49,894 nt of DNA from Defluviicoccus sp. Lineage in GTDB: Bacteria > Pseudomonadota > Alphaproteobacteria > MPNO01. Within the stretch, counting starts at the first letter, position 1. Every line of letters starts with the position of its first letter. Position numbers and translations under genes: made by a program. Below are positions 1 to 49,894 of this stretch, in pieces. The notes beneath the pieces were generated by a model. It did no database searches. It was not told the origin of the DNA and saw nothing but the letters and a program-made list of their open reading frames with translations. The stretch spans positions 1-49,894 of the forward strand of contig JAJEHI010000045.1 of NCBI GenBank assembly GCA_022823775.1, written 5' to 3'.

Positions 1-107
1 AGCGCTCCAAATCCTTCGCCGCCGTCCGCGCCGCCAAACGCCCGGACTTCAAGAACATCCAGGACAAGGTCGACGCGAGGCGCCGGCCGGCGGAAACCGG
101 AGACTAG
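1..107 (+). CDS. C-terminal end of an unidentified gene (5' end outside the window)
   Basis: A reading frame enters from the left edge in the third frame and ends at a TAG at 105-107, giving 34 residues rich in Lys, Arg and Ala (it begins RSKSFAAVRAAKRPDF). The other two forward frames read as Pro/Arg/Ser-rich text with no protein character, so this one is the most likely coding frame. It is too short to assign to a family. A palindromic repeat follows directly, as is usual after gene ends in this genome. Confidence 0.4.
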   Translation, partial: RSKSFAAVRAAKRPDFKNIQDKVDARRRPAETGD

Positions 108-123
108 AGCGATATCCGATTGC

Positions 124-237
124 CGCGGCCCCCCTCTCCCCAACCCTCTCCCCGCGGGGGAGAGGGGACTCGCTTGGCGACCCCTTCCCTGCCTTCTCCC
201 CTCCCGCTTGCGGGAGGGGCCGGGGGAGGGTTGCCGC
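124..237. repeat. Bipartite palindromic intergenic repeat, copy 1
   Basis: Two G+C-rich hairpin halves are visible. The first pairs CCCTCTCCCC with GGGGGAGAGGGG around 134-167, and the second pairs CCCCTCCCGC with GCGGGAGGGG around 198-220. The same two halves recur in opposite order at 12164-12290 and 22160-22325, and one half recurs near 34898-34935, so this is a dispersed family. It lies between a gene end and a convergent gene end (the next minus-strand gene stops at 331). No protein is expected here. Confidence 0.75.
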
Positions 238-330
238 CCGGTCAGATCGTGAAATGCCGCAGTGTCGCGCTTCGGAAGTTCCCACGCATACGGCGAGGCG
301 AGTACGCCGGCCGCGTGCGGGACGCGCGAA

Positions 331-1383
331 TCAGTTCGCCTCGGCGAGAAGGCGGTGCTGCTTGAGGATGTCGGCGAGCGAGTCCGGATCGCCGCGTCCG
401 AGACCGCATTCGGCGGCGATGCCGGAGACGGTCGCGAACTTGCGCGCCTCGGCGAGCTTCCTTGCGTTCCCCTCCGGGTCGCCCTCGTGCACCAGGCCGA
501 GATAGAGCGCCGTCCCGTCCTCGAGCGCGAGGTCGGCGAGGGGCTCGAAGAACGCGGTGTCGCTCCGGTCCCTGGGCACCGGCATGTGGATGTACTGGAC
601 CGGCCGGTCCACCGCATCCGATATGCCATTGGCGATCTCGACGCAGACTTCGAGGTCCCTGGGCTGTACCAGGTGCTCGTCCTGCGGACTGCCGTAGCAG
701 AGGTGGTAACCGAGGTCGATGTCGCCCGGCACCATGTCGCCGACGTCGCCTAGCGAGTCGAGGATCCGCTCGCGATGGTCTCCTTCGAGGCCGTAATATC
801 CCTCCCACATCAGCACCTCGATGCAGACATCCCACTGGTAAACGATCCGGTCGTGCGGCAGGGCCTCGGAGATGCGTCCGAACTCGTCGCGCAGGTGGGC
901 GGCGTATGCCGGGACGAAGTCGTCGTAGGCGTTCGGCGACATGAAGTTGAAGGCGATCGCAAGCGGCGGCGCCATGCAGATCTGGTACTTGACCGAAGCG
1001 GGAATCGCGCCGTCCGCTTGGAGCCGCGCGAAAATCCCGTAATTGCGGATGGCATCCTCCGCATAGCCGGTGGCGAAGGTCAGGGTCGCCGGGTCGACCC
1101 CTTTGCGGACGCGCAGGCGATCCACCGTATAGACCACCTTGCCGTCCCACTGGGTGAAGGCGAAAGGCGGCACGGTCGGGTCGATCTCCAGGTCCGGATG
1201 GGACTTGAGCTGGTCGGCGATAAAGCTGATCCAGCGTCTGCGCCGTCCGGTCTCGCCGTCCGGCAGGCACAGCATGTGGGGCCCCAGCGCGTCGCCGATC
1301 GTGCGGAACGAGGTTTCCGCGTCCGGAAGCGGCAGGCTGCCGATCATGTGCACCGCGAGCCCGCGGCCTGCGTCTGCGCCCAT
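331..1383 (-). CDS. MetE/UROD-like barrel protein with a conserved zinc-site pattern
   Basis: This 350-residue protein resembles the C-terminal catalytic barrel of cobalamin-independent methionine synthase without the N-terminal half (full MetE is about 750 residues). The GSLPLPD segment near residue 15 matches the start of that barrel. His227-x-Cys229 in YHLCYG matches the MetE zinc motif H-x-C-Y, and Cys326 in AAECGLG matches the last zinc ligand. A thiol-dependent methyl or alkyl transfer is therefore plausible; the substrate is unknown. The ATG at 1383 is chosen because GGGGAGGAC lies just upstream. The gene is divergent from the dioxygenase-family gene at 1520, with 136 bases between them, suggesting shared control. 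Confidence 0.75.
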   Translation of the reverse strand: MGADAGRGLAVHMIGSLPLPDAETSFRTIGDALGPHMLCLPDGETGRRRRWISFIADQLKSHPDLEIDPTVPPFAFTQWDGKVVYTVDRLRVRKGVDPATLTFATGYAEDAIRNYGIFARLQADGAIPASVKYQICMAPPLAIAFNFMSPNAYDDFVPAYAAHLRDEFGRISEALPHDRIVYQWDVCIEVLMWEGYYGLEGDHRERILDSLGDVGDMVPGDIDLGYHLCYGSPQDEHLVQPRDLEVCVEIANGISDAVDRPVQYIHMPVPRDRSDTAFFEPLADLALEDGTALYLGLVHEGDPEGNARKLAEARKFATVSGIAAECGLGRGDPDSLADILKQHRLLAEAN

Positions 1384-1519
1384 CGCGGTCCTCCCCCTGC
1401 GATACCGGCCCGAGTGTGACGGCGGATGCGGCGGGCTGTCCAGAGCTCCGCCTCGTGTTGACCCCATGTGGGGCCCTTCCTACGCTCGCCGCCGCTGCCT
1501 TCCGACGGAGAGAGTCCGC

Positions 1520-2329
1520 GTGCCCAAGACGCTCGGCGAAGAACAGGTGGCGGGGTTCCGCCGCGACGGTTTCGTCTTCCCCATGGACGGGCTTTCGACC
1601 GAGGAAGCGGCGGCCGCAGTCGACTGCCTGGAACGCTACGAGCGCGAAACCGGCGAGACGGCGCAGGCAACCCTTGCCCTCAAGTCGCATCTCCCGTTCC
1701 GGCTGTTCAGCGACATCGTCCGCCATCCCCGAATCCTCGACGCGGTGGAGGACCTGATCGGCCCCGATATCCTGTGCTGGGGGTCGAGTTTTTTCGTCAA
1801 GGAGGCCCGGGATCCCGGCTACGTGTCGTGGCATTGCGATACCTACTATTACGGGATCGAGCCCCGGGAGACGATCACCGCCTGGGTTGCGTTCACGCCG
1901 TCCAACCGCGAATCGGGCTGTATTCGCTGCATCCCGGGAAGCCACTTGGCCGAGACCGCGTTCGACGAAACCCCCGACCCCGACAATCTGCTGACGCGCG
2001 GCCAGACGACGCGGGACGTGGACGAGAGCCGGGCGGTCTACATGCCGCTCGAAGCGGGACAGTTCTCGATCCACCACGAATGCACGGTTCATTCGTCGGA
2101 GCCCAACGCTGCGGACTATCGGAGGATCGGGCTTTCGATCCACTACTGCCCCACCCACGCCCGCCAGACCCGCTATACGGGACAACGACCCTCGGCCGCG
2201 CTGGTGCGCGGCACCGACCGCTTCGGCCACTGGGACCGAGAGCCCCGGACGGAAGTCGCGTTCGACGCGGCGGCGGCTGCGAGGATGAAGGCGATCCGCG
2301 CCGGCTTCATCGGTCGGCGGCGGGATTAG
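1520..2329 (+). CDS. Phytanoyl-CoA dioxygenase (PhyH) family protein
   Basis: This 269-residue protein belongs to the Fe(II)/2-oxoglutarate oxygenases of the PhyH family. The iron-binding facial triad is visible as His105-x-Asp107 in SWHCDTYY and His191 in TVHSSEPN. Arg202 in RRIGLSIHY is the expected 2-oxoglutarate anchor, and the family-typical IPGSH stands at 138-142. These enzymes hydroxylate small organic molecules; the substrate cannot be read from the sequence. The GTG at 1520 is chosen as start because a GGAG run lies just upstream and similarity begins there. It faces the MetE-barrel gene across a short divergent spacer, and tRNA genes follow. Confidence 0.85.
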   Translation: MPKTLGEEQVAGFRRDGFVFPMDGLSTEEAAAAVDCLERYERETGETAQATLALKSHLPFRLFSDIVRHPRILDAVEDLIGPDILCWGSSFFVKEARDPGYVSWHCDTYYYGIEPRETITAWVAFTPSNRESGCIRCIPGSHLAETAFDETPDPDNLLTRGQTTRDVDESRAVYMPLEAGQFSIHHECTVHSSEPNAADYRRIGLSIHYCPTHARQTRYTGQRPSAALVRGTDRFGHWDREPRTEVAFDAAAAARMKAIRAGFIGRRRD

Positions 2330-2376
2330 GGAAAGGCCGGCCGCGTCCTTACCGAAGCGGCATCGCCCGGGCCGGG

Positions 2377-2453
2377 TGGCGGGAGTGACGGGACTCGAAC
2401 CCGCGGCCTCTGGCGTGACAGGCCAGCGCTCTAACCATCTGAGCTACACCCCC
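2377..2453 (-). tRNA. tRNA-Asp (anticodon GTC)
   Basis: The minus strand folds into a complete 77-nt cloverleaf. The acceptor arm pairs GGGGGTG with CACTCCC (one G-U pair), the anticodon stem CTGGC/GCCAG carries loop CTGTCAC with anticodon GTC, and the T arm has GGTTCGAGTCC. The CCA end is encoded at 2377-2379 after discriminator G. Confidence 0.97.
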
Positions 2454-2546
2454 AAACCGGGCGACGATGTAGAACGCCGGGCATCGCGGTGTCAATAACC
2501 GGAAGTGCGCGACCCGCGGCGGCGACGCATCGGCGTTCGGAATAAA

Positions 2547-2622
2547 TGGTGGGCGGTGACGGGATCGAACCGCCGACTTCCACGGTGTAAACGTGGCGCT
2601 CTACCGGCTGAGCTAACCGCCC
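2547..2622 (-). tRNA. tRNA-Val (anticodon TAC)
   Basis: The minus strand gives a 76-nt cloverleaf. Acceptor arm GGGCGGT pairs with ACCGCCC, the anticodon stem CCACG/CGTGG holds loop TTTACAC with anticodon TAC, the T arm has GGTTCGATCCC, and CCA is encoded at 2547-2549. It lies 93 bases upstream of tRNA-Asp on the same strand and downstream of hupB. Confidence 0.97.
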
Positions 2623-2679
2623 GCGCGGCGCGACCCTAGACGGGCACCGGCATCCCCGTCAAACGCGGGCAGGGAATCA

Positions 2680-2700
2680 TGCCGCCAGGGACCGGCGGCA
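2680..2700 (-). terminator. Stem-loop downstream of hupB, possible terminator without U tract
   Basis: A perfect 7-bp inverted repeat, TGCCGCC and GGCGGCA, encloses a 7-base loop. It starts 46 bases past the hupB stop on the minus strand. No T-run follows, so it may be a transcript-end stabiliser rather than a true intrinsic terminator. Confidence 0.35.
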
Positions 2701-2746
2701 CGACCGAGACTCGATTCCGGGCGGCGGCGCCGCGCCGTCGCCCAGG

Positions 2747-3019
2747 CTAGTTGACGGCGTCCTTGAGCGCCTTGCCCGCCTTGAACTTGGGCTGCATCGA
2801 CGCCGCTATCTGGATGGTTTCGCCGGTCCGGGGATTTCTGCCGGTCGACGCCGCGCGGCGCGAGACGCTGAACGTCCCGAAGCCCACCACGCGCACCTCG
2901 TCGCCGCTCTTCAGCGACGCGGTAATGCAGTCGAACACCGCGTCGACGGCTTTCGTCGAATCGGCCCTCGAAATACCGGCGTTTTCCGCCACCGACTGGA
3001 CAAGATCGCTCTTGTTCAC
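2747..3019 (-). CDS. hupB: DNA-binding protein HU
   Basis: This 90-residue protein is full length for the HU/IHF family. It has the helical dimer body at the N-terminus (MNKSDLVQSVAENAGISR), the GFGTFSV strand, and the DNA-clasping arm GRNPRTGETIQI. HU bends and compacts DNA as a dimer. The start is GTG at 3019, supported by GGAGG a few bases upstream. It follows lon on the same strand, the usual order in alphaproteobacteria, but an intrinsic terminator at 3158-3185 separates the two, so it probably has its own promoter in the A/T-rich stretch 3120-3157. Confidence 0.97.
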   Translation of the reverse strand: MNKSDLVQSVAENAGISRADSTKAVDAVFDCITASLKSGDEVRVVGFGTFSVSRRAASTGRNPRTGETIQIAASMQPKFKAGKALKDAVN

Positions 3020-3157
3020 CTCACGCCTCCCTCATGGTCTATGACAGGGTACTGGCCTGGAAGCGCGTTAACCAAGCCGCCGAATTTCGGCCATGCGGAA
3101 CCGAAGCCCGCAGAACCGTGACCGAGTGTGTTCGTAAAAAATTCGAGCGTCAATCGA

Positions 3158-3185
3158 GAAAACGGCGGAAATCTGCCGATTTCCG
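3158..3185 (-). terminator. Intrinsic terminator of lon
   Basis: On the minus strand, 40 bases past the lon stop, CGGAAAT and ATTTCCG pair around a 6-base loop (3166-3185). They are followed by a CCGTTTTC tract (3158-3165). This fits a rho-independent terminator closing the clpX-lon transcript before hupB. Confidence 0.65.
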
Positions 3186-3225
3186 GGGGTTTTGCGAATC
3201 ACCTCGGCTGTCGCGGGGCGAAACC

Positions 3226-5628
3226 CTAATGGGTGACCACCCCGCTTACGTCGCTTTGTTCGCCCGCGGGCGGGACCGGCTCGGCCTCTTCCGAGGACCA
3301 CTCGATCGGCACCGGCTGGCGCACCAGCGCCTCGGCGACGATCTCGTCGACGGTGGAAACCGGCACGATGTCGAGATTGCGCTTGACGTTGTCGGGAATC
3401 TCGGCGAGGTCCTTCTCGTTCTCGCGCGGGATCAGCACCTTGCTCAGCCCGCCCCTGAGCGCCGCCAGCAGCTTTTCCTTGAGGCCGCCGATCGGCAGCA
3501 CCCGGCCCCGCAGCGTGATCTCGCCGGTCATCGCGACGTCGCGCCGGACCGGAATGCCGGTCAGCGCGGAGACGATCGAGGTGCACATCGCGACGCCGGC
3601 CGAAGGGCCGTCCTTCGGCGTCGCTCCTTCCGGCACGTGGACGTGGATGTCGCGCTTTTCGAACACGGTCGGCTTGATGCCGAACACGGCGCTCCGCGAG
3701 CGCACGTAGCTGCGCGCGGCCTGCACCGATTCCTGCATCACGTCGCCGAGCTTGCCGGTATGGGCGATCGTTCCCTTGCCCGGCAGGATCACCGCCTCGA
3801 CCGACAGCATCTCGCCGCCGATCTCGGTCCAGGCGAGCCCGGTGGTGACGCCGACCAGGTCCTCTTCTTCCACCTCGCCGAATCGGTAGCGCCTGACGCC
3901 CGCGTATTTCTCCAGCGAGCGCCTGGTGACCCTGACCCGCTTGCGGTCCCCGGTCAGCACGTCCTTGATCGCCTTCCTCGCCAGGTTGGCGAGCTCGCGC
4001 TCGAGGTTCCGCACTCCCGCCTCGCGGGTGTAGTAGCGGATCAGGTCGCGCAGCGCGTCGTCCGAGATCGACCACTCGCCGTCTTTCAGCCCGTGCGCCT
4101 TGACCTGCTTCGCGATCAGATGGCGCTTGGCGATCTCGACCTTCTCGTCCTCGGTGTAGCCGGCGAGCCGGATGATCTCCATCCGGTCCATCAGCGGCTG
4201 CGGCATCCGGAGCGTGTTGGCCGTGGTCACGAAAAGCACGTCGGAGAGGTCGTAATCGACCTCCAGATAGTGGTCGTTGAAGGTGTTGTTCTGCTCGGGG
4301 TCGAGCACTTCCAGCAGCGCCGAGGAAGGATCGCCGCGCCAGTCGGCGCCGAGCTTGTCCACCTCGTCCAGCAGGAACAGCGGGTTCGACGTCTTGGCCT
4401 TCTTCATGCCTTGGACGACCTTGCCCGGCATCGAGCCGATATAGGTCCGGCGGTGGCCGCGGATCTCCGCCTCGTCGCGCACCCCGCCGAGCGACATGCG
4501 CACGAAGTTGCGCCCCGTGGCGCGGGCGATCGACTTGCCGAGCGAGGTCTTGCCCACGCCGGGCGGGCCGACCAGGCACAGGATCGGGCCCTTCACCTTG
4601 CGCACGCGCTGCTGCACGGCGAGGTATTCGACGATCCGCTCCTTGACCTTCTCTAGCCCGTAATGGTCCTCGTCCAGCACGCGTTGCGCGCCGCCGAGGT
4701 CGCGTTTGATCTTGGAGCGCTTCTTCCACGGAATGTTGAGCAGCCAGTCGAGGTAGTTGCGCACCACCGTCGCCTCGGCCGACATCGGACTCATCGAGCG
4801 CAGCTTCTTCAGCTCCTGGAGTGCCTTCTCGCGCGCTTCCTTCGACAGCTTGGTCTTGGCGATGCGTTCCTCGATCTCGCCCGCCTCGTCGCGGCCGTCC
4901 TCGCTTTCGCCGAGCTCCTTCTGGATCGCCTTGAGCTGCTCGTTGAGATAGTACTCGCGCTGCGTCTTCTCCATCTGCCGCTTGACGCGGTTGCGGATGC
5001 GCTTCTCCACCTGGAGGACGCCGATCTCACTCTCCATGAAGCCGTAGGCCCGTTCCAGCCGCTCCTCGACGCCGACCGTCTCCAGCAGTTCCTGCTTCTC
5101 CGAGATCTTCAGCGCGAGATGCGAGGCGATGGTATCGGCGAGCTTGCTCGGATCGTCGATTTGATTAAGCGAAACAAGGACTTCCGGAGGAATTTTCTTG
5201 TTCAGCTTTATGTACTGCTCGAACTGCTTCACCACCGAGCGCGACAGCGCCTCCAGCTCGTCCGGATCCTCCGGCGTGTCGTCGACGAGCTCGGCTTCCG
5301 CCTGGAAATAGTCGTCGGTCTGGGTGAAATCGACGATCTTCGCGCGCCTCGATCCCTCGACCAGGACCTTGACCGTGCCGTCCGGCAGCTTGAGCAGTTG
5401 CAGCACCGTGCCGACGGTGCCGAGAGCGTGGATATCCTCCGGCGCGGGGTCGTCCTGGCTGGCATTCTTCTGGGCGACCAGAAGGATCTGCTTGTCGTCC
5501 TTCATCACGTCTTCGAGCGCGCGCACCGATTTCTCGCGGCCGACGAAGAGCGGCACGATCATGTGCGGGAAGACGACGATGTCCCTCAGCGGGAGAAGCG
5601 GAAAGACTGGGCGCGGAGAATCTGACAT
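3226..5628 (-). CDS. lon: ATP-dependent protease Lon (LonA)
   Basis: This 800-residue protein has the full LonA architecture and length. The N-terminal substrate-binding domain ([13 protein letters not shown]) and coiled segment run to about residue 300. The AAA+ module follows with Walker A GPPGVGKT at 354-361 and Walker [10 protein letters not shown] at 417-425. The protease domain has Ser676 in PKDGPSAG and Lys719 in GGLKEK, the catalytic dyad with the spacing known from E. coli Lon. It degrades misfolded and regulatory proteins in the cytoplasm. It lies 137 bases downstream of clpX and upstream of hupB. The acidic tail after residue 775 is variable in the family. Confidence 0.99.
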
Positions 5629-5765
5629 GGCGCGATCCGAACCTGTTTAAGCGGACCCGCCGCCGGACGCGGCGCCGGGCTTTCGAGGCAGGAGAATAAC
5701 ATGGATTCGACGGTCGAAACTTCAACCCCGTCGACTCGGCGGGAAAACCGGCATCGCGCTGCCCG

Positions 5766-7031
5766 CTAGGCGGTCGAGCCGCTCTCCTCCAGCCGGTCCG
5801 CGTAAATATAGAGCGGCTTGGCGCGGCCCTCGACGACCTCGCCGTTGATGGCGATCTCCTCGACGTCGTCGAGCCCGGGCAAATCGAACATGGTCTCCAG
5901 CAGGATCGACTCGAGAATCGAGCGGAGCCCGCGCGCGCCGGTCTTGCGGTTGATCGCCTTGAGCGCGACCGCCTTGAGCGCGTCCTCGGTGAAGTTGAGC
6001 TCGACGTCCTCCATCTCGAACAGCCGGCCGTACTGTTTGATCAGCGCGTTCTTGGGACGGGTCAGGATCTGGACCAGCGCGTCCTCGGTCAGATCCTCCA
6101 GCGTGGCGATCACCGGCAGCCGGCCGACGAATTCCGGGATCAGGCCGAATTTCAGCAGATCCTCGGGCTCGATCCCGCGCAGGATCTCGCCGGTCGCCCG
6201 GTCGTCCGGGCTCCTGACGTCTGCTCCGAAGCCGATCTGGGTCCCCTGCCCCCGGGCGGAGATGATCTTCTCCAGCCCGGAGAAGGCGCCGCCGCATATG
6301 AACAGGATGTTGGTGGTGTCGACCTGCAGGAACTCCTGCTGCGGATGCTTGCGCCCACCCTGGGGCGGCACCGAGGCGACGGTGCCCTCCATGATCTTCA
6401 AGAGCGCCTGCTGGACCCCCTCGCCCGAGACGTCGCGGGTGATCGAGGGGTTGTCCGACTTGCGCGAGATCTTGTCGACCTCGTCGATATAGACGATGCC
6501 GCGCTGGGCGCGCTCCACGTTGTAGTCGGCGGCCTGGAGCAGCTTGAGGATGATGTTCTCGACATCCTCGCCGACATAGCCCGCCTCGGTGAGCGTGGTC
6601 GCATCGGCCATGGTGAACGGCACGTCGAGGATGCGCGCCAGCGTCTGGGCCAAGAGCGTCTTGCCGCAGCCGGTCGGCCCGATCAGCACGATGTTCGACT
6701 TGGCGATCTCGATCTCGTTGTTCTTGGTGCCGTGCGAGAGCCGCTTGTAGTGGTTGTGCACGGCGACCGAGAGCACGCGCTTGGCGTGGTCCTGGCCGAT
6801 CACGTAATCGTCGAGGACGGTGCAGATCTCGCGCGGGGTCGGCACGCCGTCGCGCGACTTGACCAGCGTGGTCTTGCTCTCTTCGCGGATGATGTCCATG
6901 CAGAGCTCGACGCACTCGTCGCAGATGAACACCGTCGGACCCGCGATGAGCTTGCGGACCTCGTGCTGGCTCTTGCCGCAGAAAGAACAGTAGAGAACGT
7001 TCTTGGAATCGCCGCTACCGGACTTGTTCAT
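5766..7031 (-). CDS. clpX: ATP-dependent Clp protease ATP-binding subunit ClpX
   Basis: This 421-residue unfoldase is full length. The N-terminal zinc domain has Cys15, Cys18, Cys37 and Cys40. Walker A GPTGCGKT is at 118-125, the pore loop GYVGED at 151-156 and Walker [10 protein letters not shown] around 178-186. The IGFG loop at 266-269 docks ClpX onto ClpP. The partner gene clpP is not next to it but about 15.3 kb away at 22339-22992 on the same strand, which is unusual because the two are normally adjacent. The next minus-strand gene is lon. The start at 7031 is an ATG conserved in the family. Confidence 0.99.
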
Positions 7032-7224
7032 CTAAACCTCGTCGACACTCGGCGCCGCCGTGAGTCTAACCGAGCCCGCGACAGCCGTCCATCCGCAAAG
7101 TCCGCCGGCCCCGTTTCCGCCGCCGTCGCATGGGCCGGAACGGCGCTCCCGCCACGCGGAAATCCGAGTCGCCGGAACCGGAGGGCACCTCGGGAAACCG
7201 GCCACGACGTCGCAAACGACGAAA

Positions 7225-7316
7225 TTGACGTCGATCTAGTACTCAAGACCCCATTTTTGATACATACCAATATTGAAGTAACTTTATTGCATTCTGAAAG
7301 ACTGCGCCGCGAGCCA
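7225..7316 (+). promoter_or_regulatory. A/T-rich promoter region of the LysR-type gene
   Basis: These 90 bases are strikingly A/T-rich compared with both sides and hold a perfect 8-bp palindrome CAATATTG at 7268-7275, flanked by TAC and GTA. This is where the promoter and autoregulatory site of the downstream LysR gene would be expected; no confident -35/-10 pair was picked out. The remaining spacer toward clpX (7032-7224) shows nothing clear. Confidence 0.4.
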
Positions 7317-8228
7317 ATGAAAAGTAAAAACTTCGATTTGAATCTCTTTAAGGTCCTGGTCGCCCTCTACGAGGAGCGGAACGTCAGCCGGGCGGCGATC
7401 AGGCTGGGCCGGACCCAGTCGGCGATCAGCAATTCGCTGAGAAAGCTGCGCGAATTCATGAACGACCCCCTGTTCGTCCGCGCGCCGGAGGGGCTGATCC
7501 TGACGCCGAAGGCGCGGGAACTGGAAGAACAGGCGCGAGCCGTCATCCGCATGACCGAGTCCGCCCTCTCCGACCGTGACGATTTCGATCCGGTGAACGC
7601 AAACGGTACGTTCCGGATCGGCGCTCCCGACCGGCTCGGGCTGCCCGTCATATTGCCCCTGTTCCAGTCCCTGCACACGCTGACCCCGAACACGTCGCTC
7701 CACCTGATGACGACCGACCGCGAGAGGGCGCTGTCGCTCCTCGACTCCGACGAGGTGGATCTGGTTTTCGGCTGGATCGACGATCCTCCGGCCCGGTTCG
7801 ATACCCTCCTGATGTTCCGGGAAAGGTTCGCCTGCCTGTGCAGGAAGGACCATCCGATCCTTCGCTCCAGCGAATCTCCGGACCTCCCGCTGGTCCTGTC
7901 CTTTCCGCACCTCGTGGTGAGCGTCGCCGCCGACAGCAAGGCCGCATTCGATTTCGTGCTGGCGCGGATGGGAGAAGAACGCGACACCGCGATCCTGGTG
8001 CCCCATTTCCTGATGGTCCCCAACCTGCTCAAGGAAAACCACCTGATCGGCGTTTACACGCAGAGGATCGCCGAGCGCCTGGCCCGCGACTTCGATCTCG
8101 TCGCGCGGCCTTTGTCGACGGAGGTGGAACCGCTGGACCAGTACATGGTCTGGCACAAGCGCTACCAGGCCGACGGAAGGCACCGCTGGTTCAGGGAACA
8201 GATGGCGATCGCCTGCGGGCAGGCGTGA
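7317..8228 (+). CDS. LysR-family transcriptional regulator
   Basis: This 303-residue protein starts with FDLNLFKVLVALYEERNVSRAA, and the helix-turn-helix covers roughly residues 5-64. The sequence type (DLNLL-like start, NPLF/DPLFVR after the recognition helix) matches the NodD/LeuO/PhnT-like branch rather than the CysB-like one. A periplasmic-binding-like effector domain follows from about residue 95. The ATG at 7317 is used because the helix-turn-helix begins at once and the upstream sequence is A/T-rich and noncoding in character. It faces the porin/haloperoxidase pair convergently, so any control of that pair would be at a distance. Effector unknown. Confidence 0.9.
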   Translation: MKSKNFDLNLFKVLVALYEERNVSRAAIRLGRTQSAISNSLRKLREFMNDPLFVRAPEGLILTPKARELEEQARAVIRMTESALSDRDDFDPVNANGTFRIGAPDRLGLPVILPLFQSLHTLTPNTSLHLMTTDRERALSLLDSDEVDLVFGWIDDPPARFDTLLMFRERFACLCRKDHPILRSSESPDLPLVLSFPHLVVSVAADSKAAFDFVLARMGEERDTAILVPHFLMVPNLLKENHLIGVYTQRIAERLARDFDLVARPLSTEVEPLDQYMVWHKRYQADGRHRWFREQMAIACGQA

Positions 8229-8252
8229 ATCGGTTTCTGTCCCGAACGGGGG

Positions 8253-9284
8253 CTAGAAGGCGTATCTGAGCGAGAGGATGCCCCTGGTCTCCCGGGTATC
8301 GACGATGCGGACGGTGCCGGCGTCCGCCCTGGCACGCGCATGGTTGAGGCCGAGATTCGCGGACAGCCCGCGGGCGATGTCGTATTGCGCGCCGAGCGCG
8401 GCGGAGACCTCGTTGTCGTTCTCGATCCGGCCGTAATGCGCCTCCACGGACCAGCCCAGGACGCCGGTCTTTCCGCGAACCCCGGTCGAGACATATCGGC
8501 GGACCGCATCGGGTCCGCGCGAGGACAGGCTCTCGTATCCGAGACCGGCATCGAACGACGTGCTGCCGTATATGACCTCGCCGACCGCCGCGACCGCCGT
8601 GCTGTCGAATTCGGCGGATGAATTCTCCGGGACGTAAGCGCCGCGGCCCGCGCGCAGCGTCAACCGGTAGTCCGTGTCGTTTATGGGACGGCGGAAGGTA
8701 GCGCCCGCCTGAAAACCGGCGTCCTCGTCGACGATCGCGCCGACGACCCAGGGGCCGAACCGGACCGTGTAGCCGCCGCCCCATTCGGCGAGGCCGCCGA
8801 GCGCATCGTCGAATTCGAGCTCTCCGTTCCCCGCGCCGCGCCGCCGGCGGGTTTGCTCCCGGACGAGACCGGACACGTTGCCGCCCGCGATCGTGCCCCA
8901 CGCGCTGCCTACCGAGAGCGCCACGTTGTCCACGTAACGCCTGTCGGAGCGCGAACCGAATCGTTCGCCCGTCGCGTATTGTCCGAAATAGGCGGCGCTG
9001 ACGCGCCAGCGGTTTTGCAGCTGGACCAGCGCGCCCGCCTGGAAGTTGCCGATCGGCCCGGCGGAGACGTCCTGGTCGTCCTCGAAATCCACGGCCACGG
9101 GCGTGTCGAGGAGCCCCTTCAATGTGAGCGTGACATCGCCGATCTCGGCCGCGAGCGGTTCTTCCATGGACGACAGGCGCTCGTAGTTGAGCGGGATGTC
9201 CTGCGCTACGGCGAGCCGCGCGGCGACGGCGAGGACGGCTGCCGCCGCGACCGTCCGGCCGCGGTCCGTTCCGAATATCCGCAT
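8253..9284 (-). CDS. Outer-membrane beta-barrel (porin-like) protein
   Basis: This 343-residue protein has an N-terminal signal peptide (Arg-rich start, an Ala/Val hydrophobic core, cut near AVAQD at about residue 27). It then shows alternating amphipathic strands with many Gly, Tyr and Asp, and ends in LSLRYAF, the terminal-Phe signature recognised for outer-membrane insertion. It looks like the Gram-negative porins of alphaproteobacteria. It begins only 4 bases after the stop of the haloperoxidase gene on the same strand, so the two are probably translated together. It may supply halide, peroxide or organic substrate to the periplasm; that link is inference. Confidence 0.82.
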   Translation of the reverse strand: MRIFGTDRGRTVAAAAVLAVAARLAVAQDIPLNYERLSSMEEPLAAEIGDVTLTLKGLLDTPVAVDFEDDQDVSAGPIGNFQAGALVQLQNRWRVSAAYFGQYATGERFGSRSDRRYVDNVALSVGSAWGTIAGGNVSGLVREQTRRRRGAGNGELEFDDALGGLAEWGGGYTVRFGPWVVGAIVDEDAGFQAGATFRRPINDTDYRLTLRAGRGAYVPENSSAEFDSTAVAAVGEVIYGSTSFDAGLGYESLSSRGPDAVRRYVSTGVRGKTGVLGWSVEAHYGRIENDNEVSAALGAQYDIARGLSANLGLNHARARADAGTVRIVDTRETRGILSLRYAF

Positions 9285-9288
9285 GAGT

Positions 9289-16280: not shown

Positions 16281-18206
16281 TCAAGTTGCGCGCGCCGATC
16301 CGTTCCCACCCAGAAACCGGTGTCCTGCGACGATGGCAATGGCGGCGACGATCGCGATCCCGCTTATCAGGACATCGGGGTGAATGGCGGCCAGGCCGAC
16401 CGCGATCCGCAGCACCGCCTCCAGCGGGTTCATCCTGAACTTGTCGTACCCCGATGCGGCGCTCGAGAGCATGTAGATTATCGTCGCGAGCTTCACCGCC
16501 ACGTACAGGAAGACGACGAGGTCCCATTGCGCGCCGCCTTCGGAGACGATCAGCATGATCGGGTTGTAGGCGAACAGAAACGGTATCGCGAAGATGACGA
16601 GGCCGATGCGGGTCGCCTGCACCGCCGTCGCCATGGCGCCAGCGCCCGATATGGCCGCGGCGGCATAGGCCGCGATGGCCACCGGCGGCGTGATGGCCGA
16701 AGCCACCCCGTAATAGAACACGAAGAAATGGCCGCCCAGATCGGTTAGCCCGAGCGCCTTTATCGACGGCCCGAGGATTATGATGATCGTCAGGTACGCC
16801 GGCAGGGTCGGCATGCCCATGCCCAGCGCCAGGGACGCCAGGGCCGCGAAGACCAGCGTGGGCAACAGAAAGTCGCCGGTCGCCGCGGATACCACCTTGG
16901 CGAATTCCGTCGGCAGACCGGTGGCGCCGAGCACCGCCACGATGATGCCTACCGTGGCGACCGCCATCAGCAACCGGCCGAAGGTCTGGCCGCCCCGCGA
17001 GAGCGCGGAGATCAGCAGCCAGGGGCGGCGGCGTATAGCCGGATTGAGAACGATCGAAAGGGCGGCCAGAACGCCAAGGGCCAGGATCGCCGATCCCGCC
17101 GGCGAAGCCCCCTCTATGAGCGCGCCGATGACTACGCCGACCGGCAACACGACCAAAATGGCGTTGAGCCAGTCCTGCGTACCGATCGGGTCCATGTCGG
17201 CGTCGCCGCCGCCGGCTTCGACGCCGAGGCGGCGGCACTCGAAAACCACCGTCGCGAACAGCGACCCGTAATAGGCGATCGCCGGAACGATCGCCGCAAC
17301 GATGATCGTCAGATATTTGATGCCGGTAAAATCCGCCATCACGAGGGCGGCCGCTCCCATGATCGGGGGCATGATCTGGCCGCCGGTCGAGGCGGTGGCC
17401 TCGACGCCTCCGGCGAAGGACGGTCTGAATCCCCGCCTCATGATCATCGGGATGGTGATCACGCCCGTGCCGACGACATTCGCGACGGCCGAACCGGATA
17501 TCGTTCCGAACAGGCTCGAGGCCATGATGGCGGCGTGAGCCGGCCCGCCGCGAAACCGGCGCATCCCGTAGAACGACAGCTTGATCAGCGAGTGACCGCC
17601 GCCGGTACCTTCGAGCATCGCACCGAGCAGGATGAAGGGCAGGATGGTCGTGATCACGATACCGAACAGATTGCCCAGCACGCCGTCGCCGGTGTTGAAC
17701 CAGAGCTCGTTGGGCACGTCCTGGGCGAAATCGATCGTCGTCGTCTCGAATATTCCCGGCCAGTGCTGACCCGTGAAGAAATAGGCCAGGGCAATCGAAC
17801 CGACGATCGCCAGCGGCGCGCCCCAAATCCGCCAGCACATGACGAGCGTGACGAGGCAGCCCGTCAGGGCGATCCATGCATGGCTGTGCTCGAACAGAAA
17901 CAGGCCTTCGTTTTCGAGGATCGACACATCCACGAAATAGCGCCAGAGCGTGTAGAGCGCCGCGCCGGCCAGCAGGACGTCGACGGACAGGACGACCGGC
18001 GCCGGGAGCCTTTGTCCCGACGCATTGGCCCGGACCGCGGCAAACGAAACGATGAAACCGAGCGCGAGGAGAGCGGGGTGAATCTGGGCGGCCGGAAACG
18101 GCCCGACGCGCGGCAGACCGCCGAAGGCGGGCAGCACATTCAACAATCCGACGACCGCGAGGATCAGCCCGAAAACATAGCCGACCGTCTGAGCCGTTCT
18201 CGTCAA
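16281..18206 (-). CDS. TRAP transporter fused permease (4TM-12TM, TAXI-associated)
   Basis: This 641-residue, very hydrophobic protein combines a DctQ-like small subunit at the N-terminus with a DctM-like large subunit. The conserved DctM signatures are GTISGSAVANVVGTG, GGQIMPPIMGAAALVMAD and MGMPTLPAYLTIIIILGPS. The fused type usually works with TAXI binding proteins, and one is encoded 68 bases upstream. It imports an organic acid or amino acid with sodium. The start is TTG at 18206, preceded by AGGAAAG; no better ATG or GTG aligns with the family start. Confidence 0.93.
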   Translation of the reverse strand: MTRTAQTVGYVFGLILAVVGLLNVLPAFGGLPRVGPFPAAQIHPALLALGFIVSFAAVRANASGQRLPAPVVLSVDVLLAGAALYTLWRYFVDVSILENEGLFLFEHSHAWIALTGCLVTLVMCWRIWGAPLAIVGSIALAYFFTGQHWPGIFETTTIDFAQDVPNELWFNTGDGVLGNLFGIVITTILPFILLGAMLEGTGGGHSLIKLSFYGMRRFRGGPAHAAIMASSLFGTISGSAVANVVGTGVITIPMIMRRGFRPSFAGGVEATASTGGQIMPPIMGAAALVMADFTGIKYLTIIVAAIVPAIAYYGSLFATVVFECRRLGVEAGGGDADMDPIGTQDWLNAILVVLPVGVVIGALIEGASPAGSAILALGVLAALSIVLNPAIRRRPWLLISALSRGGQTFGRLLMAVATVGIIVAVLGATGLPTEFAKVVSAATGDFLLPTLVFAALASLALGMGMPTLPAYLTIIIILGPSIKALGLTDLGGHFFVFYYGVASAITPPVAIAAYAAAAISGAGAMATAVQATRIGLVIFAIPFLFAYNPIMLIVSEGGAQWDLVVFLYVAVKLATIIYMLSSAASGYDKFRMNPLEAVLRIAVGLAAIHPDVLISGIAIVAAIAIVAGHRFLGGNGSARAT

Positions 18207-18274
18207 CGAGCTTTCCTCGAAACGCGACGGCTACCCCGGCACATCGGCGCCGGGGCGACCGGTGTCGTCGGGAA

Positions 18275-19288
18275 CTATTTCGCCCGCAGCTTCGCCGGCA
18301 CGTCGACCCCCTTCTCCGCATAGAACTTCGCCGCGCCGGGATGCACCGGCACGACATTGTTCCTGAACGCCGTCTCGATCGTCAGAGGGTGCAGTGCCGG
18401 GGAAACGCTGTGCACCGCCTCGATGTTGTCGAAGACCGCGGCGGTGAGCTTGTAAGCGGTGTTGTCGTCCATGTTCTTGTTGACCGTCACCATCATCACG
18501 TAGGCGGCGGCGTTGATATCCTTGTCGTTGTTGACGACATTCGAATAGGTGCCGGCGGGAAGCAGGTCGAGCGTCCGGCCGGGCGTTTTTTCGTATTCCT
18601 GCCAGGCTGCGGATTTTCTCACCGCCTCCGGGATATTGAGAAGGCGGATTTTCTTCGACGCGCCGAACTGCTCGATCATCGCCGACCCGATCATCTGGGG
18701 CCGCATGAACATGTCGAATTTGCCGTCTTCGAACGCCTGGTTCGCCGCGCCCCATCCGAGCTTCACCGCCTTGTAGTCCTTACCCGGCTTGTAACCCGTC
18801 ACGGCACCGATGATGCCGATGGACTGGCGGGACGCCGATCCGGATGGCGGACCGACGAACACGGTCCTGCCCTTGATGTCGGCGAATTCCACGATTCCGG
18901 AATCCGCATAGGTGATCGGGTGGAAGTGCCCTCCCAGAAACGCGAACAGGGAGCGCACGTTCCGGGAAGCCGTCTTGGCCTTGTCGCCGAGCTTCTTGTA
19001 CGGACCCCGGCCCTTGGTCATGGCCGCGAACGCCCCGACCGGGGTTACGGCCACCTCGATCTTCGCGGCCGCCAGCTTGAGCAGCGACCGGGTCAGGGTC
19101 TGGCCGGTATTTACTTTGACCGTGATGTTTGAGTCCGCCGCGGCGTACTTGCTGAGCAGTTGCATGACGACGGCCGTGGAACCGGATGCGGCGCCGGCTT
19201 CGCCCCGAAGGATGCTCTTGGCGTTGACGGCGGTCGAGAGTCCCAGGACCAGCCCGGTGGCGGCGGCCAGTGTCGCAAGTCTTTTCAT
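18275..19288 (-). CDS. TAXI-family TRAP transporter solute-binding protein
   Basis: This 337-residue protein has a cleavable signal peptide (MKRLATLAAATGLVLG, cut near VNA-KS). TAXI-family features follow: LRGEAGAASGSTAVVMQLLSKY, VGPPSGSASRQ, and a length near the usual 330. It delivers the substrate to the fused permease encoded just downstream. The ATG at 19288 has GAGGAGAAA upstream. It is 89 bases after the thiamine-diphosphate enzyme gene, so enzyme, binding protein, permease and perhaps the SMR pump form one transcript. The ligand is unknown; a 2-oxo acid would suit the neighbour. Confidence 0.93.
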   Translation of the reverse strand: MKRLATLAAATGLVLGLSTAVNAKSILRGEAGAASGSTAVVMQLLSKYAAADSNITVKVNTGQTLTRSLLKLAAAKIEVAVTPVGAFAAMTKGRGPYKKLGDKAKTASRNVRSLFAFLGGHFHPITYADSGIVEFADIKGRTVFVGPPSGSASRQSIGIIGAVTGYKPGKDYKAVKLGWGAANQAFEDGKFDMFMRPQMIGSAMIEQFGASKKIRLLNIPEAVRKSAAWQEYEKTPGRTLDLLPAGTYSNVVNNDKDINAAAYVMMVTVNKNMDDNTAYKLTAAVFDNIEAVHSVSPALHPLTIETAFRNNVVPVHPGAAKFYAEKGVDVPAKLRAK

Positions 19289-19377
19289 CGTCCGTTTCTC
19301 CTCGGTGAGACCAGGGTGATCGGGTCTACGCTTGCCGCCCGCGAGCAGGCTCTCGCGCGGAGCCGGGAGGGCGGCCG

Positions 19378-21081
19378 CTAATACGAAACCTTCACCTCCA
19401 GAAGCGCCTGTCGTTTTTCCCGGCGCACGACGTTCATTGCCTCGGCGAGCGCGCCCGCCAGGTCGTCGCCGCGTTCCACTCTTCGGGCCCACCCCCGGCT
19501 CGCCTTCGCGACGGCGATGCAGTCGGGGACCGGCTCGAGCGAGGTGATGGGCATCCGGTTCATATGCGCGGCCTTGCCCTCCGGATAGACGTTCACGGCC
19601 GCGCGCCGCACCGCGTTCCAGATGCCGTTGTTGGAGACGATCGTGAGCAGGGGCAATCCGAGCGCCTCCGCCACCTGGTGACAGGCGACGGGGTTGGCGA
19701 AGATGTAGGACCCGTCCCCCACGGTGGCGATGGAAACGCGATCCCTGTCCGCCAGCGCGGCGCCGAGCGCCGCCGGCATTCCCCAGCCGAGCCCGCCCGA
19801 GAAAGGCGGGGTGAACCCTGTGTTCGGCTCTTTGAGGTCCATGCCTTCGAGCGGGGCGCCGAGCTCGCTGAACACGACGTCGTTCCCGCCCATCGCATCG
19901 GACAGGCAGGCGGCAAGGAAGCCCGGCGTCATCGGGGCCCCGTTTCCGGCGAGAGCCCTGGCGCGCGTTTCATCCAGGCGCGCCGCGTTCCGGGCCGCTA
20001 TCTCCGCGTGCCGGTCCGCGTTCCGCCCGGCCGCGCCACCCATCGCCTTGGCAAGCGCCTGGATGGCGGCGAGAGGCGAACTTTGAATGGCGATGTCCGT
20101 CCGGAAAGACCGCACCGGGATCTGCGAGAAATGCGGATCGGGGCCGATATGCACCACCGCCGCGTCGTTCGCGGGCTGCACGTCCCTCTGTATCCAGGGA
20201 ACCGGCGCGTCGATGACGATGACCGGATCTGCGTCCCTGACCAGGGGACCGATCGAGGAACCGGCTGCCATGGGATCCCTGGTGGCAAGCACGTTTCTCA
20301 GGCCGCGGAATTCCGCGACCGGGATCGCGTGGTCGTTGGCGAAGGCGGAAAGCGCGCGGGAAAAATCCCCGCCGGGATCGCTGCGTTGGACCACGATGAG
20401 CGGCCTTGCGGATCCGGAGATGAGTTCCGCGACTTGCGCGATCTGCTCCGGGTCGGGATGGAGCGCGCCGGAGGGCGCCTGAACGGGTCCGTCCACCGGG
20501 AGGTTCCCGGGCCAGGGCTCGGCCAGCGGTTCGCGCGGCAGGCCCAGGTAAACCGGCCCGCGCGGCTCGCTCATCGCGATGGAAAGCGCACGCTCGACCA
20601 GGAGCGCCGCCTGCTCCGGATAACGAAGCTCGTAATCCCACTTGACGCTCTCGCGCACGAGCGCGCCCTGATCGCGCATTTCCTGGCCGTACTGGATCGG
20701 AGTCATGCGTGCGCCGGTCCGATCGAATTCGGTGATCGGGGTCCGACCGGCCAGCATGAACAGCGGAATGTTCTCGCTGGCGGCGTTGATGAGACCCATC
20801 GCGCTGTTGGCGAGGCCGACATTCACATGGACCATGACGGCCTGCGGCCTGCCGGTCGCCAGGTAATAGCCATGAGCCATGGCGACGGCCGCGGTCTCGT
20901 GCGTGACGACGACGGGTTCCGGCATGTCCAGACCCGATGTCGATCCTCGCGCGAAAGCTTCGATGATCGGCGCGAAGTCCGTGCCGCCATTGGCGAACAG
21001 GTACTCGATGCCGCACGCTTTCATGCGCATGAGCAGGGCTTCGGCGGCGGTTCCGGGAATTGGCGGCGACGTCCGGTTCAT
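19378..21081 (-). CDS. Thiamine-diphosphate-dependent enzyme (acetolactate synthase/decarboxylase type)
   Basis: This 567-residue protein has the three-domain layout of the acetolactate synthase/benzoylformate decarboxylase superfamily. Glu62 in THETAAVAMAHGYY is the catalytic cofactor-activating residue, the middle domain covers about 205-350, and the diphosphate motif runs from GDG at 455-457 to NN at 484-485. The reaction would be cleavage or ligation of a 2-oxo acid; the exact substrate is not evident. It begins the TRAP transporter transcript and is divergent from a LysR gene 134 bases away. The ATG at 21081 is used; a GTG at 21153 would add 24 residues lacking family character. Confidence 0.87.
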   Translation of the reverse strand: MNRTSPPIPGTAAEALLMRMKACGIEYLFANGGTDFAPIIEAFARGSTSGLDMPEPVVVTHETAAVAMAHGYYLATGRPQAVMVHVNVGLANSAMGLINAASENIPLFMLAGRTPITEFDRTGARMTPIQYGQEMRDQGALVRESVKWDYELRYPEQAALLVERALSIAMSEPRGPVYLGLPREPLAEPWPGNLPVDGPVQAPSGALHPDPEQIAQVAELISGSARPLIVVQRSDPGGDFSRALSAFANDHAIPVAEFRGLRNVLATRDPMAAGSSIGPLVRDADPVIVIDAPVPWIQRDVQPANDAAVVHIGPDPHFSQIPVRSFRTDIAIQSSPLAAIQALAKAMGGAAGRNADRHAEIAARNAARLDETRARALAGNGAPMTPGFLAACLSDAMGGNDVVFSELGAPLEGMDLKEPNTGFTPPFSGGLGWGMPAALGAALADRDRVSIATVGDGSYIFANPVACHQVAEALGLPLLTIVSNNGIWNAVRRAAVNVYPEGKAAHMNRMPITSLEPVPDCIAVAKASRGWARRVERGDDLAGALAEAMNVVRREKRQALLEVKVSY

Positions 21082-21179
21082 CGGCTTACCGACCTCGACT
21101 TCGACTGGTTCGTTGCCTCGCCACGCACCCAAGCGTAGTGATACCTTTCGCACCGGAAAAATATAGATTGAGCCTCGCT

Positions 21180-21202
21180 GGCGATAACCGATCTGGATCG
21201 CC
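21180..21202 (+). promoter_or_regulatory. LysR-type binding box (T-N11-A)
   Basis: GGCGAT and ATCGCC form a perfect 6-bp inverted repeat with exactly 11 bases between. This is the T-N11-A pattern bound by LysR-type regulators. It lies in the divergent spacer between the thiamine-diphosphate enzyme and the LysR gene, immediately before the LysR Shine-Dalgarno, fitting autorepression and divergent activation. Confidence 0.7.
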
Positions 21203-21215
21203 GGAGGTTCGGACC

Positions 21216-22145
21216 ATGGAACTTCGTCAACTCAAATACTTCGTGGAGATCGCCGCCGCCGGCAGCCTGAGAGAGGCCTCGGCCAGGCTTCACGTCGCCC
21301 AGCCCGCGTTGACCCGCCACCTTCGTTCGCTGGAAGACGAGCTTGGCGTTCAGTTATGCGCCCGCCATTCCAGGGGGGTTCGCCTGACCCCCGCGGGCAG
21401 CCGCTTTCTCGACCGCGCAACATCGATCCTCCGCCAGGTCGGCGACATCCGGTCGCGTCTCTCCGAAGACATCGACAGCCCGGCCGGCATGGCCGCCATC
21501 GGCGCGTCGGGCGCGATGGGCCGGCTGCTCTTCGGAGCCGTCGCGGAGAAGATCGCCACGGACTTCCCCCGCATCGCGCTGCGCATGGTCGAGGGAGGGG
21601 CCTATACGCTCATGGCGGCGCTCGACGCGCGTCGCATCGATATGGCGCTGATGGTGAACCCTGATGCCCGGGCGGGCTTCACCCTCGAACCTCTCGTCAC
21701 CGAGCCGGTCTATCTGATCGGCGCGGCGTCGGACGACCGGCTCGGGGCGGGTTCGATCGGCATGTCCGCGCTGGAGGCGTTTCCGCTGGCCACGTTCGAG
21801 CGCGTGAGCGGCCCGCGAAAGATCTTCGATCGCGCCGCCGCCAAGTCGGGCATTGCCCTCAACATCGCCTACGAGGTGGAAAGCCTGGATGTCATCAAGG
21901 ACTTCGTCAGGCGCGGGCTCGCCTTCGCGCTGCTGCCGCATTCGTCGATTCTCCGGGAGCTGGGAGACCCGAAGCTGAGGGCGGCGAGACTGGAGGGAAT
22001 CGGCATTACCCGGGCTCTGGTCATGCGAGAGGAAGCGATGGAACACCCGGTTTCGGGGGTTGTCGCGCAAATCCTCCGCGACGAGATCGCGACCTTGATT
22101 TCTGCAGGCGCGTTCGGGAACCCCGCGGGCTCCGGCACGGATTGA
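21216..22145 (+). CDS. LysR-family transcriptional regulator
   Basis: This 309-residue protein begins MELRQLKYFVEIAAAGSLREAS with the helix-turn-helix over about residues 3-62 (LHVAQPALTRHLRSLEDELG). The CbbR/NAC-like effector domain follows. The ATG at 21216 is preceded by GGAGG. It is divergent from the thiamine-diphosphate enzyme/TRAP transcript, with a T-N11-A box between, so it is most likely the local regulator responding to the transported acid or its product. Its branch differs from the LysR protein at 7317. Confidence 0.93.
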   Translation: MELRQLKYFVEIAAAGSLREASARLHVAQPALTRHLRSLEDELGVQLCARHSRGVRLTPAGSRFLDRATSILRQVGDIRSRLSEDIDSPAGMAAIGASGAMGRLLFGAVAEKIATDFPRIALRMVEGGAYTLMAALDARRIDMALMVNPDARAGFTLEPLVTEPVYLIGAASDDRLGAGSIGMSALEAFPLATFERVSGPRKIFDRAAAKSGIALNIAYEVESLDVIKDFVRRGLAFALLPHSSILRELGDPKLRAARLEGIGITRALVMREEAMEHPVSGVVAQILRDEIATLISAGAFGNPAGSGTD

Positions 22146-22159
22146 GCGGCTGGGCGACC

Positions 22160-22325
22160 CGCCCTCCCCCGGCCCCTCCCGCAAGCGGGAGGGGAGAAGG
22201 TAAGGCGGGAGGGGAGAAGGTAAAGCGGGAGGGGAGAAGGTAAAGCGGGAGGGGAGAAGGTAAGGGAGGCGGCGCCGTGCGAATCCCCCTCTCCCCGCCG
22301 GGGAGAGGGTTAGGGTGAGGGGCTT
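22160..22325. repeat. Bipartite palindromic intergenic repeat, copy 3 (most complete)
   Basis: The first half pairs CCCCTCCCGC with GCGGGAGGGG around 22175-22195. The second half pairs CCCTCTCCCC with GGGGAGAGGG around 22286-22309. The halves are in the reverse order to copy 1 and are separated by an expanded tandem tract. The element fills the spacer between the convergent LysR and clpP genes and marks the edge of the block separating clpP from clpX. Confidence 0.8.
22185..22264. repeat. Four tandem copies of a 20-bp unit
   Basis: The unit begins gcgggaggggagaagg and ends taaa or taag. Four copies follow without gaps at 22185, 22205, 22225 and 22245. It appears to have arisen by slippage of the right arm of the first hairpin of the palindromic element. 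The copy number may vary between strains. Confidence 0.9.
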
Positions 22326-22338
22326 CCCGGGCGTCCGC

Positions 22339-22992
22339 TCAACTCCCCCCGCCCGCGGCCTCCGCCGCGGCGTCCTCGGGGACCGGGCGGCTGGTTACCA
22401 CCTCGTCGATCAGGCCGAATTCCCTGGCGTCCTCGGGCGCGAGGAACTTGTCGCGTTCCATCGCTTCCTCGATAACGCCGATGTCCTGGCCGGTGTGCTC
22501 GACATAGATTTGGTTGAGGCGGCCGCGCAGCGTGAGGATCTCGCGGGCGTGAATCTCGATGTCGGTCGCCTGGCCCTGGAACCCGCCCGAGGGCTGGTGG
22601 ACCATGATCCGCGCGTGCGGCAGCGAATAGCGCTTGCCCTTGGCGCCCGCCGCCAGCAGCAGCGAGCCCATCGACGCCGCCTGGCCGATGCAGACGGTCG
22701 AGATCTCGGGGCGGATGTATTGCATCGTGTCGTAGATCGCGAGCCCCGAGGTCACCAGCCCGCCCGGCGAGTTGATGTAGAACGCGATGTCCTTGGTCGG
22801 GTTCTCGGATTCGAGATAGAGCATCTGGGCGCAGATCAGCGAGGAGACGGCATCGTCGACCCCGCCGATCAGGAAGATTATCCGCTCCTTGAGCAGCCGC
22901 GAGAAGATGTCGTAGGCCCGCTCCCCCCGGTTGGTCTGCTCGACCACCATCGGGACGAGCGCGTTCATGGTGACGTCGTCGCGCTGCATCAT
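22339..22992 (-). CDS. clpP: ATP-dependent Clp protease proteolytic subunit ClpP
   Basis: This 217-residue protein is full length. The catalytic triad is Ser107 in [10 protein letters not shown], His132 in [10 protein letters not shown] and Asp181 in ERDKFL. It forms the tetradecameric peptidase chamber used by ClpX and ClpA. It follows tig by 28 bases as usual. Its normal downstream partner clpX is instead at 5766-7031, beyond a 15-kb block. Two adjacent ATG codons (22992 and 22989) are possible starts after GAGGAAAGG. The Ala/Glu/Gly tail is variable in the family. Confidence 0.98.
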
Positions 22993-23020
22993 GCCGGCCG
23001 GATCCCTTTCCTCGATCGGT

Positions 23021-24361
23021 CTATTCCGCCGCGTCCGCGCCGTCTTCCGGCTCCGCCGCGAGCTCGTCGATGCCGACCGTCCGGTCGGTCACCTGCGCCA
23101 TCTCCACGATGAAATCGACCACCTTGTCCTCGAAGATCGGCGCCTGGAGCGACTGCATCGCTTCCGGGTTGTTGCGGTAGAACTCGTAGATCTCCGCCTC
23201 GCGCCCCTGGAACATCCGCGCCTGTTCGGCCATCGCGCGGGTCATCTCGTCCTCGGTCACCCGGATGTTGTTGGCCCGGCCGACCTCGGAGAGGAGCAGC
23301 GCGAGCCGCACCCGGCGCTCCGCGATGCCCCGGTAGCGCCCGCGCAGATCGTCGTCGGACAGCGCCTTGTCCTCGTCGTCGAGATCGTCCTTTTCCCGGG
23401 CTTCCTCGATCTGGCTCCAGATGGTCTCGAACTCGCGCTCGACCATGCCGGGGGGAAGCTCGAAGCCGTGCGATTCGGCGAGCCTGTCGAGCAGGGATCG
23501 CTTGAGCCGGTCGCGCGCGATGCGCTCGTACTGCCCCTCGATCTCGCCCCTGATCGTCGCCTTGAGGGAGTCGAGGTCGTCGAACCCGACATGCTTGGCG
23601 AGGTCGTCGTCGACCAGGGTCTCGTCGGGGCTGCGGAGCTCCTTGACGGTGACCGCGAAGCTTGCCGTCCTGCCCTTGAGCTCGTCGTTCGGATAGTCTT
23701 CCGGGAAGTCGATCTCGACGGTCTTCTCGTCGCCCGATTTCACGCCGAGGAGCTGTTCCTCGAAGCCCGGGACGAACTGGCCCGAGCCGAGCCTCAGCAC
23801 GAAATCCTCGGCGGCGCCGCCCTCGAAGGGCTCGCCGTCGATGCTGCCGACGAAATCGATCGCGACCTCGTCGCCGTCCTTCGCCTCGGCCCCCTCCTCC
23901 GCCGGGCTGAAATGCCGGTGCTGCTCGGCGAGGCGCCCGACCGCCTCTTCGACCTTCTCGTCTTCCGCCCGGACGACCATGCGTTCGAGCTCCAGCGCGG
24001 CGAAGTCGACCGGCTCGATCTCGGGCATCAGCTCGAGGTTGAGCGTGTATTCCAGATCCTCGCCGTCCTCGAACTTGAGGTCGCCGATCTCGGGCTGCAT
24101 CGCCGGGCGGACCCCCTCGTCCTCGATCGCGCTGGACGTGGCGTCCTCGATCGTCGACTGGAGGACTTCGCCCCGGACCGCGTCGCCGAAACGCGTGCGC
24201 AAGACGGCGAGCGGCACCTTGCCGGCCCGGAAGCCCGGCACCCGGACCTCCTGGCCGACCTCGTTGAGCCGCGCCACCAGCTTGCCTTCTATGTCGGCGG
24301 CGGGGACGCTGATCCGGTATTCGCGCTTGAGCCCTTCGGCGCTGATCTCGGTAACTTGCAT
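23021..24361 (-). CDS. tig: Trigger factor (ribosome-associated chaperone and prolyl isomerase)
   Basis: This 446-residue protein has the three trigger-factor domains. The ribosome-binding N-domain has the signature [19 protein letters not shown] (about 42-60), the FKBP-like domain includes [20 protein letters not shown] and [15 protein letters not shown] (about 155-200), and a long helical C-domain ends with an acidic tail. It assists folding of nascent chains. The ATG at 24361 matches the family start (MQVTEIS); further upstream the frame runs through the tRNA-Leu gene. It heads the tig-clpP operon. Confidence 0.98.
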
Positions 24362-24383
24362 GCGTGTCTCGCGTTTGGGGCCC

Positions 24384-24468
24384 TGGTGCGGGCGGAGGGA
24401 TTCGAACCCCCACGGCTTGCGCCACCGGATCCTAAATCCGGCGTGTCTACCAATTCCACCACGCCCGC
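24384..24468 (-). tRNA. tRNA-Leu (anticodon TAG)
   Basis: This 85-nt class II tRNA has a long variable arm. Acceptor GCGGGCG pairs with CGCCCGC, the anticodon stem CCGGA/TCCGG carries loop TTTAGGA with anticodon TAG, the T arm has GGTTCGAATCC, and CCA is encoded at 24384-24386. It lies 22 bases upstream of tig on the same strand and divergent from bfr. Confidence 0.97.
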
Positions 24469-24555
24469 GCCCGGGCGGTGCGGTCTCGTGCGGGCGGCGC
24501 CATGGTATAATCGGCCCGTCCGGCGAGGGCAAGCCGGCCGAACGAGGAGGACGAC

Positions 24556-25023
24556 GTGCAAGGAAGCGAACGGGTCATCGACTGTCTCAACCGGGTTCTG
24601 CTGAACGAGCTCACCGCGATCAACCAGTATTTCCTGCATTCGCGGATGCTGAAGAACTGGGGGATTGCCGGCCTCGCCAAGCACGAGTACGAGGAATCGG
24701 TCGACGAGATGCGCCACGCCGACAAGCTGATCGAGCGCATCCTGTTCCTCGACGGGCTGCCCAACCTGCAGGACATCGGAAAGCTTTTCGTCGGCGAATC
24801 GGCGAAGGAGATCCTCGAATGCGACCTCCGGCTGGAGGAGTTCGCGATTCCGGTGGTGCGCGAGGGGGTCGCCGCCTGCGAGGAGGAGGCCGACTATGTC
24901 AGCCGGGAGCTGCTGGAGGAGATCCTCGAGGGCGAGGAGGACCATGTCGACTGGCTCGAGACCCAGCTCGGCCAGATCGAGCGCATGGGGCTGGAGAACT
25001 TCATCCAGATGCACAGCGAGTGA
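24556..25023 (+). CDS. bfr: Bacterioferritin
   Basis: This 155-residue protein is a four-helix iron-storage ferritin. The dinuclear ferroxidase ligands are visible at Glu18, Glu51, His54, Glu94, and in the EEDHVDW segment near 126-130. Met52 is the haem ligand at the subunit interface. The 24-mer stores ferric iron in the cytoplasm. The GTG at 24556 has GAGGAGG upstream. It is convergent with the bacterioferritin-associated ferredoxin gene, 3 bases apart, a natural functional pair. Confidence 0.97.
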   Translation: MQGSERVIDCLNRVLLNELTAINQYFLHSRMLKNWGIAGLAKHEYEESVDEMRHADKLIERILFLDGLPNLQDIGKLFVGESAKEILECDLRLEEFAIPVVREGVAACEEEADYVSRELLEEILEGEEDHVDWLETQLGQIERMGLENFIQMHSE

Positions 25024-25026
25024 GGG

Positions 25027-25209
25027 TCAGCGCGAGGTCGTCTCCGACGCGGCGGCCTCGTCCATCACCTGCCGGGCCAACGGCAGGCAACGCCCGCACC
25101 GCGGTCCGCCGCCGAGCACCGAATAGGCCTCCTCGGGCGACTTCGCGCCGCCCGCCGCGAGATCCCGGATATCGCGTTCCCGGTACCGGTTGCAGATGCA
25201 GACATACAT
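25027..25209 (-). CDS. bfd: Bacterioferritin-associated ferredoxin
   Basis: This 60-residue protein has the BFD-type [2Fe-2S] ligands: Cys4 and Cys6 in MYVCICN, and Cys38 and Cys41 in RCGRCLP. It reduces ferric iron in bacterioferritin to release it. The ATG at 25209 is the only start aligned with the family; the ribosome binding site is weak. It is tail to tail with bfr and follows the E1-like gene by 43 bases, so it may use a promoter in the A/T-rich stretch at 25230-25262. No certain iron-regulator site was recognised. Confidence 0.93.
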   Translation of the reverse strand: MYVCICNRYRERDIRDLAAGGAKSPEEAYSVLGGGPRCGRCLPLARQVMDEAAASETTSR

Positions 25210-25252
25210 GGCTCGATACACCACCCGCCAAGGTGAAAATATCGTGTCCCAA

Positions 25253-27679
25253 TTAAGAATCGCTGTCAACAATGATGGTGTCGGCGGGTAAATCCGTGGC
25301 GGGCGGGCGGTAGCGGCGGATCGCGGCGCGGGCGGCGGCGTGGAGTATGGCGTCGACGTCGATGCGGTAGGCGGCGTGGAGGTCGGGGATGTCGCCCGAC
25401 TGGCCGAAGCTGTCGACGCCGAGCGGGTAGATGCGGTGGCCGGCGACCGAGCCGAGCCAGGAGAGCGCCGCCGGGTGGCCGTCGAGCACGGTGACGATCG
25501 CGGCGTCGGGGGCGAGCCGGGCGAGCAGCCGCTCGATCGCGGCGGTGCGGGCGGAATCGCCCGCTACCCGGGCCTGGCGGGCGCGGAGCCAGTCCTCGTG
25601 GAGGCGGTCGGGCGAGGTGATGGCCAGCAGCCCGACATCGGGAATATCCTCGCGCAGCGCATCGACCGCCGCCTCGGCCTCGGGGACCATCGCCCCCATA
25701 TAGGCCACCGCGAGCGGCGCGCCGTCGCAGGAAGGTCCGGCCCGCCAGTAGGCGCCCCGGATCGCGCCGGCGCGCCAGTCCTCCTCCCCGCGCCCGGCGG
25801 GCTGCGAAATGGCGCGGGTCGACAGCCTGAGCGCCACCGAGCCGCCGTCGTCGGCCTGCATGTGGCGAAACCCCCATGCCACGATCTCGGCGAGCTCGTC
25901 GACGAAGGCGGGCTCGAAGGCCGCGAGCCCGGCCTGGCCGAGCGTGATCAGCGGAGTCTCCTGCGACTGGTGCGCCCCGCCCTCGGGCGCGAGCGTGACG
26001 CCGGACGGCGTTGCCGCCAGCATGAACCGCGCGTCCTGGTAGCAGGCGTAGTGCAGCGCATCGAGGCCGCGCCGGATGAACGGGTCGTATAGCGTGCCGA
26101 TGGGCAGCAGCCGCTCGCCGAAGACCGGCCCGGCGAGCCCGAAGGCGGACAGCGTCAGGAACAGGTTGTTCTCCGCGATGCCGAGCTCGACATGCTGGCC
26201 GCCGGGCGACATGACCCAGCGCTGCGGCGACAGCACGTCCTCCTCGGCATAGGTGTCGGCGGCCTCGTCGCGGCTGAAGATGCCGCGCCGGTTGACCCAC
26301 GCACCGAGATTGGTCGAGACCGCGACGTCGGGCGAGGTGGTGACGATGCGGTCGGCGAGCTCACCCCCTCCCCGCGCGATGTCGCTCAGGATCCGGCCGA
26401 ACCCGTCCTGGGTCGAGATCGTCGCCCGGTCCGGCGGGTCGATCCGTTCGGGCACCGCGATCCGCGCCGCCGCGTGGCGCCTCGGATAGGCGGAGGCGAA
26501 CGGCACCCCGGCGAGGAACGCCTCCAGCTCGTCTTCCGGGATGTCTAGCCCGGCGAAGCGGTCCCACTCCTCGCCCGGCGCGACCCCCATTTCGGCCCGG
26601 AAAGTCTCCATCTGGTCGGGCGTCATCAGCCCGGCATGATTGTCCTTGTGCCCGGCGAAGGGGAGCCCGTAGCCCTTGGTGGTGTAGCAGATCAGGCAGG
26701 TCGGCCGGTCGTCGCGGATGCCGTGGAACGCGTCGAGCAGCACGTCGATGTCGTTGCCGGCGAGGTTGGTCATCAGCGCGTGCAGCGCCGTATCGTCGCG
26801 CCGGTCGAGGAGCGCGCGCGCCTCCGCCTCGCCGCCGATGTCGTGCGCCAGCCGCTCGCGCCAGCCCGGCCCGCCCTTGTAGGTGAGCGCGGAATAGAGC
26901 GAGTTCGGGCAGTCGTCGATCCAGCGCCGCAGCGCCTCCCCGCCGGGCTCGGCGAAGGCGGCCTCCTGCAGGCGGCCGTATTTGAGCGTCAGCACCCGCC
27001 AGCCGACCGAGCGGAACAGCTCGTCGATGCGCCCGAACAGCCGGTCCGAGACCACCGAATCGAGGCTCTGGCGATTATAGTCGACCACCCACCAGAGATT
27101 GCGCACGTCGTGCTTCCAGCTCTCCAGCAGGGCCTCGAACACGTTGCCCTCGTCGAGCTCGGCATCGCCCACCAGCGCGATCATGCGCCCCGCGGAGTCC
27201 GGGTCGATCGTCCCCTTGCAGGCGAGATAGTCCTGGACCAGCGCGGCGAACACGGTCTGCGCCGCGCCGAGCCCGACCGAGCCGGTGGAGAAATCGACGT
27301 CGTCGTCGTCCTTGGTGCGCGACGGGTAGGATTGCGCCCCGCCGAGGCTGCGGAAGCGTTCGAGCCGTTCCCGGCTCTCGCGTCCGAAGAGATACTGGAT
27401 GGCGTGGAAGACCGGCGCCGCGTGGGGCTTCACCGCCACCCGGTCCTCCGGCCTCAGCACGTCGAAATAGAGCGCCGTCATGATCGCCGTCAGGGACGAG
27501 CACGAGGCCTGGTGCCCGCCCACCTTGAGCCCGTCGCGGCTCGGCCTCAGATGGTTGGCGTTGTGGATCGTCCAGGCCGACAGCCAGAGCAGCTTGCGTT
27601 CGAGCGCGGCGAGAATCGCGCGGCGCCGGGCCGGCGGGCTCTCGCGCTCCAACGCGATCTCGGCAGGCAGGCTGGACAT
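25253..27679 (-). CDS. Homodimeric pyruvate dehydrogenase E1-like (AceE/MdeB-type) enzyme
   Basis: This 808-residue protein resembles the homodimeric 2-oxo acid dehydrogenase E1 and transketolase fold. N-terminal NANHLRPSRDGLKVGGHQAS and the thiamine-diphosphate motif GDAELDEGN (171-179) to YNRQSLD (201-207) are clear. A pyrimidine domain with AEEDVLSPQRWVMSPGGQHVELGIAENN follows, with a transketolase-like C-terminal domain after about residue 640. AceE itself is near 887 residues. No E2 or E3 gene is nearby, so it may serve the main complex or act on another 2-oxo acid such as 2-oxobutyrate. It is divergent from an Lrp-type regulator, as is known for mdeB-like genes; that analogy is inference. 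Confidence 0.83.
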   Translation of the reverse strand: MSSLPAEIALERESPPARRRAILAALERKLLWLSAWTIHNANHLRPSRDGLKVGGHQASCSSLTAIMTALYFDVLRPEDRVAVKPHAAPVFHAIQYLFGRESRERLERFRSLGGAQSYPSRTKDDDDVDFSTGSVGLGAAQTVFAALVQDYLACKGTIDPDSAGRMIALVGDAELDEGNVFEALLESWKHDVRNLWWVVDYNRQSLDSVVSDRLFGRIDELFRSVGWRVLTLKYGRLQEAAFAEPGGEALRRWIDDCPNSLYSALTYKGGPGWRERLAHDIGGEAEARALLDRRDDTALHALMTNLAGNDIDVLLDAFHGIRDDRPTCLICYTTKGYGLPFAGHKDNHAGLMTPDQMETFRAEMGVAPGEEWDRFAGLDIPEDELEAFLAGVPFASAYPRRHAAARIAVPERIDPPDRATISTQDGFGRILSDIARGGGELADRIVTTSPDVAVSTNLGAWVNRRGIFSRDEAADTYAEEDVLSPQRWVMSPGGQHVELGIAENNLFLTLSAFGLAGPVFGERLLPIGTLYDPFIRRGLDALHYACYQDARFMLAATPSGVTLAPEGGAHQSQETPLITLGQAGLAAFEPAFVDELAEIVAWGFRHMQADDGGSVALRLSTRAISQPAGRGEEDWRAGAIRGAYWRAGPSCDGAPLAVAYMGAMVPEAEAAVDALREDIPDVGLLAITSPDRLHEDWLRARQARVAGDSARTAAIERLLARLAPDAAIVTVLDGHPAALSWLGSVAGHRIYPLGVDSFGQSGDIPDLHAAYRIDVDAILHAAARAAIRRYRPPATDLPADTIIVDSDS

Positions 27680-27732
27680 CGCTCGCTCTCCGGCGGGACG
27701 GGAACAGTATAGGCCGGCCCGGTGCGAATTAT

Positions 27733-27770
27733 GTTGCGAATACGGTTCCGGAATGCCCTAATCGCGCAAC
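27733..27770. promoter_or_regulatory. Inverted repeat in the divergent E1/lrp spacer
   Basis: GTTGCG (27733-27738) and CGCAAC (27765-27770) are perfect complements separated by 26 bases in the spacer between the E1-like and lrp genes. Lrp-type regulators often bind such widely spaced imperfect repeats next to their own gene. This is a candidate operator only. Confidence 0.35.
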
Positions 27771-27804
27771 GAACAGCGCCCTCAAGCAAAATTGGAGACA
27801 GAAT

Positions 27805-28272
27805 CTGCCAATCACGGACCTCGACGCGATCGACCGCCGCATCCTGACCGAGCTCCAGGGCAACGCGCGGATTTCCAACGCCGAGCTCGCGGAAGCGGTC
27901 GGGCTCTCCCCCTCCCCCTGCCTGCGCCGGGTGCGCGCGCTGGAGGCGGCGGGCGTGATCAAGGGCTACGCGGCGCTGCTCGACGCCGCCGAGGTCGGGC
28001 TGCCGATCTCGGTCTTCGTGCAGGTGACGCTGGAACGCCAGATCGAGCGGGCGCTGGAGGCTTTCGAGACCGCGATCCAGGGCCGCCCCGAGGTGATGGA
28101 GTGCTACCTGATGACCGGCGACGCGGACTACCTGCTCCGCGTCGTGGTGTCCGACCTCGCGGCCTACGAGCGTTTCCTCAAGGAGCACCTGACTCGGGTG
28201 AGCGGCGTTTCCAGCATCAAGTCGAGCTTCGCGCTCAACCAGGTGAAGTACTCGACGGCGCTGCCGTTGTAG
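27805..28272 (+). CDS. Lrp/AsnC-family regulator, probable CTG start
   Basis: This 155-residue protein has the Lrp N-terminal helix-turn-helix (DLDAIDRRILTELQGNAR, then SNAELAEAVGLSPSPCLRRV) and the RAM ligand domain with [18 protein letters not shown]. The reading frame contains no ATG, GTG or TTG upstream of the helix-turn-helix. The first conventional codon, GTG at 27931, would delete half of it. A CTG at 27805 is preceded by GGAGA at good spacing, so I choose it. It is divergent from the E1-like gene, its likely target. Its last 245 bases are repeated at 29875-30121. Confidence 0.88.
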   Translation: MPITDLDAIDRRILTELQGNARISNAELAEAVGLSPSPCLRRVRALEAAGVIKGYAALLDAAEVGLPISVFVQVTLERQIERALEAFETAIQGRPEVMECYLMTGDADYLLRVVVSDLAAYERFLKEHLTRVSGVSSIKSSFALNQVKYSTALPL

Positions 28273-28274
28273 GG
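28028..28274 (+). repeat. Direct repeat, copy A (3' part of the intact lrp gene)
   Basis: These 247 bases recur at 29875-30121, offset 1847, with eight differences. All eight fall at third codon positions and leave the protein unchanged. The two copies flank the DUF2806 gene and a dehydrogenase gene fragment. Confidence 0.95.
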
Positions 28275-28478
28275 GGAGCTAGCCCCGAGTCCTAGGCGGC
28301 ACCACTTCCCTAATTGTGATGGTCCAGCGCTTTTCCACAATATAGCCGAATATTCCCTTGGTGATTCGTTCCTTCTTCCGATATTTCCGGAAACTTGGTC
28401 ATTGAGATGAAGTGAAAAGCCAAGGCCTGCATCGAGTGAACAACAGCGCTGACGAGAATAGTCGTCACGAGGTCCACC

Positions 28479-29531
28479 ATGGAAGACGATAAAGATCTGC
28501 AGTCCAGCGACTCCGATCACGAATTTGAAGCTCAAGCGTTATTGATCGTTCGGAAAATTATTCCTGTTCTACGGACCGCTAAAAACACCGCGAAGGTCCT
28601 GAACCGGCTTTCTTCGGTTGGTGTGCAAACTCTCGAAGCCGCTCTCGAAGCTGGAACATCTTGGTTCCAGCTGAAGAAAGCCCGCAACGAACATTTCATA
28701 CACCAGCTTGCCGAGATTTCGCCGGGTCGGTCAGCTATTGGAGCAAAGGTGGCCGAGCGACTGGTTGAGGAACAGCGCCGTATGGATCAATTGGTATTTG
28801 CAGCAATAGAACGTGTCCAGGCCTCTAGTGGCCCCGCTTCTTCTGGCGAAGGAAATATTGGCAAGGAGACGAACGAAATAGATGACGATTGGATTGAAAG
28901 CTTTAGGAGAGAAGCAACTGATCGAAATCAAGGCGAGATGAGAGAAGCCTTCGCGAGAATCTTGGCTGGAGAGATTTCCGAACCCGGATCGTTTTCAATT
29001 AGGACTTTACGTGCCGTCGGCGCTCTCGACCAATCCACTGCTACTCTGTTCCGCAAGGCGGCATCGCTTCGAGTGGGTATGGAAGTTGCGATTACAAATC
29101 CTCGTTCCGGATCACGTTTTCATGTATTTGATGCCCGCATCCCGTCGCTTGGGGGAAATTTGGGACAAAATCATCTTCAAGAAGACGGTCTAGATTATGG
29201 ACGCCTCATCGAACTAACAGAAAACGGCCTGCTCCATTCTGACTATAGTTCTTGGCACATCTACAATTCAGCAATGCCAAATCCGACAATTGGTCTCAAA
29301 GGAGGGGTCGTCCCTTTTGTTCATCAAGGCCAGGAATGGGCCTTGATTCCGATGCCGACTTTCAAGGCGGGATCTGAGTTGAAGATACACGGCGCCAAAT
29401 TTACTACGGTTGGCCAGGAACTTCTTCATATCGTGGACATCGAAAGTAATCTCGCGTTCTTGGGCAAAGTTCGCGCGTATCTCAAGGGCCAAGGGATTGA
29501 GATGCTCTCGCTGCCGTCGGATCAGACGTAA
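28479..29531 (+). CDS. DUF2806-domain protein, G+C-poor
   Basis: This 350-residue protein lacks signal peptide and membrane helices. An N-terminal helical part (to about 135) precedes a region DDDWIESFRREATDRNQGEMREAFARILAGEISEPGSFSIRTLRAVGAL, quoted here only by its ends as residues 135-180, which matches the DUF2806 pattern; the rest is mixed alpha/beta. Function is unknown. Base composition is clearly lower in G+C than every neighbour and codon use is different, a sign of transfer. GAGGTCC precedes the ATG. It stands alone between the two lrp-tail copies. Confidence 0.7.
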   Translation: MEDDKDLQSSDSDHEFEAQALLIVRKIIPVLRTAKNTAKVLNRLSSVGVQTLEAALEAGTSWFQLKKARNEHFIHQLAEISPGRSAIGAKVAERLVEEQRRMDQLVFAAIERVQASSGPASSGEGNIGKETNEIDDDWIESFRREATDRNQGEMREAFARILAGEISEPGSFSIRTLRAVGALDQSTATLFRKAASLRVGMEVAITNPRSGSRFHVFDARIPSLGGNLGQNHLQEDGLDYGRLIELTENGLLHSDYSSWHIYNSAMPNPTIGLKGGVVPFVHQGQEWALIPMPTFKAGSELKIHGAKFTTVGQELLHIVDIESNLAFLGKVRAYLKGQGIEMLSLPSDQT

Positions 29532-29593
29532 GAGCCCTTGAGTGTACAGATAGGGTAATTGCCTGACAGTTGCCGCTCATGGCGGGTGGTGGT

Positions 29594-29839
29594 TCAGGCG
29601 GCTTTCTTGATCTTGTCCTCCTTTGGTCTCTTGGGCTTGGGCAGGCATCGTACGAAGACGTCGGCGGGTGTCCTGCCCTCCATGTCGAGGCCCTGGCTGA
29701 CGCCGTCGGCCACGACGTCCGGGTAAACGTGCTCCTCGGCGGCCTCCACGGAATAGAGTGCGGCGTTGGCGACGTCGGCGGGGTCTTCCAGTGGCGGCGG
29801 GCACATGTCGCCCATGCGGGTGTCTCTCGTTGGGCCGGG
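29594..29839 (-). pseudogene. Remnant of a short-chain dehydrogenase gene (C-terminal part)
   Basis: The minus strand encodes about 82 residues including [20 protein letters not shown] and DGVSQGL. These correspond closely to residues 175-230 of the intact dehydrogenase at 35056-35781 ([27 protein letters not shown]). The end differs, with a Lys-rich tail. The frame is open only to a TAG near 29870, and no cofactor-binding half exists, so it is a fragment joined within 36 bases to the lrp fragment. Confidence 0.75.
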
Positions 29840-29874
29840 GTTGTATTCGTGGACTCGCTCCGAACGAACCTATT

Positions 29875-30119
29875 CGCTGGAACGCCAGATCGAGCGGGCG
29901 CTGGAGGCTTTCGAGACCGCGATCCAGGGCCGCCCCGAGGTGATGGAGTGCTATCTGATGACCGGTGATGCGGACTACCTGCTCCGCGTCGTGGTCTCCG
30001 ACCTCGCGGCCTATGAGCGTTTCCTCAAGGAGCACCTGACCCGGGTGAGCGGCGTTTCCAGCATCAAGTCGAGCTTCGCGCTGAACCAGGTGAAGTATTC
30101 GACGGCGCTGCCGTTGTAG
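29875..30119 (+). pseudogene. 3' fragment of an lrp gene (RAM domain only)
   Basis: The last 81 codons of lrp are present, with identical amino acids to the intact copy ([12 protein letters not shown] to STALPL). The helix-turn-helix half is missing. The sequence is preserved but has no start or promoter of its own. Confidence 0.85.
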
Positions 30120-30121
30120 GG
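29875..30121 (+). repeat. Direct repeat, copy B (lrp 3' fragment)
   Basis: This is the partner of 28028-28274, about 96.8 percent identical. All eight differences are synonymous, so this copy diverged while still under selection as a working gene, which points to an origin in another strain's lrp. Confidence 0.95.
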
Positions 30122-30163
30122 AGGCGAACGCCCGGCTTCCCGCCGCGCGGCGCGCGGGAGCGC

Positions 30164-31435
30164 TCAGATGAACTCCAGTATCCAGAGAGACAGTCCGGGC
30201 ACGTAGGTGATCAGCATCAGCGCCCCTATGGCAAGCGCGATGAACGGCATCAGACCCGGATAAAGCGTTGCCAGGGGCACGCGGAAGACCGCTTGGCCGA
30301 CGAAGATGTTGAGGCCGAATGGCGGCGTGAAGGTCCCGATGGTGAGGTTCACGACGGCGACGATGCCGAAATGGACCGGGTGGACGCCGACCGCGAGCGC
30401 GATGTCGGCGAGCAGGGGTGTCAGCACGAGGATCGCCGAGGCGGTGTCGAGCACCGTGCCGACGAACAGCATGAACAGATTGAGGACCAGCAGCAGCATC
30501 CATTGAGGCATGCCGAGCCCGGCGATGTAGTCGGTCGCGGCCGTGGCGACGCCGGTCACGGTCAGAAGCCAGGAATAGACGCCCGCGGCCGCGACGATGA
30601 TGAAGACCTGGCCGGTGAGGAAGGCGGAATTGGCCGCGGTCCGGAACAGCTCGCCCGGCGCGATCTCCCGATACACCGCCATGGTCACGAATATGGCGTA
30701 GACGCAGGCGACGCCCGCGGCTTCGGTCGGCGAGAACACCCCGGCGTAGATGCCGCCCAGGATGATCACCGGGGCTCCGAGGGCCCAACCGGACCGGGCG
30801 GTGGCCCGCCGGAAGCCCCGCCAGGTGACAGCGCCGACCGTCGGGACGCCGGTCCGGCCGACGTAAAAGTAGATGTAGGTCCCGAAAGCGGCGGCGAGCA
30901 CGAGACCCGGCACGATCCCGGCGGCGAAGAGCTGGACGACCGAGGTCTCGGTCGCGAAGCCGTAGAGGATCATGGCGATCGAGGGCGGGATGATGTTGGC
31001 GATGGCCCCCGCCGAGGTCAGCATGCCGGAGGCGAACCGCGCGTCGTAGCCCGCTTCGCGGAGCGGCTTGTAGGTCAGTGTGCCCACCGCGGCGACGGTG
31101 GCGCCCGTCGATCCCGAGATCGCGCCGAATATCGTCGCCGTCCCCAGCGCGGTGAGCGGCAGGCTACCGCGGACGCCGCCGATGATCGAGTACACCCAGT
31201 CGATCAGCCGGGCCGATACCCCGCCCCGGGTCATCAGGTCGCCGGCGAATATGAAGAACGGCACGGCGAGCAGCGCGAACTTGTCGATCGAGGCGAACAT
31301 CTGCTGATGGATCAGCGTCGTCGGCACGTCGACGAAGAAGATCAGCACGATCGCGGATGTGGTCAGAAGGATCAGGAATATCGGAAAGCCGAGCAGCAGC
31401 AGCGCCACCGGCAGGCCGACCATCACCCACGCCAC
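30164..31435 (-). CDS. TRAP transporter large permease (DctM family)
   Basis: This 423-residue protein has about 12 hydrophobic helices and the DctM signatures FGAISGSTGATVAAVGTL, GAIANIIPPSIAMILYG, and IGTFTPPFGLNIFV. It forms the sodium-driven channel of a tripartite carboxylate importer. The GTG at 31435 is chosen because AGGAGGA stands 7 bases upstream; the later ATG at 31423 is poorly spaced. The gene overlaps the end of the DctQ gene, so the two are translationally coupled. It ends the dctP-dctQ-dctM transcript. Confidence 0.94.
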   Translation of the reverse strand: MAWVMVGLPVALLLLGFPIFLILLTTSAIVLIFFVDVPTTLIHQQMFASIDKFALLAVPFFIFAGDLMTRGGVSARLIDWVYSIIGGVRGSLPLTALGTATIFGAISGSTGATVAAVGTLTYKPLREAGYDARFASGMLTSAGAIANIIPPSIAMILYGFATETSVVQLFAAGIVPGLVLAAAFGTYIYFYVGRTGVPTVGAVTWRGFRRATARSGWALGAPVIILGGIYAGVFSPTEAAGVACVYAIFVTMAVYREIAPGELFRTAANSAFLTGQVFIIVAAAGVYSWLLTVTGVATAATDYIAGLGMPQWMLLLVLNLFMLFVGTVLDTASAILVLTPLLADIALAVGVHPVHFGIVAVVNLTIGTFTPPFGLNIFVGQAVFRVPLATLYPGLMPFIALAIGALMLITYVPGLSLWILEFI

Positions 31436-31971
31436 GTCTCGTCCTCCTCGTTCTGCGGCGGAGCACGGAACCCCGTAAGGACGCGCGCCAGCACGGCGAC
31501 GATCATCAACGCGAAACCGATCAGCAGGACGGTGTGCGGTACGACCAGCGGCACGCCCGCGGCGATGCTGACCGTGCCGGTCCGGTGGAATGCGGCGACC
31601 ATCTCGACCGACTGGGCGACCACGAAGCCGCAACAGGCGACGAAGACCAGCACGATCGCGCCGTCGATCAGGCGCCTCAACCTGCCGCGGGCCCGCGCGA
31701 GCAGGAGGTCCATGCTGAGATGGGCGCCGTTGAAGCTGACCGCGACGGCGGAGACCGCGACCAGCCCGACCACCATGAAGATCAGGATCTCCTCGGCCCA
31801 GAATATCGCCGCGGAGAACAGATACCGGCTGACCACGTTGGCGAAGATGATCGCGACGCCGGCGAGGATCAGGGCGCCGGCGATCGCCCTCGGGGCCGAG
31901 TCGAGCGCGGTGGAAAGGACACGGCGACACCGTTCCCCGCCCGATTGCGCACCCGGCTCCCGCCCGGTCAT
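31423..31971 (-). CDS. TRAP transporter small permease (DctQ family)
   Basis: This 182-residue protein has four membrane helices and the DctQ-type motif NVVSRYLFSAAIFWAEEILIF-like region, here residues about 44-65, with the conserved WAEE. It pairs with the DctM protein, whose start overlaps its 3' end. It lies 78 bases downstream of the DctP gene on the same strand. Confidence 0.92.
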   Translation of the reverse strand: MTGREPGAQSGGERCRRVLSTALDSAPRAIAGALILAGVAIIFANVVSRYLFSAAIFWAEEILIFMVVGLVAVSAVAVSFNGAHLSMDLLLARARGRLRRLIDGAIVLVFVACCGFVVAQSVEMVAAFHRTGTVSIAAGVPLVVPHTVLLIGFALMIVAVLARVLTGFRAPPQNEEDETWRG

Positions 31972-32049
31972 CGCCGCGTCGCTACCCGCGTGTCGCGTGA
32001 GGGAAGCGGACGACGCGCGGCCCTATGCACCGCGCGCCGTTCGTCCCGA

Positions 32050-33069
32050 TCAATACTTGGCGGCGACCGACTTCACCCGCTTGTAAAACGCGTTGAGCGC
32101 CGGCTTGCCCTTGGTGACGTCTTCCCCGACGCTGGCCAGCAGGCTGCGAACCTTGGCGAGATCCTCGTCCGGAAGCGCGATGAGAGAACCGCCGCCCTCC
32201 TTCCATTTCGCCAGCATCGCCTGCTCGTTGGTGTCCGAATATTCGTTGGCGCGTTGCTGCAGCCCGACGCCGGCATCGATCACCACCTTTTGCAGATCCG
32301 CCGGGAGCTTGCCGAGCCAGGCCTTGCTGACGATGCCGGCCGACAGGATCAGCGTGTCGTCGGTCCGGGTCAGCACCTTGCCGATCTGGTTGAACTTGAA
32401 GACCACGTAGACGACCATTCCGCTCATCGTGCCGTCGATCACGCCGCGCTGCAGCGAGGGCACGACTTCGGAAAGCGGCATGGGGACGGCGGTCGCGCCG
32501 AAGCGCTTCATCTTCTCGCGCTCCGCGTCGGTCGCGTTGACGCGCAGTTTCAGCCCGCCGAAATCGGCAAGCCTGCGGATCGGCTTCTTGCCGAAATAGT
32601 GCGCCGTGGAATGGGTGAACACGGATACCGGAACGATGTTGCCGCGCTCGGTTCCGATCGACCGGATCTCCTTGTTGAGTTCCGGATCGAGAAGCGCCTT
32701 GGCGGCATTCGTCTTGTTCTTGAACAGCACCGGCGTCGAGAAAATGCCGAAGCGCGGGTCGATACCCGCATAGAAATCCATCGGCGCGACGAGACATTCG
32801 ATGGTGCCGATCTGGACGCCCTCGACCATGCGGAAAATATTGCCGAGCTGGCTGCGCGGGAACACCTGTACGTCGATGCGGCCCTTCGAGTCCGCCTCGA
32901 TTTTCTTCTCCATCCAGTTCGCCCATTCGTGCTGGACATCCTTGAAGGTGCCGAGCCCGATCTTCATCGTGAAGTCGGCGGCCGACGCGCCGCCCGCCAG
33001 GAGCGCCAGAATCGTCGCGGCGGCGAGGCCGCCTCCAAGGCGCGGATGTATCTTCCGGATTCTCGTCAT
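32050..33069 (-). CDS. TRAP transporter substrate-binding protein (DctP family)
   Basis: This 339-residue protein has a signal peptide (LGGGLAAATILALLAG, cut near ASA-AD) followed by the DctP fold. Family features include VFPRSQLGNIFRMVEGVQIG, the substrate-gripping Arg region GLKLRVNATDAER, and PMPLSEVVPSLQRGVIDGT. It captures an organic acid in the periplasm for the DctQM pair downstream. The ATG at 33069 has GGGAGG upstream. The promoter should lie in the 33070-33270 stretch. Confidence 0.94.
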   Translation of the reverse strand: MTRIRKIHPRLGGGLAAATILALLAGGASAADFTMKIGLGTFKDVQHEWANWMEKKIEADSKGRIDVQVFPRSQLGNIFRMVEGVQIGTIECLVAPMDFYAGIDPRFGIFSTPVLFKNKTNAAKALLDPELNKEIRSIGTERGNIVPVSVFTHSTAHYFGKKPIRRLADFGGLKLRVNATDAEREKMKRFGATAVPMPLSEVVPSLQRGVIDGTMSGMVVYVVFKFNQIGKVLTRTDDTLILSAGIVSKAWLGKLPADLQKVVIDAGVGLQQRANEYSDTNEQAMLAKWKEGGGSLIALPDEDLAKVRSLLASVGEDVTKGKPALNAFYKRVKSVAAKY

Positions 33070-33274
33070 TTCGTTGCCTCCCAATTTCGGCCGGGGGGAC
33101 CGGGACCGTTTCGGATTCCGGTCGCCCGACCGGGTCTCGCCCACGGGTAAGCATGACGCAAGGCTTGCTTTCGGTATAGGGCGCGATCGGAAGCCGGAAC
33201 CCGGCGCCCGGACCGCACACGCGGAATTCGTCCTTGCGCTTGCCGTCGGCCGCCGCATCGGAGTCGGCGCCATG

Positions 33275-33287
33275 CCCCCCCCCCCCC
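33275..33287. repeat. Homopolymeric tract of 13 C
   Basis: Thirteen C residues in a row, some 205 bases upstream of the DctP start. Such a tract can slip during replication or be a sequencing artefact. It is not inside a gene I can support. Confidence 0.9.
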
Positions 33288-33359
33288 TTCACCTTGCACC
33301 TTGCGAGTGCGTCCATCAGGAGCGCATGGCCGCTCCGGCCGAAAGTCCAGCCGCGCCGC

Positions 33360-33653
33360 CTAAACTTGCGGGGGATGGATCAGCGAACTCACGTCCCGCC
33401 AAAACTTGTCGAAGGACGCTGCTGACCGGGCCGCATCCAGATCGAAAATGGCGGAGAACGAGGCTTGGTGGATCGTTTCCCGGTATGACTGGCCGGGCGG
33501 CATCGTGGCGGTCAGCCAGCCTTTCGCGTCCCTGATCGCCTCGGCGTCGTCGGGCGGTTCGATGCCCTCGCCGATCCCGAGGGACATGGGGGCCGGCCAA
33601 CGACCCGCGCCCACGCCGGTTTCAGTATGGCCTCTCTCCAGCTTCGGAGCCAA
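33360..33653 (-). CDS. Possible small hypothetical protein or gene remnant
   Basis: A 97-residue minus-strand frame with fairly natural composition in its second half (TMPPGQSYRETIHQASFSAI, then FDKFWRDVSSLI). No family is recognised, the ribosome binding site is weak, and the first 25 residues look like noncoding sequence. It lies in an 800-base stretch (33070-33880) that also holds a dehydrogenase gene fragment, so it may be the end of another broken gene. Nothing else is supported between 33070 and 33360. Confidence 0.3.
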   Translation of the reverse strand: MAPKLERGHTETGVGAGRWPAPMSLGIGEGIEPPDDAEAIRDAKGWLTATMPPGQSYRETIHQASFSAIFDLDAARSAASFDKFWRDVSSLIHPPQV

Positions 33654-33777
33654 TTCGCCCAGGAACGCTCCGGAAGGATCCGCGACGACTCATGGCCGGT
33701 GTCGGTCGTGGATTCGGTCGAGGCCGTACGCGTTCTCCAGATGCGCTCAAGCGGGACGGGCGCCGCTGCCGGCCCTG

Positions 33778-33888
33778 CCCCGGCAGACACCCGGCGAACC
33801 GTTTCTCCACGCTCTTCGCGTCGGCGGTAAGGCCTCGGCCGATTCCCTCCGTGACGACGGCGGCGGCAGAGCCACCGGTGTCAACGGC
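33778..33888 (-). pseudogene. Second remnant of the short-chain dehydrogenase C-terminus
   Basis: The minus strand reads TEGIGRGLTADAKSVEKRF then LPG. The end of the intact dehydrogenase at 35056 reads AEGVSQGLAADAKAVEKEF then LPG. DNA similarity with 35057-35140 is evident too. The stop codon after LPG is lost and no upstream domain is present. It lies next to the end of the lipoprotein gene. Confidence 0.65.
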
Positions 33889-34612
33889 GTTTTTCCGGGA
33901 GGCGCGGCAGCAGGGTGCGGACATGGCCGAGCAGCAGCCGGTACATGCTCCGCTCGCGAAGGCTCATGCCCCGCACCCTCTCGGAATAGTGCCGTTCCGC
34001 CTGTTTGAGGACGGTTCGGGAAGTCAGGGTCGTTCGGTCCCGGAACAGCTCGTCGCCCCATCCGGCTTCGAGGAGTTTTGTCGTCACGCCCATCCGGAGC
34101 CGTTCCTCGTATTTCCCTTCGTTGTTCGGCTCGCCCAGGCCGAGGCTCGATACCCACGTCACGCAGATGTGCAGGGCGCCGACCCCGTCGAACGACTCCA
34201 GCGCCCTGGCCGCCGCGTGAGCGATGCGCCGGTCGCAGGAGACAGTCCCGCCGGATACATGACGCCGGATCTTCTTCTTGAGCTCCTCGAAAGACACGAT
34301 CTCATACCCCGCGTCCTGCAGGATGTGGCTCATCCCCTGGTGCAGGAATACGGAGAACTCGGAACCGATGCCGCTGCCGCCCACGTGAAGGAACAGCCGG
34401 CCCTTGTCCTCGAAATCCTCTCCTCTGAGGATTTTCTTCAGATCCCTCTCGGTCCTCGCGAGACCGTCGAACACTTCCGTCACCGCCTCGTGCACGCTCT
34501 TCTCGGCGTGTTTGGGATGAGGAACGACATGTTCCGCGATCGTCTGACAACCGGCGGACATGCAAAGGACGGCGGACAGGCACAAGGCCGGGAGCCGACG
34601 ATTCCGTTTCAC
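33881..34612 (-). CDS. Lipoprotein of unknown function
   Basis: The predicted 243-residue protein starts VKRNRRLPALCLSAVLCMSAGCQ, a lipoprotein signal with a lipobox-like SAGC (Cys near residue 22), so the mature protein would be anchored in a membrane. The rest is soluble, with a Gly-rich FLHVGGSGIGSEF stretch and a helical C-terminus rich in Arg. No family is recognised. The GTG at 34612 is chosen because it gives an intact signal peptide; the ribosome binding site is not strong. It is flanked by two dehydrogenase gene copies, one broken and one intact. Confidence 0.5.
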   Translation of the reverse strand: MKRNRRLPALCLSAVLCMSAGCQTIAEHVVPHPKHAEKSVHEAVTEVFDGLARTERDLKKILRGEDFEDKGRLFLHVGGSGIGSEFSVFLHQGMSHILQDAGYEIVSFEELKKKIRRHVSGGTVSCDRRIAHAAARALESFDGVGALHICVTWVSSLGLGEPNNEGKYEERLRMGVTTKLLEAGWGDELFRDRTTLTSRTVLKQAERHYSERVRGMSLRERSMYRLLLGHVRTLLPRLPEKRR

Positions 34613-35055
34613 GCGCGCACCCGGTGCAACGATACGAGGCCGCGCCGGCAGCCGTTTCCGAAATACGCGCTTACGGTTTTCGGCCGGACGGACGATTCGA
34701 CGACCGCGATCTCCATGCCGTTTCCTCCGATGCGCGTCCGGGGTCGAGGTCCCGCCGGCGGGCTCGCCGATCCGTTCGTGCCATGTGCCGGTCGGATCCA
34801 TTAAAGCACTTTTCGACCGGCCACGATCACGGCGGGCTGTGCCCGTGAGCGACCGGGTAGAAGGGTGACTTCACGACGCGCCGCTCCCGGCTTGCCGCCT
34901 CCCCTCCCGCCTGCGGGAGGGGCCGGGAGGGCGGTCGGAGAAATACTGTGGCGGCCTGGAAGCGGAATGGATAATGCCGTGTCGGGCAGGATTCATGCCG
35001 ATGCGGCATGGCAGGCGCCGCGCCGGATCGTGTCCGAACGTTCGCGTCCATCCCC
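34613..35055. other. 443-base spacer with one repeat half-element
   Basis: No convincing gene is seen. At about 34896-34935 a single half of the dispersed palindromic family occurs: CCCCTCCCGC pairs with GCGGGAGGGG around a short loop. The rest, toward the end of the dehydrogenase gene, shows no clear structure. Confidence 0.55.
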
Positions 35056-35781
35056 CTACCCCGGCAGATACGCCGCGAACTCCTTCTCCACCGCTTTCGC
35101 ATCGGCGGCGAGGCCCTGGCTGACTCCTTCGGCCATGACGCCGGGGTAGATGTCCTCCTCTCCCGCCTCGACGGCGTCGAGGGCGGCGTTGGCGACGTCG
35201 GCGGGGTCTTCCAGCGGCGGCGGGTTCATGTCGCCCATGCGGGTGTTTATCGCGCCGGGCATGACGGCGACCGTCAGCGTGCCCTGCGCCGCGAGTTCGG
35301 CGCGCACCCCCTGGGTAAGCGACAGGGCCGCGGCCTTGGATCCGCAGTAGGTGCCGATCATGGGCAGGTTTACCCGGCTCAGCAGCGACAGCATGTTGAC
35401 GATGGCGCCGCCGCCGTTGGCGGCCAGCACCGGGCCGAACCGGCGGCACATCTCCATGGTGCCGAAATAGTTGACCTCCATCTCGTCGCGCGCGTTCCTC
35501 AGGGCGTCGTCGTCGGAGATCGGGCGGTTGCGGTTCACGCCGGCATTGTTGATCAGCAGGGTGACGTCGCCGCACTCGGCCGCCGCCTCCGCGATCCGGC
35601 CGTGGTCGGTCACGTCGAGCGCGAGCGGCCTGACCCGGCCGTCCGGTGCCTCGTAGCCGTCGGTGGAACGCATGGCGGCATAGATTTTCGCCGCGCCGCG
35701 GTCGAGCAGGACCCGGACGAAGGCTTCGCCGACCCCCCGGTTGGCGCCGGTCACCAGCGCCACGCTGTCCTTTACGTTCAT
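35056..35781 (-). CDS. Short-chain dehydrogenase/reductase (internal start within the longer frame)
   Basis: These 241 residues make a complete classical SDR: cofactor motif TGANRGVG (11-18), NNAG (78-81) and catalytic Tyr145-x-x-x-Lys149 in TYCGSKAAAL. The ATG at 35781 has its own Shine-Dalgarno, GGGAGAAGAG, about 6 bases upstream, so independent translation is likely although the ATPase frame enters without a stop. It would oxidise or reduce an alcohol or ketone with NAD(P). Fragments of the same C-terminus occur at 29594-29839 and 33778-33888. Confidence 0.87.
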   Translation of the reverse strand: MNVKDSVALVTGANRGVGEAFVRVLLDRGAAKIYAAMRSTDGYEAPDGRVRPLALDVTDHGRIAEAAAECGDVTLLINNAGVNRNRPISDDDALRNARDEMEVNYFGTMEMCRRFGPVLAANGGGAIVNMLSLLSRVNLPMIGTYCGSKAAALSLTQGVRAELAAQGTLTVAVMPGAINTRMGDMNPPPLEDPADVANAALDAVEAGEEDIYPGVMAEGVSQGLAADAKAVEKEFAAYLPG

Positions 35782-36636
35782 GCTCAGCTCTTCTCCCAGT
35801 TGGTTGTCCGCCGTCCGGGCGACCCAGCCCGGATCGACATCGGGCAGCGGAATCGCGTTCAGCAGCCGTCGGGTGTAGGGGTGGCGAGGCGATGCGAAGA
35901 TCGCGGCGCATTCGCCCTGTTCCACCGCCCGGCCGTTCAGCATCACCATGACCCGGTCGCACACGGTGCGGACGACCGAAAGATCATGGCTGATGAACAG
36001 GAGCGCAAGGCCGAGATCCCGCCGCAATTCCCGCAGCAGCGCCAGGATCTGGGCCTGGCTCGACATGTCGAGACCGGAGACGATCTCGTCGGCGACGACC
36101 AGCCGGGGCCGCAGGGCGATGGCCCGCGCGATACCGATGCGCTGGCGCTCGCCGCCCGATAGCTCGTGGGGATATCGCTCGCCGTGGGCCGGCCGCAGCG
36201 CGACCCGTTCGAGCAGCGCGTCGACCTGGCGCCGCGCCTCGGCCCGCGTCGCTGCCCGGCCGTGGAGGTGCAGCGGCTGGGCGACGATGTCGGCCACCCG
36301 GCGGCGCGGGTTGAGCGAGGATTGCGGGTCCTGGAAGATCATCTGGAACTGGGCGCGCAGCGGGCGCAGCCGCTCTTCCGTCAGGTTCGCGATGTCCCGC
36401 CCGTCGAACAGCAGGCGGCCCGCGGTCGGGCGGTGGAGGCGGACCAGGGTGCGTCCCAGGCTGGTCTTGCCCGAGCCGCTCTCGCCGACGACGCCCAGCG
36501 TATCGCCCGGCGCGATCGCGAGGTCGATGCCGTGCAGGATATCGACCGGCGGGGCCGGGCCGAAGGGCGGCTTGCGGCTGTAATCCGGCAGCGAGAGGCG
36601 CAGGCCGGCGGCTTCCAGCAGGACGGACTCAGCCAT
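35056..36636 (-). CDS. Oligopeptide/dipeptide ABC transporter ATPase (OppF/DppF type), in frame with an SDR
   Basis: The first 285 residues are an OppF/DppF-type ATPase: Walker A GESGSGKT (51-58), Q-loop IFQDPQSSLNP, signature LSGGE (159-163), Walker B LVVADE (179-184) and the HPYTRRLL peptide-transporter segment (252-259). Family members usually continue to about 320 residues and stop. Here no stop occurs, and the frame runs on through the start of the short-chain dehydrogenase for a 526-residue total. The gene overlaps the OppD-type gene by 8 bases. Whether a fusion protein is made, or the dehydrogenase is translated from its own start, is unknown. Confidence 0.85.
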   Translation of the reverse strand: MAESVLLEAAGLRLSLPDYSRKPPFGPAPPVDILHGIDLAIAPGDTLGVVGESGSGKTSLGRTLVRLHRPTAGRLLFDGRDIANLTEERLRPLRAQFQMIFQDPQSSLNPRRRVADIVAQPLHLHGRAATRAEARRQVDALLERVALRPAHGERYPHELSGGERQRIGIARAIALRPRLVVADEIVSGLDMSSQAQILALLRELRRDLGLALLFISHDLSVVRTVCDRVMVMLNGRAVEQGECAAIFASPRHPYTRRLLNAIPLPDVDPGWVARTADNQLGEELSMNVKDSVALVTGANRGVGEAFVRVLLDRGAAKIYAAMRSTDGYEAPDGRVRPLALDVTDHGRIAEAAAECGDVTLLINNAGVNRNRPISDDDALRNARDEMEVNYFGTMEMCRRFGPVLAANGGGAIVNMLSLLSRVNLPMIGTYCGSKAAALSLTQGVRAELAAQGTLTVAVMPGAINTRMGDMNPPPLEDPADVANAALDAVEAGEEDIYPGVMAEGVSQGLAADAKAVEKEFAAYLPG

Positions 36637-37534
36637 GGCTTCCGTGCGCGGCGTCGTAGGCCAGCGCTTCGGCGTTCAGCCGCGCGGTCAGCGCCTCGGG
36701 CACCGGGCGCAGCAGGTCGCCCGGCCGGTCGTGGCGCGGCGTCGCGGCGATCAGCGCACGGGTGTAATCGTGCTCCGGCGCTTCGACGATCCGACGCGTC
36801 TCGCCGGTCTCCAGCACACGTCCGCCGTGCAGCACCGTGACCCGGTCGCAGATTTTGGCGACCACGCCGAGATCGTGGGTGACGAACAGGATCGACGCGC
36901 CTTCCTGCGCCTGCATCCGCTTGATCAGCGCGAGCACCTGGCGCTGGACCGTCACGTCGAGCGCGGTGGTCGGCTCGTCGGCGACGATCAGCCTGGGCCG
37001 GCAGGCGAAGGCGATGGCGATCAGCACGCGCTGACGCATGCCGCCGCTGATCTCGTGCGGATACTGGCGCAGGACCCGTTCAGGCGCGCGGACATGGACC
37101 TCGTTCAGCAGCTCCAGCGCCCGGGCGCCCGCGGCTGGCCGGTCCATCCCCAGATGCAGGCGCAGCACGTCGGCGATCTGCGCGCCGATTCGGTGGGCCG
37201 GGTTCAGCGAGGTCATCGGGTCCTGCGGGATCAGCCCCATGCCCCGGCCCATCAGCGCGCGGCGTTCGCGCTCGGACAGGTGGGTCACGTCGCGGCCCTC
37301 GAACAGCACCGAGCCGCCGGATATCCGCGCGGGCGACGGCTGGATGCCGAGAACTGCCTTGCCGATCATGGTCTTGCCGGCGCCGGATTCGCCCACCAGC
37401 CCGTGCACCTCGCTCGGCGCGATGTCAAGCGAAGCCCCGCGCAGGATCGGCGTGTGCCGCCCCCGGCCCGCGATCGCCAGGTGCAGGTCGCGAACCGAGA
37501 GGATGGGCCGGTCCCGTGGCGGCGCGCCGGTCAT
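36629..37534 (-). CDS. Oligopeptide/dipeptide ABC transporter ATPase (OppD/DppD type)
   Basis: This 301-residue ATPase has Walker A GESGAGKT (48-55), Q-loop IPQDPMTSLNP, signature ISGGMRQR, Walker B RLIVADEPTTALD and the H-loop FVTHDLGVV. The DYTRALIAATP segment marks the peptide/opine/nickel importer family. It pairs with the OppF-type ATPase on the two permeases encoded just upstream. Its start overlaps the OppC-type stop by 4 bases and its end overlaps the next ATPase by 8, so the genes are tightly coupled. Confidence 0.95.
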   Translation of the reverse strand: MTGAPPRDRPILSVRDLHLAIAGRGRHTPILRGASLDIAPSEVHGLVGESGAGKTMIGKAVLGIQPSPARISGGSVLFEGRDVTHLSERERRALMGRGMGLIPQDPMTSLNPAHRIGAQIADVLRLHLGMDRPAAGARALELLNEVHVRAPERVLRQYPHEISGGMRQRVLIAIAFACRPRLIVADEPTTALDVTVQRQVLALIKRMQAQEGASILFVTHDLGVVAKICDRVTVLHGGRVLETGETRRIVEAPEHDYTRALIAATPRHDRPGDLLRPVPEALTARLNAEALAYDAAHGSHG

Positions 37535-38421
37535 CGGCGCATCGCCGGGTCGAGCGCGTCCTTCAGCCCGTCGCCGAGCGCATTCAGCGCCAGCACCAGC
37601 GCGATGACGCAGAGTATGGGGAGGATCATCAGCCAGGGCGCTTGGTTCACGTATTTCCGACCGTCCGAAATCATGCCGCCCCAGGTTGGAAAATCGGACG
37701 CGAGCGACAGGTTCACGTAGCTCAGGATCGCCTCGACGATCACCGCGATGCCCATCTCCAGCGTGAACAGGACGATCAGCAGCGGCACAACGTTGGGCAG
37801 GATTTCGCGCCACAGGATGCGCGCGCGGCCGAGCCCGATCGTGACGGCGGAGGCGACATAGTCCTGCTGCTTCTGCGCCATGGTTTCCGCCCGCACGACC
37901 CGGCAGAAGCGCGTCCAGTCGATCGCCGCGATCGCGATGACGACCGAGTGCAGGCCGGTTCCCATCACGGCCACCAGCACGATCGAGAGCAGCACGGCCG
38001 GAAAGGCCATCCAGATCTCGACCAGGCGCGAGATCGTAATATCGATCCAACCGCCGAAATAGCCGGCGATCAGGCCGAGGACGGTCCCGAGCAGCCCGGC
38101 CGCCGCGGCCGCGGCGACGGCGACGAAGAGCGCGATCCGCGCGCCGTATATCAGCCGGGACAGGATGTCGCGGCCGAGATTGTCGGTGCCGAAGAGGTAG
38201 CCGGCTTCCGCCTCGTCCGACCAGACGGGCGGGACGTATTGCAGAAGGAGGTCCTGCTCGACCGGGTCGCGCGGCGCGAGCAGCGGCGCGAAAATGGCGG
38301 CGAGCGCGAAGAACAGCAGCACCGCGCCGCCCAGCACGACCCGGCGGTTCGTGAGCAGCCGGCGGGTCGTCGCACCCGTTGCGCGCGGCCGCCGCGCGCC
38401 GGAGACCGCCGCCTCAGCCAT
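37531..38421 (-). CDS. Dipeptide-type ABC transporter permease (OppC/DppC type)
   Basis: This 296-residue inner-membrane protein has the OppC N-terminal segment, DNLGRDILSRLIYGAR, and the cytoplasmic EAA loop around VRAETMAQKQQDYVASA, TIGLGRARILWREILPN. About six membrane helices are visible. It forms the channel with the OppB-type protein whose gene overlaps its start by 8 bases. The ATG at 38421 fits the family. Confidence 0.95.
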   Translation of the reverse strand: MAEAAVSGARRPRATGATTRRLLTNRRVVLGGAVLLFFALAAIFAPLLAPRDPVEQDLLLQYVPPVWSDEAEAGYLFGTDNLGRDILSRLIYGARIALFVAVAAAAAAGLLGTVLGLIAGYFGGWIDITISRLVEIWMAFPAVLLSIVLVAVMGTGLHSVVIAIAAIDWTRFCRVVRAETMAQKQQDYVASAVTIGLGRARILWREILPNVVPLLIVLFTLEMGIAVIVEAILSYVNLSLASDFPTWGGMISDGRKYVNQAPWLMILPILCVIALVLALNALGDGLKDALDPAMRR

Positions 38422-39424
38422 GGCGCATCCGCGGGTTCAGGAGCGCGTAGCTCATGTCGACCAGCAGGTTGATGGCGATGAACAGCACCGCGAAAGTGAG
38501 CACGAGGCCCTGGATCAGCGGCAGGTCGCGGTTGATGACGGCGTCGATCGCCATGTTGCCGATGCCGGGATAGGAGAAGATCTTCTCGACCAGCACCGTC
38601 CCGCCGACCAGGAAGGTGAACTGGACGCCGGTGAGCGTCACGGTCGGCACCAGCGCGTTGCGCAACGCCTCGCGGCAGACGATGCGCGCCCGGGAGAAGC
38701 CCTTGACCCGCGCCATCAGGATGTAGTCCTGGGTCATCGCTTCGTTTATCGACGTCTTGAGCACCCGCGCGACGATCGCCGCCAGCGGCAGCGCGAGGGC
38801 GGCGGCCGGCAGGACGGTGTGCAGCAACACCGATCCGAAAGCGTCGAAGCGCAGTCGCGCGAGGCTCTCGATCAGCAGGAAGCCGGTCGCGCCCCTGAAC
38901 CCGACGTCATGGCCGATCCGGCCGGAGATCGGCAGCCCGTCGAGCGCGAAGACGACGACGAACAGGATGAACAGGAGCGCCCACAGGAAGTCCGGGATCG
39001 CGAGAATGAAGCCGGCGGCGCCGTCGACCGTCGCCTCGCCCGCCCGGCCGCGCCAATAGGCGCCGGCGAGCGCCATCGTCCCGCCCAGCGCGATCGCCAT
39101 CGCCATCGCGACCAGGCACAGCTCGATCGTCACAGGCAGACGTCCGAGCACCAGCTCCATCACGTCCTGGCGCATGGAGATCGAGGTGCCGAAATCGCCG
39201 GCGGCGAGATCGCGCAGGTAATAGAGGAACTGGACCGCGATGCTCTCGTCCAGCCCGTAGAGCCGGCGCAGCTCGGCGATGTCGGCGTCCGTCGCCCCCG
39301 GCCCGATCAGCATGGCGATCGGATCGCCCGGCACGACGCGCAGCAGCACGAACACGACGACCGCGACGCCGAACAGCGTCGGGACGGCCAGCAGCAGCCG
39401 GCGGAACAGGAAGGTCCAGGACAC
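38414..39424 (-). CDS. Dipeptide-type ABC transporter permease (OppB/DppB type)
   Basis: This 336-residue protein starts LFRRLLLAVPTLFGVAVVVFVLLRVVPGDP, a typical OppB N-terminus (shown by residues about 6-33). The EAA loop SINEAMTQDYILMARVKGFS and GTVLVEKIFSYPGIG also match the family. The start is GTG at 39424 with a weak ribosome binding site. It is separated from the upstream binding-protein gene by 135 bases holding a long inverted repeat. Confidence 0.94.
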   Translation of the reverse strand: MSWTFLFRRLLLAVPTLFGVAVVVFVLLRVVPGDPIAMLIGPGATDADIAELRRLYGLDESIAVQFLYYLRDLAAGDFGTSISMRQDVMELVLGRLPVTIELCLVAMAMAIALGGTMALAGAYWRGRAGEATVDGAAGFILAIPDFLWALLFILFVVVFALDGLPISGRIGHDVGFRGATGFLLIESLARLRFDAFGSVLLHTVLPAAALALPLAAIVARVLKTSINEAMTQDYILMARVKGFSRARIVCREALRNALVPTVTLTGVQFTFLVGGTVLVEKIFSYPGIGNMAIDAVINRDLPLIQGLVLTFAVLFIAINLLVDMSYALLNPRMRHG

Positions 39425-39457
39425 GGGCGGACGATCGGAAGACGCGCGAGCGGGCCG

Positions 39458-39548
39458 CCCTTCGATACGCCGCTTCGCGGCTACTCAGGGTGAGGGTGAA
39501 TACACGACTTCCTCATCCCGAGTAGGCGCGCCAGCGCCGTATCGAGGG
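39458..39548. repeat. Long imperfect inverted repeat between binding-protein and permease genes
   Basis: The left arm (39458-39495, from CCCTTCGATACGCCGC to GGTGAGG) and the right arm (39511-39548, from CCTCATCCCGAGTAGG to CGTATCGAGGG) are largely complementary over nearly 38 bases with a 15-base loop. As RNA it would form a large hairpin in the transcript of the ABC operon. This is a different repeat family from the CCTCCCGC elements. Confidence 0.85.
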
Positions 39549-39559
39549 ACGCGCCGCCC

Positions 39560-41104
39560 CTACCCCTTCGAGATCGCGTGCGGCAGGACGAAGTTCGCGA
39601 AGTGGCCCTGGAACTTGAGGCCCTTCTTGAACACGACCGGCTGGACCTGCTGGTAAAGCGGGAAGACGTAGGCCTTGTCGGCGATGTAGCGGTTGACCTT
39701 CCGCCAGCCGGCGATCCGCTTCGCCTCGTCTTTCTCGCCCCACAGGGGACCGATCATCCCGTCGAGATCGTCGGTGTCCCAGGTCGAATGCGGCGACGGG
39801 CCGAACATCGCATGGCCGGTCGAGGTGGTGGGATCGCCGATCGAGTTGCCCCAGTTGTAGAAGGCGGCCGGCGCCAGCTTGTCCTGGGCGCGCAACTCGA
39901 AATGCTTGGCGACCTCGTAGACCTCGATCTCAGCCTGGATGCCGACCTTGCGCCACATGCCGACGATGGCCTGGATCACCTCGTAATCCTTGGCGATGTA
40001 GCCCCGCGTGGTCTGGATCTTGAACCTGACCGGCTTGTCCTTCGAATAGCCGGATTTCGCGAGCAACGCCGCCGCGGCCTCGGGGTCGTAGGGCGTCTTC
40101 ACATCCGGATCGAAGCCGGTATAGGGCGGCGCCAGCAGGGTTTCGATGGGGACGCCGTAGCCGCGCAGCAACCGGTCGACGATCGCCTTCTTGTTTACCG
40201 CCATCACCGCCGCCCGGCGCACGTTGATGTCGGTCATCGGCTCGACGTCGTTGAAGAAGATCATGGCGATGTCGGAAACCGGCGTGGCCGCGCCTTCGAG
40301 ACCGTCCTTTGCGCGCAGCCGGTCGTATTCCTCGAACGGAATGTTGAGGGTGAGGTCCGACCGACCGCTTTCGATTTCGGCGATCCGCGCCGCCGGATCG
40401 GTGACGAACTTGAACACCACGGTCTTGAAGGCCGGCGCGGCGCCCCAGTAGTTGGGGTTCGCCTTGAGACGGACGAAGGAGCCGCGCTGGAACTCGTCCA
40501 CTATGTAGGGGCCGGAGCCCATCGTCTGCTTCTCGAAGCCCTCCTTGCCGACCTTCTCGTAGTGATGCGGCGGCAGGACATAGGCGGTGAGGAACGCCAT
40601 CCACTTGAAGAGGTCCGGCGTGTACTGCTTGACGTCGCCGGTGACGACGTTGCCCTCGGCCTTCAGGTTGGCGACCGACGCCCATATGAACGACACAGGG
40701 TTGCCGGTCTTGGAGTCCGCGACGCGTCGGAGGTTCCAGACGATGTCCTCGGCGGTAATCGGCTTGCCGTCCTGCCATTTGGCGCCCTGGCGCACCTCCA
40801 TGCGGATTTTGGTCTTGTCGTCGGTCCAGCCCCATTTCGTCAACAGGCCGGGCCGGAAGCTCAGATCGGCATTCTGGTCGACATACTGGTCGAACACGCA
40901 TTTGTAGATCGACATGAGCTGCGGGTTGACCGAGGACAGGCCGGTCGTCGGGTCCCAGGCCGGCAGCGGCACGTGATAGGCGACGGTCAGCGTGTCGCCG
41001 ATCGCCGCCGCCGCTTCCCGGTCGAACAGCAGCGAGCCGAGGCCCGCGGCGGCGCCCACGGCGCCGGCGGTGTGCAGGAACTGCCTGCGGTCGAGATGGG
41101 TCAT
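39560..41104 (-). CDS. ABC transporter substrate-binding protein, family 5 (peptide/opine type), Tat signal
   Basis: This 514-residue protein has a twin-arginine signal (DRRQFLHTAGAVG, cut near AAA-IG). The family 5 extracellular binding fold follows, with KWQDGKPITAEDIVWNLRR, GSGPYIVDEF and LKANPNYWG landmarks. It binds a peptide or similar solute and hands it to the OppBCDF-type components downstream. The ATG at 41104 has GGGAG upstream. It is first in the operon; the long inverted repeat after it may favour higher expression of the binding protein than of the permeases. Confidence 0.95.
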   Translation of the reverse strand: MTHLDRRQFLHTAGAVGAAAGLGSLLFDREAAAAIGDTLTVAYHVPLPAWDPTTGLSSVNPQLMSIYKCVFDQYVDQNADLSFRPGLLTKWGWTDDKTKIRMEVRQGAKWQDGKPITAEDIVWNLRRVADSKTGNPVSFIWASVANLKAEGNVVTGDVKQYTPDLFKWMAFLTAYVLPPHHYEKVGKEGFEKQTMGSGPYIVDEFQRGSFVRLKANPNYWGAAPAFKTVVFKFVTDPAARIAEIESGRSDLTLNIPFEEYDRLRAKDGLEGAATPVSDIAMIFFNDVEPMTDINVRRAAVMAVNKKAIVDRLLRGYGVPIETLLAPPYTGFDPDVKTPYDPEAAAALLAKSGYSKDKPVRFKIQTTRGYIAKDYEVIQAIVGMWRKVGIQAEIEVYEVAKHFELRAQDKLAPAAFYNWGNSIGDPTTSTGHAMFGPSPHSTWDTDDLDGMIGPLWGEKDEAKRIAGWRKVNRYIADKAYVFPLYQQVQPVVFKKGLKFQGHFANFVLPHAISKG

Positions 41105-41238
41105 GGTTTTCTCCCTTCGGAAGCGTCTGCCGCGTAACGCGGCGTCGCGGCTCTCTCCACGGTGGGCGAAAACATAATCCGCCCGTGCCGCGCTGGCGAG
41201 AACGCAAAAGCGACGGGCCGCGGTCCTGCGGGCGCCGG

Positions 41239-42546
41239 TCACCTCATCAATCCGGGGAGGAACAGGGAGATTTCCGGGAAGGCGACCAGGAGCGCGACGA
41301 CGACGACCTCGCAGGCGAGGAACCAGGCGACGCCGCGGAAGATGGTGCCGAGCGGCACCTCGTCGCGGACCACGCTCTTGACGATATAGACGTTGAACCC
41401 GACCGGCGGCGTCATCAGCCCGATCTCGAGATACTTGATGACCAGCACGCCGAGCCAGACGAGGTCGAGATTGAGCGCCTCGAACATCGGCAGCAGCAGC
41501 GGCAGCGTCAGGAGCATCAGCCCGAGCGGCTCGAGAAACATGCCGAGGACGACGTAGATCAGCGAGGTCGCCAGCACCAGCAGCAACGGATCGAGCGCCC
41601 AGTCGCCGATCATCTCGCCGATGAAGAACGGAACGCCGCTGAGCGCGAGGAAGCGGGTCAGCAGCACCGCGCCGATGGCGATGAAGAAGATCTTCGCCGT
41701 GCCGAGAAGCGCTTCCATGACGCTGGTCCGGAACAGGTCCCAGCTCATGCGCCCCTGGGCGGTGGCGATGACGAAGGACAGGAACGCGCCGAAGGCGCCC
41801 GCCTCGGTCGGCGTCACCAGCCCGGAATAGATCCCTCCGACGATGCCGAGAATGAGCACCACGATCGGCCACACGTCGGCAAGCGCCGCGATCTTCCGGC
41901 CGAGCGGTATCTTCTCCCGCACCGGCGGGGCGAGCGAGGGGTTGAGGCTGCAGCGCGTGACGATCATCGCGGCGTAGACGACGGCGGTCAGGATTCCGGG
42001 CAGAACGCCGGCGATCAGGAGCTGCGCGATCGAGGTCTCCGCGAAGATGCCGTAGAGCACCATCAGGATGGAAGGCGGGATCAGCGAGCCCAGCGTTCCG
42101 GCCGCGACCACCACCCCGGTCGAGAGCCCCTTGTCGTAGCCGTGGCCGATCATCTCCGGGATGGTGATGCGGCCCATCGCCGCCGCGGTCGCGAGGCTCG
42201 ATCCGGACGCGGCGGAAAAACCGGCGCAGGCGAAATTGCTGGCGACCGCGAGCCCGCCCGGCAAATTGCCGAGCCACAGCCGCGCGGCCTGGAACAGCGA
42301 TGCGCTGATACCCGAATGATGCGCCACCGCGCCCATGAGGAGGAACATCGGAATCGCCGAGATCGACCAGTTGGCCGCGAACTCGAATGGCGTGTTCTTG
42401 ATTACCCCGGCGGCGACGCCGGGGCCGCGGATGAGTACGATGCCGATGATCGAAACGCCGCCGAGCGCGACGCCGATCGGCACCCGGATCGCGATCAGCG
42501 CGAGCACGGCGCCGATTCCGGCGAATCCGATCTCGAGATGGGTCAC
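41239..42546 (-). CDS. TRAP transporter large permease (DctM family), second set
   Basis: This 435-residue protein has DctM signatures FSAASGSSLATAAAMGRI, GSLIPPSILMVLYGIFAET and GLMTPPVGFNVYIVK, and about 12 helices. The GTG at 42546 follows GGGGACG. It lies 15 bases after the DctQ gene. The binding protein for this set is on the opposite strand at 43274. It is not closely alike in detail to the DctM at 30164, so the two sets probably carry different acids. Confidence 0.94.
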   Translation of the reverse strand: MTHLEIGFAGIGAVLALIAIRVPIGVALGGVSIIGIVLIRGPGVAAGVIKNTPFEFAANWSISAIPMFLLMGAVAHHSGISASLFQAARLWLGNLPGGLAVASNFACAGFSAASGSSLATAAAMGRITIPEMIGHGYDKGLSTGVVVAAGTLGSLIPPSILMVLYGIFAETSIAQLLIAGVLPGILTAVVYAAMIVTRCSLNPSLAPPVREKIPLGRKIAALADVWPIVVLILGIVGGIYSGLVTPTEAGAFGAFLSFVIATAQGRMSWDLFRTSVMEALLGTAKIFFIAIGAVLLTRFLALSGVPFFIGEMIGDWALDPLLLVLATSLIYVVLGMFLEPLGLMLLTLPLLLPMFEALNLDLVWLGVLVIKYLEIGLMTPPVGFNVYIVKSVVRDEVPLGTIFRGVAWFLACEVVVVALLVAFPEISLFLPGLMR

Positions 42547-42561
42547 GTCAGGCGTCCCCGC

Positions 42562-43107
42562 TCAAGCGCCGTCGCGGGCGCCGGCCTCGAGTCGCGCCGA
42601 TCCGGGTTCCCCGGAACGGCGGCCGAAATGGCGCACCAGCGCGAGCAGGACGTAAAGCGCCATCGCGGCGAGGCCGACGGTCAGGAACCAGCGGCTGGGC
42701 CAGACCGCGACAAGGTCGACCGAGGTCTCCCACGCCTCCCCTTCCCGGGTCCGGCGAACCGCCTCGACGCCGGTGTGGTAGATGAAGAACAGCAGGTACA
42801 GGAGCGTCACCAGCCCGGCGCAACCCACCAGGGCGGCGAGCGGGCGGCCGCTCAGCCGCGCGGTGAAGAGCTCGACGATCAGGTGCCCTTCCGCGAAGGT
42901 CACATAGGCCAGGGGCAGGAACACCACCGCCACCATGTAATAGGCAGCGACGATCTCGGTGGTCCCGTCGATCGGGTCGTTGAACAGGTACTTGGTGGCG
43001 ACGTCGGCCACGATGTGCAGCATCATCAGGACCATCGCCACGCCGCCGGCGACCGCGAGACCCTCGCCGAGTTTCCTGAGGGGACGCTCGAGCTGGAACG
43101 ACGCCAT
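42562..43107 (-). CDS. TRAP transporter small permease (DctQ family), second set
   Basis: This 181-residue protein has four membrane helices and DctQ character (MMLHIVADVATKYLFNDPID). The ATG at 43107 is preferred over the one at 43134 because GGGGAGGG lies just upstream of it. It precedes the DctM gene by 15 bases and faces the DctP gene across a 166-base divergent spacer, which must contain both promoters. Confidence 0.92.
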   Translation of the reverse strand: MASFQLERPLRKLGEGLAVAGGVAMVLMMLHIVADVATKYLFNDPIDGTTEIVAAYYMVAVVFLPLAYVTFAEGHLIVELFTARLSGRPLAALVGCAGLVTLLYLLFFIYHTGVEAVRRTREGEAWETSVDLVAVWPSRWFLTVGLAAMALYVLLALVRHFGRRSGEPGSARLEAGARDGA

Positions 43108-43273
43108 GCCGCCCTCCCCGTTGCGGGCCGCCACACTGTCGGCAATCGACGTACGAGGTCAAGCTCGGCCCCGGCGGCGGGAAATTGGACTTGGACGCCC
43201 GGCGGCCCGGCCGATAGAGTCGGAAACGAACGCCAAGATGTCCGGATAACGACAACCGACAGGGGGATGAAAG

Positions 43274-44395
43274 ATGTTGAGACGAGCGATTTTCGCGGCG
43301 CCTCTTGCCGCCGCGCTGGCCTTCGCGGCGCAGCCCGTGTCGGCCGCCGAATACGTTTACGGATCGTGGAACGGCCCGAAGAACGTGGTGCTGACCCAGG
43401 GCGTCGCACCCTATCTCAAGGCGGTGACCGCGGAGACCGGCGGCTCGCTCAAGTGGAAGCTGCTGGCGGGCGCGCAGCTGTTCGGCGGCCGCGCGACGCT
43501 GGCCGGCATCCGCGACCGCGTCGCCGACGCCGGCGGGCCGGTGATTCCCGCGTTCACCCGGAAGGAGCTGCGCGCGGCCAACGTGGTTTACGACCTGATC
43601 AACGCGTCGGTCTCGCCGGTCGTCATGGCCGGTGCGGTGGCGGAGACCTATCACCTCGGCTGCCCGGCCTGTAAGGGCGATTTCTCCAAGAACAACGCGC
43701 TGTTCCTCGCCAACTATGCGTCGACGCGGTTCAACCTCCTCTGCCGCGCGCCGATTACCAAGGCATCCGACATGAAAGGCCGCCGGGTCCGCGTCGTCGG
43801 CGCGCTCGGCCGCTTCCTCAAGTCGCTCGGCGCCGTTCCGGTGGGCGGAAGCCCCGCCAAGGCGGTCCAGGCGATCCAGCGTGGCAATCTCGACTGCATC
43901 GCCGGGCCGATCAGCTGGCTGCAGTCCTTCGGCCTCTGGGACCTCACCAAGCACGTCCTCGACGCGCATCTCGCCATCCAGCCGACGCCCTCGGCCATGG
44001 TGGTCAACCGGGACGCCTGGAAGGCGCTGTCGAAGTCCGAGAGGACGGCGATGATCAAGCACGCCCCCGGCCTGATCGCCAACATCACGATCCGGGGCTA
44101 CATGGCCGAGGACGGGGAGGTGCGCGCCGAGGCGAAGAAGCGCGGCGTCACCATCACCGTCGAGGACGGCTCGATGGGTCCCGCCTTCGAGGCCTACAAG
44201 AAGAAGGAGCTCGAGATCGTTCCCGCGCTGGCGATGAAGGACGGGGTCGAGGCGGCGGACTCGATTGTCAAAACCCACCTCGCCAACGTCGCTAAGTGGG
44301 AGAAGATCCACGCGAAGATCGGCGACGACGCCGACAAGTTCGCGCAATCGCTCTGGGACGAGGTGTTCAGCAAGCTCGATCCCGACAAGATCTAG
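43274..44395 (+). CDS. TRAP transporter substrate-binding protein (DctP family), second set
   Basis: This 373-residue protein has a signal peptide (MLRRAIFAAPLAAALAFAA, cut near VSA-AE) and the DctP fold: SDMKGRRVRVVGALGRFLKS with the key Arg residues, SPAKAVQAIQRGNLDC. Two Cys near residue 135 (GCPACKG) are unusual for the family and might form a disulfide. GGGGGATG precedes the ATG. It is transcribed away from its DctQM partners and followed by a strong hairpin and a monooxygenase gene. Confidence 0.93.
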   Translation: MLRRAIFAAPLAAALAFAAQPVSAAEYVYGSWNGPKNVVLTQGVAPYLKAVTAETGGSLKWKLLAGAQLFGGRATLAGIRDRVADAGGPVIPAFTRKELRAANVVYDLINASVSPVVMAGAVAETYHLGCPACKGDFSKNNALFLANYASTRFNLLCRAPITKASDMKGRRVRVVGALGRFLKSLGAVPVGGSPAKAVQAIQRGNLDCIAGPISWLQSFGLWDLTKHVLDAHLAIQPTPSAMVVNRDAWKALSKSERTAMIKHAPGLIANITIRGYMAEDGEVRAEAKKRGVTITVEDGSMGPAFEAYKKKELEIVPALAMKDGVEAADSIVKTHLANVAKWEKIHAKIGDDADKFAQSLWDEVFSKLDPDKI

Positions 44396-44405
44396 GTCGG
44401 GCCGG

Positions 44406-44432
44406 GGCACGGCGGGCATCGCCCGCCGTGCC
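44406..44432 (+). terminator. Strong hairpin between the DctP and monooxygenase genes
   Basis: GGCACGGCGGGC and GCCCGCCGTGCC are perfect 12-bp arms with a 3-base loop, starting 10 bases past the DctP stop. There is no T-run, so it is more likely a transcript-protecting or attenuating hairpin than a full intrinsic terminator. Confidence 0.55.
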
Positions 44433-44473
44433 GCCGATCCGGGCGCGCCGGAGCGTCCCGCGAGAGGGCCGAC

Positions 44474-45508
44474 ATGACCGGGACGCCCTTCCGTGATATC
44501 GAGATCGGGCTCTACAGCGTCTCCGCCACCGCCGATAACCGCGAGGTGGCGCGGAAGGCGGAAGCGCGCGGGTTCCGCCGGCTGTGGCTCGCCGAGGATC
44601 ACCATAGCCGCGACATTTTCGTGCAGGCCACCGCGATCGGCACGGCGACCGGGTCGATCGAAATCGGGCTCGGAATCGTCAACCCCTATACGAGGCATCC
44701 GGCCCAGATCGCCATGGCGGTCGCCGACCTGGAGGAGTTGGCCGGGCCTCGTTTCATTCTCGGGCTGGGCGCAGGCTGGTCGTCGATCGCCGCCCACGGG
44801 CTGGAAAACCCCCGCCCGATCGCCGCGTTGAGGGAGGCCGCGGCCATCTGCCGGGGCATGCTGCGCGGAGAGCGCGTGGAATTCGACGGCGCGCTCTACC
44901 GCCTGCCCTCTCCCGGCGCACGGCTGACTTTCGCGCCGCCCCGGCCCGACGTGCCGCTCTATATCGGCTCGATGGGGCCGCGCACGCTGAAGATGGCGGC
45001 TCCGACGGCCGACGGCGTTTTCTTCAGCGTCTTCACAAGCCCGTCCTTCGCGGAACACTGCCTCGGCCACGTGCGCGAGGCGCTCGACGGCACCGGGCGC
45101 AAGATCGAGGACATCGACGTCGCTTGCTACATAATCTTCTCCGTCGACGAGGACGGCGATGCCGCGCGGGCCGCGGCCAAGGGGCTGATCGCCCATTACT
45201 TGATGCGGATTCCGGACACGATCCGCTTCGAATTCGCTGGGCTCGACGTTGCCCGCATGCAATCCGTGCAGGCCGGACTCCGGTCGGCCTTCGCCGAAAA
45301 CCGGCTGGAACGAGCGGTCGCCGCCCTGGACGACGACGTGGTCGCCGCGCTCGCGGTGGCGGGCACCCCCGAGGAATGCGTCGAAGGCCTGAAACGCTAT
45401 GCCGCCGCGGGGCTGAAGACTCCCGTGCTCTACCAGGTCCTGGGCCCCGACCGGCTGGCATCCGTCGACCTGATCGCCGACCGCATCCGCCCCGGGCTTG
45501 CCGGCTGA
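44474..45508 (+). CDS. LLM-class flavin-dependent oxidoreductase
   Basis: This 344-residue protein has the luciferase-like monooxygenase barrel: FRRLWLAEDHH, ATGSIEIGLGIVNPYTRHPAQIA, RFILGLGAGWS and VPLYIGSMGPRTLKMAAP. This branch resembles F420-dependent methylenetetrahydromethanopterin reductase-like enzymes, but FMN or F420 cannot be decided from sequence. It would oxidise or cleave a small organic molecule, plausibly the solute brought in by the adjacent TRAP system. GAGAGGG precedes the ATG. It is 78 bases downstream of the DctP gene. Confidence 0.9.
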   Translation: MTGTPFRDIEIGLYSVSATADNREVARKAEARGFRRLWLAEDHHSRDIFVQATAIGTATGSIEIGLGIVNPYTRHPAQIAMAVADLEELAGPRFILGLGAGWSSIAAHGLENPRPIAALREAAAICRGMLRGERVEFDGALYRLPSPGARLTFAPPRPDVPLYIGSMGPRTLKMAAPTADGVFFSVFTSPSFAEHCLGHVREALDGTGRKIEDIDVACYIIFSVDEDGDAARAAAKGLIAHYLMRIPDTIRFEFAGLDVARMQSVQAGLRSAFAENRLERAVAALDDDVVAALAVAGTPEECVEGLKRYAAAGLKTPVLYQVLGPDRLASVDLIADRIRPGLAG

Positions 45509-45590
45509 AACGGCGGTTCGGAGGGCGGCCGAACCCCGCGCCTGCATCGATGTCCTCGACCGCGCCGGTGCCGTACGCAAGCCGATCGGA

Positions 45591-45845
45591 TGGGAAACCC
45601 GGCTCGATACGCGCGAATTCGGGATCGGCTCCTTGTTCCCGGTCGTCGGCGTCGAACAGGTCTTCCGGCAGGCGGAGGTGTCCCGATGGCGCGGCCTCGC
45701 GATCCGCGGCGCCCGGCGGCGGGACCGGGAGGGCCTGAGGTTCGCGGCCCTTCGCGATAAGGATTTCCTCGCCGTTCCGGGCTCGTGCCGGGGGTTCCGA
45801 AAAGTGCGCGCGGGCTTCCGCGATCCTGTCTGAGGCCGCGGGCAT
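45591..45845 (-). pseudogene. Antitoxin-like (Phd/YefM-type) remnant
   Basis: About 85 minus-strand codons read RIAEARAHFSEPPARARNGE, EILIAKGREPQALPVPP, then GHLRLPEDLFDADD. This parallels the Phd/YefM pattern (EAKxHFSELLxRAxxGEEIxIAKxGKPxAxLVP followed by an LPEDF-like tail). Pro replaces conserved Leu twice, no stop follows at the expected length, and no toxin gene is beside it, so it looks decayed. The rest of 45509-45938 shows no other gene. Confidence 0.45.
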
Positions 45846-45938
45846 GTCGGTCCCCGGTTCGACGCGCCCGCTCTGTGCGGTTCCCAATTCGACGTACACC
45901 GTACCTGGCCATAACCGGGTGCCGGCCGCGAACGGCGG

Positions 45939-47399
45939 CTACGCGTCGCGGCGCTTCAGCTTCCGGAGCACCGGAGGGACGAGATCGGGGAGGTCCTCGG
46001 CGATCAGGCCGGGTCCGAATGCGGCGGCCGCCTCGCCGTGTATCCAGGCGGCGGCCGCGGCGGCCTCGAAAGGGGGCAGCCCCTGGGCGAGGAGGCCGAG
46101 CGCGAGACCCGCCAGCACGTCGCCGGCCCCGGCGGTCGCGAGGTCGGGCGGCGCGTTTGCGTTGATCGCGATGCGCCCGTCGGGCGCCGCTATCGCCGTG
46201 TCGACGCCTTTCAGCAGGACTACGGCCCCGGACAGCGCCGCCGCTCTCCGCGTCCGCGCCGGCCTGTCTCCCGTGGAATCGAACAGGCGCGCGAACTCGC
46301 CTTCGTGCGGGGTGAGGATCGCGGGCGTCCTGCCGACCGAAGCGAACAGGGTCCGGGGAGAGGTGGAAAATGCGGTCAGCGCATCCGCGTCGAGCACCAC
46401 GGGTTTCCGGGCGCCAAGGGCCAGCAGCGCGGTGAGCCGGGTTTCGTCGGACACCCCCGCCCCCGGCCCGACCAGGGCCGCGCTCCGCCTCGGGTCTTCG
46501 AGGTAGGCGGCGAATGCCTCCGGACCGCGGGACGGGACGACCAGCGGGCCGACGAGGCTGGCCGCGTAGATCGCCCGCGCCTCCTCGCGGCAAAGAACGC
46601 TGACCATTCCGGCGCCGATGCGCATTGCCGCGCGCGCGGCGAGCCTGGCGGCGCCGGTCATTTCTCTGCCGCCGGCGACGACGGCGTGGCCGCGGCTGTA
46701 CTTGTGGTCGCCCGGCCGCGGCCAGCGGAGCGCGCCGGACCACAGGCCGGGCTCGTTGGCGAAGGCGGCGGGGCGGATTTCGTCCAGTACGGACGACGGA
46801 ATCCCGATGTCCGCCACCTGAATTTCACCCATAGAAAACCGTGCTGGATCAATAAGATGTCCCGGTTTTCTACGAAAAAAGGTTACGGTGAGAGCGGCCT
46901 TCGGCGCGATGCCCCGGATTTTGCCCGTATTTCCGTCCACGCCGCTCGGCACGTCGACGGCCACGCAGGGGCGGTCCCCGATCGCCTCGATCGCGGCGCG
47001 CGCCTCGCCGTCGACCTCGCGGACCAGCCCGGCGCCGAAAATCGCGTCCACGACAAGATCCGCGTCGGCGACCGCGCCGGCCGACAAAGGTTCGACCGGC
47101 CCGGTCCAGCGTTCCGCGTTGATCCTGGCATCGCCCTTCAGCCGATCGCGTTCGCCCAGCAGCGCGACCCTGACCGGCCAGCCCCGCCCCGCCAGCAGGC
47201 GGGCGATGACGAACCCGTCGCCGCCGTTGTTGCCGGGGCCGCACAGCACCGTCGTCGGTCGGCTCGCCCAGCGGATACAGATCCGGTCCGCGACCGCGCG
47301 CCCCGCCGCCTCCATCAGCTCTAGTCCGGGAGTACCGCCGGCGATGGCGAGCGCGTCCGCCCGCGACATCTCCTCGACGGTCAGCAGTTCGGCGGCCAT
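45939..47399 (-). CDS. nnr: Bifunctional NAD(P)H-hydrate epimerase/ADP-dependent dehydratase
   Basis: This 486-residue protein is the usual fusion that repairs damaged NAD(P)HX. The N-terminal epimerase (YjeF_N) has GPGNNGGDG (54-62) and VDVPSGVDG. The C-terminal ribokinase-like dehydratase has HKYSRGHAVVAGG, VGPGAG, TPHEGEF and the ATP-site TAGAGDVLAG. It is a housekeeping enzyme. The start is at 47399; its ribosome binding site overlaps the end of the isochorismatase-type gene, which ends 19 bases upstream, so it may be the third gene of that transcript. Confidence 0.96.
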   Translation of the reverse strand: MAAELLTVEEMSRADALAIAGGTPGLELMEAAGRAVADRICIRWASRPTTVLCGPGNNGGDGFVIARLLAGRGWPVRVALLGERDRLKGDARINAERWTGPVEPLSAGAVADADLVVDAIFGAGLVREVDGEARAAIEAIGDRPCVAVDVPSGVDGNTGKIRGIAPKAALTVTFFRRKPGHLIDPARFSMGEIQVADIGIPSSVLDEIRPAAFANEPGLWSGALRWPRPGDHKYSRGHAVVAGGREMTGAARLAARAAMRIGAGMVSVLCREEARAIYAASLVGPLVVPSRGPEAFAAYLEDPRRSAALVGPGAGVSDETRLTALLALGARKPVVLDADALTAFSTSPRTLFASVGRTPAILTPHEGEFARLFDSTGDRPARTRRAAALSGAVVLLKGVDTAIAAPDGRIAINANAPPDLATAGAGDVLAGLALGLLAQGLPPFEAAAAAAWIHGEAAAAFGPGLIAEDLPDLVPPVLRKLKRRDA

Positions 47400-47418
47400 C
47401 GGCCCTTCCCCGGCGCGG

Positions 47419-48114
47419 TCAGGCGGCGGTTTCGCTGCTTTCGCGGCGGGCGAGCTCTTCCAGCACCTCGTCCAGCGTCATCACGTCGGCATATTTGTGG
47501 TGCAGGTCGAACAGCGCGATCTTGTGGATCAGCTCGGCGCGGTCGAACACGCATTCCTCGACCACCGTCGCGTGGTAGCCGTTCGAATAGGCGTCGACCG
47601 TCGAGGCCCGCACGCAGCCCGACGTCGAATCGCCGCAGATCAGAACGCTGTCGACGCCGAGCCGGGTGAGGTGGGCGACCAGCGGCGTTCCGTAGAACGC
47701 GCTCGCCCTCTCCTTTTCGATCAGCAGGTCGCCCGGGCGCGGCGAGAACGCCTCGTAGATTTCGTAGTCGTCGCCGGACCCGGTGCCGACCTGGCGGTTG
47801 GTGGCGGTTACGCTGCCCCGCCGGGTCGCCGCGGTGGTGTAGATCACCGGCAGTCCGAGCGCCCGGGCGGCCGCGAACAGTCTCTTGGTAGGCTCGATGG
47901 CGGCATGGGCGAATACACCGCAGGCGCTTGGATAGCGGTCGATCAGCTCGTTGACCGGCTTCGCGCCGCCGCGGAAGACCAGCTTGTAGAGGTCGATCGC
48001 GAGCAGCGCCGGGTTCCGCCCGATATAAACCTCGCGGCGGTAGGCGGCGTAGATCTCCAGCACGTCGGCCGGGATCGCGTCTTTCCAGCAATGGTCTTCG
48101 AAATCGCGGGCCAT
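47419..48114 (-). CDS. Isochorismatase-family hydrolase, N-carbamoylsarcosine amidase-like
   Basis: This 231-residue cysteine hydrolase shows the catalytic triad Asp41 (LAIDLYK), Lys134 (LIEKERASAFYGT) and Cys167 (STSGCVRAST). The spacing (93 and 33) equals that known for N-carbamoylsarcosine amidohydrolase (Asp51, Lys144, Cys177). It should cleave a carbamoyl or simple amide from a small substrate, releasing ammonia. The ATG at 48114 follows GAGGGAGGAG and overlaps the stop of the upstream gene (TGATG), so translation is coupled. Confidence 0.9.
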   Translation of the reverse strand: MARDFEDHCWKDAIPADVLEIYAAYRREVYIGRNPALLAIDLYKLVFRGGAKPVNELIDRYPSACGVFAHAAIEPTKRLFAAARALGLPVIYTTAATRRGSVTATNRQVGTGSGDDYEIYEAFSPRPGDLLIEKERASAFYGTPLVAHLTRLGVDSVLICGDSTSGCVRASTVDAYSNGYHATVVEECVFDRAELIHKIALFDLHHKYADVMTLDEVLEELARRESSETAA

Positions 48115-48413
48115 CAGGCTCCTCCCTCTCTCTTGCGCAGCTCGTCCATGCGCCGGGCGAGCTCGTCCTCGCCGATCACGTTCTTCTCCGCGAGCGCCTT
48201 CGCCATGGCGGTTATGCGAAGCTCGTGATAGCCGAGCCGCGCATATTCCGCCGGCCCGAGCTCCTCGATCCGGCGGCGCTGCTCGTGAAGGCAGTAGCGC
48301 GAGTCGATCAGCGAGCGCAGCGCCTCGGCCAGCCGCGCCCATGCGGGGGTGGCCTTGACCGTCCTGTCAACGGGCCCCGCGACCATGCCGCCGATGTCGT
48401 GATGGGATCGCAT
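48114..48413 (-). CDS. Small protein resembling the N-terminal domain of nitrile hydratase beta
   Basis: This 99-residue protein begins HHDIGGM, like the xHDVGGM start of nitrile hydratase beta subunits. It contains RRRIEELGPAEYARLGYHELRITAMAKALAEKNVI, shown here as residues about 46-80, which parallels the family's PxEYLxxxYYExWLxALExLLVEKGVI. The C-terminal SH3-like half is missing and no alpha subunit or metal-binding Cys motif is near. It may be an accessory or partner subunit of the overlapping amidase-type hydrolase. A role is not proven. Confidence 0.6.
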   Translation of the reverse strand: MRSHHDIGGMVAGPVDRTVKATPAWARLAEALRSLIDSRYCLHEQRRRIEELGPAEYARLGYHELRITAMAKALAEKNVIGEDELARRMDELRKREGGA

Positions 48414-48523
48414 GCGTTTCAGTCTCCCAAATCCCCTGGCGCGGGTCGATACCCGACGGTCGGGCGATTCCGCCGCCTTGCGTCGCTCCCGGTTTCCCTA
48501 TAGGCCGAACACAGGAGGCCGAG

Positions 48524-49696
48524 ATGACGACCAGGATCGCCAGAATCGAGACGGTGCAGGTATCCCTGCCGACGCGGCGCGAGCACAAGTGGACCGGGCT
48601 TACCGAGCCCATCGGCGGCTACATCCTGGTCCGGATGGAAGGCGAGAACGGGCTCGTCGGCTGGGGAGAGGCGCCGGCTCTGAAGGACTGGGGCGGCGAT
48701 TACGGCCGCTATTTCGGAGAATCGCCCGCCACGGCCCGGCTCGTGATCGAAACCTATCTGGCGCCGGCGGTCGTCGGACGCGACCCGGCGCAGCCGGCGC
48801 TCCTGCACGGCGCCATGGATGCCGCGATCAAGGGCTATCCCTATGCCAAGGGCGCGGTCGAGATGGCGGCCTACGACCTCGCCGGCCGCACATACGGCGT
48901 TCCCGTGCACCGTCTCCTCGGCGGCAAGGTGCGGGACGCCGTCCCGATCACCCATTCGATCGGGCTGCTTCCGATCGACGAGGCGGTCGAGGAATGCAGG
49001 ATCGTGGTCGCCGAAGGCATCAAGACGATCAAGATCAAGGTCGGAGTCGATCCCGAGCGCGACGTCGAGATCGTCCGCCGCATCCGCGAGGCGGTGGGAC
49101 CCGCGACGAGGCTCTGCGTCGACGCGAATTGCGGCTATCGCACGCCCTACGAGGCGGTCAGGATCATCCGCCGAATGGAGCCCGCCGACCTGATCTACGC
49201 CGAACAGCCGGTCGAGGGGATCGACGGCCTCGCCGAGGTGAAGCGCGGCATCGGCGTGCCGCTGATGGCGGACGAAAGCGCGTGGAACGCCCGCGACGTG
49301 CTGGAGATCGCCGAACGGCGCGCGGCCGACATCGTCTCGATCTACACCACCAAGCCGGGCGGGCTTTACCGGGCGATGCAGGTCGCCGCGGTGGCGCGCG
49401 CGGCGGGGCTGATCTCCAACGTCAACGGCTCGGTCGAGACCGGTGTCGGCAACCTCGCCAACCTCCAGCTCGCCGCCGCCGCCGAAGCGGTGGTGCTGAG
49501 CTGCGTGGTGCCGGTCTCGATGCCGGCGGAACACCGCGCGGGGCGGATCGGCGGGGTCTATTACGTCGACGACCTGATCGCGGAGCCGCTCGCCCATGTC
49601 GACGGCGCGGTCCCGGTCCCGACGGGTCCCGGAATGGGGGTCGATATCGACGAGGCCAAGATCGAACGCTACCGCGTGGAGGCGGGCGATGCGTGA
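48524..49696 (+). CDS. Enolase-superfamily enzyme (mandelate racemase/muconate lactonizing type)
   Basis: This 390-residue protein has the muconate-lactonizing-subgroup catalytic set: Lys170-x-Lys172 in IKIKVG, metal ligands Asp200 (VDANCGY), Glu227 (AEQPVEG) and Asp250 (MADES), and Lys277 (TTKPGG). These enzymes abstract a proton next to a carboxylate, giving cycloisomerase, racemase or dehydratase reactions; the substrate is unknown. AGGAGG precedes the ATG. It is divergent from the amidase operon and overlaps the next gene by 8 bases. Confidence 0.93.
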   Translation: MTTRIARIETVQVSLPTRREHKWTGLTEPIGGYILVRMEGENGLVGWGEAPALKDWGGDYGRYFGESPATARLVIETYLAPAVVGRDPAQPALLHGAMDAAIKGYPYAKGAVEMAAYDLAGRTYGVPVHRLLGGKVRDAVPITHSIGLLPIDEAVEECRIVVAEGIKTIKIKVGVDPERDVEIVRRIREAVGPATRLCVDANCGYRTPYEAVRIIRRMEPADLIYAEQPVEGIDGLAEVKRGIGVPLMADESAWNARDVLEIAERRAADIVSIYTTKPGGLYRAMQVAAVARAAGLISNVNGSVETGVGNLANLQLAAAAEAVVLSCVVPVSMPAEHRAGRIGGVYYVDDLIAEPLAHVDGAVPVPTGPGMGVDIDEAKIERYRVEAGDA

Positions 49697-49894
49697 GGAT
49701 GTCGTAAGCCGCCTGCGGGAGGAGATGGAGCGCGCCGGGCTGGACGCGGTCGTCGCGGTCTCGCCGGAGAATTTCGGTTACGTCGCGGGATTCGTCGTTC
49801 CCTCCCAGCCGATCATGCGCTGGCGCCATGCGATGGCGGTCGTCGGAAAGAGCGAAACCGCCTATGTCTGCGTCGATATGGAGGAGACCACCGT
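49689..49894 (+). CDS. M24 peptidase/creatinase-family protein, 5' end only
   Basis: The first 68 residues are present (MREDVVSRLREEMERAGLDA, then SPENFGYVAGFVVPSQ). This pattern is that of the N-terminal creatinase/prolidase domain of M24 enzymes, with the NFGYVAG segment typical. The metal-binding catalytic domain lies beyond the window end. The ATG at 49689 overlaps the stop of the enolase-superfamily gene (GATGCGTGA), so the two are co-translated. Peptidase, creatinase and DddP-like lyase functions all remain possible. Confidence 0.8.
   Translation, partial: MREDVVSRLREEMERAGLDAVVAVSPENFGYVAGFVVPSQPIMRWRHAMAVVGKSETAYVCVDMEETT

Follow-up and report, generated by a model that had tools for sequence, protein, structure and literature searches.

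Foreign DNA has entered the lrp gene of a Defluviicoccus sp., a conclusion that was well supported by the window (the whole stretch of 49,894 nucleotides that was analysed) and by its relatives: a restored gene end, a displaced native end and an empty site in a relative were all present. It seemed that the incoming DNA was added inside lrp, mended the gene with its own end and moved the native end 1.85 kb downstream. Sequence comparison also showed that events of this kind recur at lrp across the genus with different cargo, which goes beyond the preliminary description of this DNA.

The duplicated lrp end and its cargo

A repeat search of the window revealed two direct repeats of 247 bp, at 28028-28274 (copy U, the upstream lrp end) and 29875-30121 (copy D, the downstream end), with a spacing of 1847 and an identity of 97%. 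The features of the region are as follows.

25253-27679, minus strand: PDH-E1/transketolase-like gene, native left flank (Transketolase_N, E 1.1e-12)
27805-28272, plus strand: lrp, Lrp/AsnC family regulator (AsnC_trans_reg, E 3.3e-26 on 27931-28269)
28479-29531, plus strand: DUF2806 gene, 350 aa, low-GC cargo (Pfam PF10987, E 7.5e-21)
29541-29620, no strand assigned: 80-bp scrap, 81% similar by sequence match to G000:C17:13216-13294 and G002:C60:14108-14181
29686-29829, minus strand: 144-bp SDR gene fragment near the far end of the cargo (85% to 35109-35252; 21 of 144 positions differ)
29875-30121, plus strand: displaced lrp 3′ end, copy D, from about residue 73 to the stop (repeat match), adjoining the TRAP operon
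30164-33273, minus strand: TRAP transporter genes, native right flank common to G003 (DctM, E 2.8e-106; DctP, E 7.1e-52)
33360-33653, minus strand: HEC-01B gene remnant, C-terminal part (PADLOC HEC-01B, E 5.2e-20; 79% to residues 117-193 of the G002 gene)
35056-36636, minus strand: ABC ATPase and SDR in one frame, native, relative of the SDR fragment (adh_short, E 1.2e-32; ABC_tran, E 1e-28)

The window's genome (G000) was compared with four other genomes of the genus (G001-G004), all five being draft assemblies of 120-380 contigs each. The preliminary description had reported a copy of the lrp end downstream of the gene with silent third-position differences only, and this was confirmed by the repeat search and by alignment. 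The copies differ at eight positions (28107, 28119, 28122, 28149, 28167, 28194, 28236 and 28251), all silent and all at codon position 3. When differences of the same transition and transversion types were placed at random, all eight were silent in 26 of 400,000 trials. Read by eye in the alignment with G001-G004, the states at 28107, 28119, 28167 and 28251 are derived in D (that at 28251 is also found in G001a) and those at 28149 and 28194 in U, and polarity is ambiguous at 28122 and 28236. The four D-derived changes are all silent, as occurred by chance in 6,138 of 400,000 trials; thus, D most likely functioned as a gene end until recently.

We found no match for a third copy of the repeat in the assembly. 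A misassembly through a repeat misjoin would not readily explain the arrangement, since unrelated sequences meet at the scrap/tail junction and the two tails have no exact run in common longer than 79 bp. As a chance background, 25 contigs or contig parts of the window's genome (not a random choice; 671,073 bases including the window) were compared with themselves. Outside the window, this gave five weaker repeats at 87-92% and a single direct repeat that reached 150 bp and 95% identity with its copies no more than 15 kb apart. The latter is a second duplicated gene end, at G000:C10:7145-7325/9045-9225 (L105), where the tail of an antitoxin gene, HigA-like by eye, is present twice over 181 bp, 1.9 kb apart. 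Three of its six differences are protein-changing, and a transposase-like fragment, recognized by eye, lies in between. With this second tail-like duplication in the genome, the process may not be peculiar to lrp.

The native surroundings of the gene could be read from the relatives. lrp is divergent to the PDH-E1-like gene in G002, G003, G004 and, among members of the order outside the genus, in the eight with an lrp ortholog fetched. The upstream lrp of the window had been called intact. It is indeed an open frame, but it reads ATC ACG in the 27805-27816 region where G002 and G003 have ATG; from this alignment, the gene has probably lost its ATG and starts with CTG at 27805, where G004 has GTG. 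An empty lrp site, sought in relatives, was found in G003, in which lrp runs directly into the TRAP operon that follows copy D in the window. Copy D with the TRAP region is 87.8% alike to G003, and both immediate flanks of the window's insert are as in G003: the homologous end was duplicated around the insert, and flank was not lost. Because D lies next to the TRAP operon, the position that lrp holds in G003, the native end that was displaced is most likely D, and U would have arrived with the cargo. The earlier view that the downstream copy had been a functional gene end stood, all changes being silent, but its arrival from elsewhere most likely did not. Nor was an lrp end from another known species supported: the identity between U and D is 96.7% and that of either copy to G002 and G003 is 91-93%, so the donor would have been close, either of the same species or of an unsampled sister. 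The TRAP operon matches on other contigs in G002 (C122) and G004 (C176). As it lies behind lrp in the window and G003 and elsewhere in G002 and G004, this operon may also have moved.

The cargo proved to be what had been proposed, a foreign-looking DUF2806 gene and a dehydrogenase fragment, the latter being the 144-bp SDR piece. The G+C content of 28275-29531 is 50%, compared with 66.8% for the whole window, and it is there that G+C in 1-kb windows reaches its minimum for the entire 50 kb. DUF2806 was present in one of 27 genomes of the order and in 14 of 385 genomes of the class (gene calling around the 13 class-level loci was too crude for use). Distant relatives occurred on six plasmid records, three of which were viewed and had the gene near recombinase, transposase or conjugation genes; none was confirmed in viral contigs, phage records or genome_contigs, the last searched by peptide pattern. 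The DUF2806 protein had no PADLOC match. A link to Abi_alpha appeared weakly in two of five relatives (E 0.015 and 0.092, below cut-off) and not in the window protein, and was not used. An AlphaFold model of the protein made without an alignment had a mean pLDDT of 45, too low for fold comparison.

The SDR fragment matches a stretch of the 35056-36636 frame, within its SDR half. It is more diverged than the lrp tails and so, on this comparison, need not come from the lrp donor. The 35056-36636 gene joins an ABC transporter ATPase and an SDR in one 526-aa frame, which is also found in G002 and G003; it is either a natural fusion or two neighbour genes without an intervening stop.

Displaced lrp ends in related genomes

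Displaced lrp ends or their remnants were found in four of the five genus genomes, around DUF2806, HEC-01 and HEPN-like modules; in G003, nhmmer detected no second lrp end. In G002, lrp is followed by an adjacent HEC-01B/HEC-01A pair and then by what is left of a decayed lrp end, 121 bp that carry an internal deletion (nhmmer E 1.7e-18). HEC-01A (L033:4411-5625, E 5.5e-158) and HEC-01B (L033:3833-4414, E 3.3e-70) have the layout of the HEC-01 candidate defence system, and the pair is the only content identified between lrp and the remnant.

The G001 contig starts with an lrp end, followed by a two-gene module, a second lrp end, HigBA and an Mrr-type IV restriction gene. The displaced end is about 158 bp long, and the two tails are 98.0% alike, differing at three of 142 sites, all silent. 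The lrp flank is off the contig, and the 5′ part of lrp was not found in the G001 assembly. One gene of the module looked HEPN-like by eye; at usual cut-offs, the module had no Pfam, NCBIfam or PADLOC match, and it gave one weak match to a PHROG of unknown function. The G004 order is lrp, a module of PD-Lambda-5_A-like, unknown and methylase genes, an N-terminal HEC-01A fragment, a HEPN-like module that is the G001 module (83% alike), and an lrp remnant. This remnant, read from the alignment, is about 30 bp long, was not reported by nhmmer, and lies just before a gene that G003 also has downstream. In the alignment, the junction in front of the tail is common to G001 and G004, and the insertion of the HEPN-like module thus appears older than their split. 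Overall, the arrangements point to at least two insertions at lrp in the genus, and probably three.

By family matches, the same core flank carries different defence families: HEC-01 in G002, mREase_IV (E 5.9e-71) in G001, a PD-Lambda-5_A-like gene (E 1.2e-21 over part of the protein) with a methylase in G004, and the HEC-01B remnant in the window. From these matches we infer a putative defence role for the cargo. No separate lrp end accompanies the Mrr and HigBA genes of G001 or the PD-Lambda-5-like module of G004, and these genes may have arrived by another route.

The pattern was also sought more widely. Among 80 lrp loci from genome_contigs, 68 of them with at least 2 kb downstream, none had a second tail, although this comparison would overlook a remnant no longer than the G004 one. 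One of these loci is G003; the rest have at most 82% protein identity and were therefore judged to lie outside the genus. In the class search, the tail was matched at E 1e-15 in 35 of 385 genomes, 34 besides the window's, and none of the 34 had two on one contig (two candidates were scored per genome). Likewise, in the search of 27 genomes of the order, none outside the genus had two lrp tails on one contig. No lrp hotspot of this type was present among the literature matches listed.

Possible routes of entry into lrp

We give about an even chance to insertion of a circularised donor fragment by a single crossover at lrp, which would serve as a landing site for accessory genes. The donor fragment would have started inside a close relative's lrp (about residue 73), continued through the stop and the DUF2806 gene, and ended in the scrap. 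Its ends would have been joined into a circle, and the circle would have entered the lrp tail through a single homologous crossover. The product would be an lrp with the donor tail, the cargo, the scrap abruptly joined to the start of a tail, the old tail and an untouched right flank. With homology that stops at the 3′ end of the gene, lrp would stay whole wherever the crossover fell; such insertions would be tolerated and so could recur. A circular intermediate and RecA would be involved. A search of six genomes detected no Ku gene, so the closure of the circle would need another route. At the scrap/tail junction (29874/29875), only 2 bp (CG) are in common by eye.

Recombinase integration at a gene 3′ end, of the type known from icd/e14 and phage 21, gives the same outward anatomy: the incoming DNA restores the end and displaces the native one, as at lrp, with silent differences and repeated accretion. 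Under this explanation, a tyrosine or serine recombinase, since lost or acting from elsewhere, used an att site inside lrp, and the element carried the mending lrp end; prophages in icd and integrase-less, cis-mobilised elements are models for it. The genomes are rich in integrases that could act from elsewhere (2-73 PF00589 matches in six genomes), and the starts of the G001 tail and of the G002 remnant lie close to one codon, within about 5 bp of each other (hmm positions 303 and 308), as a fixed crossover site would also predict. However, the window tail starts 89 bp further upstream, at hmm position 215 (residue 73, against about 103 in G001). None of the 137 PF00589 matches of G000, G001, G003 and G004 and none of the 23 resolvase matches of G000-G004 was on an lrp contig, only the HEC-01 pair was identified between the G002 lrp and its remnant, and six integrase frames (one probably spurious) had no tblastn match in the five lrp loci. 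An lrp relative was confirmed in no viral contig. A 9-bp inverted repeat with an 8-bp spacer (about 28119-28144), near the G001/G002 start, was considered as the att site and dropped; by eye it is disrupted in both G003 and G004, and the start of the window tail lies at a different place. Site-specific integration is thus possible but rather doubtful, and the fact that no recombinase was found at the sites, together with the differing tail starts, led us to favour circle insertion.

Tandem integrases were common in these genomes. Units of 2.4 kb, each a tandem pair of tyrosine recombinases (in L078 about 381 and 391 aa long), occurred in many copies per genome in G001-G004 (e.g. L077-L084; G003:C48:32366-33979), with a trio at G000:C106. 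G002 had 73 PF00589 matches in all and G003 had 60. In eight loci with differing surroundings the units were 73-88% alike. One locus had a 141-bp tandem repeat on one side and others had inverted repeats nearby, but no direct repeat flanked the unit in any of the eight. As far as seen, the units were unrelated to the lrp insertions, and they were rejected as their driver.

The remaining explanations do without a circle or a recombinase. Linear DNA could enter by homology-facilitated illegitimate recombination, in which one end crosses over and the other joins illegitimately inside lrp, so that the old tail remains. Differing tail starts and the scrap at the non-homologous end would fit, and the passages of PMC5361080 on Vibrio immunity-gene arrays with 3′ ends shifted back propose this process. 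We nevertheless consider it improbable here: according to the relevant parts of PMC3240628, such events generally lose recipient DNA and mostly use 3-10 bp of microhomology, against a duplication and about 2 bp at lrp, and the duplication PCR product of 56 of 60 candidate E. coli clones was ascribed there to circle insertion.

It is very unlikely that the lrp end was first duplicated locally and unrelated DNA then entered between the two copies. The preliminary description held that grouping of the two copies to the exclusion of other strains would favour such a duplication, and U and D are indeed closer to each other than to any other genome compared. The grouping is formally present, but the duplication does not follow from it: a passive local duplicate would seldom show four D-derived changes that are all silent, the eight differences together are silent as well, and two events would be needed, which would have to recur with new cargo in sister species. 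Least probable of all, in our view, is that D was kept by selection as a stand-alone ligand-binding domain, which would account for the silent changes with no recent displacement. AsnC_trans_reg is still recognized (E 7.3e-25) in an open frame of 117 aa at 29766-30119, and the second G001 tail is likewise undecayed. That match begins only at position 9 of a 73-position profile, which means that the domain lacks its start, and the equivalent copies have decayed in G002 and G004.

Comparison with known systems and implications

The closest likeness to circle insertion comes from E. coli. In the experiments of PMC3240628 that concern DNA ending in the lacZ 3′ end, lacZ-end duplications were detected by PCR in 56 of 60 clones; the 14 sequenced measured 109-950 bp and were explained by a circle missing part of the end and a single crossover. 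As at lrp (247 bp), a short gene end with a variable start was duplicated around foreign DNA, and a recombinase would not be needed. In contrast, the lacZ substrate was a laboratory plasmid, whereas the lrp insertions are natural, recurrent at one gene and carry accessory genes. The Vibrio T6SS immunity-gene arrays, as presented in the pertinent part of PMC5361080, also have modules added beside conserved genes, older 3′ parts pushed downstream and no integrase evidence. Their cargo is effector/immunity pairs, unlike the unrelated genes here, several of them phage-defence-like, which are anchored at a regulator gene. Pseudomonas aeruginosa cDHS1 and cDHS2, as far as PMC10250203 describes them in the sections concerned, share conserved flanks, varied defence content and no obvious single mobilising mechanism. 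They differ in having an RNA gene in both flanks; lrp has readable entry scars in the form of gene ends, and the nearest tRNA is about 3.3 kb away.

The prevalence of defence-like genes behind lrp might reflect selection on arrivals, which is our simplest guess. We also considered a further idea, which we regard as speculative and improbable, that the lrp 3′ end works as a cassette system free of any recombinase: with lrp ends on both sides of every insert, ordinary homologous recombination could release it as a circle with one lrp end. The tails of G001 are 98.0% alike though their junction seems older than the G001/G004 split, which hints that lrp copies do recombine. If the cassette idea were true, excised circles could enter any other cell of the genus with the gene end as attachment site, and strains would exchange defence genes much as integrons shuffle cassettes, but by host RecA.

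What appears new here is the repeated landing of foreign genes, several of them defence-like, behind lrp in a little-known genus. How core defence hotspots are assembled without an obvious mobilising element is a question left open in the part of PMC10250203 that addresses it. At lrp, the incoming DNA leaves a tag, a second end of the neighbour gene with silent differences, which tells in what order and direction the insertions came and how old they are relative to each other, and the same kind of tag could be sought at other hotspots. The lrp loci thus offer a readable record of how gene clusters may form without a dedicated integration enzyme.
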